Source: Sphingomonadaceae bacterium (GTDB taxonomy: Bacteria; Pseudomonadota; Alphaproteobacteria; Sphingomonadales; Sphingomonadaceae). Taken from it: a DNA stretch of 64,000 nt. Position numbers and translations under genes: made by a program. The stretch is from the NCBI GenBank assembly GCA_947476425.1, contig CANJQJ010000002.1, positions 1-64,000 on the forward strand, read 5' to 3'. Every line of letters begins with the position of its first letter. Within the stretch, counting starts at the first letter, position 1. This document shows positions 1-64,000 of the stretch, one piece after another. The notes beneath the pieces are model-generated. The model saw only the letters and a list, made by a program, of their open reading frames with translations, ran no database searches and was not told where the DNA came from.

Positions 1-70
1 CATGCGATCGCGGGAAAAATGGCTTGATCCGGCGCATCTGCACCTCGCTCAGCATAAACAGATCGTCCAC
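1..70 (-). CDS. IS5-family transposase, N-terminal fragment cut by window edge
   Basis: Reading the minus strand from a GTG at 68-70 gives MDDLFMLSEVQMRRIKPFFP and then RSH before the window ends. The pattern DLF-LSE-QM-RI-P-FP-SH is the characteristic N-terminus of IS5-type DDE transposases. An AGGAGG ribosome binding site sits 8 bases before the GTG, which fixes the start. Only 23 codons are visible, so whether the element is intact cannot be judged. It is transcribed away from pstS. Family assignment is from recognised motif similarity; the fragment is short, so the exact IS group is not assigned. Confidence 0.72.
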   Translation of the reverse strand, partial: MDDLFMLSEVQMRRIKPFFPRSH

Positions 71-147
71 AAGCAGCACCTCCTGGTGCCACCATTGAAT
101 CAACCCTCAGCCCATCATGCAAGCAATTTAACAGGTCCTGACCCTAG
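1..147 (-). mobile_element. Left part of an insertion sequence (IS5-like), end near 134-147
   Basis: The transposase start at 70 is followed outward by about 75 non-coding bases. Read inward from the pstS side, 147-134 gives CTAGGGTCAGGACC, a plausible terminal inverted repeat with a CTAG/TA-type target. The other end lies outside the window, so the boundary is provisional. Confidence 0.45.
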
Positions 148-209
148 GCGAACAATCTTAAATATTGGGTTGCGCTGCCTTTTTCTCCGCCATGACCACA
201 TATTGTCTA

Positions 210-238
210 CTGTCACGGAACCGTAACAGAAGAGTCAC
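210..238 (+). promoter_or_regulatory. Candidate Pho box: three 7-mers at 11-base spacing upstream of pstS
   Basis: CTGTCAC (210-216), CCGTAAC (221-227) and GAGTCAC (232-238) are separated by the 4-base spacers GGAA and AGAA. This is the geometry of PhoB half sites (consensus CTGTCAT, 11-base repeat). The site lies about 80 bases before the pstS start, where an activator overlapping the -35 region would be expected. The first repeat matches best; the other two are degenerate. PhoB control is inferred from this and from the gene it precedes. Confidence 0.6.
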
Positions 239-317
239 CGAGTCAACATCTTGTCCCTCTAATTGTGCCGTTGAGACGGGCGGATGGCCCGTCCAGCCAC
301 CGGCTAGGGGGAAAATA

Positions 318-1355
318 ATGAATATCCGTTACAAGGCTCTGGCGCTTGCTGCCGTCAGCCTCGTCGCAATTCCGACGATCGCATCCGCTCGGGCACAGAT
401 CCGCGCGGTTGGCTCCTCGACCGTCTATCCGTTCGCGACCGCGGTCGCCGAACGTCTGGCGCGTGCCAATCCGGGCATGCAGCCGCCCGTCATCGAATCG
501 ACCGGCACCGGCGGCGGCATGAAGCTGTTCTGCGCAGGCGTCGGCGAGCAGCATCCCGATATCGAGAATGCCTCGCGCCGCATCAAGGCTTCCGAAGTGA
601 AGACCTGCATCGCCAATGGCGTCACCCAGATCACCGAGATCCAGGTCGGCATCGACGGCATCGCATTCGCCACGGCTACCGCCAGCGCGCTTTCCAACGT
701 CACGACCGCCGACATCTACAAGGCGCTCGCTAAGACGCCGTTCGGCAAGGCTAACAAGGCCAAGACCTGGAAGGACGTCAATCCCAAGTTGCCCGCAGTC
801 GCGATCCGCGTCTATGGCCCGCCTCCGACGAGCGGCACGCGCGATGCTTTTGGCGAGCTGATCATGACCAATGGTTGCGAGAGCAATCCGGCGATGCCAG
901 CGCTCAAGAAGACGGATGAAGCCAAGTTCAAGGCGATCTGCACCGGCCTTCGTGAAGACGGCGCGTTCATCGAAGCAGGCGAGAACGATAACCTCATCGT
1001 TCAGAAGCTTGAAGCAAATCCCGGCACCGTCGGCATCTTCGGCTATTCCTACCTCGAGGAAAATGCAGCGAAGCTGAAGGGCATCTCGATCAACGGCGTC
1101 GCACCGACCTACGAGACGATCTCGTCGTTCAAATATCCCGGTGCGCGTCCGCTCTACATCTACATCAAGGATGCGCATGTTCGCGCGATCCCGTCGATCA
1201 AGGCCTATGTCGCCGAGTTCGCCAAGGAAACCGCCTGGGGCCCGAACGGCTACCTCGTCCGTCGCGGCATGATCGCGGCACCAGATGCGGTCCGCGCCAA
1301 GAGCGCCGCCGCAGCACGCACCCTCGCCCCGCTCGACCTCGCGACGATCAAGTAA
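318..1355 (+). CDS. pstS: Phosphate ABC transporter substrate-binding protein (PstS family)
   Basis: Periplasmic phosphate-binding protein that would deliver phosphate to a PstCAB permease. The 345-residue product begins with a basic, hydrophobic signal peptide ending near ASARA. It has the family phosphate-binding loops: GSSTVYPFATAVAE close to the mature N-terminus, then ESTGTGGGMK, and TSGTRDAF in the middle. The ATG at 318 is preceded by AGGGGG, and the signal peptide begins exactly there, so longer upstream readings are rejected. pstC, pstA and pstB are not beside it; the next gene is a phosphate-type porin, making a two-gene outer membrane/periplasm uptake unit. A Pho-box-like array lies upstream. 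Confidence 0.92.
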   Translation: MNIRYKALALAAVSLVAIPTIASARAQIRAVGSSTVYPFATAVAERLARANPGMQPPVIESTGTGGGMKLFCAGVGEQHPDIENASRRIKASEVKTCIANGVTQITEIQVGIDGIAFATATASALSNVTTADIYKALAKTPFGKANKAKTWKDVNPKLPAVAIRVYGPPPTSGTRDAFGELIMTNGCESNPAMPALKKTDEAKFKAICTGLREDGAFIEAGENDNLIVQKLEANPGTVGIFGYSYLEENAAKLKGISINGVAPTYETISSFKYPGARPLYIYIKDAHVRAIPSIKAYVAEFAKETAWGPNGYLVRRGMIAAPDAVRAKSAAAARTLAPLDLATIK

Positions 1356-1395
1356 GCAGGTCGCAGCTAATATCTCGTAACAAGGGGAAATTTTC

Positions 1396-2637
1396 GTGAA
1401 CAAGAACATCTACGCATTGATGGCGGCTGCAAGCTGCCTCGCCTTCGCTTCAGCCGCGCAGGCACAGGACGCCGTCCCGGACGCACCGGTCGAAGTCGCC
1501 GAGACCCAGACCGACGCAGCCGCCCAGCTCGAATTCATGAAGGCGCAGCTGGACGCGCTCCAGGCGCAGCTCAACGAGCTCCAGAAGAAGAATGCAGCAA
1601 CCGATGCGACGTGGAAGAATGCTTCCTGGTCAGCCGAAACCAAGATTTCGGGCCGGATGTATTTCGACTTCAGCAATCTGAGCCTGCATAACAACGGTTC
1701 GGCGATCTATCCGCAGAACAAGTCGACCAATTTCGAACTGAAGCGCTTCTATCTGGGCGTCGATCACAAGTTCAACGACGTCTTCTCGGCCAACCTGACC
1801 ACTGACGTCACCTGGTCGTCAGGCATCGGCGCATCGCTCTACATCAAAAAGGCCTATCTGCAGGCCAAGCTCAACGACGCACTCGTCGTCAAGCTCGGTG
1901 CGGCCGACACGCCCTGGATCCCCTTCGTCGAGAGCATCTACGGCTATCGCCACATCGAACAGACGGTGTCCGACCGCACCAAGTTCGGCACCTCGTCCGA
2001 CTGGGGCGTGCATGCCAGCGGCAAGCTCGCCGGCGGCATCGTCGAATATGACGTCGCGGCACTCAACGGTGGCGGCTATCGCAACGTTCCGGGAGTCGGT
2101 GGCACGCGCAGCCGTGGCGTCGACTTAGAAGGTCGCGTCAACGTCAACTACAAGGGCTTCATCGCCGGCGTAGGTGGCTATACCGGCAAGCTCGGCAAGG
2201 TCACGACGATCGCACCGGCCGTCAACACCGCCGACCGGATCAACGGCGTGCTCGCATATAAGGGCAAGATGTTCACCGTCGGTGGCGAATATTTCACCGC
2301 GACCAACTGGAACAACGTAACCGGTTCGATCTCGCTGGTTCGCGACGTCAAGTCGGAAGGCTGGTCGGCATTCGGCTCAGTCGCGCCGATCGACAAGTGG
2401 AGCGCTTTCGCCCGATACGATAGCGTCAAGACCGACAAGTTCCTGAATACCCAGGATGAATATTTCAACGTCGGCGTCCAGTACAGCCCCGCCAAGATCG
2501 TCGATCTCGCGCTGGTCTACAAGCATGACGAAGCCAAGCATGGCTCGGTCAGCACCGGCAACGGCACGATCACCGGGGGCGCCACGGCTCCCGGCAAATA
2601 TGACGAAATCGGCATATTCGGCCAGTTCCGCTTCTAA
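1396..2637 (+). CDS. OprO/OprP-type phosphate-selective porin
   Basis: 413-residue outer membrane beta-barrel protein. A signal peptide ends at AQAQD; residues roughly 40-65 form a short coiled coil rich in Q, L and A, as in OprP/OprO-type trimers; the rest alternates polar and aromatic residues and ends in GQFRF, with the terminal Phe typical of BAM substrates. The start is GTG at 1396 with AAGGGGA upstream. It lies 40 bases after pstS and is followed by a strong terminator, so both are probably one phosphate-starvation transcript. Phosphate selectivity is inferred from family and neighbour; polyphosphate or another anion is possible. Confidence 0.88.
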   Translation: MNKNIYALMAAASCLAFASAAQAQDAVPDAPVEVAETQTDAAAQLEFMKAQLDALQAQLNELQKKNAATDATWKNASWSAETKISGRMYFDFSNLSLHNNGSAIYPQNKSTNFELKRFYLGVDHKFNDVFSANLTTDVTWSSGIGASLYIKKAYLQAKLNDALVVKLGAADTPWIPFVESIYGYRHIEQTVSDRTKFGTSSDWGVHASGKLAGGIVEYDVAALNGGGYRNVPGVGGTRSRGVDLEGRVNVNYKGFIAGVGGYTGKLGKVTTIAPAVNTADRINGVLAYKGKMFTVGGEYFTATNWNNVTGSISLVRDVKSEGWSAFGSVAPIDKWSAFARYDSVKTDKFLNTQDEYFNVGVQYSPAKIVDLALVYKHDEAKHGSVSTGNGTITGGATAPGKYDEIGIFGQFRF

Positions 2638-2660
2638 CCCCCCTTGGAAGCGCATAACTA

Positions 2661-2691
2661 CCCCGCCGGAGCGATCCGGCGGGGTTTTTAT
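2661..2691 (+). terminator. Rho-independent terminator after the porin gene
   Basis: Perfect 10-bp stem CCCCGCCGGA / TCCGGCGGGG around GCGA, followed by TTTTTATTT. It lies 23 bases after the porin stop and between convergent genes. The same hairpin with one base change recurs at 25495-25520 on the other strand. Confidence 0.9.
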
Positions 2692-2700
2692 TTCTCGATC

Positions 2701-3330
2701 TCAGCCCACCGCGCGAAATTCGCCGCTGGGTTCGTCGAGCAGGCGCAATATCCCATCGGCAATGGCGAAGTGGGCGCCATGAAGCTTGAGCAGCCCGGCC
2801 TGCTCGCGCTCGGCGATACACGGAAAGCTGCGCAGATTGGCAAGGCTGACCTTGACCGCCTCATATTCCAGCGCGCGGTGGGGATCATGGCCATGCTCCG
2901 CAACGACACGATCGCGCGCTTCGTCAAGCAGATCGACCCAATGCGCAATGAAGCCGCCCTCGCCGGGCCGCTTGCCCTCGAACTGGCGCGAAAGCGACGC
3001 GGAGATGCCGCCACACTGGCCATGGCCCATCACGACGATTTCGGGAACTTCAAGCTGGGTAACCGCGAACTCGAGCGCGGCCGAGACGCCGTGGCGCCCC
3101 CCGCCAAGCTCGAAAGGCGGCACCAGATTGGCGACATTGCGCACGACGAACATCTCGCCTGGCGAGGTGTCGAAGATCTGGGCCGGATCGACCCGGCTGT
3201 CGGAACAGGCGATTACCAGCAATTTGGGGGATTGGCCTTCAGCGAGTTCGCTCCAGCGCTCGCGTTGGCGGGACCAGTCACTGGTGCGGAAGCGGCGATA
3301 GCCGTCTAGGAAGTCTGCAAAGTCGGTCAT
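2701..3330 (-). CDS. Beta-class carbonic anhydrase
   Basis: Zinc enzyme interconverting CO2 and bicarbonate in the cytoplasm. The 209-residue protein carries all the beta-class signatures: CSDSRVDP gives zinc ligand Cys42 and the Asp44/Arg46 dyad, and MGHGQCGG gives ligands His103 and Cys106. Start chosen at the ATG at 3330 (MTDFADF), which has AGGGA 8 bases upstream; a TTG two codons earlier is less likely. It is convergent with the porin gene and divergent from lipA, with only about 67 bases between the two starts. Confidence 0.95.
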
Positions 3331-3397
3331 GACCAAAATCCCTAGCGGGGGGCGGGCAGGGCTGGCAAGAGTGAGCCGCTTGGCTTATCTCGCAATC

Positions 3398-4315
3398 ATG
3401 AACGAGATGACTCCTCCGCCCGTCCTGCGTCAGCGCAAGCCCGACTGGATTCGCGTCAAGGCGCCAATGGGCGCGGCTTTCAACGAGACCCGCGCGCTGA
3501 TGCGCAAGCTCAGCCTCTCCACGGTGTGCGAGGAGGCCGCCTGTCCGAACATCGGCGAGTGCTGGACCAAGAAACACGCCACCATGATGATTCTAGGCGA
3601 TGTCTGCACGCGCGCTTGCGCCTTCTGCAACGTCAAGACCGGCATGCCGCGCTCGGTTGACCCGCTCGAACCGCAGCACGTCGGCGAGGCAGTCGCCGAA
3701 TTGGGTCTGGCGCATATCGTGATCACCTCGGTCGATCGCGACGATCTTCCCGATGGCGGCGCATCGCAGTTCGTCAAGGTGATCGAGGCGATTCGCAGTT
3801 CCGCCCCGCAGACCACTATCGAAATTTTGACGCCTGATTTCCGCAACAAGCATGAAGCGGCAGTCGAAGCCATCATAGCTGCACGGCCCGACGTCTATAA
3901 TCATAATCTCGAGACGGTGCCCCGGCTCTACCCGACGATCCGGCCGGGCGCGCGCTATTATGCGTCGCTTCGCCTGCTCGAAAGCGTCAAGAAGCTCGAT
4001 CCGTCGATCTTCACCAAATCGGGCGTCATGGTCGGCCTCGGCGAACAGCGGCTCGAAGTGCATCAGGTCATGGATGACATGCGTTCGGCCGGGATCGATT
4101 TCCTGACGATGGGCCAATATCTCCAGCCGACCCCGAAACATGCGCCGGTGATCGATTTCGTGACGCCGGCTACTTTCAATGCCTATGCCGCGATTGCGCG
4201 CGCCAAGGGTTTCCTGCTCGTCGCCGCGACGCCGCTTACGCGGTCGAGCTATCATGCCGGCGACGATTTCGCGAAGTTGAGGGCGGCCAGAGAGGCGAGC
4301 CTTGCCAAGGCATAG
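3398..4315 (+). CDS. lipA: Lipoyl synthase
   Basis: Radical-SAM enzyme that inserts two sulfurs into protein-bound octanoyl groups to make lipoyl cofactor for pyruvate and 2-oxoglutarate dehydrogenases. Both iron-sulfur sites are visible: the LipA-specific auxiliary cluster [12 protein letters not shown] (Cys44, 49, 55) and the radical-SAM CTRACAFC (Cys70, 74, 77). The length of 305 residues fits the family. Start taken at ATG 3398; a second in-frame ATG at 3407 is possible and no strong ribosome binding site decides between them. The last codons overlap the following COQ10-like gene by 14 bases. Confidence 0.95.
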
Positions 4316-4739
4316 GGAACAGCGCCGACTGCCTTATTCGCCGGATCAGATGTTCGATCTCGTAGCGGATGTCGGCCGTTATGCCGAATTCCTGCCCTGG
4401 GTAGCCGCCGTGCGCGTCAAGTCCAACAATGAGAGCGAAATGGTCGCGGATCTCGTTGTCGGCTTCAAGGGGCTCCATGAGACCTTCTCGTCACGAGTCC
4501 ACAAGCATCGGCCTGATAGGATCGCGGTCGATTATCTCGAAGGCCCGCTCAAGCATCTCCACAATGAGTGGCACTTTGCGCCGGACGGGAATAGCGGCGG
4601 CACGATCGTCGATTTCAGCGTCGATTTCGCGTTTCGCTCGGCGATCTTCGAACGACTTGCCGGTGCGATGTTCGAACGGGCGTTTTTGAAGATGACCGAT
4701 GCGTTCGAGACCCGGGCAGGGGTGCTGTACGGCCGATAA
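4302..4739 (+). CDS. COQ10/RatA-type START-domain protein (SRPBCC)
   Basis: 145-residue member of the family containing yeast Coq10 and bacterial RatA. It has the conserved opening [21 protein letters not shown], here split as [13 protein letters not shown] and [10 protein letters not shown], then the domain's closing amphipathic helix [16 protein letters not shown]. Members bind ubiquinone or affect ribosome assembly; in alphaproteobacteria a quinone-binding role is more likely. It starts with TTG at 4302 inside the end of lipA, so translation is probably coupled. Placement next to lipA is common in alphaproteobacteria and hints at a shared link to respiratory metabolism. Confidence 0.85.
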
Positions 4740-4787
4740 TTGCGTTGATGGGCCATCGAGCCAGGTGAATCGAACCTTTAACCTATC

Positions 4788-4901
4788 CGCTCATCCTGAG
4801 GAGGGGCTGAGCCTGTCGAAGTCCCGTCTCGAAGGACCGCAGCGTAAGATCCTTCGAGACGCCATTTCGACAAGCTCAATGGCTCCTCAGGATGAGCGGG
4901 G
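4788..4901. repeat. Dispersed nested inverted repeat, copy 1
   Basis: Roughly 113 bases that can fold on themselves: outer arms CTCATCCTGAGGA / TCCTCAGGATGAG, middle arms CTGAGCCTGTCGAA / TTCGACAAGCTCAA, inner arms GTCTCGAAGGA / TCCTTCGAGAC. It lies between the ends of two convergent genes. Copies 2 and 3 are at 16139 and 31338. Confidence 0.9.
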
Positions 4902-4908
4902 CGAGGGA

Positions 4909-4942
4909 ACAGGCTCAGCCACTCCTCAGGATAAACGGATAA
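4909..4942. repeat. Partial inverted copy of the dispersed repeat
   Basis: The bases 4909-4942, read on the minus strand, match the left arm of copy 1 (TATCCGTTTATCCTGAGGAG then TGGCTGAGCCTGT) with a few changes. It is a half copy lying next to the full one. Confidence 0.75.
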
Positions 4943-4966
4943 CTGACCTCGGGGCCACAAACCGCT

Positions 4967-5485
4967 CTAAAGCGCCGCCTCGGGCATCAACAGCTCCAGC
5001 GCGCACAAGGCCGCCTGGAGGCGCACCCCGCCGCGACCGAGATCACCGAAATCGCGGCTGTCCGCGACCACTTCGTTCGGATCGCCATCACGCGTCGCAA
5101 GCGCAAAGACGACGCGGCCCACCGGCTTTTGCGCACTGCCACCATCCGGCCCCGCAATGCCCGTGATCGCGACCGCGACATCGGCGTTGGTCTTTTCCAG
5201 TGCGCCCTGCGCCATCGCCCAGGCGACCGCGATCGACACCGAACCGAAGGTCTCCAGCAAGTCGAGGCTGACCCCAAGCAGGCTCAGTTTCATCTCGTTG
5301 GAATAGGTTACGAAGCCCGCCTCGAAGATTTCCGAGGAGCCCGGAATTTCGGTGATCGAGGCCGACACCAGTCCACCGGTGCAACTCTCCGCCACCACGA
5401 TCCGGCGGCCGGCAAGAATATTCGCCTGGACCACCCGTCGGGCCGCTTCGACCAGTTCGGCCTGAAGCGTGCAATTCTGCGTCAT
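4967..5485 (-). CDS. CinA C-terminal-type nicotinamide-nucleotide amidase (PncC family)
   Basis: 172-residue single-domain member of the CinA C-terminal family, which deamidates nicotinamide mononucleotide to nicotinate mononucleotide in pyridine nucleotide recycling. Visible signatures are VVAESCTGG, with the conserved Ser/Cys-Thr-Gly-Gly, and the glycine-rich stretch AITGIAGPDGG. The N-terminal molybdopterin-like domain of full CinA is absent, as in E. coli PncC (YgaD). ATG at 5485. It lies 10 bases after the ispDF stop on the same strand and is probably co-transcribed with it. Confidence 0.9.
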   Translation of the reverse strand: MTQNCTLQAELVEAARRVVQANILAGRRIVVAESCTGGLVSASITEIPGSSEIFEAGFVTYSNEMKLSLLGVSLDLLETFGSVSIAVAWAMAQGALEKTNADVAVAITGIAGPDGGSAQKPVGRVVFALATRDGDPNEVVADSRDFGDLGRGGVRLQAALCALELLMPEAAL

Positions 5486-5495
5486 CGCTTATTCC

Positions 5496-6653
5496 TCATT
5501 CTGTCAACGTCCCGAGCCTGATCGTTGCGATCGCCTGGGCCGCGATGCCTTCCTCGCGCCCCGTAAAACCGAGCCGCTCGGTCGTAGTTGCCTTGACGCT
5601 AACCCTGCTCCGATCGACCCGCAACAGGTTCGCGATGCTGTCGCGCATCCTGTCCCGAAATGGTCCGATCTTGGGCTTTTCGCAGATGATCGTGACATCG
5701 ACATGATCGATAGTCCCGCCAAGGCCAATGATCAGACTTGCGGCGTGTTGCAGGAAAAAGCCGGAAGACGCGCCCTTCCAACGGGGATCGGAGGGCGGGA
5801 AATGATCGCCGATGTCGCCCAGGGCCGCCGCACCGAGCAAGGCATCGGTCAGCGCGTGGAGCGGCACATCCGCGTCGCTATGTCCGACGAGGCCCCGTTC
5901 GTGCGGTACGGAGACGCCACAGAGCCAGAGCGGGCCTTCGCCGCCAAAGGCGTGAACGTCAAAGCCAAGCCCGGTACGGCTGGTCATGGTGCTTCCGATA
6001 CGATCGAAATCGCTTTCATAGGTAAGCTTCTCGAGCGCCCGATCACCCGCGACCACAATCACGACACCCCCGGCGTTTCGGAGTACCTGCGCGTCGTCGG
6101 TAGCTTCGCGATCGGCCGGCCAAGCGGCATGGGCTGCGATGATGTCGGCGGTTCGGAACGCCTGCGGCGTCTGGATTCGCAGGAGAGTATCCCGGTCGAT
6201 CGCGCCGCCAAGAGCCTGGCCCAAAGGACCGGGCGGCCCGGCCAACGCAAGCGTATCAACCACCGGAAGTCCTGGAATCGCGCCGGGCGCCTCGTCCAGT
6301 GCGGCGACCAGGCGGTCGATCACCGCTGCCGGGACGAAAGGCCGCGCGGCATCGTGGATGAAAACGCGCTCGGTGGTCACTACGGCCAGCCCGGCCAATA
6401 CCGAATCCCGGCGCCGCGCGCCGCCAATGACGGGTGGAGGGAGCGGCCGATCGCCGATCGCGGCGGCATAGAGCGCTTCCTGTCCCGCGCCGATCACGAC
6501 TTGCACAGGCATATAAGAGGCAAGCGAATCGATCGCATGCGCCAGCACGCTTTTGCCGCCGACGATCCGGTACTGCTTCGGAATATCTCCGCCCGCACGG
6601 CTGCCGCTGCCCGCCGCGACGATCAACGCCATGGTGCCCGAAATGCTTGTCAT
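5496..6653 (-). CDS. ispDF: Bifunctional IspD/IspF, MEP isoprenoid pathway
   Basis: Fusion of 2-C-methyl-D-erythritol 4-phosphate cytidylyltransferase and 2-C-methyl-D-erythritol 2,4-cyclodiphosphate synthase, steps 3 and 5 of the MEP pathway. The IspD half has the CTP-binding loop AAGSGSRAGGDIPKQY and the catalytic-site segment FIHDAARPFV. The IspF half starts near GLGFDVHAFG and carries the metal-binding GHSDADVPLHALTDALLG and GDIGDHFPPSD. Length 385 residues. The ATG at 6653 has AGAGG 8 bases upstream, while further upstream codons give a low-complexity, non-family N-terminus. The fusion is typical of alphaproteobacteria. Another MEP gene, dxr, is at 42232-43395. Confidence 0.95.
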   Translation of the reverse strand: MTSISGTMALIVAAGSGSRAGGDIPKQYRIVGGKSVLAHAIDSLASYMPVQVVIGAGQEALYAAAIGDRPLPPPVIGGARRRDSVLAGLAVVTTERVFIHDAARPFVPAAVIDRLVAALDEAPGAIPGLPVVDTLALAGPPGPLGQALGGAIDRDTLLRIQTPQAFRTADIIAAHAAWPADREATDDAQVLRNAGGVVIVVAGDRALEKLTYESDFDRIGSTMTSRTGLGFDVHAFGGEGPLWLCGVSVPHERGLVGHSDADVPLHALTDALLGAAALGDIGDHFPPSDPRWKGASSGFFLQHAASLIIGLGGTIDHVDVTIICEKPKIGPFRDRMRDSIANLLRVDRSRVSVKATTTERLGFTGREEGIAAQAIATIRLGTLTE

Positions 6654-6739
6654 CGAGCGCGCCTCTATCGTGTGTTTTCCTTGCCCGCCAGCAGGATTGC
6701 GTCTAGAGGTTGCCTCTTTTTTAGGCAGTAGGGCATAAG

Positions 6740-7735
6740 TTGAGACTTGCACCCATCACGATCGGCGACGTGCACATCGAGAATCCCGTAATTCTGGCGC
6801 CGATGACTGGCGTCACCGACCTGCCGTTCCGGCGGATCGTTCGGCATTATGGATCGGGGCTCAACGTCACCGAGATGATCGCATCGGCCGCCGCCATCCG
6901 CGAAACGCGCCAGTCGATCCAGAAGGCGGCGTGGGATCCGATCGAGGAGCCGGTCTCGATGCAGCTGGTCGGCTGCACCCCGCACGAGATGGGGGAGGCG
7001 GCACGCCTCAACGCCGATCGGGGCGCCGCTATCATCGATATCAACATGGGCTGCCCGGTCCGCAAGGTCACCAACGGCGATGCGGGATCAGCGCTGATGC
7101 GCGATCTCAAACTGGCCGCCGCATTGATCGATGCCACCGTGAAGGCGGTCGACGTGCCGGTGACGCTCAAGATGCGGATGGGCTGGGATCATGCGAGCCT
7201 TAACGCCCCCGAGCTGGCCCGGATCGCTGAGGATCTCGGCGCGAAGATGGTCACCGTCCACGGCCGGACTCGCAACCAGATGTACAAGGGCGAGGCGGAC
7301 TGGGCGTTTGTTCGCACGGTCAAGGACGCCGTCAGCATCCCGGTGATCGTCAATGGCGACATCTGCACGATCGAGGATGCCGATACGGCGCTCGACCAGT
7401 CGGGCGCGGACGGCGTGATGATCGGACGCGGCGCCTATGGCAAGCCGTGGTTCCTCGGCCAGGTGATGCGATGGTTCGCGACAGGCGAGCGACGCCAGGA
7501 TCCGTCATTGGACGAGCAATATTCCACGATCGTCGAGCATTACCACGCGATGCTGTCGCTTTACGGCACGCATGTCGGGGTCAACCTGATGCGCAAGCAT
7601 ATTGGCTGGTACACCAAGGGCCTCAATGGCTCGGCGGAGTTTCGCAATCGGGTCAACCAGGAACTGGATCCCGCCGTCGTGCTGGCGATGCTCGCTGAAT
7701 TTTATACGCCATGGCTCGCGCGGGCAGCAGCGTGA
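6740..7735 (+). CDS. dusB: tRNA-dihydrouridine synthase (DusB/NifR3)
   Basis: FMN-dependent enzyme that reduces uridines in the tRNA D-loop. The 331-residue protein has the family opening [15 protein letters not shown], the catalytic-site segment [20 protein letters not shown] with the active Cys, and [13 protein letters not shown] and [11 protein letters not shown] for FMN phosphate binding. The start is TTG at 6740 after a GTAGGG-like binding site. As usual in alphaproteobacteria it heads the nifR3-ntrBC operon: its end overlaps ntrB. Divergent from ispDF with 86 bases between starts, so promoters for both lie there. Confidence 0.93.
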
Positions 7736-8819
7736 GCCGCGCACCTCGGCGGCAGGCTGTCCCCGATGGGGCACCCTTGCCGAACGAGCTGCTGGCGGCG
7801 CTTCCGAGCGCATTGTTCGTAGTCGATCCGTCCGGCACGGTCTCGGACACCAATGTCGCGGCGGAGATGCTGCTCAATCTCAGCAAGGTCGCGATCATCG
7901 GGCGCCTCCTTGCCGAGCTTCTCGACAAGGATCTGCCGCAGCCCGGCGATACGCCGTTTGCGGCCTATGATTTCGAGATCGGCGGGGAGAGCGCGCGTCG
8001 ACAACGCGTCGATCTGGTCGCAGCGCCACTTGCCGATCGTCCCGGTTGGCGGGTGGTCACGATCCATGCCCGCGCTCGGGCTCACATTGCCGGGCGCTGG
8101 AGCGAACGCGAGGGCGGGACACTGTCGGCCGTCGGCGCTGCGGCGATGCTGGCGCATGAGATCAAGAACCCGCTGTCGGGCATTCGCGGAGCCGCGCAGC
8201 TGCTGGAATCCTCGGTCGACGAGGGATCGGCGGCGTTGACCCGGCTGATCCGCGACGAGGTCGATCGCGTCGCGGCACTGATCGATCGGATGGAGGGATT
8301 TACCGACACCCGCCCGCTCGAACTGGCGCCACAGAATATCCACGCGATCCTCGATCATGCGCGCGGCGTCGCGTTGCAGGGATTCGGCCACGGGATGCTG
8401 ATTCGCGAGGTCTATGATCCTTCGCTGCCGCCGGTTCTCGGCAATCGCGACGCGCTGATCCAGGTGTTCATCAACTTGATGAAGAATGCCGTCGAGGCGA
8501 TGCGCGAAAGCGGCGGGGCGACGATCACGCTCACCACCGCCTATCGCCACGGCGTCTCGATGGTGAAGAAGGGCAGCGACCAGCGCCTCTCGCTGCCGAT
8601 CGAGATCTGCGTGCTCGACGATGGCCCGGGCGCGCCGCCAGAAATCGCCGAGCATCTCTTCGATCCGTTCGTCACCACCAAGCGGTCGGGCAGCGGCCTC
8701 GGTCTTGCGCTGGTCGACAAGCTCATCGCGGATCAGGGCGGCATCGTCGAGTATGCCCGCGATGGTTCGCCGCCTCAGACCAAATTCCGGATATTGCTGC
8801 CGCGCGCGGGGAAAAAGAC

Positions 8820-8823
<4 letters not shown>
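7711..8823 (+). CDS. ntrB: Nitrogen regulation sensor histidine kinase NtrB
   Basis: Soluble kinase/phosphatase acting on NtrC in response to nitrogen status relayed by PII. About 370 residues: an N-terminal PAS domain (around [18 protein letters not shown]), a HisKA dimerisation domain with the phospho-acceptor in [19 protein letters not shown], and a C-terminal HATPase with N-box [10 protein letters not shown] and [12 protein letters not shown]. No membrane segment. Two starts are possible: ATG 7711 (25-base overlap with dusB) or GTG 7732, whose GTGA overlaps the dusB stop by 4 bases. The latter would give 363 residues and tighter coupling. Its stop overlaps the ntrC start by 4 bases (ATGA). 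Confidence 0.93.
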
Positions 8824-10289
<1,466 letters not shown>

Positions 10290-10376
10290 CGCCAGTTCGG
10301 AAGGCACTTCGCCGTCGACGGGCCGTTCACCGCAGCCGTGTTCCTGCTGCAACGTGACTGTGTTATCTCGGCCACT

Positions 10377-12650
10377 ATGTCTGCCGATCCCCCGGCCATT
10401 TCCGATTCGCGACGCCAGGTACCTGGCCGACTGAGCGCATCGTTGCGCTCGGGGCGGTTCATGCCGCTGGTCGAGATCGTAACGTTATGCACGGCGCTGG
10501 GTATCGCTGGCGCCAGCTATTTCGTCATCATCGACAAAGGAAGCTCGCAGCAATTCCTCACGCCATTAGTGGTGGCCGGGCTGCTGGTCGCCAACCTCGT
10601 TCCGGTCATGGGGCTGCTCGTCCTGCTTGCCCGCCGGGTCGCGCGTGGCAGGGCCGCGAAATCGATGATGGGGGGCAGGGGACGCCTCCATATCCGTCTC
10701 GTCGCCTTGTTCTCGGTGATCGCGAGCGTCCCGACTCTGCTCGTCGTGGTCTTCGCTTCACTGCTCTTTCAATATGGCGTTGAATTCTGGTTCTCGAACC
10801 GGGCGCGTACCGTGCTGGTCAGCGCTGATCGCGTCGCGCAAGCCTATGTCGCTGAAAACAAGACTCGTATCCTGGGTGACGTCACCCCGATGGCGGGGGA
10901 TATTCGCGATGCGCTAGGCCGCACCAATCTCGACGACCCGCGCTTTTCCGAATTTTTCGCCCGGCAGGTCGCCTATCGCGTGCTCAGCGAAGCGGCGATC
11001 CTCTCCGTCGGTAATGACGGCGCGCTCCGCCTGATCGGTGGAGCCAATCTCGACAAGCGGCCTATCACCAAGCGCCTGCCGACCACGCTGCTGCCGGACC
11101 TTGCCGACGGCCAGGCGCGCGCAACGGCCGCTCCCGATCGAGTCGAAGGCGTGATCCTGCTCGATCCCAAGGTCCGGCTCTATCTGTACGTCTCGCGCCA
11201 CGTTGATCCGGTCGTGCTCGCCCAATCGGCGCGGGCACGCACTGCGCTTTCGGATTATAACGCGATGGTCGAACGCTCGCGGACGCTCCAGCTGCGCTTC
11301 AATGCCGCGCTGATCCTTGTCACGCTCATGATCGTCGCCGCGGTGATCTGGATTGCGCTGAAGCTGGCCGACCGCCTCGTCCGACCGGTCGGCGAACTGG
11401 TCGACGCCGCGCGTCGCGTCGCGGGCGGGGATCTGACCGCTCGCGTTCCAGTCCCCAAAAGCCAGGATGAAATCAGCACGCTTGCCAACACCTTCAACCG
11501 GATGACCCGCCGGCTGGAGGAGCAGAACAAGGCGCTCGTCACCGCGAACGCGCAGGTCGATGCGCGCCGCGCCTTCAGCGAAGCGGTGCTGGCCGGTGTT
11601 TCGGCAGGCGTCATCTCGATTGATGGCAGCCGGCGGGTGACGCTGATCAATACATCCGCCGAAGCGATGCTGGGCGCCAGCAAGGCGGGCGATCGCGATC
11701 TCACCCTCGCCGAGGTCGCTCCCGAGCTCGACCGGCTGGTGGATGAGGGCGCCACCGAGGTCGTCACGCAAGTCCTCGCGCACGGCGAACCACGCACGCT
11801 GGCCCTGACGATCACGCGAACCGGCAATGGCCATGTGCTCACCTTCGACGACATCAGCCAGCAATTGTCCGATCAGCGCCGCGCTGCCTGGGCCGATGTC
11901 GCTCGCCGGATCGCGCACGAGATCAAGAACCCGCTCACGCCGATCCAGCTTGCCGCCGAGCGCCTCCAGCGCCGCTATGGCCGCGAAATCCAGGGCGACG
12001 ACGGTACCTTCGAGAAGCTGACCGCAACGATCGTCCGCCAGGTCGGCGATCTGCGGCGAATGGTGGATGAATTCTCCTCCTTCGCACGGATGCCGAAACC
12101 GATCTTCCGCCTTGAATCGCTGAGCGATATCGTCCGCCATGCGCTCTTCCTGCATGAGGTCGCGCATCCAGATATCCGCTTCAGCATCAGCGTGCCCGAT
12201 ACGCTGCCCCCGCTCGGCTGCGATCGCCGTCAGCTCGGGCAGGCATTCACCAATATCTTCAAGAATGCGGTCGAAGCAATTCATGACAAAGAGAAAAGTG
12301 ATCAGCCGCTTGACGAGGCAGCGATCGTCGTCACGATTGGCGAGCAGCATGGCCATATCATCGTCAGCGTCGCGGATACCGGCATCGGGCTCCCCGCCGA
12401 TCGCGAACGACTGACCGAACCCTATATGACGACGCGAGCACGCGGCACCGGCCTTGGCCTCGCGATCGTCAAGAACATCATCGAGGAACATCTCGCGACG
12501 ATCGCATTCAGCGACCGCCCCGACGGCGGCACGATCGTTACCGTCGGTTTCGACGTCGAGACGCTGGCACCGCTCGCCGCGCTCGAAAACGCGCAGGACG
12601 ATAATAGCGACGAAGCGGATCCGCAGCGTCTCGAAAGTAACAGGAGTTAA
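10377..12650 (+). CDS. ntrY: Membrane sensor histidine kinase NtrY
   Basis: Partner kinase of NtrX in alphaproteobacteria, linked to nitrogen, redox and envelope control. The 757-residue protein has N-terminal membrane helices, a periplasmic sensor segment, a further helix around LILVTLMIVAAVIWIALKL followed by HAMP (RPVGELVDAARRVAGGDLTA), a PAS region, HisKA with [20 protein letters not shown], and HATPase with NIFKNAVEAI and GTGLGLAIVKNI. Start taken at ATG 10377; a GTG 13 codons upstream is open but less likely. AGGAG for the next gene lies inside its last codons. It follows ntrC after 87 bases. Confidence 0.93.
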   Translation: MSADPPAISDSRRQVPGRLSASLRSGRFMPLVEIVTLCTALGIAGASYFVIIDKGSSQQFLTPLVVAGLLVANLVPVMGLLVLLARRVARGRAAKSMMGGRGRLHIRLVALFSVIASVPTLLVVVFASLLFQYGVEFWFSNRARTVLVSADRVAQAYVAENKTRILGDVTPMAGDIRDALGRTNLDDPRFSEFFARQVAYRVLSEAAILSVGNDGALRLIGGANLDKRPITKRLPTTLLPDLADGQARATAAPDRVEGVILLDPKVRLYLYVSRHVDPVVLAQSARARTALSDYNAMVERSRTLQLRFNAALILVTLMIVAAVIWIALKLADRLVRPVGELVDAARRVAGGDLTARVPVPKSQDEISTLANTFNRMTRRLEEQNKALVTANAQVDARRAFSEAVLAGVSAGVISIDGSRRVTLINTSAEAMLGASKAGDRDLTLAEVAPELDRLVDEGATEVVTQVLAHGEPRTLALTITRTGNGHVLTFDDISQQLSDQRRAAWADVARRIAHEIKNPLTPIQLAAERLQRRYGREIQGDDGTFEKLTATIVRQVGDLRRMVDEFSSFARMPKPIFRLESLSDIVRHALFLHEVAHPDIRFSISVPDTLPPLGCDRRQLGQAFTNIFKNAVEAIHDKEKSDQPLDEAAIVVTIGEQHGHIIVSVADTGIGLPADRERLTEPYMTTRARGTGLGLAIVKNIIEEHLATIAFSDRPDGGTIVTVGFDVETLAPLAALENAQDDNSDEADPQRLESNRS

Positions 12651-12655
12651 CCGGC

Positions 12656-14041
12656 GTGGCGTTGGACATTCTCATCGTTGACGATGAACAGGACATTCGC
12701 GAACTGGTCGCCGGGGTGCTCGAGGATGAGGGCTATCAGGCCCGTACGGCTGCCGACAGCGCTTCGGCGCTTGCCGCGCTGCGCGAGCGGCGGCCGTCGC
12801 TGGTGCTGCTCGACGTCTGGCTGCAGGGCTCCCAGCTCGACGGGCTCGAACTGCTCGACGAAATCAAGCGCCGCGATCCCTCGCTGCCAGTGCTGATGAT
12901 CTCCGGGCATGGCAATATCGATACCGCGGTCACGGCGATCCGTCGCGGCGCGGTCGATTTCATCGAAAAGCCTTTCGAGGCGGAACATCTCCTCCATCTG
13001 GTCGAACGCGCCACCGAAACCGATCGGCTGCGCCGCGAGAATGCCACGCTCAAGGCACAGATCGGCCAGGAGGAGGAACTTACCGGCACGTCCGGCGCAA
13101 TTAACGCGGTCCGAGCGACGTTGAAGCGGGTCGCATCGACTGGCAGCCGCGTGCTTATCACCGGCGGCGCCGGTGTCGGCAAGGAGGTCGCTGCGCGGCT
13201 GCTTCATCAATGGAGTTCGCGCAATTCGGCGCCGTTCATCGTCGTCAGCGCTGCGCGCATGGAGCCCGAGCGAGTCGAGGAAGAATTATTCGGGGCGGAG
13301 GAGGGCGGGGAGCTGATCCGCCCGGGCCTGCTTGAGCAGGCGCATGGCGGCACCTTGTTCCTCGACGAGATCGCTGACATGCCGCTCCCGACGCAGGGCA
13401 AGATCCTTCGCGTGCTGACCGATCAGAGCTTCGTCCGCGTCGGCGGCCAGCATGTCGTCAAGGTCGATGTTCGCGTGGTTTCGGCGACGGCGCGGCGGCT
13501 GGGGGACGAGATTACGGCGGGCCGGTTTCGCGAGGATCTTTTCTATCGCCTCAATGTCGTGCCGGTCGTGCTGCCGGCGCTTTCCGAGCGGCGCGAGGAT
13601 ATCATCGCGCTCGCCGAGCATTTCATCGCCCGCTTCGCCAGCGAACGACGCGTCTCGACGCCCGCGATTTCCGAGGAGGCGATGGCTGCGCTCCAGGCCT
13701 ATGACTGGCCGGGCAATGTGCGCCAGCTTCGCAACGTGATCGAGCGCACGATCATCCTCGCCCCCGGCGAGCGGCTCGCCCGCATCGATGTCGACATGCT
13801 GCCCGCTGAAGTGATCGGCGACCAGACCCAGCTTGCACCGGGCAAGGGCTCGCAATCCTTCATGGCGACCCCGCTGCGCGAGGCGCGGGAAAGTTTCGAG
13901 CGTGAATATCTCCGCATCCAGATTCGCCGTTTCTCCGGAAACATCTCGCGGACTGCTACGTTCATCGGGATGGAGCGCTCGGCATTGCATCGCAAGCTCA
14001 AGATGCTCGGGCTGGCCGAAGTGCGCGAGGACGAAGAATGA
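12656..14041 (+). CDS. ntrX: Response regulator NtrX (AAA+ domain without GAFTGA)
   Basis: 461-residue regulator paired with NtrY. Order: receiver (Asp53 phospho-acceptor, Lys105), AAA+ domain with Walker A GGAGVGKE and Walker B GTLFLDEIAD, and a C-terminal Fis-type helix-turn-helix (GNISRTATFIGMERSALHRK). Between LFG (211-213) and the following GLLEQAHGG there is no GAFTGA loop: the segment reads AEEGGELIRP, so contact with sigma-54 is doubtful. From memory, alphaproteobacterial NtrX proteins are known to lack this motif and may act at sigma-70 promoters. GTG start at 12656 with AGGAG 9 bases upstream; 5 bases after the ntrY stop. Confidence 0.95.
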   Translation: MALDILIVDDEQDIRELVAGVLEDEGYQARTAADSASALAALRERRPSLVLLDVWLQGSQLDGLELLDEIKRRDPSLPVLMISGHGNIDTAVTAIRRGAVDFIEKPFEAEHLLHLVERATETDRLRRENATLKAQIGQEEELTGTSGAINAVRATLKRVASTGSRVLITGGAGVGKEVAARLLHQWSSRNSAPFIVVSAARMEPERVEEELFGAEEGGELIRPGLLEQAHGGTLFLDEIADMPLPTQGKILRVLTDQSFVRVGGQHVVKVDVRVVSATARRLGDEITAGRFREDLFYRLNVVPVVLPALSERREDIIALAEHFIARFASERRVSTPAISEEAMAALQAYDWPGNVRQLRNVIERTIILAPGERLARIDVDMLPAEVIGDQTQLAPGKGSQSFMATPLREARESFEREYLRIQIRRFSGNISRTATFIGMERSALHRKLKMLGLAEVREDEE

Positions 14042-14078
14042 ACGAACTGAAACTGGCGTCATTGCCGGGAAAGCTTTC

Positions 14079-14109
14079 GTCATCCCGAAATCCCGACGCA
14101 AGTCGGGGT
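14079..14109. repeat. CGTCATCCC-type palindromic repeat
   Basis: CGTCATCCC followed by the hairpin CCCGAC-GCAA-GTCGGG (14092-14107). It belongs to the family seen at 37037-37171 and, truncated, at 20370. It lies in the ntrX-hfq gap. Apart from this hairpin, which has no T tract, I see no clear terminator in the gap. Confidence 0.6.
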
Positions 14110-14314
14110 CAATCTCCCACCTGGACAAGAGATCAACAGACGAACTACTGCCTCCTCAAGCCCTTAACATCCATCATGCGCCATATCCGTTTTGATATAG
14201 ACGCCTTCGCTGCAGTGCGGTAACATCTTCATTCTGCATAATGGGTGCAGAAGCATCGACGTCAGGCAAAGACGCGGCTGCGGGCTATGACCCGCCAAGA
14301 ACCGGAGACCGGCA

Positions 14315-14815
14315 ATGGCCGATAAGGTCAACAACCTTCAGGATATTTTCCTCAATTCCGTGCGCAAATCTAAAACACCAGTGACGATGTTTCTGGTCAA
14401 GGGTGTCAAGCTGCAGGGGATCATCACCTGGTTCGACAATTTCTCGGTGCTGCTGCGCCGCGATGGTCAATCCCAGCTGATCTACAAACACGCGATTTCG
14501 ACGGTGATGCCAGCTCACCCGATCGATCTCGGTCAAGCCGATGACAATGGCACCCGCAAGCCCCAACTGCTTCAGGAGATATTCCTGACGGCTGCACGCA
14601 AGGCGAGCGATCCGGTGACGATGTTCCTCGTCAATGGCGTGATGCTTCAGGGCGAGGTCGCTGCGTTCGACCTGTTCTGCCTCTTGCTGCGCCGTGACGG
14701 GATCTCTCAACTCGTCTACAAGCATGCAATCTCCACCATTCAGCCTTCACGTCCGCTCAACCTGCAGGGCGTGGGCGAGGATGATGAGGACGACGGGGAT
14801 CTGGACGAAGATTGA
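14315..14815 (+). CDS. hfq: Tandem Hfq: two Sm-like domains in one chain
   Basis: RNA chaperone for small RNA/mRNA pairing. Ordinary Hfq has one Sm domain of about 70 residues; this 166-residue protein has two. Domain 1 is about 7-68 and domain 2 about 85-146, offset by 78. Both keep LQ-IFL, PVTMFLV-GV-LQG, LLRRDG-SQL and the Sm2 motif YKHAIST (57-63 and 135-141). Domain 2 has lost the W-FDNF segment (AAFDLF instead) and one basic rim residue. The tail is very acidic ([12 protein letters not shown]). Start ATG 14315 with GGAG upstream. The stop overlaps the hflX start, keeping the classic hfq-hflX pairing. Confidence 0.95.
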
Positions 14816-16107
14816 GCGTATTCAACCGCGCCGAGGATGACGGCTTCGCACGTGGTGCGAAGGCCGTCATCGCACTGCCCGAAGGATTGGGCGACATCAA
14901 CCGATCCGCCGAAGCACGGCTCGACGAGGCCAGCGGTCTCGCCGAGGCGATCGGCATTACAGTGGTCGACCGGCTGAATTTCCGCGTGCGCGGAGCCAAG
15001 CCCGCGACGCTATTCGGTTCAGGTCAGGTCGAATCGATCGCCACGGCAGCTCGGATCGCCGATGCGGATCTGATTATCGTCGATGCAGCGCTGACTCCGA
15101 TCCAGCAGCGCAATCTGGAAAAGGCGACCGAGCGCAAGGTCATCGATCGAACCGGCTTGATTCTCGAGATCTTCGGCGAGCGGGCGGCGACGGCTGAAGG
15201 CCGTCTCCAGGTCGAACTCGCCCATCTCGATTACCAGCAGGGCCGATTGGTCCGCAGCTGGACCCATCTCGAACGCCAGCGCGGCGGCTTCGGCTTCCTC
15301 GGCGGTCCCGGTGAGACCCAGATCGAGGCCGATCGTCGCCTGATCCGCGATCGCATGGCTAAAATCCGCCGCGAGCTCGAACAGGTCAAGAAGACGCGCG
15401 GGCTGCACCGCGCCCGACGCCAGCGCGCACCATGGCCGGTCATCGCCCTAGTTGGCTATACCAACGCTGGAAAGTCTACGCTTTTCAACCGGATGACCGG
15501 CGCTGACGTCATGGCGGAAAATCTCCTCTTCGCCACGCTTGATCCGACCATGCGGCAAATCTCGCTGCCTGGCATCGACAAGGCAATCCTCTCCGACACG
15601 GTAGGCTTCGTCTCCGATCTGCCGACGCAGCTCGTTGCTGCCTTCCGCGCGACACTCGAAGAGGTCAACGCTTCCGACCTGATCCTCCACATTCGCGATA
15701 TTTCGCATCCCGACAGCGAGGCGCAGGCCAAGGATGTCGCGGCCGTGCTCGCCGAGATCGGCATCGAACCAGGGAAGGGGGCTCCGATCCTCGAAGTCTG
15801 GAACAAGGTCGACAATCTCGATCCCGAATCCGCCGAGGCGATCCGATCGCAGGCTGAGCGTAACGGCGAGGTCGTCGCGATCTCGGCGCTAACCGGGGAG
15901 GGGGTCGACGAGCTCAGCCGCATCGTCGCAGCCCGCCTGAGTTCGGCAAGCCATGTCCACTCCGCGCTCGTCCCGATGTCCGACGGCGCTGCGGTGGCGT
16001 GGCTGCATCAGCACGGCGAAGTCCTCGCGCAGTCCGAGGAAGACGACATGATCGCCATCGACGTGCGGCTTTCGGACACTGACTGGGATCGCTTCCTGGC
16101 GCGTTAG
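14812..16107 (+). CDS. hflX: GTPase HflX
   Basis: Ribosome-associated GTPase that splits stalled or stressed 70S ribosomes. 431 residues: an N-terminal HflX domain (around [11 protein letters not shown] and [15 protein letters not shown]), a helical linker [19 protein letters not shown], then the G domain with G1 [10 protein letters not shown]3 DTVGF and G4 NKVD. The TTG start at 14812 overlaps the hfq stop in the TTGA arrangement, so translation is coupled to hfq. It ends just before dispersed repeat copy 2, which may serve as its 3' end. Confidence 0.95.
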
Positions 16108-16138
16108 GTTTAGTCAGCGGTAGAATGGAATCATTTTA

Positions 16139-16251
16139 TCCGCTCATCCTGAGGAGGGACTGAGCCTGTCGAAGGCCCGTCTCGAAGGACTGCACCGAAG
16201 CGTCCTTCGAGATGCCATTTCGACAAGCTCAATGGCTCCTCAGGATGAGTG
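16139..16251. repeat. Dispersed nested inverted repeat, copy 2
   Basis: Same orientation and structure as the copy at 4788, with the same outer (CTCATCCTGAGGA / TCCTCAGGATGAG) and inner (TCTCGAAGGA / TCCTTCGAGA) arms; the loop between the inner arms differs. It again separates two convergent genes, hflX and mazG. Confidence 0.9.
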
Positions 16252-16289
16252 GGTTTGGAGTAAGACTCTGGCTCTAGGCTCAGGCGAAA

Positions 16290-17015
16290 TCAGCCTTCTT
16301 CAACCTTCGCCCGCGCCCACAGCACCTCCTTCTCATCGAGCGACAATCCCGCAAACGCGTCGCCCGCGAACCCTTCCATCGCCCGGAAACGCCGCTCGAA
16401 CTTGGCATTCCCGGCACGCAGCGCAATTTCGGCGTCGATACCGAGATGCCGCGCCCAATTGACCACCGCGAACAGCAGGTCGCCGATTTCCTCGATGCTC
16501 GGATCCTCGTCGACCTCGGCGATCTCCTCGATGACCTTGTCGCGGGGGCCGCTCGCATCCGGCCAGTCAAAGCCCGTACGCGCCGCGCGCTTCTGGAGTT
16601 TTTCCGCGCGCATCAGTGCCGGGAGCGCGAGAGCGACACCCGCCATCGCGGAACCATCGGGATGAGCCTCGCGCTCCGCTGCCTTGAGTGCTTCCCAACC
16701 GGGGCCCGGATGGCCGTCGCCGAAGATATGTGGATGACGGCGCTCCATCTTGTCGCAAATCGACGCGATGACGTCATCGAGCGCGAAATGTCCGGCTTCC
16801 TCGGCCATGCGGCTGTGAAAGACGACCTGGAGCTGGAGATCGCCGAGTTCGTCCTTGAGCGCGGCCATGTCGTCTCGCTGGCAGGCGTCGGCGACTTCAT
16901 AGGCTTCCTCGATCGTGTAGGGCGCAATCGTCGCGAAACTTTGTGCGCGATCCCATGCGCATCCGGTCTGCGGATCGCGGAGGCGGGCCATGATAGTGCG
17001 GAGACGGTCGATCAT
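16290..17015 (-). CDS. mazG: Nucleoside triphosphate pyrophosphohydrolase MazG
   Basis: All-alpha NTP pyrophosphohydrolase that hydrolyses (d)NTPs, including damaged ones, to monophosphates. 241 residues with two MazG repeats: the first has YTIEEAYEVADA and LKDELGDLQLQVVFHSRMA with the metal-binding EExxE...ExxD pattern, the second has KVIEEIAEVDE and IEEIGDLLFAVVNWARHLG. Length and both repeats match the E. coli type. ATG start at 17015. It is the last gene of a long minus-strand run. Confidence 0.93.
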   Translation of the reverse strand: MIDRLRTIMARLRDPQTGCAWDRAQSFATIAPYTIEEAYEVADACQRDDMAALKDELGDLQLQVVFHSRMAEEAGHFALDDVIASICDKMERRHPHIFGDGHPGPGWEALKAAEREAHPDGSAMAGVALALPALMRAEKLQKRAARTGFDWPDASGPRDKVIEEIAEVDEDPSIEEIGDLLFAVVNWARHLGIDAEIALRAGNAKFERRFRAMEGFAGDAFAGLSLDEKEVLWARAKVEEG

Positions 17016-17044
17016 CGCTTGTTCCGTAAGTCTGATAATATATA

Positions 17045-17236
17045 TTATGTTAAATGATAACCCAGCAGCGGGGCGAGGGCGGCGACGAGGAGAGCGCCCA
17101 CGGCGAAGATCGCGATCCAGGCCAGGGCCATACGAAGCATCGTCCCGGGGGATTTTCGACGTATCATAAGCGCGAAGATCGGTAAGATCAGCGCGATCGT
17201 CAGAAAGGCCATATATGCGCCTGGATCGTTGATCAT
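17045..17236 (-). CDS. Small membrane protein of unknown function
   Basis: 63-residue product with two predicted membrane segments, about residues 9-25 (AFLTIALILPIFALMI) and 36-58 (MALAWIAIFAVGALLVAAL), joined by a basic loop RRKSPGT. Its ATG overlaps the stop of the preceding MBL-fold gene by 4 bases (ATGA), which supports translation. It resembles small membrane proteins annotated as hypothetical in sphingomonads; I do not recognise a function. It lies between the MBL gene and mazG. Confidence 0.65.
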   Translation of the reverse strand: MINDPGAYMAFLTIALILPIFALMIRRKSPGTMLRMALAWIAIFAVGALLVAALAPLLGYHLT

Positions 17237-18000
17237 TCGACGATCACTTCAAGCCCGTCATGCCCCGGAACGACACCGTCCGGCAGCTGCGCCACCAGCG
17301 TCGCATAATCCATCGACTGGTCCATGTGAGTCAGCACCGCGCGTTTCGGCTTGAGCTTTTCGATCCAGCCCAGCGTCGCCGCCAGATGCGGATGCGTCGG
17401 ATGCGGCCGCTCGCGCAGCGCATCGACCACCCAAAGATCCACGCCCTTGTAGAGCGCTGCCATTTCAGGCGTCATCTCGTGGAAATCGGTTGAATATGCG
17501 ATCGAGACGCCATCGCATTCAAATCGCAGCCCGGCGGACGTGATGCTGCCATGCGGCTGGTCGACAATTGTGACGTCGATATCGCCGATCCTCATGCGAT
17601 CGGGCAGCGTGTGACCGGTCACCGTCGGCGGATAGAATTCGCGGCCCTGGAACGCGTAGGCAAATCGCAGCGAGAGGCTTTCCAGCGTATCGGGCCGCGC
17701 ATAGCCATCCACCGGGCGCCGACGCGCGTGATAGAGTTGCCGCAGGTCGTCGAGCCCATGGCAATGATCGGCATGGTCATGAGTCCAGATCAGTGCATCG
17801 ATTTCTGCGATATCGGCGGCAAGCAGCTGTTCGCGCAAATCAGGCGAGGTATCGACGAGAATGCGCGTGCTGTGACTCGCGACGATTATCGACGCCCTGC
17901 TCCGCCGATTACGCGGCTCGGATGGATCGCAAGTGCCCCAGTCATTGCCGATCCGCGGCACGCCGGAGGATGTTCCGCAGCCAAGGATACGAAGCTTCAA
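17233..18000 (-). CDS. MBL-fold metal-dependent hydrolase (PhnP/YcbX-like)
   Basis: 255-residue metallo-beta-lactamase-fold phosphodiesterase-like protein. The metal site is seen in THDHADHCHG with the HxHxDH pattern, and further ligands are likely in YSTDFHE and LTHMDQS. The N-terminal CGTSSGVPRIG and an early Cys segment (WGTCDPSEPRNRR) match the PhnP-like group that includes 5-phosphoribosyl 1,2-cyclic phosphodiesterase. No phn genes are nearby, so the substrate is open. TTG start at 18000 overlaps the tatD stop by 4 bases; the pair tatD-MBL is common in alphaproteobacteria. Confidence 0.88.
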   Translation of the reverse strand: MKLRILGCGTSSGVPRIGNDWGTCDPSEPRNRRSRASIIVASHSTRILVDTSPDLREQLLAADIAEIDALIWTHDHADHCHGLDDLRQLYHARRRPVDGYARPDTLESLSLRFAYAFQGREFYPPTVTGHTLPDRMRIGDIDVTIVDQPHGSITSAGLRFECDGVSIAYSTDFHEMTPEMAALYKGVDLWVVDALRERPHPTHPHLAATLGWIEKLKPKRAVLTHMDQSMDYATLVAQLPDGVVPGHDGLEVIVE

Positions 18001-18773
18001 GCGGAGACCTTTCCGAATAGTCTCAGAAAGTTACTGGATGTTGTTTCTGCGAGATTTTCATAGGATACGCCGCGCAAGCCGGCAAGGAAGCGTGCTGTAT
18101 CGGCAACATAGGCCGGCTCACATGGCCGTCCGCGATGCGGCACGGGCGCGAGGAACGGCGAATCCGTTTCGACCAACAGCCGGTCCGCGGGCAATGTCTG
18201 CGCTACCGCCTGCAAGTCCTTGGCATTCTTGAACGTCACGATGCCTGATATCGAGATATAAAGGCCTAGATCGAGCGCAATTCGAGCGAAGTTCGCGCTG
18301 GCTGTGAAGCAATGAATGACACCGGGAAAGGCCCCCTTCCCCATCTCTTCTGCGAGGATCGTGGCGGTATCCTCCTCGGCGTCACGAGTGTGGACGATCA
18401 GCGGCAATCCGGTTTCGCGCGCCGCGACGATATGCTCGCGGAAACTCGCCTGCTGCTGCGCGCGATCGCTATGGTCATAATAATAATCGAGCCCGGTTTC
18501 CCCGATGCCGACAACGCGCGGATGCGCGGCGGCAGCGATGAGCTTCTGCGCATCGATCCCCGGATGCGCATCGGCCTCGTGGGGATGGATACCGATAGTC
18601 GCCCAGATGGCGGGATCGGCATCGGCGATCGCGACGATATCCGCCCATTCGCACTCGCGAGTCGAGATGTTGAGCATCGTCGTCACGCCCGCCGCCTTGG
18701 CCCGCGCGATCGCGCCGGCCTGGTCCTCGACCAGTCCCTTGTAGTTGAGGTGGCAATGGCTATCGATCAGCAT
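17997..18773 (-). CDS. tatD: TatD family metal-dependent deoxyribonuclease
   Basis: TIM-barrel nuclease of the amidohydrolase superfamily, implicated in DNA repair and 3' to 5' exonuclease activity. The start at ATG 18773 gives the canonical N-terminus MLIDSHCHLNY; earlier in-frame codons lie inside metG. Metal-site motifs follow in order: IGIHPHEA, GIGETGLDYYY, LIVHTRDAEED, VIHCFTAS and VETDSPFLAP. Length 258. The start overlaps the metG stop (TGATG), consistent with the frequent metG-tatD coupling. Confidence 0.94.
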   Translation of the reverse strand: MLIDSHCHLNYKGLVEDQAGAIARAKAAGVTTMLNISTRECEWADIVAIADADPAIWATIGIHPHEADAHPGIDAQKLIAAAAHPRVVGIGETGLDYYYDHSDRAQQQASFREHIVAARETGLPLIVHTRDAEEDTATILAEEMGKGAFPGVIHCFTASANFARIALDLGLYISISGIVTFKNAKDLQAVAQTLPADRLLVETDSPFLAPVPHRGRPCEPAYVADTARFLAGLRGVSYENLAETTSSNFLRLFGKVSA

Positions 18774-20338
18774 CAGTTGCTCGCTATTTCCTCGCCCAGT
18801 TCCAGACGCGGGAACACGCCGATCGGTTGCGCGACCTTGAAGCCCGATGCGACAAGGCGGGTGAACCAGTGCGCATCCTCCAAGGCCGCGAAATCGCGCT
18901 CGTCTGCGGGAATGCCGAGTTGGTCGAGCAGCTTTGCCGCCGATGTCGGGACGATCGGCTGGATCGCGATGGCGAGATCGCGGACGGCGAGGAACAATGT
19001 CATCAGCACCGCCTTCATCCGTTCGGGATCGGTCTTGCGAAGCGTCCAGGGCGCCTGCGTATCGACATATTGGTTGCACGCGAAGACTGCGCGCATCCAC
19101 GCCTCGATGCCGACGCTGAAGGCGAGACTCTCGAATGCGCGAGGCAGTTGGTCCGCACAGGCGATCTTTACGGCCGCGAGCAAGGCCTCATCCTCGGTGT
19201 TTCCTTCCACCGCGACAAGTTCGCCGTCCAAATTCTTGAATATCATCGATAATGAACGCTGCGCCAGATTGCCGAAGCTGTTGGCCAGCTCGGCGTTGCA
19301 GCGCGTGACGATCGCCTCATGGCTGTAGCTGCCATCCTGGCCAAAGCTAACTTCGCGCATCAGGAAATAGCGCAGCGGATCGACGCCATAAGCGGTCGCC
19401 ATGTCGATCGGATCGACGACATTGCCCACCGACTTCGACATTTTCTCGCCGCGGTTGAGCAGGAAGCCATGCCCGAACACCTGGCGCGGAAGCGGGATGT
19501 TCGCTGACATCAGGAAGGCTGGCCAGTACACCGCATGGAAACGCACAATATCCTTGCCGATCAGGTGGAGCGTGTGCGGCCAATAGCGCGCCATGCCTCC
19601 GCCCATGTCCGGATAGCCAAGGCCCGTGATATAGTTGGTCAGCGCATCGACCCATACATACATGACATGGCCGGGGCTATCGGGCACCGGCACGCCCCAG
19701 TCGAAGCTCGAACGCGAGACCGAGAGATCCGTCAGGCCTCCCTTGACGAAGCTCATCACCTCGTTGCGACGCGTGTCGGGCTGGATGAAATCGGGCTGCT
19801 CCTCGTAGAGATCGAGCAGCGGCTGCTGATATTTCGACAGCCGGAAGAACCAGCCTTCCTCGACGGTCCATTCAACCGGGGTATTCTGCGGGGATAGCTT
19901 GATCCCCCCTTCCCCTTCGGTGAGTTCCTTCTCGTCGTAAAAGGCTTCGTCGCGCACCGAATACCAGCCTTCGTAGCGCCCCATATAGATGTCGCCGGCG
20001 TCAACCATCGCCTTCCAGATCGCCTGGCTGGTACGATAATGCTCGGGCTCCGAGGTCTGGATGAAGCGATCGTAAGACACGTCAAGAGCATCATCCATCT
20101 CTTTGAATAGAGATGACATTTCATCAGCAAGCTCGCGAGGGGACACGCCCTTGTCGCGTGCCGCCTGAACCATCTTGAGGCCATGGACGTCAGTCCCGGT
20201 CTGAAAACGCACGTCACGGCCGCGCAGTCGCTGGAAGCGCGCGATTACGTCGGCGGCGATCGCTTCATAGGCGTGGCCGATATGCGGACGGCCATTAGGA
20301 TAGCTGATCGCGGTGGTGATATAAAAAGGTTCGGACAT
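18773..20338 (-). CDS. metG: Methionyl-tRNA synthetase
   Basis: Class I aminoacyl-tRNA synthetase charging tRNA-Met. 521 residues with the HIGH-type motif PNGRPHIGHAYEA near the N-terminus, WVDALTNYITGLGYP in the core, and the KMSKS loop in GEKMSKSVGNVVDP, then an anticodon-binding helical domain. The length, with no C-terminal tRNA-binding extension, fits the shorter alphaproteobacterial type. ATG at 20338. About 98 bases separate it from holB; that gap carries a truncated CGTCATCCC repeat (20370). Confidence 0.95.
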   Translation of the reverse strand: MSEPFYITTAISYPNGRPHIGHAYEAIAADVIARFQRLRGRDVRFQTGTDVHGLKMVQAARDKGVSPRELADEMSSLFKEMDDALDVSYDRFIQTSEPEHYRTSQAIWKAMVDAGDIYMGRYEGWYSVRDEAFYDEKELTEGEGGIKLSPQNTPVEWTVEEGWFFRLSKYQQPLLDLYEEQPDFIQPDTRRNEVMSFVKGGLTDLSVSRSSFDWGVPVPDSPGHVMYVWVDALTNYITGLGYPDMGGGMARYWPHTLHLIGKDIVRFHAVYWPAFLMSANIPLPRQVFGHGFLLNRGEKMSKSVGNVVDPIDMATAYGVDPLRYFLMREVSFGQDGSYSHEAIVTRCNAELANSFGNLAQRSLSMIFKNLDGELVAVEGNTEDEALLAAVKIACADQLPRAFESLAFSVGIEAWMRAVFACNQYVDTQAPWTLRKTDPERMKAVLMTLFLAVRDLAIAIQPIVPTSAAKLLDQLGIPADERDFAALEDAHWFTRLVASGFKVAQPIGVFPRLELGEEIASN

Positions 20339-20436
20339 GCGCGGTTAGTAGCGGCAGATGCCCGTCTCGTCATCCCAGCGAAAGCGAGCAGTGCTCTTTT
20401 CTTCGCATTGCCCCGGAGATGCGGCGGGATCGGCAC

Positions 20437-21414
20437 TCACTTTGCCGCGGGAGCAAGCGCCGCGAGCATGCCGGCAAGCGCGAATACCGTCGCTTGCTGG
20501 TCGAACGATTGCGGAACAGCAGCACCAGCCAGTATCCGCGCTTCTTCCCAGCGCTGGACGGCATTGGCCAGCGCTGGACCGGTCAGCATCCGGGCATGAT
20601 CAGCGATGCGGTTCGGAACGCGCTCCAGAAACGCCTCGTAGCGCGGTTGCGCGGATTTGATGCCGAGGCTTCGGGCAAGCTTGATCCGCGCCGCATTGGT
20701 GGGATCGCCCTCATTGATCAATCGATCGATCACAGCATCCATTTCAGCGATACCGAGCCCGGCAAAGGCAAGCGCTCGACCCGGCGCACCCTCCCCCGCC
20801 CGAAGCAACGCGCCAATCTCGGCGTCGTCGGCATCGGGAAGCTCAGCCTGTAGCACAGCTCGCATGACGTCATCGCCAAGCGGCTGGAAACGCAGGATCC
20901 GACAGCGCGAGCGGATTGTCGGGAGCAATCTACCGGGCGCGTGGCTGACGAGCAGGAAGATGCTGCCCTGCGGCGGCTCCTCGAGATTCTTGAGCAACGC
21001 ATTGGCCGCGCCGCGTTCGAGGTCGTCGATTGCATCGATGATGACGATGCGCCGGCTCGAAAATCCGCCCGTCGTCGAAAATAGCCGCTGAAGGCCGCGC
21101 ACCTGATCGATCGCGATATTGCGTGCGCGCTCGCCGGTCTTCTCGTCGCGGATCCGTTCGAGCCTTATCAGGTCGGGATGCGACCCGGCATTGACCAGCG
21201 CGGCGATTGGGTGGCCCTCGGGGACGCAGAGGCCTGGCAGGTCGAACTGAGGCCCCGCTGCCTCGGCAAGCAAGCGTCGGGCAGCAAGGTCGGCGAACAG
21301 CGCCTTGCCCACCCCGCGCGGGCCAGTGAGCAGCCAGGCATGATGCAGGCGATCGTCATGCGCTGCGTCCATAAGCGCCGCGACGGGATCGTCATGGCCG
21401 ACGAGCTTCGTCAC
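20437..21414 (-). CDS. holB: DNA polymerase III delta' subunit
   Basis: Clamp-loader subunit of the replicative polymerase. 325 residues with the P-loop-like GPRGVGKALF, a DAIDDLERGAANALLKNLEEPP segment (here cited in parts: DAIDDLERGA, NALLKNLEEP) typical of delta'/HolB, and SHAPGRLLPTIRSRC at the sensor region. The cysteines of the E. coli-type zinc module are not seen around residues 50-75; only one Cys is present. GTG start at 21414 overlaps the tmk stop by 4 bases. The tmk-holB-metG-tatD order is widely conserved. Confidence 0.92.
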   Translation of the reverse strand: MTKLVGHDDPVAALMDAAHDDRLHHAWLLTGPRGVGKALFADLAARRLLAEAAGPQFDLPGLCVPEGHPIAALVNAGSHPDLIRLERIRDEKTGERARNIAIDQVRGLQRLFSTTGGFSSRRIVIIDAIDDLERGAANALLKNLEEPPQGSIFLLVSHAPGRLLPTIRSRCRILRFQPLGDDVMRAVLQAELPDADDAEIGALLRAGEGAPGRALAFAGLGIAEMDAVIDRLINEGDPTNAARIKLARSLGIKSAQPRYEAFLERVPNRIADHARMLTGPALANAVQRWEEARILAGAAVPQSFDQQATVFALAGMLAALAPAAK

Positions 21415-22031
21415 AAGCCGCCCAGCGCCGCTAGCAGTCGGGTCGTGACCTCTTCGGGAGTGCCGCTTGCATCGATTATGCGAAAGCGATCAGGGTCAGC
21501 TTCGGCCAGGCTCTGGAACGCGCGTGCGACACGCGCATGATATTCTGCCCCACGCTCGCCGAAGCGATCTCCACGTCCATTGTCCCGGTCAAAGGCGCGC
21601 GAGGCGCCTTCAAGAACAGGCAGCGTCAGCAGCAGCGTACGATCGGGCATGAGGCCTTCACTGCCGATCGCATGGAGCGCCAGTATCTCGGCATCGCCAA
21701 GCCCATCGGCACCACCCTGGTAAGCCCGCGAGCTATCGATGAAGCGATCGCACACCACCCAAGCACCGCGCGCCAATGCCGGAAGAATCGTCTTGTCGAG
21801 ATGATCAGCACGCGCGGCGGCGAACAGCAGCGCTTCCGCACGCGCAGTCCAGCGTCCGACGGTGCCGGTCATCAGCAGCCCGCGAATCGCTTCAGCGCCC
21901 TCGCTTCCGCCCGGCTCGCGGGTTTCGACGACCTCGCGTCCCGTCTGCCGGAGCGTTTCGGCGAGACGGCGGAGCTGGGTCGATTTACCAACCCCCTCCC
22001 CGCCTTCCAGCGTGACGAAACGTCCACGCAC
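21411..22031 (-). CDS. tmk: Thymidylate kinase
   Basis: Phosphorylates dTMP to dTDP for DNA synthesis. 206 residues: P-loop LEGGEGVGKSTQ, the ETREPGG segment, and CDRFIDSSRAYQG with the DR(F/Y) motif; lid region with basic residues follows. Start set at GTG 22031 (VRGRFVTLEGG), just after the dacC-type gene ends at 22039; the 43 codons upstream lie inside that gene in another frame and are not family-like. The stop overlaps holB by 4 bases. Confidence 0.93.
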   Translation of the reverse strand: MRGRFVTLEGGEGVGKSTQLRRLAETLRQTGREVVETREPGGSEGAEAIRGLLMTGTVGRWTARAEALLFAAARADHLDKTILPALARGAWVVCDRFIDSSRAYQGGADGLGDAEILALHAIGSEGLMPDRTLLLTLPVLEGASRAFDRDNGRGDRFGERGAEYHARVARAFQSLAEADPDRFRIIDASGTPEEVTTRLLAALGGL

Positions 22032-22038
22032 GCCGGGT

Positions 22039-23214
22039 TTATCCCAGCCCGAGGATTGACTTGATCGCCAGCCAGATCCGGCGGAAGAAACCCGCCTCGT
22101 CGACATCCTTCTCGGCGACGAGCGCCATCGTCTGCGGTGGCGTGTCGGCAGTGCGAACAACCAGATCGGCGATGTGCTGTCCCGCCTTGATCGGCGCCTT
22201 GATCGGACCGTCGTAGATCACCGAAAGCTTCATGTCGCCGCCGAGCCCAGCCGGAATCGTCATGTTGAGATCGCGCGGCGCGATGACGCCGACTTCATCC
22301 TCGGCGCCGAGCTGGACTTTGGCGGTTTCGATTCGCTTGCCCTTGGGGAACAGCTTCTTCGCCTGCCACGCGCGGAAGCCCCAGTTCATGAAGGCGATCG
22401 ACTGTTCGCGCCGTTCGGCCATCGAGCCAAGCCCCGAGACGACCATCACGAGGCGGCGGCCATTCTGTTCGGCAGAACCGGTGAAGCCATAGCCAGCCTC
22501 ATCGGTATGGCCAGTCTTCAGGCCATCGGCACCCTGGACGTTGCCCAGCAATGGATCGCGATTGGCCTGGGTGATGTCGGCCCCACCCATCGTCTTGCCC
22601 CAGGTGAAGTCGCGGCGGCTGTAGAAGGTCTTGTAGAGATCGGGGAACTGCTCGATCGTCGACTGCGCCAGCGTCGTAAGATCGCGTGCTGTGACGAAGG
22701 TCACGCCCTCGTCCGGCCAACCGTTGGAGTTGCCGAAATGACTGTTCCGCATGTCGATCTTAGCGGCTGCGCGGTTCATCAGCTGGGCGAAGGCAGGTTC
22801 GGTGCCCGAAATGCCCTCGGCGAGCACGACGCACGCGTCATTGCCGGAAAGCGTGACGATGCCGAACAGCAGATCGCGCACGCTGACCTGCTCGCCCGGC
22901 GAGAGGAACATCGTCGAACCAGCGGCGGGCCCATGCCAGCGCCTCCAGGTCTCGGGCTGGACGGTGATCATCTTGTTGAGATCGAGCTCGCCCTTCTTGA
23001 TGAGGTCGAACGCGACATACACCGTCATCATCTTCGCCATGGAGGCGGGCGGCATGCGCCGTTCGGCATCCTTGGAATAGAGCACCGCGCCGGAGGATAG
23101 ATCCTTCATGAAGGCAACGGGGGCGATCGTCTCGAACGGCGGCGCCGATGCCGTAGCCGGAACGGCGACGATCAGGGCGGCGGACGCAAGGACAGCGCGG
23201 CTGAGCTGGATCAA
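22039..23214 (-). CDS. D-alanyl-D-alanine carboxypeptidase (PBP5/DacC type)
   Basis: Periplasmic low-molecular-weight penicillin-binding protein that trims the terminal D-Ala of peptidoglycan stems. 391 residues: signal peptide ending near ATASA, S11 catalytic motifs SMAK (Ser58, Lys61), SGN (123-125) and KTG (233-235), then the PBP5 C-terminal beta domain and an amphipathic C-terminal helix (FRRIWLAIKSILGLG) that would anchor it to the inner membrane. TTG start at 23214 with a GA-rich binding site (AAGAGAGAAAG). Sits between rlpA and tmk, linking cell wall and replication genes in one run. Confidence 0.93.
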   Translation of the reverse strand: MIQLSRAVLASAALIVAVPATASAPPFETIAPVAFMKDLSSGAVLYSKDAERRMPPASMAKMMTVYVAFDLIKKGELDLNKMITVQPETWRRWHGPAAGSTMFLSPGEQVSVRDLLFGIVTLSGNDACVVLAEGISGTEPAFAQLMNRAAAKIDMRNSHFGNSNGWPDEGVTFVTARDLTTLAQSTIEQFPDLYKTFYSRRDFTWGKTMGGADITQANRDPLLGNVQGADGLKTGHTDEAGYGFTGSAEQNGRRLVMVVSGLGSMAERREQSIAFMNWGFRAWQAKKLFPKGKRIETAKVQLGAEDEVGVIAPRDLNMTIPAGLGGDMKLSVIYDGPIKAPIKAGQHIADLVVRTADTPPQTMALVAEKDVDEAGFFRRIWLAIKSILGLG

Positions 23215-23241
23215 CTTTCTCTCTTTCTTCTCTATGGGCGG

Positions 23242-24195
23242 TCAGTTGCTGGATCGTGGCTTGATCAGCCTGGCATCCTGATAGCCTTGCCCCTGCGTGC
23301 GCGCCAGTGCCGCAAGTGCGATCTGTTCATCGAAATACGGGCCGATGCGCACACGATAGACATTGCCCGCCGCATCGATGGCTCCGCCAAGCATGCTGGC
23401 GAGGCTGTCAGCCCGCGCGCGATCGCCATAAGCACCCACCTGGACGAACCAGCCACCGATCACATTTGCATCGAGCAGGCTCCCGGGGAGAGCTGGTGCG
23501 GCCGTAACGGCAACTGGTGTAGTAGCAGCAGCTGCAGCGGCAGCCGCGGCGGCAGCCTGGGCCTGGGCCACCATCCAGCGCTGGAACCGCGCATCGAGCG
23601 CGGCGAGTGCCTCGCGTTGTGCGACAGGTCGCTCTTCGGCCGCCTTGCCGCTGCGCAGCGCGAGGCGATCGGCATCGGACGGGTAGACCCGGCGAACACG
23701 AACCCGCGCGACGCCCTGCCGGTCGATGCCGAGCAATTCCGCCGATCGATGCGACAGGTCGATGATCCGGTTGGTGACATAGGGGCCGCGATCGTTGATC
23801 CGCACGACGATCGTCCGCCCGGTATCGAGCGCCGTCACCTCGACATAGCAGGGCAATGGCAATGTCTTATGCGCCGCGCCGACCATCGCCATGTCGAAGG
23901 TCTCGCCATTTGCGGTCGGGCCGCCATGAAACGCCTCGCCATACCAGGAGGCGTAGCCGACCTCGTCGTAATTCGCTTCGTCAGCTGGATAATACCAGAT
24001 TCCGGCGATCTGGTAGGGCTTGCCGATCTTGACCGGACTGTCCGGGGGCGGGCTGCGCAACACAGGCGGTATCGCCACGCCGACGGTGGGATAGGCGCCG
24101 CGTTGCGGTGCTGTGCTGCATGCGGCAAGCGCGAGCACGCAGCAAAGCGCGAGCAACCGCCACGGCGCGGAAATTCGGTCAGTTCGTGATTGCAT
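23242..24195 (-). CDS. rlpA: RlpA-type septal lytic transglycosylase lipoprotein with SPOR domain
   Basis: 317 residues. A lipoprotein signal ends in the lipobox LAAC. The double-psi barrel domain has YASWYGEAFHGGPTANGE and VVRINDRGPY with the catalytic Asp, followed by RIIDLSHRSAELLG. A linker with an 11-Ala run leads to a C-terminal SPOR domain (GWFVQVGAYGDRARADSLA), which binds denuded peptidoglycan at the septum. Start set at ATG 24195, overlapping the MltB-type gene by 17 bases; the signal peptide begins soon after. It probably acts with the neighbouring transglycosylase and carboxypeptidase. Confidence 0.92.
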   Translation of the reverse strand: MQSRTDRISAPWRLLALCCVLALAACSTAPQRGAYPTVGVAIPPVLRSPPPDSPVKIGKPYQIAGIWYYPADEANYDEVGYASWYGEAFHGGPTANGETFDMAMVGAAHKTLPLPCYVEVTALDTGRTIVVRINDRGPYVTNRIIDLSHRSAELLGIDRQGVARVRVRRVYPSDADRLALRSGKAAEERPVAQREALAALDARFQRWMVAQAQAAAAAAAAAAATTPVAVTAAPALPGSLLDANVIGGWFVQVGAYGDRARADSLASMLGGAIDAAGNVYRVRIGPYFDEQIALAALARTQGQGYQDARLIKPRSSN

Positions 24196-25375
24196 CGGCA
24201 AGCAGCCCCACCGAGAGCCCATAGAAATTGGAGCAGTTATAATCGAGGATCACGCGGTAGTTGCCCGTGAGCAGGTACGCGGTCGCGTCCAGGCCGTCGG
24301 GTTCGAGGAGGCTCGCGAGCACGTCGTCGGCTGGCACCTGCGAACCGACGAACTGGATGCCGAGCCTGCGCCATTCGCCGATGGTGAGCCATTTGCTATG
24401 GCGCTGGTGAACGCGAGGGCAGCGCGGCGAAACCAGTCGGGAGGCCAGCGCAGTCCGATCCAGATCGTGGGGAACGCGCACCGCCACACCCCAGCCTTGC
24501 CCGGCGCGCCAGCCCGCATTTACGAAATAATTGCCGATCGAGGCAAGCGCGTCGGCCTCGCTCGACCAGATGTCAGCGCGACCGTCGCCGTCGCCGTCGC
24601 GGGCGACGCGCAGGTAGACGCTCGGCAGGAATTGGGGATAGCCAGTCGCCCCAGCCCAGCTGCCCTTGAGCCGCGAGCGCGAAAAGCCCCGGTCGATCAG
24701 CTTGAGCGCGTCGATATATTCCGCGACGAAGAGTTCGCGGCGGCGCCCCTCGAACGCCAGCGTGGCGAGCGACTGGATGAGATCGAAATTGCCCGTCACG
24801 CTGCCATAACCGGTTTCATGACCGTAAATCGCCATCATGATCGATTCCGGAACACCGGTCTCGCGCTCGACGGCCGCAAGCTTCGGGCGAAGTACCTGAT
24901 AGCGAGAGCGGCCGATGCCGATCAGCCCTGCGTTGACATGCTTGTTGCGATAGGGCGCGAACATCGGCACGCCGACTGCATTTCCCGGCTGGGCACGATC
25001 GAGGCTCACGACGCGCTGATCATAGGCCAGCGTCGGCGCTATGGCGTCATAGGTCGCCGGCCGCACTCCGGACTCGATTGCTCGCGCACGCAGGCCAGCA
25101 ATGAACCCGGCGAACTCGGATTGCCGCACTTCGCTTCCCGTCGAAGGCCCGGCCACCGACGGTGAGGGAGCGAGCGGCGGGATGGTGGCAACGGACGGGG
25201 AGGCCTGCGCGCCTACCGTGATGGGGCGACCGCTTGGTCCTCCCACCCCGTTCTGGACTGGGGCTGCCGCGTCGGCACTCGGAGCCGGTACCGCCTGGCC
25301 CGCACCGGTCTGGCCCGTCGCCGACTGAGCGATCAGGACCGTCAGCGCTATGATCGAATAGGTAAAATTTCGCAT
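24179..25375 (-). CDS. Lytic murein transglycosylase (MltB-type, SLT family 3)
   Basis: 398 residues with a signal peptide (MRNFTYSIIALTVLIAQSATG), a Pro/Ala-rich linker to about residue 85, then the transglycosylase domain: FIAGLRARAIESGV, the catalytic Glu in MMAIYGHETGYG, GSWAGATGYPQFLPS and GDGDGRADIW. It cleaves glycan strands with formation of 1,6-anhydro-MurNAc. Start at ATG 25375 with AAAGGG 5 bases upstream; codons before that run into the terminator of the preceding gene. It begins the run that goes on to rlpA. Confidence 0.92.
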   Translation of the reverse strand: MRNFTYSIIALTVLIAQSATGQTGAGQAVPAPSADAAAPVQNGVGGPSGRPITVGAQASPSVATIPPLAPSPSVAGPSTGSEVRQSEFAGFIAGLRARAIESGVRPATYDAIAPTLAYDQRVVSLDRAQPGNAVGVPMFAPYRNKHVNAGLIGIGRSRYQVLRPKLAAVERETGVPESIMMAIYGHETGYGSVTGNFDLIQSLATLAFEGRRRELFVAEYIDALKLIDRGFSRSRLKGSWAGATGYPQFLPSVYLRVARDGDGDGRADIWSSEADALASIGNYFVNAGWRAGQGWGVAVRVPHDLDRTALASRLVSPRCPRVHQRHSKWLTIGEWRRLGIQFVGSQVPADDVLASLLEPDGLDATAYLLTGNYRVILDYNCSNFYGLSVGLLADAITN

Positions 25376-25487
25376 GGATACCCTTTGGGCCGATATTGCC
25401 ACAGTCGGCGGGTCGGGTGAATCCCCATCCGTCGCGTGCGCGGCACGCTTGTCCGCACGCGATGGCCAGTCTTTCGTCTCCGGAGAA

Positions 25488-25521
25488 AGAAAAAGCCCCA
25501 CCGGATCGCTCCGGCGGGGCC
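25488..25521 (-). terminator. Rho-independent terminator of the PEP-CTERM gene
   Basis: On the minus strand an 11-bp stem GCCCCGCCGGA / TCCGGTGGGGC around GCGA is followed by TTTTTCTTTC. One G-T pair apart, it is the same hairpin as at 2661-2680. It insulates the PEP-CTERM gene from the transglycosylase. Confidence 0.85.
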
Positions 25522-25543
25522 TTATCCTCGAAGAGGTCGATAA

Positions 25544-26149
25544 TCAGCAATAACGAACGCTGATCTTCTGGCGACGGCGCATCGCGCCGCCGACGAGGCC
25601 GAAGCCTCCAAGCATCATCGCCCATGAAGCAGGCTCGGGAACACCACCGCCGCTGATGCCGCCGATGACGAAGCTGACGTCATTATAATCATGATCGCCG
25701 CCGCCGTTCAGATCCTCGAAGGAAACGAACTGGCCGGCAGGAATGCCGAAATCGCCGCCGGCATACGCTGCTGAAAAGGCATGCTGCTGGCTGTCTGAGT
25801 TCAGCGATGCGTCCGAATAGAACAGGTCGCCGGTATCCGTGACCTTGATGTAGAAGGTCAGCACGTCACCGGCGGTGACCGGGCCGAAGTTCAGAGTAGC
25901 TCCGAGCGCGGTGGTGTGGTTGTTGAGGCCGAGGATGCCGGAATCAACGCCGTTCACCTGCACGCCGAGCAGATCCGTGTATCCGGCGCTGCTGCCAGCG
26001 AAATAGGCGAGAAGATCGCCTGTGGAGCTCGCAGTGAAGGAATAGGTATCGGGATTTTCTGTTCCCGGGGTTCCGTAGCTCGGAAATACCGCGAGAGCGG
26101 GTGCCGATACGGATGCCAGCGCAATCGCCAGAAGTGCAAGCTTCTTCAT
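25544..26149 (-). CDS. PEP-CTERM (PEPxxWA) sorted surface protein, DUF4114-like
   Basis: 201-residue secreted protein. Signal peptide MKKLALLAIALASVSAPALA; a beta-rich middle containing FEDLNGGGDHDYNDVSFVIGG, the acidic Asp/Asn motif typical of DUF4114-type calcium-binding domains; then the sorting tail VPEPASWAMMLGGFGLVGG followed by AMRRRQ. The PEP-x-x-W-A form is the subclass common in sphingomonads; exosortase would cut there and release or anchor the protein. The exosortase gene is not in this window. Start at ATG 26149 with CGGAA upstream; followed by its own terminator, so it is monocistronic. Confidence 0.9.
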   Translation of the reverse strand: MKKLALLAIALASVSAPALAVFPSYGTPGTENPDTYSFTASSTGDLLAYFAGSSAGYTDLLGVQVNGVDSGILGLNNHTTALGATLNFGPVTAGDVLTFYIKVTDTGDLFYSDASLNSDSQQHAFSAAYAGGDFGIPAGQFVSFEDLNGGGDHDYNDVSFVIGGISGGGVPEPASWAMMLGGFGLVGGAMRRRQKISVRYC

Positions 26150-26428
26150 GTCAGTTCCGCAATATAAACAGACTATCACAAGGAGCCGATTTACAACCCC
26201 TTTGTTGAAAACATGTGACAAACTTTAACGTAAATTTAGCACATATCAATAGGTATATCGTCCCAAATGGGGAAATGCGATGATCTGCAGATAAAGCGTC
26301 GCTTATGGATCGTTTCAAAGGCGGCGGGCGTTTAACGGATCGTTTCAGTGCGGTAGCGCCCATGTAGATCCGGCAACGTGGATCCATGCTTGCACGACCA
26401 CCCCTGCCCGGATTAAGCGCACGGCAAC
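26150..26428. other. AT-rich non-coding region upstream of the PEP-CTERM gene
   Basis: No credible gene. The half next to the PEP-CTERM start is AT-rich compared with its surroundings, as expected of a promoter; on the minus strand TTGATA near 26243-26248 is a weak -35 candidate. No sigma-54 (-24/-12) element was seen. A pair of 11-base direct repeats lies further out. Confidence 0.6.
26307..26347. repeat. Paired 11-base direct repeat upstream of the PEP-CTERM gene
   Basis: GGATCGTTTCA occurs at 26307-26317 and 26337-26347, exactly 30 bases (about three helical turns) apart, some 160-200 bases before the PEP-CTERM start. A related GGTCGTTTCA is at 26527-26536. A regulator site is possible but unproven. 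Confidence 0.5.
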
Positions 26429-26510
26429 GGATGGGTGGCCGAGTGGTTTAAGGCAGCGGTCTTGAAAGCTACCGGAGCTTGTCGGCGCGGCGTCGAATTA
26501 GGAGTGTGGT
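26429..26510 (+). pseudogene. Decayed tRNA-Ser(TGA) copy: 5' half kept, 3' half degenerate
   Basis: 26429-26467 matches a tRNA-Ser 5' half: acceptor strand GGATGGG, TG, D-arm GCCGAGTGGTTTAAGGC, anticodon stem GCGGT and loop CTTGAAA (TGA). After 26467 the 3' anticodon strand is GCTAC instead of ACCGC, there is no proper variable arm, T-arm or acceptor 3' strand, and no CCA. A possible T-loop remnant GTCGAATT is at 26492. An intact tRNA-Ser with the same anticodon lies 120 bases downstream. Confidence 0.65.
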
Positions 26511-26590
26511 TACAAGGGGTTAGCGGCAGGTCGTTTCAGCGAGTTATTCACTCGTAAGCCTGTCGTAAGCTGCCAGCCCCGAAACGGCTG

Positions 26591-26680
26591 GGAAGAGTGT
26601 CCGAGTGGTTTAAGGAACCGGTCTTGAAAACCGGCGACGGGGCGACCCGTCCGTGGGTTCGAATCCCACCTCTTCCGCCA
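26591..26680 (+). tRNA. tRNA-Ser(TGA)
   Basis: 90 nucleotides including an encoded CCA. Acceptor GGAAGAG pairs with CTCTTCC; D-arm TCCGAGTGGTTTAAGGA; anticodon stem CCGGT/ACCGG with loop CTTGAAA, anticodon TGA; a long variable arm (GACGGGGCGACCCGTC), typical of class II serine tRNAs; T-arm GTGGG-TTCGAAT-CCCAC; discriminator G. It ends 17 bases before the stop codon of the convergent 942-residue gene. Confidence 0.97.
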
Positions 26681-26697
26681 ACCTTTTCGCCGCCAAC

Positions 26698-29526
26698 TCA
26701 TCCCGTCGCGAGCTTGCGCGATAGGGCGTGGGCGAGGGTGCGGAGTTTCTGCCATGCGAGCCACAGGCCGACACCGCCGACGATCGCGATCACCAGCAGG
26801 CCGCGCGGGCCGATCGGGGTACCGGCGGAATCCAGCATCCATTTGAACTGCAGGTGAGTGAGGTAAATGAAAAGCGAGGCGCCCGATATCATCAGGATCG
26901 GCCGGTTCAGCAGCTTCAGGATCGGCAAGCGCTTCACCAACAGCAGCAGCGCGCCCGAAGCGGCTATGAACGCCCAGCCCAGGTCCGGGAAGAACAGGGC
27001 CGTCGCTCCCGCATAGAGCGCCAGCATCGTCGCCATGAATGCCTTCTCCCGCAGGCTCCGGACGAAGGCGATCATCGCGCCGAGGATGAATGTCGGCCAG
27101 TGCGTGGTCGGGATATATTGGGCGAGATCTTCGAGCCCGGTCCGTAATATCAGGAAATTGTGGAAGAAAAGCGCCGGCACGATGAATTTCAGCGGGACTG
27201 CGACGGCAAGCATCGCGGCCGAAACCCGGTAGGGATTGGCCGTTAGCCGCGCGCTCCGGGAAGCGACGACGAACGCAATCGCGGTCATGCCAAGCAGCTG
27301 GATGATGCAATGCAGGTACCACAAATAGAATTCGCGCCCGACGCCGGCTTTCCCGATGAAATTGCTGTACAGCAGCGGTGTCGAGACACTCACCTGGCGT
27401 CCAGTGAAATAATCGAACGCATAGGCGGCGGCGCAATAGAGGATCGTCGGGACGAGGATCGACACCATCAGCCGCAGCACTGGCCTCACCGACTTCGCCA
27501 TGACCGATTCGGTCAGCTGGAGATGCCCGAACAGGAAGCCCGACACCAGGAAGAGGCCGCTCGTAGCACCGCCCGGATAGCCCGGGAACATGCTGAAATG
27601 ATAAGCGAGCACCATCATCAGCGCACCAGCGCGGATCAGCATCGCTGTATCGATGGTGCCCCAGATCGATCGCTTCGCGCTGGTTCCCCCGGCGAGTTGC
27701 CGAACGCTCATATGCGCCCAGTCTTCGGGCATGACGCCAAGCAGGTCCTCGGTCGCCAGATAGACCTGCACATAGCTCAGGCTGTCGCCGCCAAGGCTCG
27801 CATAGCTGCTGTCGCGCGAGATCATCCGCCGGTTGAGCAGCCCGGACCAGGCCGAGATGAGCGCGGCTTCCCCCGGGGACAAATCCACCTCGACGACCGC
27901 ATCGGCCAGGTCGGCCTCCGCGAGCGCCTCCAGCGCCCTGCGGTCGAGCTTGCCGTTGGGCAATAGCGGCATCGCATCGATCCGGACGATCTTCGCAGGG
28001 ACCATGTAACTCGGCAGCCGCTCACCCAGGAACTGGGTCAGCACGCCATCTACGTCGTCGATCACGCCAACGAAGATCGCGGTGATCGATCGCTCGAATT
28101 CGCTGGCGGGTGCAACCGCAAACGCCGCCTCGATATCCGGATGCGCGGCCAGTGCGGAGGCGACCTCGGCGAGATCGACTCGATAGCCGCGGACCTTGAT
28201 CTGGTCGTCCTGCCTGCCGATGATCGCGATATTGCCGTCGGGCAGGTAATAGCCGCGATCGCCGGTGTGATAAATCGTGCGCCGCCCGAAACGATCGATG
28301 CCGCGATCGTCGGGATCGGCCAGGATCGCGCCGGCTTCGACATAGCCGAGGCTCAGATAATTGGATCGGATCGCGATCTCGCCTTCCTCACCGATGCCCC
28401 TGGGCCGATAGTCCTGATCGACGATGGCGAGCTGGAAGCCATCCGAACCCTTGCCTACAGGCGCGGCTTTCAGCGCTTCGTCGCCACGCCAGCGATAATA
28501 GCCCGCCGCCTGTGGTGTCTCGGTCGCGCCGTAGAAATTGGTCACCTCGGCATTGGGTGCGAGCGCGCACAGCGCATCGATGACCTGCGGGCGGAGCATG
28601 TCGCCGCCCATGAAGATCCGGCGCAGGCAATCCAGCGCACGGGGCGAGCGCGCAGCGGTGAGCAATTGCGCCATCGCAGGAGTCATGTGGGCGACAGTCG
28701 GCTGCATCGCCTCGAACCATGAGGCGAGCTTGCCGGGTCCGAAAATCTCTTCCTGGTCGGGAATGAGCAGCGTCGCCCCGCGCGAAAGCGGCGCGAAGAT
28801 GTCGCGCATCAGCGGATCATGCGACAAGCCCGAGAGCATGGTGAAGCGATCATCTGATGATAAATCAAATGTTTGTGCCTGCCACCTTATAAAATGCGCG
28901 AGCGGAATGTGCGAACAGGCGACGCATTTCGGCACCCCTGTGCTGCCCGAGGTGAACAGGTAATAGGCCGGTGCCGCCGGGTCGATCGCTTCCGGCAGCG
29001 GAGACTCATCGCCCCTGAACGTCGTCAGCGTATCGACGAGCGGGATGCTGCGTTCCGTCGCCAGTTCGGTTGCGATGGTCCACCCCGGCGAACCGCTGCT
29101 AGCCAGCACCGCGTCGGGCATGCCGATATCGGCGAGCGTCTCGATGCGCCGGGCCGGATAGGCTGCGTCGAGCAGGATAAACACCGCACCGATCCGCGAG
29201 GCCGCGAGCAGCGCCCACACCAGCCACGGCTGCCGCTCGGCGATGATGACGACCCGCGATCCCGGGCCGATCCCCTTGGCCAGCAAGGCCCGCGCCAGCC
29301 CACGAGAACGCTCCTCGATCGTCGTGTAGCTGAATATCTCGCCATGATGCCGCAGTGCCGGAGCATCCGGACTGGCCTCGACATTCCGCAGGAAGGCGGC
29401 GTGAATCAGCTCGCCAGTCGCTGGCTCCAGCGGCGCGTCGAGATCAGGCAAAATGCCAGGCGGCGCCAAGGCGACCGAGGCGTCGAATATCTGGTCCTCC
29501 AGGGAGGAAGGTTCATTATATTCCAT
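26698..29526 (-). CDS. Adenylation-carrier-membrane acyltransferase fusion (NRPS-like)
   Basis: 942 residues in three parts. Residues about 40-535 are an adenylation domain with A3 FTSGSTGVPK (191-200), A5 NFYGATET (330-337), A7 YHTGDRGYY, A8 RGYRVDLAEV and A10 LPNGKLDRR with Lys527. Residues about 550-615 are a carrier domain with LGGDS, Ser582 being the phosphopantetheine site. From about 620 to the end is an acyltransferase-3 (OafA-like) membrane domain with YHFSMFPGYPGGATSGLFLV and many hydrophobic helices. There is no condensation or release domain. It could activate an acid, load it on the carrier and hand it to a lipid or sugar across the membrane, like DltA-DltC-DltB in one chain; the substrate is unknown. 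ATG 29526. Confidence 0.9.
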   Translation of the reverse strand: MEYNEPSSLEDQIFDASVALAPPGILPDLDAPLEPATGELIHAAFLRNVEASPDAPALRHHGEIFSYTTIEERSRGLARALLAKGIGPGSRVVIIAERQPWLVWALLAASRIGAVFILLDAAYPARRIETLADIGMPDAVLASSGSPGWTIATELATERSIPLVDTLTTFRGDESPLPEAIDPAAPAYYLFTSGSTGVPKCVACSHIPLAHFIRWQAQTFDLSSDDRFTMLSGLSHDPLMRDIFAPLSRGATLLIPDQEEIFGPGKLASWFEAMQPTVAHMTPAMAQLLTAARSPRALDCLRRIFMGGDMLRPQVIDALCALAPNAEVTNFYGATETPQAAGYYRWRGDEALKAAPVGKGSDGFQLAIVDQDYRPRGIGEEGEIAIRSNYLSLGYVEAGAILADPDDRGIDRFGRRTIYHTGDRGYYLPDGNIAIIGRQDDQIKVRGYRVDLAEVASALAAHPDIEAAFAVAPASEFERSITAIFVGVIDDVDGVLTQFLGERLPSYMVPAKIVRIDAMPLLPNGKLDRRALEALAEADLADAVVEVDLSPGEAALISAWSGLLNRRMISRDSSYASLGGDSLSYVQVYLATEDLLGVMPEDWAHMSVRQLAGGTSAKRSIWGTIDTAMLIRAGALMMVLAYHFSMFPGYPGGATSGLFLVSGFLFGHLQLTESVMAKSVRPVLRLMVSILVPTILYCAAAYAFDYFTGRQVSVSTPLLYSNFIGKAGVGREFYLWYLHCIIQLLGMTAIAFVVASRSARLTANPYRVSAAMLAVAVPLKFIVPALFFHNFLILRTGLEDLAQYIPTTHWPTFILGAMIAFVRSLREKAFMATMLALYAGATALFFPDLGWAFIAASGALLLLVKRLPILKLLNRPILMISGASLFIYLTHLQFKWMLDSAGTPIGPRGLLVIAIVGGVGLWLAWQKLRTLAHALSRKLATG

Positions 29527-29605
29527 GAAGTGACTGCCCGGCCCAATCGATCAAGATCAAGCGGCAGCGTTACGCCAATCAAGTGTAGATTCGGTTGCCT
29601 ACGCG

Positions 29606-29651
29606 TCAGCGCATCTTCTTGAGCCAGGCGCGCTCAGCGCATCTTCTTGAG
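29606..29651. repeat. 18-base direct duplication at the end of the FAD oxidoreductase gene
   Basis: TCAGCGCATCTTCTTGAG occurs at 29606-29623 and 29634-29651, a 28-base shift. The second copy encodes the last residues and the stop (LKKMR, stop) of the flavoenzyme; the first is an extra copy just downstream. It looks like a recent small tandem duplication. Confidence 0.8.
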
Positions 29652-31211
29652 GTAGCGCAAGGTGCGATCGGCTGCGATCCGGCCTGCAATGCCGGAGACT
29701 CCGCCGCCCGGATGGCTGCCCGCCCCGCCAAGGAACAGGCCAGGGACGGCAGGCTTGGGTCCGCCGAAGCCGGTCGCCGGGCGGTGCAGCCCGGAACGCA
29801 GCGGCCCGAAATCGACATGGGTGACGCAGCCATTGGTGGCGCCAACGCGCTTCTCGCGCTCGCGCGCGGTTTCGACGAAGCGGCCAACTTCCTTGTCGAA
29901 GCCGTCATAATATTCCGAAAGCTGCGCGATGATCGAGGTCATGGTCTTGTCCTTGAGCTCGGGCGACCAGCCCTCGCGGGCATCCACCGCCATCGCTGGC
30001 AAATAGAGATAGGCGACCGAGCAACCTTCCGGCGCCTGCGACGGATCGATGTTCGACATCGGGCTCACCGAAACGGCGTGGCGCTGCGGAATATCGCCGC
30101 GACGCGCCGAGGCGAAGCTCTCGCGCACCTCGTCGGGCACGCCGATCAGGCCAACGGCATTGTTGATGTTGGCACCGTCGTGGCGCAGATCCTGGTGGCG
30201 CTTGAGCCGCAAGGGCGCCGCCATCGCGACATTGGCGAGGAAAGGCGCCGCGTTCGAGCGGTTGGACGGCACATGCTCGATCCGCTGGAGCAGCCGTCGC
30301 TCGACCCCGCCGGGCGTGGTCAGCGCAAAGGTGGTGCGCGGGTCGCTCGTCGCGATGACGACCTTCGAGCGAAGTACTCGTCCGTCCGCAAGCCGCACGC
30401 CCTTGGCAGCACCGTCCTCGATCAGGATCTCGACCACCGGCGCATCCACCATTATCTCGGCGCCCGAGGCGGTGATGCTCGCGGCGAGCGCGTTCGAGAA
30501 GGATTGCAGACTGCCCACCGGCTTGCCGGTGCCGAGGCGGTGCGTGACTGCGAAGATCATGTAGGCGGCGGCATTGCCGTCATCGTCGAGAGGCCCCGCG
30601 CCAGCAGCGATCCCGGTCAGCAACCCGATCGTGGCTGGATGTTCGAACCATTCGCAAGCGACCTGGTCCGAGGTCGCCTTGGAGATGGCGATGAGCTGGT
30701 CCTTAAGCTTGACGTTGCGAACCGCGCCGCCGATCATCTTGCCCAGATTGCTGAAATCGGGCCGCCCCGGCTCAGCCATCATGATCGGGAAGCCGATGTC
30801 CATCAGCGCGTCCATGACTTCCATGAATTTGAGATATTGCTTGCCGTCGCCGGGGTGGATTCGGGCGATGTCGTCGGCGGTGCGCTTATAGTCGCGGAAC
30901 AGCGCGATCGAGCTGCCGTCGGGATGAAGATAGGCATAGCTCGGATCGGGATCGATTGTGCGAAGGCCATGCTTGGCGAGTTCGAGATCCTCGATAAGCC
31001 CGGAATTCCGCACGAACAGCAGCTCGACCGCGCATGGCGTGACCAGATAGTCCGGCGCTTCCGGGATCAAATAGCCCGACGTCGTCATCCCGCCGACCTT
31101 CGCCGATCGCTCGACCACGACGACCTTCTTCCCGGCACGGCTGAGATAGCCTGCCGCCGCCATGCCGTTGTGGCCGGCGCCGATGATGATGGCGTCGTGG
31201 ATGTCGGTCAT
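29634..31211 (-). CDS. CrtI/PYROXD2-like FAD-dependent oxidoreductase
   Basis: 525-residue flavoprotein of the phytoene desaturase superfamily. The N-terminal dinucleotide fold is IIIGAGHNGMAAAGYLSRAG with an acidic residue after the second strand (VVVVERS) and GGMTTSG; the C-terminal FAD segment is PGLFLGGAGSHPGGGVSGIAG. The HNG variant and overall length match the group of animal PYROXD2 and bacterial relatives rather than true carotenoid desaturases, and no carotenoid genes are nearby. Substrate unknown. ATG 31211. It is 107 bases upstream of the A-T-acyltransferase gene on the same strand, so the two may share a transcript. Confidence 0.87.
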   Translation of the reverse strand: MTDIHDAIIIGAGHNGMAAAGYLSRAGKKVVVVERSAKVGGMTTSGYLIPEAPDYLVTPCAVELLFVRNSGLIEDLELAKHGLRTIDPDPSYAYLHPDGSSIALFRDYKRTADDIARIHPGDGKQYLKFMEVMDALMDIGFPIMMAEPGRPDFSNLGKMIGGAVRNVKLKDQLIAISKATSDQVACEWFEHPATIGLLTGIAAGAGPLDDDGNAAAYMIFAVTHRLGTGKPVGSLQSFSNALAASITASGAEIMVDAPVVEILIEDGAAKGVRLADGRVLRSKVVIATSDPRTTFALTTPGGVERRLLQRIEHVPSNRSNAAPFLANVAMAAPLRLKRHQDLRHDGANINNAVGLIGVPDEVRESFASARRGDIPQRHAVSVSPMSNIDPSQAPEGCSVAYLYLPAMAVDAREGWSPELKDKTMTSIIAQLSEYYDGFDKEVGRFVETAREREKRVGATNGCVTHVDFGPLRSGLHRPATGFGGPKPAVPGLFLGGAGSHPGGGVSGIAGRIAADRTLRYLKKMR

Positions 31212-31337
31212 GGTCTTCCCCTCGCTTCGTTCGGCGGCGAACCTAGTCCATCGCCTGCGGCATTACCATTACGCGGCGTAAAATGGTGTTTGCCATAGAT
31301 GGAGTGGGATGACGTTGGATCGAACCCGCCTTCCCCC

Positions 31338-31450
31338 CGCTCATCCTGAGCAGGGGCTGAGCCTGTCGAAGACCCGTCTCGAAGGACAGCACCGGAGCGT
31401 CCTTCGAGACGCCATTTCGACAAGCTCAATGGCTCCTCAGGATGAGCGGG
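31338..31450. repeat. Dispersed nested inverted repeat, copy 3
   Basis: Same orientation and arms as copies 1 and 2, with one change in the left outer arm (CTCATCCTGAGCA). Unlike the others it lies between two genes on the same strand: downstream of the SDR at 31484 and upstream of the FAD oxidoreductase. Confidence 0.9.
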
Positions 31451-31483
31451 GGCGGGTTCAACCTGACGTCAACCCGGCGCGCC

Positions 31484-32302
31484 CTACCCCTGCGCCAGCA
31501 GCTTCGACGACGACGGCCCCTGCAGCCCGAACCCGGCGCGACCGCCATCCACTGGCAGCAAATGCCCGGTAATCATCCGCGCCTCGTCCGACGCCAGGAA
31601 CAGGATCGCATCCGCCTGGTCCTCGGGCTTGATCAGGCCGAGGATCGCCTGCTGCCCGGCGATCAGGTCAGCGATCATCTGGGCGTTGAAATGAATGTGG
31701 AGCATCGGCGTCTCGGTCGATCCCGGCAGTACCGCGTTCACGCGAATGCCATGCTTGGCATAGTCCGACGCCGCGAACAGCGTGATGTGGTTGAGCGCTG
31801 CCTTGGCGACGCCATAGGCCATTGGCGCGTGCCGCTCCGCCGCAAGCGACGCCATCGACGAGACGTTGACGATCGCACCAGCGCCAGCCGCCATCATCAC
31901 CTGCACCTCCTCGCGCATCAGCAGGAAGACGCTCTCCAGCGAGATCGCCATCGTCCGGCGGAAGGTCTCGAGGTCCGTGTCGTGGATCGAGCTGCCGGGG
32001 CGATCATTAACTGCGCCCCCGCCCAGCACATTGGCTGCGATGTCGAGCTTGCCGAGCAACGCGACCGTTCGCTTGACGAGTTCGGCAACTTCGCCGGGAT
32101 CGGTGCAATCCGCATGGATGTAGATCGCCTTGCCGCCCGCTTCGCGCATCTCGCGCGCCAGTGCCTCGCCGGGCTCGTCCTGGATGTCGCCAATGACGAC
32201 CGACGCACCTTCGGCGATGAACTTGCGCACGCTCGCGGCGCCCATGCCGCCAGCACCGCCCGCGACGAGCACGGCTTTTCCTTCAAACCTGTTTGGACGC
32301 AT
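31484..32302 (-). CDS. SDR family NAD(P)-dependent oxidoreductase
   Basis: 272-residue classical short-chain dehydrogenase. Cofactor motif VLVAGGAGGMGAAS (TGxxxGxG-like), NVLGGGA in place of NNAG, catalytic Ser in NVSSMAS and Tyr/Lys in YGVAK, then LPGSTETPM. An acidic residue after the second strand (GDIQDE) favours NAD+. The C-terminal GGRAGFGLQGP is of normal length. It is 20 bases downstream of the molybdopterin oxidoreductase and is probably the last gene of the P450 operon. Substrate unknown, likely a secondary alcohol. Confidence 0.9.
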   Translation of the reverse strand: MRPNRFEGKAVLVAGGAGGMGAASVRKFIAEGASVVIGDIQDEPGEALAREMREAGGKAIYIHADCTDPGEVAELVKRTVALLGKLDIAANVLGGGAVNDRPGSSIHDTDLETFRRTMAISLESVFLLMREEVQVMMAAGAGAIVNVSSMASLAAERHAPMAYGVAKAALNHITLFAASDYAKHGIRVNAVLPGSTETPMLHIHFNAQMIADLIAGQQAILGLIKPEDQADAILFLASDEARMITGHLLPVDGGRAGFGLQGPSSSKLLAQG

Positions 32303-32322
32303 CCGCTTGTTTTCCTTCTTGG

Positions 32323-34452
32323 CTAAACAGTCTCAGCCTCGACCCGGCGGATATCGACCGGGATCGCGGTCATGCGCGGCATGGCGTTGATCGTCTGGAG
32401 ATCGCGATCGGTGCTGATCAGCAGGTTGGGCGATGCGCCGTACGTCTTGAAATCCGCGTCGCCGGGAAAGGCGCCAAAGCCGTGGCTGATCGAGACGACG
32501 CCGTTGCGCAGCGCCCCATCGCTTTCGGCCAGCACCCGGATCGCGCCATTGTCGGAGCGGATCTCGATCCAGTCGCCCTCCCCGATCGCCTGGTCGGCCA
32601 TGTCGCCCGGATTCATGTAGGCGACATTATACGGCATCAGCCGCTGAAGCTCAGGCAGGTTGGCGCCCATCGAGTTCATCCGGTGGCGCGAGCGGCGGTT
32701 GATCATCCGGAACGCGAAGCCGTCGCTGGCCGGCGAATCCAGCTCTGCGCGCAACAGCCCGATTTCCGCCACGACATCATCGGGCATCGTCGCGAAGCGG
32801 CCAGCCGTCGCGGGATCGGCCGGCAGCGCATAGACTTCCTCGTCGTGATAATAGCCGCGCGGGTGGCGACGGATTTCGTCCAGAGATGCCGGCGCCCCCA
32901 CGAGCGTCATCGCGATCAGATCATCCTCGGTCGGCGCCGTCACCATGTCGAGTGCCGTCCCCATATAGTCGATCTGGACGCCGAGCCGAGCCGCCAGCGC
33001 CCACATCACCCACCATTCGTCGCACACTTCGGAATCGGCTGGCGGTGCCACGATCGGCGGCGTGTAGCGCGTATAAGGCGTCGGGAAGATGTTCGGCTCG
33101 AACAGGTAGATCGGCAGGTCCGGGCGCTCGAACTGGAGCTTGGGGGGCAGGATGTAGTGCGACATCTGCGCCGTAGCGGACATCGTCGGCTCGATGCTGA
33201 CGAGCAGGTCGAGCGCCTCGAGCGCCTTCGCCATCTTGCGCTGGTCGGGCACCGCACTCGCCGGATTTCCGCCATGGTTGAGCATGAAGCGAACCCGTCC
33301 GGCGCCCGGCTCGAGGATATCGTCGGCGAGCTTGCCAGTGACCATCTCGCCGCCGACCAGGCCATAATCGCCAAGCCGCGATTGCGGCCCGCTCTCCCAG
33401 GCGCGCGGCAATGGCACGACCTGCGCCGGCTTGGGGCCGCGATTGAGCACGAATCCCTGGTTGGGGATTCGTTCGCCGGCACGGATCATGCGGCCACAGA
33501 TCACGTTGAGCGCCTCGACGAGATGCTCGGCGAGATTGGAATGCGGCCCCATGTCGGTGCCGGTGCCAGTCGCGGCGATTCCGCGCTTGCCATCACGCGC
33601 GAACATTTCGGCGATCGCTTGCAACTGCTGCGCGGTGATCCCGGCGCGCTCGGCGACACGCTCGGCCGTGAACGGCGCGACCTGCGCGCGCAGCTGATCG
33701 AGATCGCCGACATGATCGGCGCAGAATTCCGCATCATGCCAGCCATTTTCGAGGACGATGCGCAGGATCGCGGCGAGGATCGCCGCGTCATGGCCGGGCA
33801 GCGGCTGGACGAACAGATCGGCATATTGCGCGGTCTCGGTGCGGCGCGGATCGATCACGATGAGCTTGAGGCCCCGCGCCTTGGCGGCCTTGATCCGCTT
33901 GACCGGATTGCGCGTATCGAGTTGCGCCATCGAGACCATCGGGTTGACGCCCATCACCATCGCGACATCGCTGGTCTGGAAATCCTGCTTGCCCGGCGGC
34001 CAGATGCCGAGCCGATATGCGGCGATAACCTTGGCCGACTGGTCGATCGTCAGCGTCGTGTAGAGCTTGTGCGATCCAAGCGCGCCGAGGAATCCGGGCA
34101 GCATGCCGAGGCCGGCGGTGGTGAAGAACCCGCCGGTGCCGCGGAAACCCGCAATCGCATCGGGGCCGTCCTCTTCGAGGATCGTGCGCAGCTTGGCGGC
34201 GATCTCGTCGAGCGCCTGTTCGAGCCCGATCTTGACGAAGCTGCCGTCGGGCTGGCGCTTCAACGGGTGAAGCAGCCGGCTCGGCTCGGTATGCGCCGAT
34301 GGCAGGGTCGATCCCTTCGAGCAGATATATCCGATGCTGCGGGGATCATCGCGATCCCCGTGCGCCGACACAGGTCGCCCCTCATCGTCGATCGTGACGA
34401 CGAGCCCGCAATGCCCGGTGCAGATGCGGCAATATGTCAGCGCTTCGGTCAT
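32323..34452 (-). CDS. Molybdopterin-dependent oxidoreductase (formate dehydrogenase/nitrate reductase superfamily)
   Basis: 709-residue cytoplasmic enzyme with no Tat signal. The N-terminal [4Fe-4S] site is CRICTGHC plus CSKG (Cys8, 11, 15, 44). The molybdopterin domains follow, including MGVNPMVSMAQLDTRNP and LIVIDPRRTETAQYADLFVQP, and the C-terminal dinucleotide-binding-type barrel around SRHRMNSMGANLPEL. No FdhD, chaperone, iron-sulfur or membrane subunit is next to it. It sits between a P450 (1 base away) and an SDR, so a hydroxylation or dehydrogenation step in a catabolic pathway is more likely than formate respiration. ATG 34452. Confidence 0.9.
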   Translation of the reverse strand: MTEALTYCRICTGHCGLVVTIDDEGRPVSAHGDRDDPRSIGYICSKGSTLPSAHTEPSRLLHPLKRQPDGSFVKIGLEQALDEIAAKLRTILEEDGPDAIAGFRGTGGFFTTAGLGMLPGFLGALGSHKLYTTLTIDQSAKVIAAYRLGIWPPGKQDFQTSDVAMVMGVNPMVSMAQLDTRNPVKRIKAAKARGLKLIVIDPRRTETAQYADLFVQPLPGHDAAILAAILRIVLENGWHDAEFCADHVGDLDQLRAQVAPFTAERVAERAGITAQQLQAIAEMFARDGKRGIAATGTGTDMGPHSNLAEHLVEALNVICGRMIRAGERIPNQGFVLNRGPKPAQVVPLPRAWESGPQSRLGDYGLVGGEMVTGKLADDILEPGAGRVRFMLNHGGNPASAVPDQRKMAKALEALDLLVSIEPTMSATAQMSHYILPPKLQFERPDLPIYLFEPNIFPTPYTRYTPPIVAPPADSEVCDEWWVMWALAARLGVQIDYMGTALDMVTAPTEDDLIAMTLVGAPASLDEIRRHPRGYYHDEEVYALPADPATAGRFATMPDDVVAEIGLLRAELDSPASDGFAFRMINRRSRHRMNSMGANLPELQRLMPYNVAYMNPGDMADQAIGEGDWIEIRSDNGAIRVLAESDGALRNGVVSISHGFGAFPGDADFKTYGASPNLLISTDRDLQTINAMPRMTAIPVDIRRVEAETV

Positions 34453-34453
34453 G

Positions 34454-35719
34454 TCAGTGTGTCCGCATCGGGATGCTGAGCGGGGCGAGCTCGCCGGTCA
34501 AGCCCCGATAGCTTGGCTGGAAGCCGGGATCGACGAGCTTGAGATCGGGGAAGCGCTCAAGCATTCGAAGCAGCGCCGTGCGCAGGATATTGCGCGCAAG
34601 GCGACGGCCGATGCAATGATGGATTCCCGATCCGAACACCAGCGGCGCGCGGATCTTGCGGCGAATGTCGAAACGGAACGGATCTTCATATTCGCTCGGA
34701 TCATAGCCCGACGCCAGCGGCGAGACATAGACCGGCATGTCCTTTGGAATGCGAGTCCCGCCGACCTCGGTATCGCATGCCGCGAAACGAACGAACGAGA
34801 CGATGCCGGGCCCGTTGAGGCGAAGGCATTCCTCGATCGCATTATCGACCAGCCCGGGCTCGGCGAGCAGCTCGGCCTTCGTCTCGGGGTGGCGGCAGAA
34901 CAGCATCAGCGCACCGCCAAGCGTGTTGGCGGTGGTGCCGATTCCGGCGGTGGCGATCGAGTTGATCTGGCCGAACAGCTCGTTGTCGGTCAGCTTGTCG
35001 CCTTCCTCGCGAGCGCTGATCAGGCTGCTGATCAGGTCGGGACCCGGGGTCTCGCGGCGAATGCGGATGATCTCGGCGATCGCCTCGCTCACCCCGCCGA
35101 TCGCCTGCATGAACGAGGGCGGCAGGCCCTCGGCGGCATCGTAGGACGGCAGCTTGTTCATCTCGTCCTGCATCTGCCCGAACACGGCGATATGCGCCGG
35201 GCTGAGCTTGAACGATCCCTCGAGCATGATGCGCGGGATGAGCTTGTCCGCAAAATCGACCATCGCATCGAATTCGGGGCCGGATTCGGCGATCTTGTCG
35301 AGCTGCTCGTCGATGATCCGCACGACATCCGCCTGCTGCGCGTCGATCGCCTGCGGCGTGAAGGAGGGGTTCATCAGCTTGCGAACGCGATTGTGGCGGG
35401 CGCCGTCCATCTGCAGCACGCTTTCGAGCCCGCCGAACATGTCGAACAGCTCATAGCCCTCGCGCTTCGGGGCGACGACGGTAAATCGCTCGGCATCGGT
35501 ATAGACCTCGCGAATGTCGCGGCCTCGGCCGCACATCACCGAGAGGATGCCGTTCTGGCGGATGTAGAATGGCCGCCGCATTCCCCAGCTCGCCACGACG
35601 CCGTTGAGCGCGGTCTGGCGAAGCTGCTCGTCGCCGAGCCACATCGGGAAATAATTGCCTGGCTCGAGTTCATCGAGGGAGGCGACCGAGCAATCGCGGA
35701 TCGGGACGTGATCAGTCAT
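34454..35719 (-). CDS. Cytochrome P450
   Basis: 421-residue soluble bacterial P450. The I-helix motif is TAGIGTTAN (oxygen activation), the ExxR is EECLR, and the heme-binding loop is FGSGIHHCIGRRLAR with the Cys thiolate ligand. ATG 35719 (MTDHVPIRD) gives the usual length; 39 codons upstream lie inside the SDR gene in another frame. It overlaps the upstream SDR by 8 bases and is 1 base from the molybdoenzyme gene. Electron partners (ferredoxin, ferredoxin reductase) are not in this cluster. Substrate unknown; related enzymes in sphingomonads act on terpenoids, steroids and similar ring compounds. Confidence 0.94.
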   Translation of the reverse strand: MTDHVPIRDCSVASLDELEPGNYFPMWLGDEQLRQTALNGVVASWGMRRPFYIRQNGILSVMCGRGRDIREVYTDAERFTVVAPKREGYELFDMFGGLESVLQMDGARHNRVRKLMNPSFTPQAIDAQQADVVRIIDEQLDKIAESGPEFDAMVDFADKLIPRIMLEGSFKLSPAHIAVFGQMQDEMNKLPSYDAAEGLPPSFMQAIGGVSEAIAEIIRIRRETPGPDLISSLISAREEGDKLTDNELFGQINSIATAGIGTTANTLGGALMLFCRHPETKAELLAEPGLVDNAIEECLRLNGPGIVSFVRFAACDTEVGGTRIPKDMPVYVSPLASGYDPSEYEDPFRFDIRRKIRAPLVFGSGIHHCIGRRLARNILRTALLRMLERFPDLKLVDPGFQPSYRGLTGELAPLSIPMRTH

Positions 35720-36503
35720 CGGGAAGCTCCATCGACCAGCTTGCGCCGTTGATATGGGATCCGCCGTCAACGAAGATCGTGTTGCCGGTTGTGTAGCGCG
35801 CATCCTCGCTCGCGAGGAAAAGCGCGACGCCGGCAATATCCTCGTCGGGATCGCCGAGGCGGCCCATCGGTGGCGTCGGCAGTGCGGCGGCGAGTTCGGG
35901 GCTGGTCTCGGCGAATTCGCGGAATGCGCGGGTCATCGCGGCCGGGCAGATGATGTTGGCGCAGATCTGGTGCGGCGCCCATTCGCGGGCGATCGTGCGG
36001 GTAAGCGCGCGAAGGGCTTCCTTGCCGACATTATATTCGAGCGTGCCGATATGCGCGTTGGTGCCGTTCAGCGAGCAGATGCTGATGATCCGCCCCCAGC
36101 TCTTGTCCCGCATATGGGGGAAAGCCGCCTTCACCGCCCAGAAACCGGCCCACAAGTTCATCGACAGGCCATATTGCAGCTCGGCGTCGCTCTTGTTCTC
36201 GGCGCGCCGGAAGCTGCCTCCGCCCCAGGCGTTGTTGACGAGAATGTCGACGCCGCCGAAACGCTCAACGGTATCGGCGACCATCGCCTCGACCTGCGCC
36301 TTGTCGGTAACGTCGGTGCGGATGAAATGCGCGCCGTTGCCGATCGCGTCGGCAGCGGCCTGACCGTTTTCGGCGTTGATCTCGGCGATCACGACCCTGG
36401 CGCCTTCATTGGCGAAGCGCCGGGCAATGCCGAGCCCGATCCCCTCGCCGCCGCCGGTAACGATTGCGATCTTGCCGGCGATCCGGCCACTGCTGCTGTT
36501 CAA
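35712..36503 (-). CDS. SDR family oxidoreductase
   Basis: 263-residue classical SDR: cofactor motif VTGGGEGIGLGIA, NNAWGG, catalytic Ser in SICSLNG and YNVGK, then CPAAMTRAF. AEINAEN after the second strand suggests NAD+. TTG start at 36503 with AAGGGA 8 bases upstream. First gene of a tight operon SDR - P450 - molybdopterin oxidoreductase - SDR. It would be expected to oxidise the alcohol made by the P450, but this is inference from position. Confidence 0.9.
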   Translation of the reverse strand: MNSSSGRIAGKIAIVTGGGEGIGLGIARRFANEGARVVIAEINAENGQAAADAIGNGAHFIRTDVTDKAQVEAMVADTVERFGGVDILVNNAWGGGSFRRAENKSDAELQYGLSMNLWAGFWAVKAAFPHMRDKSWGRIISICSLNGTNAHIGTLEYNVGKEALRALTRTIAREWAPHQICANIICPAAMTRAFREFAETSPELAAALPTPPMGRLGDPDEDIAGVALFLASEDARYTTGNTIFVDGGSHINGASWSMELPDD

Positions 36504-36606
36504 GGCTGCTTTCCCTTCAGGATAGTCTCTCCTGATGCAGCGGTGTCACGGCCCGTTTGGCGCGTACCCAATCCAATGGCAGGGTGTGCTTCAAACCGCC
36601 CGGACA

Positions 36607-36638
36607 GCAAAAGGGCCCCGGCGCAATCGCCGAGGCCC
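36607..36638 (-). terminator. Terminator of rpmE
   Basis: On the minus strand an 11-bp stem GGGCCTCGGCG / CGCCGGGGCCC with a 4-base loop and one mismatch is followed by TTTTGCTG. It begins 28 bases after the rpmE stop. Confidence 0.8.
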
Positions 36639-36666
36639 ACTTTGCCAGCAAGTCCGTGAGGACCGC

Positions 36667-36897
36667 TTACTTCTTCGCGAGGCTGAGCCCGCCGAAACGC
36701 TTGTTGAAGCGCGCAACCTGGCCACCGGCATCGAGCAGGCGCTGGTTGCCACCGGTCCAGGCCGGGTGGACGGTGGGATCGATATCGAGCTGGAGCGTGT
36801 CGCCCTCTTTGCCGTAGGTCGAACGCGTCTTGTAGACGGTGCCATCGGTCATCTGGACGTTGATGAAATGATAGTCGGGATGCAGGTCTTTTTTCAC
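36667..36897 (-). CDS. rpmE: 50S ribosomal protein L31
   Basis: 76-residue protein beginning [19 protein letters not shown], with PTVHPAWTG and RFNKRFGGL. It has no cysteines, so it is the zinc-independent form. The start is GTG 36897 with GGAG 8 bases upstream; an upstream extension would add non-family residues. Single gene with its own terminator; 430 bases of repeat-rich DNA lie upstream. Confidence 0.94.
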
Positions 36898-37329
36898 GAT
36901 ATATAGCTCCAGAAAAGGCTGGTTACCGACCAGCCGGGGAAGCGGATGGCGCGCTCTACAGGGTGGGGTTGGGTTTGACAAGATGGGGTGGGCTCGTGAT
37001 CCCCCATATGACTCGTCATCCCTGCCCTCCCCCCTTCGTCATCCCGGCGGACGCCGGGATCCACGTTGCGGTGGTCGCACGATCGCGAGACCTGTGGGTC
37101 CATGGATCCGAACTTTCGTCGGGATGACGGGGTGGGGGTTGGGATGACGACGGTGGCGCGTCGGGATGACGATGTGGGCGTTAGGATGAGGAGTCAAGCT
37201 CCATAGGCTACACAGAGGCCCGTACAGCACGATTACGAGTTTCAGCTAGTTGGATAGCCAAAATCAATTCTTCGCGCTGCAGCATACCTCTGAGGCGATT
37301 TAAAGCACATCGGCACCCTTCACCTCACC
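36898..37329. other. Gene-free region between fabZ and rpmE
   Basis: About 430 bases with no credible gene. The middle is occupied by CGTCATCCC/GGGATGACG repeats; 37190-37325 has no recognisable feature. The rpmE promoter should lie close to 36900-36960. Short open frames here simply translate the repeats. Confidence 0.7.
37037..37171. repeat. CGTCATCCC / GGGATGACG repeat cluster
   Basis: CGTCATCCC at 37037 opens a perfect 9-bp palindrome ATCCCGGCG-GA-CGCCGGGAT (37041-37060). The inverted unit GGGATGACG recurs at 37121, 37141 and 37163. Related fragments are at 14079 and 20370. The spaced units allow several alternative hairpins. Confidence 0.75.
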
Positions 37330-37809
37330 TCAACTGGGCGGATCCGCGATCATTGCGGTGAAGCTCGCCTCGGCGGCGAGCTTGCCGTCGACGATCGCTC
37401 GACCGGCGAACTTGCACACCTTGCTTCGCTTCTGGACGAACGAAACCTCGAGATACAGCAGGCAGCCGGGCTCGACCGGGGCGCGGAACTTCGCTTCCTC
37501 GATCGCCATGAAATAGACGAGCTTGCCGGTTCCGGCGAGGCCGAGGGATTCGACGGCGAGCACGCCCGCCGCCTGCGCCAGCGCCTCGACGATCAACACG
37601 CCGGGCATGATCGGGCGGCCAGGGAAATGGCCCTCGAAAAAGCCCTCGTTGATCGTCACCGCCTTGACGGCGCGGATCGATACGTCGGGAATGAGCGTCT
37701 CTACCCGATCGACCAGCAGCATCGGATAACGATGCGGCAGCGCAGCCATCACCCGCTCGATATCAAGCGGGCCGATGGCGGCGCGAGGCGTGGTCTCGCC
37801 ATCCGCCAT
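37330..37809 (-). CDS. fabZ: 3-hydroxyacyl-ACP dehydratase FabZ
   Basis: Dehydrates 3-hydroxyacyl-ACP in fatty acid elongation. 159 residues with [13 protein letters not shown] and the catalytic [21 protein letters not shown] split as [12 protein letters not shown] (His) and EALAQAAG (Glu). ATG 37809, 4 bases after the skp stop. In most Gram-negative bacteria lpxD precedes and lpxA follows this gene; here neither is present. Confidence 0.95.
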
Positions 37810-37813
37810 ATGC

Positions 37814-38404
37814 TTAGCGGCCCGAAGCTGGTGCGCCGGAGACTGGCTGGCCAGGCTGCCAGTTCGCCGGTGGCGTGATCGAGACGGTCTTGACCAGCGT
37901 GTTGAGCTGGTTGGTGATCTCGGACGTCAGGTTTGCATCGGGAGCAACCGCCAGCGTGGTATCGGGCTGGAGGATGATCTTGACGCCCTTGGCCGTCATC
38001 GCCGCCTTAATCGCCTCGGACAGCTTCTCGCCGACCTGGGCCTGCGCATAGCTGGTCGGACGGCCGAACGGCGCCGCAAGAGCCTGCAGTTCGCGCTGTG
38101 CGCTCGCCTGCTGGGTGCGGAAAACATTGACCTTGGCTTCAAGCGTCGCGCGCGGCGTTGCAGGGTTCTTCTGCATGCCCTCGATTTCGGCCTGGAGCGG
38201 CTTGAGCTGGCCTTCGAGAGCCTGCTGGCGCGCGTTGAAGGCGTCGATCTGCTTGCCGTACAGCGTCTTGATCTGGCCCTGAGCGGCCTGATAGGCCGAT
38301 GACTGGGCGATCGCCCCGTCGATATCGGCAACCGCGACCTGCGCGACGGCAGGCGTGGCGGCAATCGCAGCGGCAACCGCTGCGGCAGTAAGCATTTTTT
38401 TCAT
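37814..38404 (-). CDS. skp: OmpH/Skp family periplasmic chaperone
   Basis: 196 residues: signal peptide [20 protein letters not shown] with cleavage near AVAQ, then a short beta strand ([13 protein letters not shown]) and two long helices forming the tentacle arms (about 35-125), ending in [13 protein letters not shown]. Binds unfolded outer membrane proteins on their way to BamA. Its ATG overlaps the bamA stop by 1 base. The C-terminal tail is Pro/Gly-rich ([19 protein letters not shown]) and longer than in E. coli. Confidence 0.92.
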
Positions 38405-41025
38405 CAGAATTGCGTCCCTACGTTGAACGTGAACAATTTGGTCTGGTCTCCGGGCTCCTTGAGCAGAGCCTTCGCGATATCGATCCGGAAGGGCCCGAAC
38501 GGTGAATTCCAGTTGACGCCGAAGCCGATCGAAAGACGCGGCTTCGCGGAGTTACCCTGGAAAAATTCCGCGAATGCGGGAATCGTTGTTTTATAAAGGC
38601 TGTAGGTGCCCGTGCAGCCACCGGACGGGATAGGAATGATCGAAGTGCCGTTGGTGCATTGCTGGAGGCCATTCGCATCAAGGATCGGGCGATCCTGGCC
38701 TGTCGGCAAATTCTGAAGTTGGCTTGGATCCACCTTGGTACCCCAGACAGCGCCTGCATCCATAAAGATCGAAGGCCGCAGACCCATTTCGCGCCCACCG
38801 GCACCCAACGGAATTTCCAGCTCGAGGCGGCCGAGATAATAGGCCTTGCCGCCAAGCGCGTCGTCCGTCTGTTGCGTGGTAAATGCCGGCGGTATCGTCG
38901 TGGACGTCGTGTCGTAGAATCTGCGAGTGATGCGCGGGCCGACGCCGCGAATGTCGAAACCACGGATCTGCGGTTCACCAAGGAAGAAGCGGTCGGTCAA
39001 GCGCACCGGCTGGCCGAGGCCAGCGATGATCCCGCCTTCAAGACCTGCGGAGAAGATGAAGCCCTTGCCGATGCCCCAATATTTCTTGGCGTTGATCGTC
39101 GTGCGGATATAGCGGACGTCGCCGCCAAGCCCAGCCAGATCCTGGCTGAACACCACGCGATTGCCATGGCTTGGGCGAATGCGGTTGTTGAGATTGTCGT
39201 AAACCAGCGAATAGCCGACCGATGAGGTCGTCTTGTTGCCGATAGCTTCGCACAGATAGCGCCCGGCGAGCAGTGGATCGCACACGCCGTTGAAATAATA
39301 AGTGAACTTGTCCAGCGAGACATTGTCGAAGGTCAGGCCGTAGCGAAGCGCCATCTGGATATATTCGGTGATCGGCACGCCGAGGCGGACCTGGAAGCCA
39401 GTGCTGATCTGGTTGTAGGTGGTCTTGCGATCGCTGCCGTTGCCGTTCTGGAAATTGAACGAGTTATAGTCGCGCCGGAAGACGTCGACGCCGAACGCGA
39501 TATTCTTGTCGAAGACATAAGGCTCGGTGAAGCCGAGTTCGAGCGACTTCGAATAGGCCGAATAATTCACGCTGGCGCGGACTTCCTGTCCCTTGCCCAT
39601 GAAGTTGCGCTCGCGGATCGAGAGATCGACGATGAATTTCTCAAGCGAGGAGAAGCCAGCGGAAACCTGAAGCTCGCCGGTCGATTTTTCCTCGACATTG
39701 GCTTCCAGGATAATTCGATCGGGCGCCGAGCCCTTCTTCTGCTCGATTTCCAGCTTATCCTGGAAATAGCCGAGACCCTGGATACGATCGCGCGAGCGCT
39801 TCACCCGGAAGGTGTTGAAGGCATCGCCCTCGGCAAGCCGCATCTCGCGCCGCACGACCTTGTCGCGCGTGTGGGTATTGCCGTTGATGTCGATGCGCTC
39901 GACATAGACGCGGGGCGCATCGGCGAGGTTGAACGTCACCGTCATCGTCCGCGCATCCTTATCGCGGTCGAAGTTCGGGTGGATGTCGGTGAAGGCGTAG
40001 CCGAACGTGCCGGCGGTCTCGGTCAGGTAATCGACGGTGTCCTCGACCGACTTGGCGTTGTACCACTGGCCCTTCTTGATCTTGATCAGCGGGCGCAGTC
40101 GTTCGGGCTTGAGATCGCGAATGCTGCTTTCGAGCGTCACGTCGCCGAACTTGTAGCGCTCGCCTTCCTCGACGACATAGGTGATGTTGAAATCGCGCTT
40201 GTCGGGGGTGAGTTCGGCGACCGCCGAGATAACCCGGAAATCGGCATAGCCGTTGGTCAGGTAATATTGGCGCAGCTTCTGCTGGTCATAAGCGAGGCGA
40301 TCGGGATCATAGGTCGTTCCCGACGAGAATATCTTGGTGAGGCCGACCTGCTTGGTCGCCATCTGGCCGCGCAGATTGCCATCGGAAAAGGCCTTGTTGC
40401 CGATGATGTTGATCTTGCGGACCTTGGACTTGTCGCCCTCGTGGATCTCGAACACGACATCGACGCGATTCTGGTCGAGCATCACCATCTTGGGATCGAT
40501 CGTCGCGGCGAAGCGGCCCTGGCGACGATAAAGCTCGATGATGCGTGCGACGTCGGCGCGAACCTTGGAGCGGCTGAAGATCTGGCGCGGCGCGAGATGG
40601 ATCTCGGGCCGGATCTTCTCTTCCTTGATTCGCTTGTTGCCCTCGAGCACGATCCGGTTGATCACCGGATTTTCCTTTACCTGGATCGTGAGCGCGCCGT
40701 TATCGTCGCGGATCTGGACGTCGGTGAACAGCTCGGTCGCGTAAAGATCCTTGAGCGCCTTGTCGATCGTCTCGCGGGTGTAAGGCTGCCCGGCGCGCAG
40801 ATCGATATAGGAGCGGACCGTTTCGGGCTCGAGTCGCTGCGAGCCTTCGACCCCAAGGGTCTTGATGAGCTGCGGGGTGGCTGGGCCGACCACCGGCACT
40901 GGAGCAGGCGCCGGGGCTGCGACCGGGAGCGCCTGCGCCCACAGTGGAGCGCCACCAAGCGTCGTGGATACAAGCAGGGCTGCGGTCAGGGCGCCGCATT
41001 TCATTCGTGCAGTTTTTGTCGTCAC
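38404..41025 (-). CDS. bamA: Outer membrane assembly factor BamA
   Basis: 873 residues: signal peptide, five POTRA domains (for example VEGSQRLEPETVRSYIDLRAGQ at the first, cited here as EGSQRLEPETVRSY), and a C-terminal barrel with the conserved lid motif seen as RGFDIRGVGPR, ending in NVGTQF with the terminal Phe. Inserts beta-barrel proteins, such as the porin at 1396, into the outer membrane. GTG 41025 chosen, with GGAAG/GAGGG upstream; ATG 41004 is an alternative without a clear binding site. Lies between rseP and skp. Confidence 0.95.
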   Translation of the reverse strand: MTTKTARMKCGALTAALLVSTTLGGAPLWAQALPVAAPAPAPVPVVGPATPQLIKTLGVEGSQRLEPETVRSYIDLRAGQPYTRETIDKALKDLYATELFTDVQIRDDNGALTIQVKENPVINRIVLEGNKRIKEEKIRPEIHLAPRQIFSRSKVRADVARIIELYRRQGRFAATIDPKMVMLDQNRVDVVFEIHEGDKSKVRKINIIGNKAFSDGNLRGQMATKQVGLTKIFSSGTTYDPDRLAYDQQKLRQYYLTNGYADFRVISAVAELTPDKRDFNITYVVEEGERYKFGDVTLESSIRDLKPERLRPLIKIKKGQWYNAKSVEDTVDYLTETAGTFGYAFTDIHPNFDRDKDARTMTVTFNLADAPRVYVERIDINGNTHTRDKVVRREMRLAEGDAFNTFRVKRSRDRIQGLGYFQDKLEIEQKKGSAPDRIILEANVEEKSTGELQVSAGFSSLEKFIVDLSIRERNFMGKGQEVRASVNYSAYSKSLELGFTEPYVFDKNIAFGVDVFRRDYNSFNFQNGNGSDRKTTYNQISTGFQVRLGVPITEYIQMALRYGLTFDNVSLDKFTYYFNGVCDPLLAGRYLCEAIGNKTTSSVGYSLVYDNLNNRIRPSHGNRVVFSQDLAGLGGDVRYIRTTINAKKYWGIGKGFIFSAGLEGGIIAGLGQPVRLTDRFFLGEPQIRGFDIRGVGPRITRRFYDTTSTTIPPAFTTQQTDDALGGKAYYLGRLELEIPLGAGGREMGLRPSIFMDAGAVWGTKVDPSQLQNLPTGQDRPILDANGLQQCTNGTSIIPIPSGGCTGTYSLYKTTIPAFAEFFQGNSAKPRLSIGFGVNWNSPFGPFRIDIAKALLKEPGDQTKLFTFNVGTQF

Positions 41026-41095
41026 GCGCTTCCGCCCTCACCTTGGATGGGCACCGGCAACCTTCTGCCGGAACCTGTGCGCATGCCCTGCCCGA

Positions 41096-42235
41096 TCAGC
41101 TTCGTCCGATCAACCCAGCAAGATGATCCCACAGGCCGAATGACACGAGATCGTTGAGGGTGACGAACAACATCAGCCCAAGCAGCAACGCCAGTCCGGA
41201 TCGGAAAGCCCATTCCTGGACTACCGGGCTGAGCGGGCGGCGACGAGCTGCCTCGATCGCATAGAAGAAGAGATGACCACCATCGAGCAACGGCACTGGA
41301 AGAAGATTGATGAACCCCAGATTTATGGAAATCATCGCCATGAACTCTACCAGCGCCGCAGCGCCCAAAGTCGCCTGCTGTCCGGAATATTGCGCGATCT
41401 TGAGCGGCCCCCCGAGCTCCGATACGGAGCGCCGCCCGCTGATCACCTGGCCGAGCGTATCGACCATCATCTTCACCATGCTGCCGGTGTGCCGAATCGC
41501 TGCGCCAAGCACCTGCGGCGGCGCGAGCGGAACGACGGTCTGCCCCGCCGGGCCGATGCCGAGCAAGCCACGGCGGAATTCATTGCCGAAGCGATCGCGT
41601 TCGACCAGCGTCGTCGGCGTCGCGGTCAGGGTCAGGGCATGACCGGCGCGAACGATGCTGACCTGCATCGTCTGTTCGGGGCGAATGCTCACGATCGCTG
41701 CGATATCCTCGAAACGCTCGATCAGGCTGCCGTCGATAGCGGCGATGCGATCCCCGGGCTTGATGCCAGCCTTGTCCGCCGCGGATTTGGCCTCGACCAC
41801 CGCGACGACTGGCGAAGTCCTTGGTTCGCCATAGACAGCAAAGAATGCCGAGAAGATCGCGATCGCGACGAGGAAGTTGGCAAGCGGCCCGCCAAGCACG
41901 ATCAGTGAGCGCTGCCAAAGCGGCTTGGCCTGGAAGGTCTGCTTGCGAAGATCGGGCGGCAATGCCAGCCACGCTTCGCTTGGCGTGCTCGCCGGGTTCA
42001 TGTCGCCGGCGAATTTCACGAAACCGCCAAGCGGCATCCAGCCGACCTTCCAGCGCGTGCCGCGCTTGTCGGTCCAGCCGAAAATCTCGCGGCCGAAGCC
42101 GATCGAGAAAATATCCGCCTTCACGCCGCACCACCGACCGATCAGGTAATGACCAAGCTCATGGATGAAGATCAGCGGCCCGATAACGAACAGGAAGCTG
42201 ATCACGGTCATTGAGATGCCGGGAGAATCGGTCAC
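41096..42235 (-). CDS. rseP: RIP metalloprotease RseP (site-2 protease)
   Basis: Intramembrane zinc protease releasing envelope-stress sigma factors by cutting anti-sigma factors. 379 residues with HELGH in the first membrane segment (zinc ligands and catalytic Glu), a PDZ domain around VEAKSAADKAGIKPGDRIAAI, and the second zinc motif LLDGGH in NLLPVPLLDGGH. GTG 42235 overlaps the dxr stop by 4 bases; an ATG eight codons in is possible. Confidence 0.94.
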   Translation of the reverse strand: MTDSPGISMTVISFLFVIGPLIFIHELGHYLIGRWCGVKADIFSIGFGREIFGWTDKRGTRWKVGWMPLGGFVKFAGDMNPASTPSEAWLALPPDLRKQTFQAKPLWQRSLIVLGGPLANFLVAIAIFSAFFAVYGEPRTSPVVAVVEAKSAADKAGIKPGDRIAAIDGSLIERFEDIAAIVSIRPEQTMQVSIVRAGHALTLTATPTTLVERDRFGNEFRRGLLGIGPAGQTVVPLAPPQVLGAAIRHTGSMVKMMVDTLGQVISGRRSVSELGGPLKIAQYSGQQATLGAAALVEFMAMISINLGFINLLPVPLLDGGHLFFYAIEAARRRPLSPVVQEWAFRSGLALLLGLMLFVTLNDLVSFGLWDHLAGLIGRS

Positions 42236-43395
42236 GCCGCGAGGGCCTCCATCATTTGCCAGGCGGTTGCCCGGCTCCCCGAATCAATCGCGAAAACGTC
42301 CTCGATCGCAAGGGGTGCAGGCGGGTCATAGCGGTCGAGAACTTTACCGACGATGAAGGCGATATCGAGGAACCCGATCCTGCCAGCAAGGAAGGCAGCA
42401 ACCGCCACTTCGTTTGCCGCATTGAGTATCGCCGGGCGAGCGCCGCCCGCCTCGAGCGCTTCGCGCGCCAGGTCGAGCGCTGGAAAGCGCACTGGATCGG
42501 GCGCCTCGAAGTCGAGCCTCGCGATCGCGGCAAGATCGAGGCGCGGGCTTGGGGTTTCCATCCGTGCCGGCCAAGCCAGCGTGTGCCCGATCGGCGTACG
42601 CATATCTGGCGTGCCAAGCTGGGCGAGCACCGATCCGTCGATATATTCGACCATCGAATGGATCACCGACTGGGGATGGACGAGGATCTCGAATCGATCC
42701 GCGCCCACCGGGAACAGGTGATGAGCCTCGATCAGCTCGAGCCCCTTGTTCATCAGGGTCGCCGAATCGACCGAGATCTTCGCGCCCATCGACCAGTTCG
42801 GATGGCGCACCGCCTGCGCGGGGGTCACGCGGGCCATGTCGGCAAGGCTCATCGTGCGGAACGGCCCGCCGCTCGCGGTGAGGATGATCTTCGACACCCG
42901 GGAGGGATCCTCATGGTCGAAGCACTGGAAGATCGCATTATGCTCCGAATCGACCGGCAGCAGCCGAGCCCCGCTTTCGCGTGTTGCCGCGAGCATCACC
43001 GGACCTGCGGATACGAGCGATTCCTTGTTGGCCAGCGCCACCGTCCGGCCACGCCGGATCGCAGCCATTGTTGGCGCAAGCCCGGCAATCCCGACGATCG
43101 ACGCCATCGTCCAATCGGCATCCATGGCGGCTGCATCGACGAGAGCACCCTCGCCCGCGCCACAGGCGATGCCCGATCCGGAGAGCGCCTCGGCAAGCGC
43201 ATCGCCAAGCGCTGCGTCGCCGATCGCGGCGAAGCGAGCGCCGGTGCGCCGCGCTGCATCGGCAAGGCCGGCAACGTCGCTGTTGGCGGTCAGCGCGACG
43301 ACTTCGTGGAGATCGCTATTCCGCTCGACGAGATCGAGCGTCGAAGTCCCGATCGATCCGGTAGCGCCCAGGATTGAGATGGTGCGACGGCTCAT
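42232..43395 (-). CDS. dxr: 1-deoxy-D-xylulose 5-phosphate reductoisomerase
   Basis: Second step of the MEP isoprenoid pathway, converting DXP to MEP with NADPH. 387 residues with ILGATGSIGTSTL for NADPH, ALANKESLVSAG, LLPVDSEHNAIFQ and TASGGPF, then MNKGLELIEAHHLF. Start at ATG 43395 (MSRRTISILGATG), overlapping the cdsA stop by 4 bases; upstream codons lie in cdsA in another frame. Together with ispDF it shows a MEP-type pathway. Confidence 0.95.
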   Translation of the reverse strand: MSRRTISILGATGSIGTSTLDLVERNSDLHEVVALTANSDVAGLADAARRTGARFAAIGDAALGDALAEALSGSGIACGAGEGALVDAAAMDADWTMASIVGIAGLAPTMAAIRRGRTVALANKESLVSAGPVMLAATRESGARLLPVDSEHNAIFQCFDHEDPSRVSKIILTASGGPFRTMSLADMARVTPAQAVRHPNWSMGAKISVDSATLMNKGLELIEAHHLFPVGADRFEILVHPQSVIHSMVEYIDGSVLAQLGTPDMRTPIGHTLAWPARMETPSPRLDLAAIARLDFEAPDPVRFPALDLAREALEAGGARPAILNAANEVAVAAFLAGRIGFLDIAFIVGKVLDRYDPPAPLAIEDVFAIDSGSRATAWQMMEALAA

Positions 43396-44021
43396 AACAG
43401 ACCGGACCATAGCAGCAGCCCCATCACCGAAGCTACCGGAACAAGTCCGTCGAGCCGATCTAATGCCCCGCCATGCCCCGGCAGGATCGCGCCGCTGTCC
43501 TTCACACCGGCGCGCCGCTTGAGCCAGCTCTCGAAAAAATCGCCAGCCTGCGCGAGAATCGCGAGCGGGGCACCAAGCCAAACGCAGGGCGCGGGCAGGT
43601 CGAAATGACGCGCAACGAATGCGCCGATCAGGCCTGCGGCGATCATGCCGCCGATCAGACCGGACCAGGTCTTGGAAGGGCTGATCGCAGGCGCGAGCTT
43701 GGGGCCGCCAATTGCCCGGCCAGTGAAATAGGCGCCGATATCGGTGCCCCAGACGATCAGGAAGGTCCAAAAAGTCAGCGCGAAGCCCTGGCTCGAATCG
43801 CGCAGCAGAAGCAATCCGATCACCGGCAGGATCAGGTAGGGCAGCCCGAACCAGCGCAGCCCTGCCCCTGCCCGGCTAGTCAGCCGCAGCCACTCGCCCG
43901 CCATCAGGAAGGCCGCGACTGCGACGAGGATTCGAAACGGCCAGCCACCGAACCAGAGGCAGGCCACCGCGACGATGATCATGACGATCCCCGATGCGGC
44001 GCGCACCGCGAGTTCGTTCAC
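43392..44021 (-). CDS. cdsA: Phosphatidate cytidylyltransferase
   Basis: Makes CDP-diacylglycerol, precursor of all phospholipids, at the inner membrane. 209 residues, several membrane helices, DIGAYFTGRAIGGPKLAPAISPSKTWSG, cited here as GRAIGGPKLAP and ISPSKTWSG, and the family signature GVKDSGAILPGHGGALDRLD. Shorter than E. coli CdsA (about 285 residues) but typical of alphaproteobacteria. GTG 44021 overlaps uppS by 4 bases. Its product feeds pssA and psd at 48401-49935. Confidence 0.93.
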   Translation of the reverse strand: MNELAVRAASGIVMIIVAVACLWFGGWPFRILVAVAAFLMAGEWLRLTSRAGAGLRWFGLPYLILPVIGLLLLRDSSQGFALTFWTFLIVWGTDIGAYFTGRAIGGPKLAPAISPSKTWSGLIGGMIAAGLIGAFVARHFDLPAPCVWLGAPLAILAQAGDFFESWLKRRAGVKDSGAILPGHGGALDRLDGLVPVASVMGLLLWSGLL

Positions 44022-44749
44022 AGCCCACCGTAGCGGCGTTCGCGGCGGCCGAAATCGGCAACCGCTTCCGCCAGGGCTTCGGCGCCGAAATCGGGCCAGA
44101 GCGTGTCGACGAACAGCAATTCGGCATAAGCCGCCTGCCAGAGCAGGAAATTGGAAAGCCGCCGCTCGCCCGACGTGCGAATCAGCAGATCGAGGGGCGG
44201 CAGGCCGTTGGTATCGAGCCGCTGCTCGATCGCTTCCATGTCGATCGCTTCCGGGGCGACACCGTCGGCGACGATCGAGCGGACGGCGCGGACGATCTCG
44301 TCCTGCGCGCCATAGTTGAGCGCGATCGCCAGCGTCATACCCGTGTTTGGGGCGGTGCGCGCCATCGCTTCGTCCAGCATCTTCACGAGATCCGGGCCGA
44401 AGCGATGATATTCGCCGATGATCCGGAGCCTGATGCCATTGCCGTGCAGCGCGTCGAGTTCCTGCCCGAGATAGTGGCGAAGCAGCCCCATCAGGTCCGA
44501 GATCTCGTCGGCCGGGCGGCGCCAGTTCTCGGACGAGAAAGCATAGAGCGTCAGCGCCTCGATGCCCATTTCGGCCGCAGCCTTGACCGTCGCTCGCACT
44601 GCCTCGGCGCCGCGCTTGTGACCGGCGAGACGCGGCAGGAAGCGCGCCTTGGCCCAGCGCCCATTGCCATCCATGATGATCGCGACATGGCGGGGAAGCG
44701 TAGCGCCCCCACCCTGCCCTGCCACCGGATGAACGGCTGCGCGGGTCAC
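44018..44749 (-). CDS. uppS: Undecaprenyl diphosphate synthase
   Basis: cis-Prenyltransferase making the C55 lipid carrier for peptidoglycan and surface glycans. 243 residues with [15 protein letters not shown] (catalytic Asp), [21 protein letters not shown] and [18 protein letters not shown]. It uses isopentenyl diphosphate from the MEP pathway. GTG 44749 overlaps the frr stop by 4 bases. Confidence 0.95.
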
Positions 44750-45303
44750 TTGCCCAGGATTTCCTTTTCCTTGCCCGATGCCGTGGTGTCGATGTCGGCG
44801 ATCGTGGAGTCGGTTGCCTTCTGCACTTCGGTTTCGAGGCGCTTGCGCTCGTCTTCGCTGATCACGCCCTTCTTCTCGTCGATCTTGAGCGAATCCATGC
44901 CGTCGCGGCGGACGTTGCGAACCGCGATCTTGGCCTTCTCGGCATATTGGCCGGCGAGCTTGGCGAGTTCCTTGCGGCGCTCCTCGGTCAAATCAGGGAT
45001 CGGCAGGCGCAGCGTCTGGCCATCGGTAATCGGATTGAGGCCGAGGCCAGCCGAGCGAATCGCCTTTTCCACCGGGCCGACATTGGATTTGTCCCAGACC
45101 TGCACCGAGATCAGCCGAGGCTCGGGCGCCGTCACGGTCGCCACCTGGTTGATCGGCATGTGCGCGCCATAGACTTCAACGGATACCGGATCGAGCAGCG
45201 TCGTTGTTGCGCGGCCGGTGCGAAGCCCGCCGAGATCATGCCTGAGCGATTCGACTGCGCCATGCATGCGGCGTTCGATATCGGCCTTGTCATAGGCTGC
45301 CAT
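44746..45303 (-). CDS. frr: Ribosome recycling factor
   Basis: Splits post-termination ribosomes with EF-G. 185 residues, the canonical length, with [27 protein letters not shown] and ERRKELAK; long three-helix bundle. ATG 45303 ([12 protein letters not shown]) has AGGGA 8 bases upstream; a GTG two codons earlier overlaps the pyrH stop but is too close to that site. Follows pyrH directly. Confidence 0.95.
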
Positions 45304-45305
45304 CT

Positions 45306-46031
45306 TCACTCTCCCTGGTTGCTGACGATCGTGGCCACGCCTTCGCCGGCGAGAACGCGGGCAAGATTGCCCTGCTCGCGGATGTTGAAGACGACGATCG
45401 GGATATTATTGTCGCGACACAGGGCGATGGCGCTTGCGTCCATCACCTTGAGGTCGTCGGAAAGAACACGGTTGAAACTCACCATCTCGTAGCGCTTGGC
45501 GGTTGCGACCTTCTTCGGATCGGCATCATAGACGCCATCGACGCTGGTCCCCTTGAACAACGCGTCGCAGCCCATTTCGGCTGCGCGCAGCGCTGCGGCG
45601 CTATCGGTGGTGAAGAAGGGATTGCCGGTGCCGGCAGCGAATATCACGATCCGGCCCTTCTCCATGTGCCGGACTGCGCGGCGGCGGATATAGGGTTCAC
45701 AGACGCTCGCCATCGGAATGGCGGACTGGACTCGCGTATCGACGCCGATCTGCTCGAGCGCATTCTGAACCGCGAGAGCGTTCATCACGGTCGCGAGCAT
45801 GCCCATATAATCGGCGCTGGTGCGATCGAATCCCTTCGCGGCCGCAGCAAGCCCCCGGAAGATGTTTCCACCACCGACGACGAGGCAGAGCTCATGGCCC
45901 GCTTCCTTGGCGGCGGCGATCTCGCCGGCAACCCGTGCGACAGTATCGGGATCGATGCCAAACTGGCCTGGCCCCATCAGAACTTCGCCCGAAAGCTTGA
46001 GAAGTATGCGGTTGAAACGCGGGCGAGCCAT
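45306..46031 (-). CDS. pyrH: Uridylate kinase
   Basis: Phosphorylates UMP to UDP; bacterial hexameric amino-acid-kinase-fold enzyme. 241 residues: [57 protein letters not shown], and [12 protein letters not shown] 46031. A stable hairpin lies between tsf and this gene (46058-46097), suggesting partly separate transcription. Confidence 0.96.
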
Positions 46032-46057
46032 GTTGGCATTCTATCCTTGATCAGGCG

Positions 46058-46097
46058 AAAAGGGGGCGGCGCGCACCTTAGTGAGGGTGCGCGCCGC
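46058..46097 (-). terminator. Hairpin with T run between tsf and pyrH
   Basis: Perfect 12-bp stem GCGGCGCGCACC / GGTGCGCGCCGC with an 8-base loop; on the minus strand it is followed by CCCCTTTT. It is a candidate full or partial terminator (attenuator) within the rpsB-tsf-pyrH run. Confidence 0.65.
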
Positions 46098-46121
46098 TGC
46101 CAAGCAATGTCAGTGCGCGAC

Positions 46122-47045
46122 CTAGACCCCCGCTGCAGCAGCCACTTCGGCGGCGAAATCGCTGACTTCCTTCTCGATGCCCTCGCCAAGCTGGAAACGG
46201 ACATAATCCTTGAGCACGATCGTGCCGCCGGCTTCCTTCGCGGCAGCAGCGACGACGTCGGCGATCTTGCTCTTGTTGTCGATCACGAAGACCTGGCTGA
46301 GCAGCGCATTTTCCTTGCGGAACTTGGCGATCGCGCCATCGACCATCTTGGCGATGATCTCGGCTGGCTTGCCGGATTCGGCAGCCTTTTCGGTCGCAAT
46401 CGCGCGTTCGCGCTCGACGAGTGCGGCATCGAGGCCTTCCTCGTTCAGCGCCTGCGGGAAAGCCGCGGCGATGTGCATCGCAAGCTGCTTGCCGAGCGCC
46501 TCGAGCTTTTCGCGGGGCGCATTGCCCTCGAGTGCCACCAGCACGCCGATCTTGCCCATGCCCGGCGCGGCAGCGTTGTGGACGTAAGGCACGACCGCGC
46601 CTTCGCTCACTTCGAGCACCTTCGCGCGGCGAAGATTCTGGTTTTCGCCGATCGTCGCGATGTTCGCGGTCAGCTTCTCGCCAACCGTGCCGCCGCCCGG
46701 ATAGGCCGCTGCAGACAACGCCTCGATATCGCCGACGGTGTCGAGCGCAAGCGCGGTGACGTTGCGGACGAATTCCTGGAACTGATCGTTCTTGGCGACG
46801 AAATCGGTTTCGGCGTTGATCTCGACTGCAGCACCCCTGGTGCCGGAAACCGCGACGCCGACGAGGCCTTCAGCGGCCGTACGGCTCGACTTCTTGGCAG
46901 CCGTGGCGAGGCCCTTGGCGCGCAGCCAATCGACTGCGGCGTCCATGTCGCCACCATTTTCGGTGAGCGCCTTCTTGCAATCCATCATGCCGGCGCCCGA
47001 GCGCTCGCGCAGATCCTTGACGGCTGCGGCGGTAATCTCTGCCAT
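46122..47045 (-). CDS. tsf: Elongation factor Ts
   Basis: Guanine nucleotide exchange factor for EF-Tu. 307 residues: [20 protein letters not shown] and DCKKAL at the N-terminal UBA-like domain, the EF-Tu contact TDFVAKN, and the dimerisation/core domain; ends with [16 protein letters not shown] 47045. About 185 bases separate it from rpsB. Confidence 0.96.
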
Positions 47046-47230
47046 GTCATGTCCTTTCTTGTGCTTGCCCCCCTGTCATGGGAGGCGATCGAGGGGTGGG
47101 TACGCGCTTCTGCGCGCCAAAACCCAGCCAACCTCGCCATTTCCAAAAAGCACTTCGGGGGCATTGCGCCCCCTTCGTACCTCACCCGCCCCCTTCCCCT
47201 CCCTTGGCAGGAAGGGGAGAGAGCAAGGGA

Positions 47231-47986
47231 TTACGCTTCGATCGCGATTTCGGCAGGTGCTTCCTCGGCAGCGCCGAGATCTTCACCGCGCGCTGCGCGA
47301 TTGCCCTGCTTGCCCGAAAGCGCGGCAGCAGCGATCGCATCGCAGTAAAGGCGGATGGCGCGCGAGGCGTCATCGTTCGCCGGAACCGGGAAGGCGATGC
47401 CCGAAGGATCGACATTGGTGTCGAGGATCGCGATCACTGGGATGCCGAGCGTGTTGGCTTCCTTGATCGCAAGCTCTTCCTTGTTGGCGTCGATCACGAA
47501 CATCACGTCCGGGATGCCGCCCATGTCGCGGATGCCGCCGAGCGAAAGCTCGAACTTGTCGCGCTCGCGGGTGAGCTGGAGCACTTCCTTCTTGGTGAGG
47601 CCGTGCGTATCACCAGCAAGCTGCTCCTCGAGCGTCTTGAAGCGACGGATCGAACCGGAGATCGTCTTCCAGTTGGTGAGCATGCCGCCCAGCCAGCGAT
47701 GGTTGACGAAATGCTGGCCCGAACGACGCGCTGCTTCAGCGATCGGCTCCTGCGCCTGGCGCTTGGTGCCGACGAACAGGACCTTGCCGCCATGCGACAC
47801 GGACTGCTGCACGAAATCGAGAGCGCGCGCGAACAGCGGCACTGACTGCGACAGATCGATGATGTGGATGCCGTTGCGATCGCCGAAGATGTAAGGCTTC
47901 ATCTTCGGGTTCCAGCGGTGGGTCTGGTGGCCGAAATGCGCGCCAGCGTCGAGCAATTGCTGCATGGAGACGACAGGTGTCGTCAT
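47231..47986 (-). CDS. rpsB: 30S ribosomal protein S2
   Basis: 251 residues: [69 protein letters not shown] and [11 protein letters not shown]. Start at ATG 47986 with AAGGAG 7 bases upstream; upstream codons are not S2-like. Acidic C-terminal tail ([17 protein letters not shown]). First gene of the rpsB-tsf-pyrH-frr cluster. Confidence 0.96.
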
Positions 47987-47995
47987 AATGTATCT

Positions 47996-48064
47996 CCTTC
48001 CGGTTGTACCTCTGTGGGGCAGTTCCGGATCGAAACCCGGCACCGGTATGTGCGCCCCACATGT
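47996..48064 (-). promoter_or_regulatory. Possible structured rpsB leader
   Basis: GTGGGGC (48014-48020) and GCCCCAC (48054-48060) are complementary and enclose a CCGG/CCGG-rich stretch, directly before the rpsB binding site. Such a leader could be an S2 autoregulatory structure. This is only a base-pairing observation. Confidence 0.35.
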
Positions 48065-48204
48065 GGAATGGCGCGGGCCTTAACCGCAGCGGACGCGAAA
48101 ATCAACTTTTACGTGTTTCCGTCGATTTCGCCGTTGACAGCGGAACATTGGTGGAACATATCCGAGGAATAGTACGGAACGTTACAAGAACGACGTTCGC
48201 GAAC

Positions 48205-48465
48205 ATGGGAGCCACGGTCATGCTGCAACTTCTGTCCTCGGTCTATTTCCTGGTCATATTGGCTGCGAGCATCGCAACCCTGAAGCTCGTGCTCGGCAAT
48301 GAAGCAGCGATGATCGTCCAAGCGCTCGGCCTCCGGGCGCCTTCAGCACTGCCGCCGCTGCCGCCCCGCATTGCACCGGTTCGCGGCGCAGTCGTGCGGA
48401 TCAGGCAGCAGGCCCGGCCTGGGACTGGGACTGCATCTGCGTCCGGGCTGCGCGCAGCCGCCTGA
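48205..48465 (+). CDS. Small single-pass membrane protein, unknown function
   Basis: 86 residues from ATG 48205, or 81 from ATG 48220. One membrane helix (LLSSVYFLVILAASIATLKLVL), then NEAAMIVQALGLRAPSALPP and a Pro- and Arg-rich tail. Divergent from rpsB and convergent with pssA, whose last 65 bases it overlaps antisense. I do not recognise a function. Codon pattern and the clear helix support it, but the tail could be partly non-functional. Confidence 0.55.
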   Translation: MGATVMLQLLSSVYFLVILAASIATLKLVLGNEAAMIVQALGLRAPSALPPLPPRIAPVRGAVVRIRQQARPGTGTASASGLRAAA

Positions 48466-49204
48466 CCTTGGCATAGGATCGCATCCCGAACGGGATCGAC
48501 GCCAGGTAGAGCGCGCAGATCACGCTGAGCGCGATCCACGGAGCGTTGATCAAGGCCGCTCCGATCAGACCGATAGCGAGCAGCACCCACATGCGGACGC
48601 CACGGCGCAGGCGAAGCGCCGACCAGCTGAACGTGGCGACGCTCGAGATCATCAGCAGCGCCGATGCGATCGTCCAGGGCGCCACGAGCCAGCTCTCGCG
48701 GAAAATCGGAAGCCCGGTCCACATCCACAAATAGAGCGGCAGCAGCATCAGCCCCGCGCCCGCCGGCGCCGGAATGCCGGTCAGGAAACCGGCGGATTTG
48801 TGCGGCTGGTCCTCGGAATCGATCGCGGCATTGAAGCGCGCAAGCCGCAATGCGCAGCAGACCGCATGAGTAAGCGCGACGATCCAGCCATATTGCGGCA
48901 CTGCCTGGAGCGACCAGAGATAGATGATGATCGCCGGCGAAACCCCGAAGGCGATCACGTCGGAAAGCGAATCGAGCTCGGCACCAAAGCGACTCTCGCC
49001 CTTGAGCAACCGCGCAATGCGTCCGTCGAGGCCATCCAATATGCCAGCGACGAGGATGCAGATCACCGCCTTTTCCCATTCCGCGGCAATTGCGAAGCGG
49101 ACCCCGGTCAAACCAAAGCACAGCGCCAGCGCCGTCACCGCATTGGGTGCAAGCGTCCGCAACGGGATGCCGCGCCGAAGCGGAATGACGCGAGGAGACA
49201 TCAT
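48401..49204 (-). CDS. pssA: CDP-diacylglycerol-serine O-phosphatidyltransferase
   Basis: Makes phosphatidylserine from CDP-diacylglycerol and serine. 267 residues with about seven membrane helices and the CDP-alcohol phosphotransferase motif [20 protein letters not shown] continuing LDSLSD (DGxxAR...G...D...D). Membrane-integral type II enzyme, unlike the E. coli soluble form. ATG 49204 overlaps the psd stop by 4 bases. Works with psd to make phosphatidylethanolamine. Confidence 0.94.
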
Positions 49205-49935
49205 CCGGAAACGCTGTCCATCCGCTCGGCCATGCCGATACGGGCAAAGATCGTCTCGCCAGCGATGCAGCGCTGGCCGAGCATCACAGCCGGTGCGGTA
49301 CCAGCCGGAAGATAGACATCGACTCGACTGCCGAAGCGAATCAGCCCGATCCGCTGTCCGGGTGCGACGATGTCGCCATCCTTGACGAATGGCATGATCC
49401 GCCGCGCGACCAGCCCGGCAATCTGGGTAAATCCGATGCGCAGCCCGTCATGGCCCTCGACGAGGATATGCTGGCGCTCATTCTCTTCGCTTGCCTTGTC
49501 GAGATCGGCGTTGAGGAACTTGCCCGAGATATAGACGACTCGCTTGATGATCCCGGCGATCGGCGTCCGGTTGATGTGGACGTCGAACACACTCATGAAA
49601 ATCGAGACGCGCATCATCGGCTGATCGCCGAGCCCGTCCTCGCCCGCCATTTCGCGTGGCGGCGGGACACGGGCGATCATCGTGACCATGCCATCGGCCG
49701 GTGCCACGATAAGGCCGGGACCGCGCGGGGTGGTGCGGATCGGATCGCGGAAGAAGGCCGCCACCCAGAGAGTCACGCCTCCCATCGGCCAGGCGAGGGT
49801 TTCCCAGGCGCACCAAGCAAGCACGAATGTGATGATGGCAGCGATGAGGACGAATTTGCGGCCTTCGGGGTGTACCGACGGAAACCGCCAGCGCACCGCT
49901 CCGACATGGCCGTCGGGATCCGGATATGCGTTCAT
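49201..49935 (-). CDS. psd: Phosphatidylserine decarboxylase proenzyme (short form)
   Basis: Converts phosphatidylserine to phosphatidylethanolamine using a pyruvoyl group formed by self-cleavage. 244 residues; two N-terminal membrane helices, [23 protein letters not shown], and the cleavage site in [13 protein letters not shown] between Gly and Ser. This is the short PSD-A type. ATG 49935. Confidence 0.94.
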
Positions 49936-50136
49936 CCGCCGCTTCTAGTGCAGATCGACGGTAGAAAGAAACCCGTCATTCAGCCTCGGCACATGGTCGT
50001 CGCAGGGAACCGCGAAAACCGGGCGATATTGGTATCGACGGCGCATCAACCAAAATCCATGGCATCATGGTTGATCGAACCCGATTCGCTCTTTAGAGCC
50101 GCCGATCGTATCTCCCGCTTTCTGGAAAGTGCGCGC

Positions 50137-51357
50137 ATGGCCAAGATCAAGGTAAAAACCCCGCTCGTCGAGCTCGACGGCGACGAAATGACCCGCATCA
50201 TCTGGCAGTGGATCCGTGAAAAGCTGATCCTGCCTTATCTCGACATCGACCTGAAATATTATGATCTCAGCGTCGAGAAGCGCGACGAGACCAACGACCA
50301 GATCACGATCGATAGCGCCAAGGCGATCCAGCAATATGGTGTCGGCGTGAAATGCGCGACGATCACCCCTGACGAAGCCCGCGTCGAGGAATTCAAGCTC
50401 AAGAAGATGTGGAAGTCGCCAAACGGCACGATCCGCAACATCCTGGGCGGCGTCGTCTTCCGCGAACCGATCGTGATCAGCAACATCCCGCGCCTCGTGC
50501 CGGGCTGGACCGATCCGATCGTCGTCGGCCGTCACGCCTTTGGCGACCAGTATCGCGCGACCGATTTCCGAGTGCCCGGCCCCGGCAAGCTCCGGATGAT
50601 CTGGGAAGGTCTCGACGGCCAGCGCATCGAGGAGGAAGTGTTCGACTATCCCTCCGCCGGCGTCGCGATGGGCATGTACAATCTCGACGATTCGATTCGC
50701 GATTTCGCCCGCGCCAGCATGAACTATGCGCTTGGCCGCGGCTGGCCGCTCTATCTCTCGACCAAGAACACGATCCTCAAGGCCTATGACGGGCGCTTCA
50801 AGGATCTGTTCCAGGAAGTGTTCGACGCCGATTTCGCGGACAAGTTCAAGGCCGCCGGCATCGTCTACGAGCATCGCCTGATCGACGACATGGTCGCCTC
50901 GGCGCTCAAGTGGAGCGGCAAGTTCGTCTGGGCTTGCAAGAATTACGACGGCGACGTCCAGTCGGACACAGTCGCGCAGGGCTTCGGATCGCTCGGCCTG
51001 ATGACCTCGGTGCTGATGTCGCCCGACGGCAAGACGATCGAGGCGGAAGCCGCGCACGGCACCGTCACGCGGCACTACCGCATGCATGAGCAGGGCAAGG
51101 CGACCTCGACCAACCCGATCGCGTCGATCTTCGCCTGGACGCAGGGCCTCGTGTTCCGCGGCCAGTTTGACGACACCCCCGATGTCACGCGCTTCGCGGA
51201 AACGCTCGAGCGGGTCTGCATCGAGACCGTCGAAGCCGGTGCGATGACTAAGGATCTCGCGATCCTGATCGGTCCCGACCAGCCGTGGATGACCACCGAG
51301 CAATTCTTCGAGGCGATCCGCGCCAATCTCGAAAAGGCGATGAGCGACTGGAAGTAA
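50137..51357 (+). CDS. icd: NADP-dependent isocitrate dehydrogenase (eukaryote-like dimeric type)
   Basis: TCA-cycle enzyme converting isocitrate to 2-oxoglutarate. 406 residues: [25 protein letters not shown] with the substrate Ser, [22 protein letters not shown] and [14 protein letters not shown]. This is the homodimer type shared with mitochondria rather than the E. coli type. ATG 50137 with GGAAAG 7 bases upstream. Divergent from psd with about 200 bases between starts. Confidence 0.95.
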
Positions 51358-51385
51358 GCCAAGCGCTCCGACCTGACGGCCAGAG

Positions 51386-51424
51386 GGCCCGCCTTCCCTT
51401 TCCACGGGGTTGGCGGGCCTTTTG
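51386..51424 (+). terminator. Rho-independent terminator after icd
   Basis: Stem GGCCCGCC / GGCGGGCC with an 18-base loop (51386-51419), then TTTTT. Begins 28 bases after the icd stop. Confidence 0.85.
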
Positions 51425-51514
51425 CATTAAGGGCCGTTAAGATTAACAGTTTGATCACAAGTAGCTCGTTAACAACGGTGTTCAGAGCCTGTTATCGATC
51501 CGATGGAACCCTGA

Positions 51515-53779
51515 ATGCGCAACAAGACCAGTCCCTGGACCGATAACGCACTTCGCGCACCGCATGTGGCCGTGTCGATGACGATCCTCGGCATCGGGGC
51601 GGCGCTCCTGCTCTTCATCGCCTATGGCGGCTACATGATGAACCGCGCCGCGCTGTCTGCGCAGGAGCGGATGATCCAGAGCGCGCTGACGGTGAAAGTC
51701 GCCCGGACGCTGATGGAGCAGAAGGCATTCTTCTACTGGGATCAGGCCGCACGCGCCGCCGAGGGCAAGCATTTCGACCAGCATTGGTATGATCGCGAAA
51801 TCGGGACATTCCTCACCGAAGGCTATCATCACGACCAGATCTTCATTCTCGATCCGAACGATCGGTTCATCTATGGCTATGGCCAGCAAAGCCGCCTCTC
51901 CGCCTCCGCGCTATTGCCGCTCTGGCCCAAGATTCGCCCGATGCTCCAACAGATGCGCAGCCCGAAACCTTTGGTGCCGAGCATTCGTGAACGCGCTTTT
52001 GCGCTCGACCAGATGCGCGACCAGCGCCTGAAAAGCGATAATCTCGGGCGCTGGACCGCGCGCGTGCTCCAGGGCCCGGACGGACCGGTCGTGATCTCGC
52101 TGATGACGATAATCCCCGTCGGCGACGATAATCTCAAGCTTCGCCGCCCGTTCATCGCGGCAAGCATCGTCAAGCTCGACAAGAGCTGGTTCGATCTGGT
52201 TGGCAAGACGTTGCAATTGAACGGCCTCCGCCTCGCGCCTCGTGGCGAGCGCGCCGGCGATTCGGTCCCGTTCGTCACCGACGACGGTGCCGTCGCTGCT
52301 CGGCTACACTGGGAAATCGCCAAGCCCGGCACGATGGCCTACGCGATCCTCCCCTTCTTCGCCGTCCTGCTGATTGTCGCAACACTCTATACGCGCAGTA
52401 TTTTCCGCAACCTCGCCGCCGCCCAGCAGCTTTTGCGTGAGCAGGAAGCCAATGCCCGCTTCATGGCGATGCACGACGGGCTTTCTCAACTGCCCAATCG
52501 CCGCCACTTCAGCCAGTCGCTGCGCACCAAACTCACTGAGAATGTCGCCGGCCTGCATATCGAACGCATCTGCGTCGCCTATCTCGATGTCGATCGCTTC
52601 AAGGACGTCAACGACGCCATCGGCCATGGCGCAGGCGATTCGCTCGTGATGCAGATCGGCCCGCGACTGATCGCCGCGCTGCGCCCGGACGACCTGCTTG
52701 CCCGGCTCGGGGGCGATGAGTTCGCTGTTATGCGCGTGCTCGGTGCTGACGAACATCCCGAAGATCTCGGCCGCGCTATCCAGTCCGCATTCCAGCGATC
52801 CTTCGCCGTCGGCAACCAGCTCCTCGAGATCACCGCGTCGATCGACATTGCGGTCGCCGAACAGGGCGATCCCGATCCTGACAGGGTCGTGCAGGACGCT
52901 GACATCAGCCTTTACCGTGCCAAGGATCAGGGCCGGAACCAGTATGTCGTCTTCCATGCCGACATGGCCGAGGAAGTCCGCGTCCGCCACTCGCTCGAAA
53001 ACGACTTGCGAGCCGCGATCGGCACCGAACAGATCGTCATGCACTACCAGCCGATCATTTCCGCGCGCACCGGGGAAATCCGCTCGGTCGAGGCGCTGGT
53101 TCGATGGGCGCATCCCGAACGCGGGCTCATCCCGCCCGATCGCTTCATCTCCCTTGCCGAGCGAAGCGGGCTGATGGTGCCGCTCGGCGACTATATCCTC
53201 GAGACGGTGCTTCGCGAGGCGCATCGCTTCGATGACCTCTCGATCGCGATCAACCTCTCGCCGGTCCAGCTGCGCCAGCGCTCCCTGCCCCAGCGCATCG
53301 CGTTGCTCTGCCGGCGCTTCGACGTCGATCCAGCCCGGATCACGCTTGAGGTCACCGAAGGCATGCTGATCGAATCCTCAGGCGTCTGCGGCGAGGTGTT
53401 CAGGGCCTTGTGCGACATGGGTTTCAAGACCGCACTCGACGATTTCGGAACTGGCTATTCCTCGCTCGGCTATCTCCATCGCTTCAGGTTCGACAAGATC
53501 AAGATCGATCGTTCCTTCATCTCGTCGGGTTCGCTCGCACAGATGCGCCCGATCGTCGAAGCGATTGTCCATATCGGTCGCGGGCTACGAATGGAGATCG
53601 TCGCCGAAGGTGTCGAATCCGCTGCGGAAATGGCGATGGTCCAAGCGTTGGGCTGCACCGAGGCGCAAGGCTATGGCATTTCGAGGCCGATGCCGATCGA
53701 CGATATTCTTGCCTATATCGAGGCGAGCGAAAAAACCCTGCCGAGGCGAAGCGCGCCAGTCTATCTGGCGCACGGCTGA
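51515..53779 (+). CDS. Membrane GGDEF-EAL protein with CHASE4-like sensor
   Basis: 754 residues. Two membrane helices (about 20-42 and 273-293) flank a periplasmic sensor of CHASE4 type (AFFYWDQAARAAEGKHFDQHWYD region; cited short as FFYWDQAARA). The GGDEF domain has intact LGGDEF (399-403) with an RxxD product-inhibition site (390-393), so cyclase activity is likely. The EAL domain has SVEALVRW (526-528), HYQP and DDFGTGYSS, so phosphodiesterase activity is likely too. It would make and break cyclic di-GMP in response to an extracellular cue. ATG 51515; single gene. Confidence 0.93.
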   Translation: MRNKTSPWTDNALRAPHVAVSMTILGIGAALLLFIAYGGYMMNRAALSAQERMIQSALTVKVARTLMEQKAFFYWDQAARAAEGKHFDQHWYDREIGTFLTEGYHHDQIFILDPNDRFIYGYGQQSRLSASALLPLWPKIRPMLQQMRSPKPLVPSIRERAFALDQMRDQRLKSDNLGRWTARVLQGPDGPVVISLMTIIPVGDDNLKLRRPFIAASIVKLDKSWFDLVGKTLQLNGLRLAPRGERAGDSVPFVTDDGAVAARLHWEIAKPGTMAYAILPFFAVLLIVATLYTRSIFRNLAAAQQLLREQEANARFMAMHDGLSQLPNRRHFSQSLRTKLTENVAGLHIERICVAYLDVDRFKDVNDAIGHGAGDSLVMQIGPRLIAALRPDDLLARLGGDEFAVMRVLGADEHPEDLGRAIQSAFQRSFAVGNQLLEITASIDIAVAEQGDPDPDRVVQDADISLYRAKDQGRNQYVVFHADMAEEVRVRHSLENDLRAAIGTEQIVMHYQPIISARTGEIRSVEALVRWAHPERGLIPPDRFISLAERSGLMVPLGDYILETVLREAHRFDDLSIAINLSPVQLRQRSLPQRIALLCRRFDVDPARITLEVTEGMLIESSGVCGEVFRALCDMGFKTALDDFGTGYSSLGYLHRFRFDKIKIDRSFISSGSLAQMRPIVEAIVHIGRGLRMEIVAEGVESAAEMAMVQALGCTEAQGYGISRPMPIDDILAYIEASEKTLPRRSAPVYLAHG

Positions 53780-53783
53780 GCGA

Positions 53784-54257
53784 TCAGTCGATCGCCTCGC
53801 CGGGCTCGATGCCCCATATTCCGTTGCTGGCGATAAAACCGGACTTGCCGTCCACGTCGAACTTGCACCAGCCGTTCGCGCAATGGCGGACCTTGCCGAT
53901 CACGCCCGGTGCTGCCCGCCAGAGTATCCGCGAACCTTCCTCCGGCGATGCAAGCATCGGCCGGATTTCGCCGACGACTATCGCCGTCCGCTCGGCACTC
54001 AGCAACGCAGCCGAAACCCATCCGACCGTGCCATCGCGATCGCTGACCTTGCGCCAGCTTTCGTGGACCTGGAGGACCTTCACTGGCAGGCCCTTGCGGC
54101 GATAGCGCCATACCGCCGGGTAATTGCGGCCCGGACCGGTGCGCATCAGCGCATCGCCGGCGGTGACCGAAGCCCAATACGGCACTGGACGATCGGCCGC
54201 CGATGCCAGGGTTCCACACATGGCAATCGCCATCGCCACAAATCCCCGGTGCATCAT
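53784..54257 (-). CDS. SH3-domain-containing secreted protein
   Basis: 157 residues with a signal peptide (MMHRGFVAMAIAMCGTLASA) and two bacterial SH3-like units, around TAGDALMRTGPGRNYPAVWRY and RAAPGVIGKVRHCANGWCKF. Such domains often bind peptidoglycan or partner proteins. Two Met codons at 54257 and 54254 share a GAGGGA binding site. Ends 5 bases from the convergent GGDEF-EAL gene and starts just inside the end of the upstream amidotransferase gene on the same strand. Confidence 0.82.
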   Translation of the reverse strand: MMHRGFVAMAIAMCGTLASAADRPVPYWASVTAGDALMRTGPGRNYPAVWRYRRKGLPVKVLQVHESWRKVSDRDGTVGWVSAALLSAERTAIVVGEIRPMLASPEEGSRILWRAAPGVIGKVRHCANGWCKFDVDGKSGFIASNGIWGIEPGEAID

Positions 54258-54267
54258 AGGTCCCTCT

Positions 54268-54969
54268 TCAATCGCCAAGGCGAGCAAGCCAGTCGTCGAT
54301 CATTCGCCGACCCGCCGCTGCCGCTGCAGGACCTGATAGCGCATTGTCAGCGAGAATTTGAGTGGCCGTAGTGCCGGCCGCCGCAATGAACGCCGAACCA
54401 TGTGCGCACCATTCGGAAATGCCCGGATCCTCGCCCATTTCAGGATGGAACTGAAGCCCCAGGATATTGTCGCCACGGGAAAAGGCCTGGTTGGGGTAGA
54501 TCTGCGTCGAAGCCAGCAATTGCGTGCCCTCCGGCAGCTGAAAGGTATCGCCATGCCAGTGGAGCAACGGCACATCGGCCAGATGCGCAAGCGGCGATGC
54601 GGCGCCTTGTGGCGTCAGGATCACCGGTGCGAAACCGACTTCCTTGGCTTTTCCCCTGTACACCGGGGCTCCCATTGCCGCTGCCATCACCTGAGCGCCA
54701 AGGCAGACCCCGAGCGTCGGCAAGTCTGCAGCGATACGCTCGGCGACACGAATAATCTCATAGGCGAGCCAGAGATACCGGTCCCGCTCATAGACCCCTG
54801 CCGACCCGCCCATGATGACCAACAGGTCGGGCGCCAGCATGTCGATCGACATGAAGGCAGGATCCTGGACGAATATCTCGTCGACCGAATATCCACGCGC
54901 CTCGATAGGCGCGCGAAAACCCGCGAGGCCTTCGTGCAGTTCGTTGCAGACGACAATTGCCGAAGGCAT
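54268..54969 (-). CDS. Class I glutamine amidotransferase-like protein
   Basis: 233 residues of the GMP-synthase-like GATase group: LLVIMGGSAGVYE, the nucleophile Cys in LGVCLGAQVMA, and His/Glu in LQFHPEMGE, so the triad is complete. No synthase domain is attached. Related stand-alone proteins act as gamma-glutamyl hydrolases or in amine catabolism; the substrate is not known here. ATG 54969. Same strand as the SH3 protein, 10 bases away. Confidence 0.86.
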   Translation of the reverse strand: MPSAIVVCNELHEGLAGFRAPIEARGYSVDEIFVQDPAFMSIDMLAPDLLVIMGGSAGVYERDRYLWLAYEIIRVAERIAADLPTLGVCLGAQVMAAAMGAPVYRGKAKEVGFAPVILTPQGAASPLAHLADVPLLHWHGDTFQLPEGTQLLASTQIYPNQAFSRGDNILGLQFHPEMGEDPGISEWCAHGSAFIAAAGTTATQILADNALSGPAAAAAGRRMIDDWLARLGD

Positions 54970-55030
54970 CTCCAGTCCCCTTCCTTCGTCATTCCACGAA
55001 AAGCGGAGGTTGAGGATGAAGGCTGTGCGA

Positions 55031-56434
55031 TCAATCCCCGGTGAGGATCCGATCGACGAGCTGCTTCACCGTCGGGACGAACCCGTTCGAATAGAAGGGA
55101 TCCTGCTTGAATGTATAGGCCGAATGGCCCGCAAACATCAGGTTCTGGTCGATCGGGCCGCCATGCCCGATATCCTGCAATGTCTTCTGGATGCAGAAGC
55201 TGCGCGGATCGGCGAGCCGCCCGGTCGAATTCGCCTCATTGTCGGCCCAGGCGGAAAAGCTGCACTGGCTGAGGCAGCCCATGCAATCGGCCTGGTCCTT
55301 GCGGATCAGGTCGCGTTCCTCGGGGGTGACGAACACCAGCGTATTGTCCGGAGTTTTCAGCCCGGATGTAAAGCCGTGGCCGTGCCATTCGCGCGCGCGC
55401 AGCAGGTCGTTGCGCGTGACCCAGTAGCTCTTGCCCTTGACGCCGACGTCGAGCTGGAACTGATGATCGCCCGCCGCCTCGCCTGAAAAGGCGATCTGCC
55501 GTTCCGAGCGTGCTTCGAGATTGCGCAGGAAGGGATTGTGAACCGCGGACGAGTAGAAGCCGGTCGGCGAGAAGCGGTGGAGCAGGATGTCACCATCGTC
55601 GAGCTGCGGAAGGCGATTCTTCCACTCCTCCGAGATCGGGCTTTCCATGGTCAGCAACGGACGCGTGCCGAACTGGAAGGCGATCGAGCCGAGTTCAGGA
55701 TTGTCGATCCAGTGGTTCCAGTCGCGAAGATACCAGACGCCGCCAGCCATGATGATCGGGACTTCGTCGGAAATGCCGCCTTCGCGCATCGTTTCGCGCA
55801 GTGCCTTGACGCGGGGATAGGGATCCTCGGGCTTCAGCGGATCTTCGGCATTGGAAAGGCCGTTATGTCCGCCCGCCAGCCAGGGATCCTCATAGACCAC
55901 CGCTGCCAGCCACTGTGCTGCCTTGGAATAGGCGCGCTTCCACAGCGCACGAAACGCGCGCGCGGAACTGATGATCGGAAGATAGTGGACGCCGTAATGC
56001 TCGGCGATTTCCGAGAGCTTGTACGGCATGCCGGCACCGCAGGTTACGCCGGCGACCATGCCGCGGGTGCGTTCGAGAACGCCCTCGAGCACGCGCTGCG
56101 CGCCGCCCATCTCCCACAGCACGTTGATGTTGATCGCGCCCTTGCCGCCCGACATTTCGTAGGCGCGTTCGACCTGAATGACCGCGCCCTGGATCGCATA
56201 TTCGACGAGTTCGTCATGCCGTTCGCGACGGGTGAGCTTGTTATAGACCTGGCGAATGATCTTGCCGTTGGGATCATAGCTGTCGGCATTGACTGCCGAC
56301 ACCGTGCCGATGCCCCCGGCCGCCGCCCAGGCGCCAGAGCTCATATGGTTGGACACTGCGACGCCCTTGCCGCCTTCGATAACCGGCCAGACTTCGCGTC
56401 CGCCATAGTTAATCGGTCGAAGACCCTTGAACAA
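55031..56434 (-). CDS. Nitronate monooxygenase family protein with C-terminal Cys cluster
   Basis: 467-residue FMN TIM-barrel protein of the NMO/2-nitropropane dioxygenase family: GGIGTVSAVNAD near the N-terminus, GVTCGAGMPYKL, IIMAGGVWYL and IAFQFGTRPLLT. It is about 100 residues longer than typical NMO; the extra C-terminal part has Cys384, Cys387, Cys391 and Cys414 (CMGCLSQC), which could bind iron-sulfur or zinc. TTG 56434 with GGGGAGGG upstream. Function unknown; not safely a nitroalkane enzyme. Confidence 0.85.
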   Translation of the reverse strand: MFKGLRPINYGGREVWPVIEGGKGVAVSNHMSSGAWAAAGGIGTVSAVNADSYDPNGKIIRQVYNKLTRRERHDELVEYAIQGAVIQVERAYEMSGGKGAININVLWEMGGAQRVLEGVLERTRGMVAGVTCGAGMPYKLSEIAEHYGVHYLPIISSARAFRALWKRAYSKAAQWLAAVVYEDPWLAGGHNGLSNAEDPLKPEDPYPRVKALRETMREGGISDEVPIIMAGGVWYLRDWNHWIDNPELGSIAFQFGTRPLLTMESPISEEWKNRLPQLDDGDILLHRFSPTGFYSSAVHNPFLRNLEARSERQIAFSGEAAGDHQFQLDVGVKGKSYWVTRNDLLRAREWHGHGFTSGLKTPDNTLVFVTPEERDLIRKDQADCMGCLSQCSFSAWADNEANSTGRLADPRSFCIQKTLQDIGHGGPIDQNLMFAGHSAYTFKQDPFYSNGFVPTVKQLVDRILTGD

Positions 56435-56511
56435 TCATCCCTCCCCAGTCGTAAGAGGGCGCCTATAGGGGGCTTGGAAGGAAAATGCGCGAAAAAATAT
56501 CTGGCTGTTGT

Positions 56512-57633
56512 TCAGGCTTCAGAATTGGTTGGCGGACTGTCCCGTCCTACAGCGGCCGCATAGAGCGCGCGATAAGAAGCTATCATCTGCCCTTCGCCAA
56601 AGCTTTGCAAGGCCTTGTCACGATTTTGATCGCCGATTTGACGGCGAAGCGCCTTGTCTGCCGCGAGGGTCGCGATTGCCATTGCAAAGCCTTCCTCGTC
56701 ACCGACAGGAACGATGAACGGCAAGTTCGCCGGGGCGACCATGTTGCGGATATCGCCGACATCCGTCGCAACTGCGGGCAATCCGGCTGCCATCGCCTCG
56801 ATAAGCGAGATCGGTTGCTGCTCGCTGTCGGACGATAATGCGAAGATATCGAAGCGACGCACGGCATCGGCGGGCGCGAGATGGCCGGGCAGTTCAACGC
56901 GGTCAGCGACGCCATGCGCCTGAGCCTCGGCAAGGATGCCGTCACGCTCGGGGCCCTGCCCTGCGATGAGCAGATTGCCCGCCATTCCGGAACGAGCGAA
57001 GGCACGAACCAGCAATGGCAGGTTCTTGACCGGCCGCAGCCCAGCCAGCGTGCCGATCGCCGGCAATTCACGCTCGTCCGAACGCACATATTCCCCAAGG
57101 TCGATTCCGTTCGCGATGCGAAGCACGCGCTCGTCAGGTTGCCGCCAGATCTCCCGCGCGATCCGTTCGAGCTTCATCGAGGGCACGACCACGCGTTGGG
57201 CAGCACCAAGCATCAGCCTGCGGAACCAGACGCGCGCGGGCTTCTGCCGATCCAGTTCGTCATGATTGAAGCCGTCCTCATGATGGATCAACGGCGGCAA
57301 TCGGAGGAATGGCGCGTAGAGCCTGCGGGCGCCGACGGCATCCATCGCCCCCCAATTATAAGTCAGCACAAGGTCGAAGCGCTGCATGTAGCGAGCCAGA
57401 TGCAGATAGCGCAGCGGTGATGGCTTGCCGACGATAGGGGGATGATCCGTCGGGAAATCGACCCGGATCGAGGGATCGATCGCAGCGCGCGCGCCGAGCG
57501 CATCGTGCACCGCGCTGAGAATCGTGTGTTCCGCCCAGTCCCCGAACGCATTCATCAGCCGGCAGGCGCGCGCTTCCTTGCCGCCGAGACTGAAGGTCGA
57601 GTGAACGTGAAGGATACGAACCGGACGAGTCAC
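56512..57633 (-). CDS. Glycosyltransferase family 4 protein
   Basis: 373-residue GT-B glycosyltransferase: LHVHSTFSLGGKEARA at the N-terminus, VPSMKLERIA, IANGIDLGEY, GTLAGLRPVKNLPLLVRAF and the donor-site ALSSDSEQQPISLIEAMAAG with the EX7E-type pattern. It probably uses a nucleotide sugar to build a surface glycan. GTG 57633 overlaps the alpha/beta hydrolase stop by 4 bases. No other glycan genes adjoin. Confidence 0.9.
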   Translation of the reverse strand: MTRPVRILHVHSTFSLGGKEARACRLMNAFGDWAEHTILSAVHDALGARAAIDPSIRVDFPTDHPPIVGKPSPLRYLHLARYMQRFDLVLTYNWGAMDAVGARRLYAPFLRLPPLIHHEDGFNHDELDRQKPARVWFRRLMLGAAQRVVVPSMKLERIAREIWRQPDERVLRIANGIDLGEYVRSDERELPAIGTLAGLRPVKNLPLLVRAFARSGMAGNLLIAGQGPERDGILAEAQAHGVADRVELPGHLAPADAVRRFDIFALSSDSEQQPISLIEAMAAGLPAVATDVGDIRNMVAPANLPFIVPVGDEEGFAMAIATLAADKALRRQIGDQNRDKALQSFGEGQMIASYRALYAAAVGRDSPPTNSEA

Positions 57634-58502
57634 GCCTCGATCCGCGCCAGCAGTCGATCGATCGCGGCGATCGATTGGGGCTCGGTCAGGACCGGTGCAT
57701 GGCCGACGCGTGGAACGGTCACGAGATCAAGCTCGGGATGGCGCTCGACCATTTGCGCGGCGGTCTCCTCGCTCAGCAATTCGGAGATTTCGCCGCGGAT
57801 CAATGTGGTGGGAATGTCGCGCAATGCGTCGAAGGCGGGCCACAGGTCGACCCCGGCCTCGCCGCCCGGCAGACGCAACGGTTCGGCAATCTTCATGTCA
57901 TAGTCGAATTCGATGCGGCCTGCCCGCGTCAGCCGGCAGAGGCGCTTTGCCATGGCGAGCCATTCCTCGAGATCATAATCCGGAAAGGCGTGTGCATTGT
58001 TGACCGCAATCGCGCGGGCCGCATGCACCCAGGTCGGCCAGTTCGCCTGCTTGCCGACATAGGACTTGATCCGCGCCAGCCCCGCCGCGCCGAGATCTGG
58101 CCCGACGTCGTTGAGCAGGGCGCCGGCAATCGGAACACTTCGCATCGCGGCGAGCACCATGGTCATGATCCCGCCGAGCGACGTGCCGAACAATATCACC
58201 CGTTCGAGCTTCAACTCGGCGATCAGCGCCGAAACGTCCTGCACATAGGTCAGCGGCACATAGGTCAGCGAATCCTTGGCATAGGCGCTCTCGCCCCGGC
58301 CGCGCATCTCGGGACAGATTACCCGCCATTCACCTGCCAGCCGCTCGGCGACCTCGGCGAAATCGCGTGCATTCCGAGTCAGGCCGGGAAGGCAGATGAT
58401 CGGGGGGCGCCCGTTCTCCGCCGTCGCTGGATCCACATAATCGCGGTAATGAAGTCGCAGCCCGTCGTTGGACCACCAGTATCCGTCAGTCCAGATCGCC
58501 AT
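57630..58502 (-). CDS. Alpha/beta hydrolase
   Basis: 290 residues with ICLPGLTRNARDFAEVA near the oxyanion region, RGRGESAYA, the nucleophile elbow FGTSLGG (Ser), an acid around IRGEISELLS, and His in VPRVGHAPVL. Esterase, lipase or dehalogenase-like; substrate unknown. ATG 58502. Divergent from selO with only 36 bases between starts, so the two share a very short promoter region. Confidence 0.88.
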   Translation of the reverse strand: MAIWTDGYWWSNDGLRLHYRDYVDPATAENGRPPIICLPGLTRNARDFAEVAERLAGEWRVICPEMRGRGESAYAKDSLTYVPLTYVQDVSALIAELKLERVILFGTSLGGIMTMVLAAMRSVPIAGALLNDVGPDLGAAGLARIKSYVGKQANWPTWVHAARAIAVNNAHAFPDYDLEEWLAMAKRLCRLTRAGRIEFDYDMKIAEPLRLPGGEAGVDLWPAFDALRDIPTTLIRGEISELLSEETAAQMVERHPELDLVTVPRVGHAPVLTEPQSIAAIDRLLARIEA

Positions 58503-58538
58503 GGTTGCACCTTTTTCCAGCGCGCCCCATATCGCGGT

Positions 58539-59936
58539 ATGCCCGCTTTACCGCAACCTTCCGATTATCGGCCCGATCCGGTGATTCTCGAATTGGCCGA
58601 CTTCATCGGCGATCCAGTCGAAGCTGCGCGCTTCCCGGCTACCATCCTGCGCTTTCGCAATGATCGCTGGTCCCCCGCCATCGGGCTCGACACGCTGACA
58701 GACGATGCCTGGCTGGCACATTTCGGCCGCTTCGAGCCGCTACCCGGCAATCTCCCGCAGCCACTCGCGCTGCGCTATCACGGGCACCAGTTCCGATCCT
58801 ACAATCCCGATCTGGGCGACGGGCGCGGCTTTCTCTTTGCGCAGCTGCGCGACAATGCCGATCGCCTGCTCGATCTCGGCACCAAGGGATCGGGACAGAC
58901 GCCGTACAGCCGCTTCGGCGATGGCCGGCTGACCCTGAAGGGCGGCATGCGCGAGGTTCTCGCCACCGAGATGCTGGAGTCGCTTGGCGTCGAGACCTCG
59001 AAGAGCTTCTCGCTGATCGAGACCGGCGAGGCGCTCGACCGCAACGACGAACCCTCGCCAACCCGCTCGGCGGTGCTCGTCCGTCTCAGCCATGGTCATA
59101 TCCGCATCGGCTCGTTCCAGCGGCTGGCGACGATCGGCGATACCGAGGCACTTGCCCGGCTCGTCGACTATGCGCTGGTTCATTACCATGGCGACACGCC
59201 GGGCGACGAGGCGCCGGCCCGGCTGCTGCACCATGTCATCGCGAAGACCGCCCGTCTCGCTGCCTCATACATGGCTGCCGGCTTCGTCCATGGCGTGCTC
59301 AACAGCGACAATATCGCAATCTCGGCTGAAAGCTTCGACTATGGCCCGTGGCGCTTCACCCCGCACTGGGAACCAGGCTTCACCGCCGCCTATTTCGACC
59401 AGACCGGCCTCTACTGCTTCGCGCGCCAGGCCCAGGCGATCCATTGGGATGTCGTCCAGCTCGCGGTTGCGCTTCGCGAGCTTGCGCCTGCCGAGGCCTT
59501 GATCCCAGCGCTCGAAGCCTTCCCCGGCCTTTACGAGACGGCGCTCCACCGCGCATTGATCGATCGGCTTGGCGTGGTTCCGCGTGGCGATGCCGAGGAC
59601 GCCGAACTTGCCACGTCGATCGTCGATTCGCTCGACGGGAACGACCTGTTGATCGACCGCTTCTTCTTCGACTGGCGAGGCGGAAGAGAGCGCGCGCAAA
59701 CTTATGATGCGCCCGTTTTCGACCGGTTCAGGAAGCTTGTCGCAAGCTATGCGCCTGTCGGCCCGATGACGCACGCATATTGGTCCGATGCCGAACCTTG
59801 CTCGATGCATGTCGACGAGGTCGAATCTATCTGGAGCCGGATTGACGTGGCCGATGACTGGACGCCATTTTACGACAAGGTCGCTGCGATCCGCCGAATG
59901 GGTGAAGCCCATCGGGAAATCGGCGAGCATGGGTGA
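58539..59936 (+). CDS. selO: Protein adenylyltransferase SelO (YdiU)
   Basis: 465-residue pseudokinase-fold enzyme that transfers AMP to protein Ser/Thr/Tyr, part of redox-stress responses. Signatures: YHGHQFRSYNPDLGDGRG, LDLGTKGSGQTPYSRFGDGR (20-residue motif shown in full), LKGGMREVLATEM, and GFVHGVLNSDNIAISAESFD with the metal-binding Asn/Asp. ATG 58539 (MPALPQPSDYRPDP); the in-frame codons before it run antisense through the hydrolase. Shorter than E. coli YdiU (478). Confidence 0.94.
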   Translation: MPALPQPSDYRPDPVILELADFIGDPVEAARFPATILRFRNDRWSPAIGLDTLTDDAWLAHFGRFEPLPGNLPQPLALRYHGHQFRSYNPDLGDGRGFLFAQLRDNADRLLDLGTKGSGQTPYSRFGDGRLTLKGGMREVLATEMLESLGVETSKSFSLIETGEALDRNDEPSPTRSAVLVRLSHGHIRIGSFQRLATIGDTEALARLVDYALVHYHGDTPGDEAPARLLHHVIAKTARLAASYMAAGFVHGVLNSDNIAISAESFDYGPWRFTPHWEPGFTAAYFDQTGLYCFARQAQAIHWDVVQLAVALRELAPAEALIPALEAFPGLYETALHRALIDRLGVVPRGDAEDAELATSIVDSLDGNDLLIDRFFFDWRGGRERAQTYDAPVFDRFRKLVASYAPVGPMTHAYWSDAEPCSMHVDEVESIWSRIDVADDWTPFYDKVAAIRRMGEAHREIGEHG

Positions 59937-59945
59937 GGAACGCGC

Positions 59946-61361
59946 TTGAGCCGTGAAATAGTATCGATCGAACCTGCCACCGGCGCCGTGCTGTGGACCG
60001 GCGCTACTGGCGATGTCGATGCCGAGGTCAAGCGTGCCCGCGATTCCTGGGCGAGCTGGGCAGCCCGGCCGCTGACGGTGCGGATGGAATGCCTGCGTCG
60101 CTACGCCAATGTCGTGCGCAGCCATGCCGATGCCTTTGCGGACCTGATCGCACGCGAGACCGGAAAGCCGCTCTGGGAAGCGCGCAGCGAGATCGACAGC
60201 GTCATCGCCAAGGTCGAAATCTCGATCTCCGCCTATACCGAGCGCACCGCCCAGCGCCGGCTCGAGGGTGCGATGGGCGCGATCAATTCGGTTCGCCACA
60301 AGCCCCATGGGGTGCTCGCGGTGCTCGGCCCCTATAATTTCCCCGCGCATCTACCAAACGGGCACATCGTCCCAGCCTTGCTGGCGGGCAATGCGGTTGT
60401 GTTCAAACCTTCGGAAAAGACGCCGGCGACCGGCGAGATGCTGGTGCGCTGCTTCCACGAGGCGGGGATCCCCGAGGGCGTCATCCGCCTCCTTGTCGGC
60501 GATATCGCGGAGGGCAAGGCACTCGCCGGCCACGCCGGGATCGATGGCCTCCTGTTCACCGGCTCGGCAGGCGCGGGGCTCGCGCTCCATCGCCAGTTCG
60601 CTGAAACCCCGAACAAGATCCTCGCGCTTGAAATGGGTGGCAACAACCCGCTTGTCGTCTGGGACATGCCCGACGTCGCGACCGCCGCAACAGTCGTCGT
60701 GCAATCCGCATTTCTCTCGGCGGGACAGCGTTGCACCTGCGCGCGCCGCTTGATCGTCCGCGAAGGCGAGCATGTCGCCCTGCTCGCCGAGATCGACAAG
60801 ATCGTGAAGCGGATCATCATTGACGAACCGCACGCCAACCCGGCCCCCTTCATGGGTCCCGTGATCGACAATGATGCGGCCGAAAAGGTGATGGAAGGCT
60901 TTCTCAACCTGATGATGAAGGGCGGCCGCCCGCATAGTCACATGAGCCGGCCATTCCCCGACAGGCCGTTCCTGACGCCAACGATCATCGACGTGACCAA
61001 CGTCGCCAATCGACCCGACACCGAATATTTCGGTCCGCTGCTGCAGTTGATCCGCGTTCCGGATTTCGACGCGGCGATTGCCGAGGCCAACGCGACCCGC
61101 TTCGGCCTCTCCGCTTCGCTGATCAGCCGCAGCCCGGAACTTTACGACCGCTTCTGGTCGAATGTTCGTGCCGGGGTGATCAACTGGAACCGCCCGACCA
61201 ACGGCGCGCCCTCCAACGCACCGTTCGGCGGCATCGGCATTTCGGGCAATCATCGCCCCAGCGCTTATTATGCGGCGGATTACTGCGCTTATCCGGTAAC
61301 CTCGTCGGAAAGCGAACATCTGCGCGGCGCGATCGGGATCGGCTTGAAGGAATTGGGATAA
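59946..61361 (+). CDS. astD: Succinylglutamate-semialdehyde dehydrogenase (AstD-like)
   Basis: 471-residue aldehyde dehydrogenase: NAD site GPYNFPAHLPNGHIVPALLA and LLFTGSAGAG, catalytic Glu in LALEMGGNNPLVVW and catalytic Cys in SAGQRCTCARR, plus FNVRAGVINWNRPT-like C-terminus (WSNVRAGVINWNRPT). The MGGNNPL and GQRCTCARR forms are AstD-like. No astA, astB, astC or astE is adjacent, so the step in arginine catabolism is assumed from sequence only. TTG 59946 with GAGGAA upstream; 9 bases after selO. Confidence 0.87.
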   Translation: MSREIVSIEPATGAVLWTGATGDVDAEVKRARDSWASWAARPLTVRMECLRRYANVVRSHADAFADLIARETGKPLWEARSEIDSVIAKVEISISAYTERTAQRRLEGAMGAINSVRHKPHGVLAVLGPYNFPAHLPNGHIVPALLAGNAVVFKPSEKTPATGEMLVRCFHEAGIPEGVIRLLVGDIAEGKALAGHAGIDGLLFTGSAGAGLALHRQFAETPNKILALEMGGNNPLVVWDMPDVATAATVVVQSAFLSAGQRCTCARRLIVREGEHVALLAEIDKIVKRIIIDEPHANPAPFMGPVIDNDAAEKVMEGFLNLMMKGGRPHSHMSRPFPDRPFLTPTIIDVTNVANRPDTEYFGPLLQLIRVPDFDAAIAEANATRFGLSASLISRSPELYDRFWSNVRAGVINWNRPTNGAPSNAPFGGIGISGNHRPSAYYAADYCAYPVTSSESEHLRGAIGIGLKELG

Positions 61362-61413
61362 ACTTCTCCTACCCTCCCCCCAAGAAGCCCTGATTTGTAT
61401 AGCGATCCAACCC

Positions 61414-61427
61414 GGCCCATTTGGGCC
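61414..61427 (+). promoter_or_regulatory. Small hairpin just before the cobA start
   Basis: GGCCC-ATTT-GGGCC, a perfect 5-bp stem, ends 2 bases before ATG 61430 and covers the place of the ribosome binding site. It could limit initiation. If TTG 61421 is the start it would be partly coding. Confidence 0.4.
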
Positions 61428-61429
61428 TC

Positions 61430-62218
61430 ATGGCATCTCTCCTCGATCCGACCGCCCGCGGGCGCGTAATCCTTGTCGGCGCCGGTCCGGGCGATCCCGA
61501 CCTGCTGACCTTGCGCGCCGTCGAGGCCCTCCGCAGCGCCGACGTCGTCGTCCATGACGGCCTCGTCGATCCACGCGTCCTCGATTTCGCGCCAGCCGAT
61601 GCACAGCGCATCTCGGTCGCCAAGCAGCGTGCGCGCCACACCATGTCGCAGGATGCGATCAACGCACTGATCATCGCGCATGTCCGCACCGGGGCGATCG
61701 TCGTCCGCCTCAAGGGCGGCGATCCTTTCATCTTCGGCCGCGGCGGCGAGGAAGTCGAAGCGGCTCGCGAAGCAGGCTTGCGTGTCGAGGTCGTCCCCGG
61801 CGTTTCCTCGGCACTTGGTTGCGCCGCAGAAGCGATGCTTCCGCTCACCCATCGCGACTGGTCCAGCGCGGTCAGCTTCGTCGCCGGCCAGTGCAAGGGC
61901 CTTTCCGACCAGAATTGGTCGGGGCTTGCCGGTCAGGGTCGCACGCTCGTGATCTACATGGGTGTCGCCACGGCTCAGGATATCGCCGACAAGCTGATGA
62001 ATGACGGCGTTGCGCCCGACATGCCGGTTGCAATTCTCGAGCGCGGCACGCTACCGGGCAGCCGCGCGTTGCGCACGCTGCTCGCCGATCTCGGCGAACT
62101 GGTAACGCGCGAACAGGTGAAAAGCCCGGCGATCATAGTCGTGGGCGAGGTCGTGCTGCTGTCCGATGCGGAGAATCGCATGCGGGCGCTGGCCGGCAAA
62201 GTGGAGATGCAGAATTGA
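61430..62218 (+). CDS. cobA: Uroporphyrinogen-III C-methyltransferase
   Basis: SAM-dependent methylation to precorrin-2, first step to siroheme. 262 residues: VILVGAGPGDPDLLTLRAVE, DVVVHDGLVD, VRLKGGDPFIFGRGGEEV and VVPGVSSALG. It lacks the CysG N-terminal dehydrogenase/ferrochelatase half. ATG 61430 preferred over TTG 61421. It opens an operon with a DUF2849 gene and a siroheme reductase, so the product is most likely siroheme for that enzyme, not cobalamin. Confidence 0.93.
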   Translation: MASLLDPTARGRVILVGAGPGDPDLLTLRAVEALRSADVVVHDGLVDPRVLDFAPADAQRISVAKQRARHTMSQDAINALIIAHVRTGAIVVRLKGGDPFIFGRGGEEVEAAREAGLRVEVVPGVSSALGCAAEAMLPLTHRDWSSAVSFVAGQCKGLSDQNWSGLAGQGRTLVIYMGVATAQDIADKLMNDGVAPDMPVAILERGTLPGSRALRTLLADLGELVTREQVKSPAIIVVGEVVLLSDAENRMRALAGKVEMQN

Positions 62219-62511
62219 AGATCGTGACCGGAAATGACCTGGAAACGGGTGCGGTGACCTGGTGGAGCGGCGACGGCTGGTCGCTGCACATCGCGGATGC
62301 CGTCGATGTTGGTGCCCATGGCGAGGCGATCGCAGCGACCGAGGAGGCAACCCGCCGGGTCAATGCTCCCTATGTCATCGAAGCCGATGCCACGTCGCAG
62401 GGGCCCCGCCCCGCGCATATCAAGGATCGAATCCGCGCGGTCGGGCCGACGGTCCGCCTCGATCTCAACATCAAGCCCGCCGATCCAACGGCGGGAAGCT
62501 GGGTGATCTGA
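62215..62511 (+). CDS. DUF2849 domain protein of the siroheme/sulfite reduction operon
   Basis: 98-residue protein matching the DUF2849 family (GAVTWWSGDGWSLHIADA, YVIEADAT, PAHIKDRIRA). No catalytic motif is seen. TTG 62215 overlaps the cobA stop (TTGA) and its own stop overlaps the next ATG (TGATG), so all three are coupled. The family is regularly found between these two genes in alphaproteobacteria; a role in sulfite reductase function is inferred. Confidence 0.88.
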   Translation: MKIVTGNDLETGAVTWWSGDGWSLHIADAVDVGAHGEAIAATEEATRRVNAPYVIEADATSQGPRPAHIKDRIRAVGPTVRLDLNIKPADPTAGSWVI

Positions 62512-64000
62512 TGTACAAGTACGACCAATATGACCAGACGATCGTCGATGCGCGCGTCGAGGAATTCCGCGAGCAGGTCGGGCGTCGCCTGTCGGGCGAG
62601 TTGAGCGAGGACCAGTTCAAGCCGCTTCGGCTGATGAACGGCCTCTATCTCCAGCTTCACGCCTACATGCTGCGCGTTGCGATCCCCTATGGCACGCTTG
62701 ACAGCCGCCAGATGCGGATGCTCGCTCACATCGCGCGCAAATATGACCGCGACTATGGGCATTTCACCACGCGCCAGAATCTTCAGTATAACTGGATCAA
62801 GCTCGAGGATGCGCCCGACATTCTCGCCGACCTCGCGTCGGTCGAGATGCATGCGATCCAGACCAGCGGCAATTGCATCCGCAACATCTCGTCGGACCAG
62901 TTCGCCGGTGCGGCTGCCGATGAGGTCGAGGATCCCCGCCCATGGGCCGAATTGCTTCGCCAATGGTCGACCTTCCATCCGGAGTTCAGCTATCTGCCGC
63001 GCAAGTTCAAGATCGCAGTAATCGCATCCGACCAGGATCGCGCGGCGATGCGCCTGCACGACATCGGCCTGCAGGTGGTCCGCAACAACAAGGGCGAGAC
63101 CGGCTTCAAATTCTACGTCGGCGGCGGCATGGGGCGCACCCCGATCGTTGCCCCGCTGATCAGCGAATTCGTGCCCGCAACCGATCTGCTCAGCTACACC
63201 GAAGCCTGCCTGCGCGTGTATAATCGCTACGGCCGGCGCGATAATATCTACAAGGCGCGGATCAAGATCCTGCTCCACGAGATCGGCGCTGACGAATATC
63301 GTCGCCAGGTCGAGGAGGAGTTCGCTCACGTCAAGACGCTCGGCCTCGATCCGCCGGCGAGCGAGTTCGAACGCATCGCAGCGCATTTCGCACCCCCGGC
63401 GTGGGAAAGCGGGCTGCCCGATACGGTCGATCGTTCAAACGTCGATTTCGCCCAATGGGTCGACCAGAACGTCACTGCCCACAAGGCGCCGGGCTATGCC
63501 GTGGTAACGATCAGCCTCAAGCCGATCGACGGTATTCCGGGCGATGCTTCCTCCGCCCAGATCGACCTGATGGCCGATCTTGCCGAGACCTACAGCTTCG
63601 ACGAACTGCGCGTCACCCATGCGCAGAACATCGTGCTGCCGAATGTCCGCAAGGCCGATCTCCTCACGATGTGGCAGAAACTGGTCGATGCAAAGCTCGC
63701 CGATGCCAATATCGACCTGGTGACCGACATCATCGCTTGCCCCGGCCTGGATTATTGCAGCCTCGCCAATGCGCGTTCGATCCCGGTCGCGCAGAAGATT
63801 GCGGCGCGCTTCGCAGATCCAGCGCGCCAGCGCGATATCGGCGAGCTGAAGCTCAAGATCTCGGGCTGCATCAATGCCTGCGGCCACCATCATGCCGGCC
63901 ACATCGGAATCCTCGGCGTCGATCGCAAGGGTACGGAAAACTACCAATTGCTGCTTGGCGGCTCGGGTGCTGAAGATGCCAGCCTCGGCAAGATCGCCGG
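62511..64000 (+). CDS. Nitrite/sulfite reductase (siroheme, ferredoxin-type), 3' end outside window
   Basis: At least 496 residues from ATG 62511; no stop before the window ends. The N-terminal ferrodoxin-like repeat has LHAYMLRVAIPYGTLDSRQM and DYGHFTTRQNLQYNW; siroheme-pocket residues follow in IQTSGNCIRNISSD. The [4Fe-4S]-siroheme cysteines are CPGLDYC and SGCINACGHHHAGHIG (Cys-x5-Cys, Cys-x3-Cys). It is the one-subunit type; with cobA and DUF2849 it is most likely assimilatory sulfite reductase, nitrite being the alternative. Confidence 0.93.
   Translation, partial: MYKYDQYDQTIVDARVEEFREQVGRRLSGELSEDQFKPLRLMNGLYLQLHAYMLRVAIPYGTLDSRQMRMLAHIARKYDRDYGHFTTRQNLQYNWIKLEDAPDILADLASVEMHAIQTSGNCIRNISSDQFAGAAADEVEDPRPWAELLRQWSTFHPEFSYLPRKFKIAVIASDQDRAAMRLHDIGLQVVRNNKGETGFKFYVGGGMGRTPIVAPLISEFVPATDLLSYTEACLRVYNRYGRRDNIYKARIKILLHEIGADEYRRQVEEEFAHVKTLGLDPPASEFERIAAHFAPPAWESGLPDTVDRSNVDFAQWVDQNVTAHKAPGYAVVTISLKPIDGIPGDASSAQIDLMADLAETYSFDELRVTHAQNIVLPNVRKADLLTMWQKLVDAKLADANIDLVTDIIACPGLDYCSLANARSIPVAQKIAARFADPARQRDIGELKLKISGCINACGHHHAGHIGILGVDRKGTENYQLLLGGSGAEDASLGKIA

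Follow-up and report, generated by a model that had tools for sequence, protein, structure and literature searches.

A protein uniting adenylation, carrier and AT3 membrane domains in Sphingomonadaceae: a possible aminoacyl transferase fed by its own carrier

AT3-type acyltransferases are thought to draw their cargo from coenzyme A, so it is odd to find an AT3 membrane domain at the end of a chain that begins with adenylation and carrier domains. Such a protein is encoded in the window analysed here, a stretch of 64,000 nucleotides from a Sphingomonadaceae bacterium, and the question is what feeds its membrane domain. The coordinates given in a sequence-only reading of the window, 26698-29526, are correct: the minus strand holds a single ORF of 942 codons, coding for adenylation, carrier and AT3 membrane domains, and stops interrupt the same interval when it is read in plus-strand frame 1. 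The features are listed below, where counts out of 45 refer to the family alignment and counts out of 20 to the canonical AT3 rows, both of which are described further on.

26698-29526, minus strand: whole gene of the 942-residue A-T-AT3 protein (ORF and profile matches)
29392-29478, minus strand: remnant of a C-A linker, residues 17-45; the homologous stretch extends to residue 75
28342-29388, minus strand: adenylation domain, large part, residues 47-395 (PF00501, 206.6 bits; Foldseek matches to LgrA and GrsA)
28795-28821, minus strand: A4-A5 motif HDPLMRDIF, residues 236-244, read from the sequence, with three pocket positions (D, P, R)
27949-28167, minus strand: adenylation domain, small part, residues 454-526, with the catalytic Lys526 (PF13193, 29.2 bits; K526 in 45/45)
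27688-27876, minus strand: carrier domain, residues 551-613 (PF00550 when scanned alone; peptidyl-carrier fold)
27781-27783, minus strand: Ser582, the expected phosphopantetheine site (45/45)
27718-27732, minus strand: MPEDW, residues 599-603, the family-specific [LVAM]PxxW after carrier helix 2 (P600 and W603 in 45/45)
26704-27648, minus strand: AT3 membrane domain, residues 627-941 (PF01757 when scanned alone; HGSNAT fold)
27598-27633, minus strand: R632-X10-H643, the AT3 motif of TM1 (45/45 family rows, 20/20 canonical rows)
26854-26871, minus strand: FIYLTH, residues 886-891, with His891 (H891 in 45/45 family rows, 19/20 canonical rows)

The presence of adenylation, carrier and membrane acyltransferase domains in one chain was confirmed by the ORF, by Pfam and by fold matches, and Ser582 had been numbered correctly, GGDS beginning at residue 579. 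Two of the profile scores lie close to their cut-offs. Acyl_transf_3 (PF01757) matched residues 630-924; its score fell just short of the cut-off of 31 when the complete protein was scanned (30.9 bits) and exceeded it both when the AT3 domain was scanned alone (34.1 bits) and in the genome search (33.0 bits). PP-binding (PF00550) was not found in the whole-protein Pfam scan at E ≤ 0.001, and the carrier fragment alone reached 20.3 bits, just below the cut-off of 20.8. That these low scores reflect chance is unlikely, because the predicted model has the corresponding folds and S582, R632 and H643 are invariant. In the structure comparison, peptidyl-carrier domains were matched with a best Z of 8.6 over 70 residues, and the transmembrane acyltransferase fold of HGSNAT with a Z of 14.5 over 281 residues, followed by GWT1 (Z 8.9) and unrelated chains (Z 5.9 and below). 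Since a best Z of about 14 is quoted for mostly helical models, the weight of the HGSNAT match lies in its distance from GWT1 and the unrelated chains and in a Foldseek probability of 1.00. No Pfam match to the MBOAT family was found in the membrane part at E ≤ 10.

An earlier scan of genome contigs with the window protein alone had given no match. A three-row carrier-AT3 alignment searched against genome contigs from 84,980 species yielded 72 related loci, in 66 of which a single ORF, 700 codons or longer, runs from the A region through the end of the AT3 domain. An acyltransferase part encoded as a separate gene, which the sequence-only reading had named as evidence against its proposal, was found as a free-standing relative in three of the 72 loci; such cases are under-sampled, because the search query included the carrier. 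Among 385 genomes of the class, three had a match, the genome of the window being one of them. To limit redundancy, 44 of 69 related ORFs were chosen and aligned with the window protein (seven AT3-region pairs share >80% identity), and the resulting 45 rows fall into subfamily 1, which contains the window protein (n = 14), and subfamily 2 (n = 31). S582, K526, R632 and H643 are invariant in all rows and recur in all six relatives whose detection did not involve the two peptide patterns used in the contig scan, SLFIYLTH and DSL[SN][YF]V[QE][VI][YC]. The second pattern is held by only 4 of the 45 rows, and the conservation of S582 is not a product of the search patterns. That of FIYLTH and H891 is largely so by construction, since 42 rows hold SLFIYLTH; H891 was present in five of the six independently found relatives and replaced by Gln in that of Rhodococcus fascians.

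As regards the substrate, the amino-acid adenylation profile TIGR01733 scored 317.3 bits, a hair under its cut-off of 317.4. The segment LSHDPLMRDIF had been said to differ from the FDxS form of amino-acid-activating domains; the Phe is indeed absent, but the Asp position is retained, and we take this Asp to be the residue that binds the alpha-amino group of the substrate. With the code positions assumed to be those of GrsA, the 10-letter code reads DPRHFGFQAK. Exactly this code occurs in 9 of the 14 subfamily-1 rows and is nearly constant there, which fits one conserved substrate. A literature search on the code strings DPRHFV and DPRHF found no adenylation-domain paper. The second-best NCBIfam match was Lys2 (TIGR03443), at 302.9 bits far below its cut-off of 1030.1; its code presumably shares DPRHF at the first five positions and differs at positions 6-8. 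Unlike Lys2, the window protein has no reductase domain and ends with the AT3 domain. The DltA profiles likewise stayed under their cut-offs (NF003417, 202.4 vs 476; TIGR01734, 188.5 vs 559.85).

The A domain of epsilon-poly-lysine synthase matched that of the window protein with 124.7 bits, and membrane poly-amino-acid synthetases of the Pls/PosA kind, which would make a homopolymer, are described with the same outline of an NRPS-like adenylation domain, a carrier and a terminal transmembrane domain (PMC10522769). However, many NRPS domains gave stronger matches, and the membrane part appears to be of a different type, AT3/TmAT and HGSNAT-like, with the ORF ending in it. The soluble tandem domains that we take to be typical of Pls appear to be absent as well, and we regard such a synthetase as very improbable.

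The A and T domains rather resemble those of NRPS modules, LgrA being the top structure match, and relatives with a C domain exist. As originally read, the protein itself has no condensation or release domain among its Pfam matches; furthermore, no match to PF00668 was found in the genome (E ≤ 0.001), whereas C-A-T-AT3 is the architecture of 8 of the 14 subfamily-1 rows, the closest relatives of the window protein. The AT3 membrane domain occupies what we assume to be the place of TE, R or C release domains in NRPS modules. Residues 17-75 of the window protein align to residues 214-272 of the relative L046 (51%, E 1.8e-14) and to residues 430-488 of L048 (42%, E 2.3e-13). Since the start of the protein thereby falls in the C-A linker of its relatives, its C domain has probably been lost. 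The window protein is nested among its relatives in the tree and most of its alphaproteobacterial kin have a condensation domain; judging from these sequences, the ancestral alphaproteobacterial form was probably a C-A-T-AT3 NRPS module, from which the window lineage lost C.

Loss of the C domain could mean loss of function. The window copy might be a remnant whose product is no longer made, decaying towards a pseudogene as its paralogue has done on contig C23 of the same genome. The reading frame of that paralogue is disrupted by a frame change as well as a stop, and by eye the paralogue adjoins a transposase-like fragment. The lack of any PF00668 match in the genome and a half-lost C domain in L046, from another genome, agree with this. 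Nevertheless, all 942 codons are open, with every catalytic residue named above and the full 10-letter code intact, and the beta- and gammaproteobacterial relatives L052, L053, L054 and L062, in which no C domain is seen either, retain the same residues. Decay of the window copy is unlikely in our view.

The membrane domain shares with AT3s (OafA, OafB, OatA; PF01757) the Pfam match, R-X10-H, the FIYLTH-type His and the TmAT fold. It differs from them by the N-terminally fused adenylation and carrier domains and by the lack of the RXXR register, which we defined as basic residues at -6 and -3 before the TM3 proline. RXXR is described as a highly, although not absolutely, conserved motif of AT3s, and according to a review stand-alone AT3s are the most frequent and SGNH is the commonest fusion (PMC9558356). 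There is no RXXR at the cytoplasmic TM3 face of the window protein SVRPVLRLMVSILVP, and the register was found in none of the 45 family rows and none of the six further relatives, compared with 17 of 19 distinct canonical AT3s; the remaining two (L126 and L138) hold an R-x-x-R that is shifted in the alignment. The canonical set consisted of the 19 of 30 AT3 loci (L118-L147) that passed a filter and one OafA-like protein of L062, with one duplicate pair; the filter HMM was seeded with a canonical AT3, which may bias this set. An RXXR lying a few residues off register does occur in 22 of the 45 family rows, 2 of them among the 14 of subfamily 1 and 20 among the 31 of subfamily 2.

In simulations of OafB, Arg74 of RXXR contacts the 3'-phosphate of CoA together with Arg14, Lys279 and Arg338 (PMC9833829), and the R69A and R72A variants of OafA are reported to give 0.10% and 0.07% of the wild-type signal (PMC7448272). 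Because this 3'-phosphate is absent from a carrier-bound arm, the loss of RXXR fits a carrier as the donor. A point on the other side is that R632, the counterpart of the 3'-phosphate-contacting Arg14 of OafB, is retained in the family. The register is also missing in all three free-standing AT3 relatives (L105, L111 and L113), so its loss is not strictly tied to the fusion. No ORF with an A domain matching the window protein at E ≤ 1e-3 was found in their loci, and these relatives could be served by a separate carrier in trans, or could be derived from fused ancestors.

These observations bear on whether the AT3 domain could be a normal acyl-CoA-dependent acyltransferase, merely joined to A and T domains that serve another step. 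Its R632, H643 and TmAT fold match those of acyl-CoA users, the free-standing relatives lack RXXR too, and the AT3 review favours acyl-CoA over ACP as the physiological donor (PMC9558356). This is countered by the absence of the register from the entire alignment and by the carrier itself, which was predicted to form one unit with the AT3 domain (pLDDT 92.3, pTM 0.92) and carries [LVAM]PxxW behind its serine throughout the 45 family rows, which none of eight ordinary NRPS carriers does. Moreover, no conserved user of the loaded carrier was found beside subfamily-1 genes, except for a subfamily-2 gene in three loci. Dependence on acyl-CoA thus appears quite unlikely, and the chance that the family represents a second way of feeding AT3s, in which the donor is a thioester borne by the fused NRPS carrier and the CoA-phosphate site at RXXR is given up, seems to us close to evenly balanced.

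A neighbouring flavoenzyme had been proposed to modify the substrate or product, and this partner was rejected: across 80 related loci, covered to no more than 10-12 kb on each side, none of the ORFs matched it, and at E ≤ 1e-60 it was found in 1 of 59 genomes, its own, in two copies. The second copy (contig C3, 77% identical) has SDR genes nearby, and no A-T-AT3 match was found in the 19 kb around it. As for an operon with the SDR, P450 and molybdopterin genes, proximity alone carries little weight: counting the molybdopterin gene of the window, this genome gives 11 matches to its family at E ≤ 1e-60, which marks the family as expanded here. Decoration of a glycan, as suggested by the sequence-only reading, has partial backing: polysaccharide genes lie near the subfamily-1 relatives L062, L047 and L048, the G198 protein and the free-standing L105, but the window gene itself is outside any glycan locus. 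In subfamily 2, neighbours annotated as iron ABC transporters occur in Rhodococcus fascians and Mycolicibacterium rufum, and solute-binding-protein or permease genes lie near L083 and L063; transporter genes at these four actinobacterial loci are not predicted by glycan decoration. Together with the NRPS ancestry they raise the prospect of an acceptor that is neither glycan nor lipid but a small metabolite for export, for instance a metallophore, which would be a special case of the carrier-fed transfer outlined below. Given the polysaccharide genes near the five relatives named above, and no siderophore genes among the nine neighbouring ORFs scanned alongside the window gene, we hold such an acceptor to be somewhat unlikely.

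Weighing these data, we consider the protein to be probably a self-contained aminoacyl transferase, in which an amino acid is passed to the fused carrier and from there, in cis, by the AT3 domain to an extracytoplasmic acceptor. AcpS would attach the phosphopantetheine arm to the carrier; the genome has one PF01648 match, read as AcpS, and this is the sole phosphopantetheinyl transferase found. The A domain would then form an aminoacyl adenylate and charge the arm. The carrier may dock on the cytoplasmic face of the AT3 domain, the loaded arm entering the cavity where acyl-CoA ordinarily goes, and the R632/H643 centre, probably with H891, would transfer the aminoacyl moiety onto an amine or a hydroxyl group of an outer-face acceptor, probably a glycan or glycolipid. 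In the C-A-T-AT3 form, the C domain would first link a further acyl group to the amino acid, and the window lineage, having lost C, would transfer the bare aminoacyl group.

The logic of activation, tethering and transfer proposed earlier is supported by the anatomy of the protein, its conserved residues and the confident carrier-on-AT3 model. It parallels the Dlt system, in which DltA loads the carrier DltC, primed by AcpS, and a membrane acyltransferase, DltB, passes the cargo across the membrane (PMC9338922). The idea of a Dlt system compressed into one chain does not hold by descent, because the membrane part of this single polypeptide is AT3/TmAT and not the MBOAT of DltB, and its nearest relatives are C-A-T-AT3 NRPS modules.

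No relevant paper on such an A-T-AT3 fusion was found in the open-access literature. If the proposed route is true, the carrier-fed family would be a natural exception to the view that AT3s use CoA donors and would offer a clean experiment on the role of RXXR. C-A-T-AT3 would end NRPS synthesis in a new way, the product of one module going straight through the membrane to an extracytoplasmic acceptor, with synthesis, release and export merged in a single act. Our results suggest that bacteria may add amino acids to their surface molecules through a pathway that has no relation to Dlt, and that a membrane transferase may form the end of an NRPS module.

The sequence-only reading had described a single protein with adenylation motifs (A), a carrier (T) and a membrane acyltransferase domain (AT3), and the analysis of the open reading frame and its Pfam matches bore out every part of that description, coordinates and carrier Ser582 included:

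26698-29526, minus strand: A-T-AT3 gene, 942 codons
residues 47-395: AMP-binding domain (Pfam)
residues 454-526: C-terminal part of the AMP-binding domain (Pfam)
residues 630-924: Acyl_transf_3 domain (Pfam)

The carrier domain was not found in the whole-protein Pfam scan, its sequence being too diverged; scanned alone, the fragment scored 20.3 bits, slightly below the cut-off of 20.8, and the position of its serine, residue 582, is fixed by GGDS. The AlphaFold2 model of carrier plus AT3 reached a pLDDT of 92.3 and a pTM of 0.92, and that of the full protein 88.7 and 0.66. In structure comparison, the carrier-AT3 model matched peptidyl carrier domains (Z 8.6 over 70 residues) and HGSNAT, a transmembrane acetyltransferase whose structure was solved with acetyl-CoA. 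The HGSNAT match covers 281 residues at Z 14.5, against 8.9 for the best match of any other fold, though helical models often reach a Z near 14.5. Plain Foldseek placed HGSNAT at the top with a probability of 1.00 and an E-value of only 9.4e-3.

The A-T-AT3 architecture is real and conserved. A search of genome contigs of 84,980 species with the carrier-AT3 alignment gave 72 loci, in 66 of which a single ORF of at least 700 codons spans the A-domain region to the AT3 end. Of the remaining six, L058 lies in two frames, the alignment of L095 stops early and L112 is at a contig edge; L105, L111 and L113 are free-standing AT3 relatives, a class that is under-sampled because the query included the carrier. 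The carrier-AT3 back end is common to two subfamilies. Subfamily 1 comprises the window protein and relatives from Phenylobacterium, Sandaracinobacteroides, Sandarakinorhabdus, Pseudorhodobacter, Paracoccus and beta- and gammaproteobacteria. Its A domain is of the NRPS type, and the code hardly varies: nine of the 14 rows read DPRHFGFQAK, and the other five differ from it by 1-3 changes. Subfamily 2, mostly Actinobacteria in the sample, has a different A domain (CYSATAMARK in 26/31 rows). Code positions follow GrsA numbering in both subfamilies. In 59 related genomes, the whole-protein search found a second, broken copy on contig C23 of the same genome (pieces 51% and 61% identical) and, in genome G030, a diverged A-T-AT3 with a stop, all other matches covering just the A and carrier parts. 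A search with only the membrane part hit three of the 385 genomes from the class, its own among them. In the C23 copy (L035:243-2850) the reading frame changes within the A domain and a stop interrupts it close to the end of AT3; upstream of it lies a stretch resembling, by eye, the end of an IS5-type transposase.

Judged from sequence, the window protein is best understood as an NRPS module ending in a membrane domain, whose condensation (C) domain would have been shed in this organism. Eight of the 14 subfamily-1 proteins have a PF00668 condensation match and are thus C-A-T-AT3 proteins; motif and alignment identify them as L044, L045, L047-L051 and L055, and L046 has the second half of the C domain only. 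In the window protein, residues 17-75 align with the C-A linker and A start of these relatives (51% to L046, 42% to L048). The window protein and the C23 copy are nested together in a clade (support 100/99) in which eight of the 11 rows bear a C domain, and the C domain of L055, an outer member, is homologous to that of L044 (30% across about 396 residues). Gain of the C domain rather than loss is compatible with the tree taken alone, which does not settle the branching order inside this clade. A profile search of the own genome (88 contigs, estimated 99.39% complete) found no PF00668 match. Loss in the window lineage is the simplest reading. In Pseudorhodobacter turbinis (L038:10682-14718) the C domain, recognised by eye, and A-T-AT3 form two overlapping ORFs, unlike the single ORF of P. 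aquimaris (L049). At three of the eight C-A-T-AT3 loci (L044, L045, L047) a subfamily-2 A-T-AT3 gene directly adjoins the C-A-T-AT3 gene, as if the two carriers acted on one product.

Conservation was assessed over 45 rows, namely 44 of 69 related ORFs and the window protein. S582, the A-domain lysine K526, the AT3 pair R632/H643, P600, W603 and H891 are unchanged throughout; the invariance of H891 is largely by construction, because 42/45 rows hold SLFIYLTH, their retrieval pattern. Among six relatives retrieved without patterns, all keep K526, S582, P600, W603, R632 and H643, and five keep H891. In the sixth, the Rhodococcus fascians relative (L039:9959-12571), Gln replaces the FIYLTH-type His of other AT3 proteins. 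The motif [LVAM]PxxW follows the carrier helix in 45/45 family rows versus none of eight ordinary NRPS carriers examined.

The A domain retains the Asp that holds the alpha-amino group in adenylation domains. In the code this Asp is followed by Pro and then Arg, a succession also seen in the aminoadipate enzyme Lys2, and the protein matches TIGR03443 (Lys2) with 302.9 bits. Since these residues agree, our guess from the code would be an amino acid whose side chain is acidic. The same motif occurs in a Streptomyces NRPS at a locus with a lantibiotic dehydratase. The sole PF01648 match in the own genome reads by eye, in its sequence and its position between pdxJ-like and lepB-like genes, as AcpS; because AcpS is described as priming DltC in the Dlt pathway (PMC9338922), it could by analogy prime the carrier of the window protein.

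In reported OafB simulations, Arg14 (R-X10-H) and Arg74 (RXXR) touch the acetyl-CoA 3'-phosphate (PMC9833829), and R69A and R72A are each reported to abolish the OafA signal (PMC7448272). In the register R(-6)xxR(-3) relative to the TM3 proline, both positions are basic in 0/45 family rows and 0/6 further relatives versus 17/19 distinct canonical AT3 rows, the two exceptions having an RXXR displaced in the alignment. Anywhere in the last 18 residues, RXXR occurs in 22/45 family rows versus 20/20 canonical rows; it is found in 2/14 rows of subfamily 1 and 20/31 of subfamily 2, and the statement that RXXR is lost is therefore strongest for subfamily 1. R632 is retained, which a pure loss of CoA binding does not require, and the free-standing relatives (L105:9962-10939, L111:9974-10951, L113:9974-10903) lack both the RXXR register and a fused carrier.

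Clues to the acceptor are indirect and come from the neighbourhoods. L062 lies among EpsL-like, UDP-glucose dehydrogenase-like and WecG/EpsA-like genes (below the EpsL and EpsA equivalog cut-offs), the diverged protein of genome G198 (L037) near an XrtA-system sugar transferase above cut-off and other glycosyltransferases, L047 near a sugar transferase above the EPS_sugtrans cut-off, L048 near GtrA, and the free-standing AT3 of L105 among polysaccharide genes. Against this clue must be weighed the ABC transporter neighbours of subfamily 2: its gene adjoins annotated iron ABC transporter genes in R. fascians and Mycolicibacterium rufum, and similar binding-protein or permease genes lie close by at L083 and L063. 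These actinobacterial loci with iron-type or solute-binding ABC transporter genes nearby are L039, L041, L083 and L063; a loose BLAST cluster of neighbours, its identity checked in part, covers 33 loci. At L040, on a Rhizobium plasmid, one gene separates the A-T-AT3 gene from adjacent YcaO and TfuA genes. The window gene, judged by its neighbours, belongs to neither the polysaccharide nor the iron-transporter type of locus:

25544-26221, downstream: PEPxxWA-CTERM protein with a DUF4114 match
26591-26680, strand opposite the A-T-AT3 gene: tRNA-Ser (TGA), converging on its 3' end, 17 bases apart
29634-36503, upstream, all in one direction: SDR, P450, molybdopterin oxidoreductase, SDR, CrtO-like flavoenzyme

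Sites at tRNA genes frequently border integrated elements. When 12 window neighbours were compared with 80 related loci, only the two SDRs had matches. The molybdopterin protein has 11 own-genome matches at E<=1e-60, itself included, and the flavoenzyme a 77% identical copy on contig C3, which suggests that the upstream genes belong to an expanded catabolic set. The sole own-genome exosortase match is on another contig, C31, at what reads as an exopolysaccharide locus.

By analogy, the window protein would work like the DltA-DltC-DltB D-alanylation system, yet it is not Dlt itself. According to a review of AT3 proteins, evidence favours acyl-CoA and not ACP as donor (PMC9558356). The carrier-fused family would, on its sequence features, be an exception to this rule, and an AT3 fed by a carrier would be its chief point.
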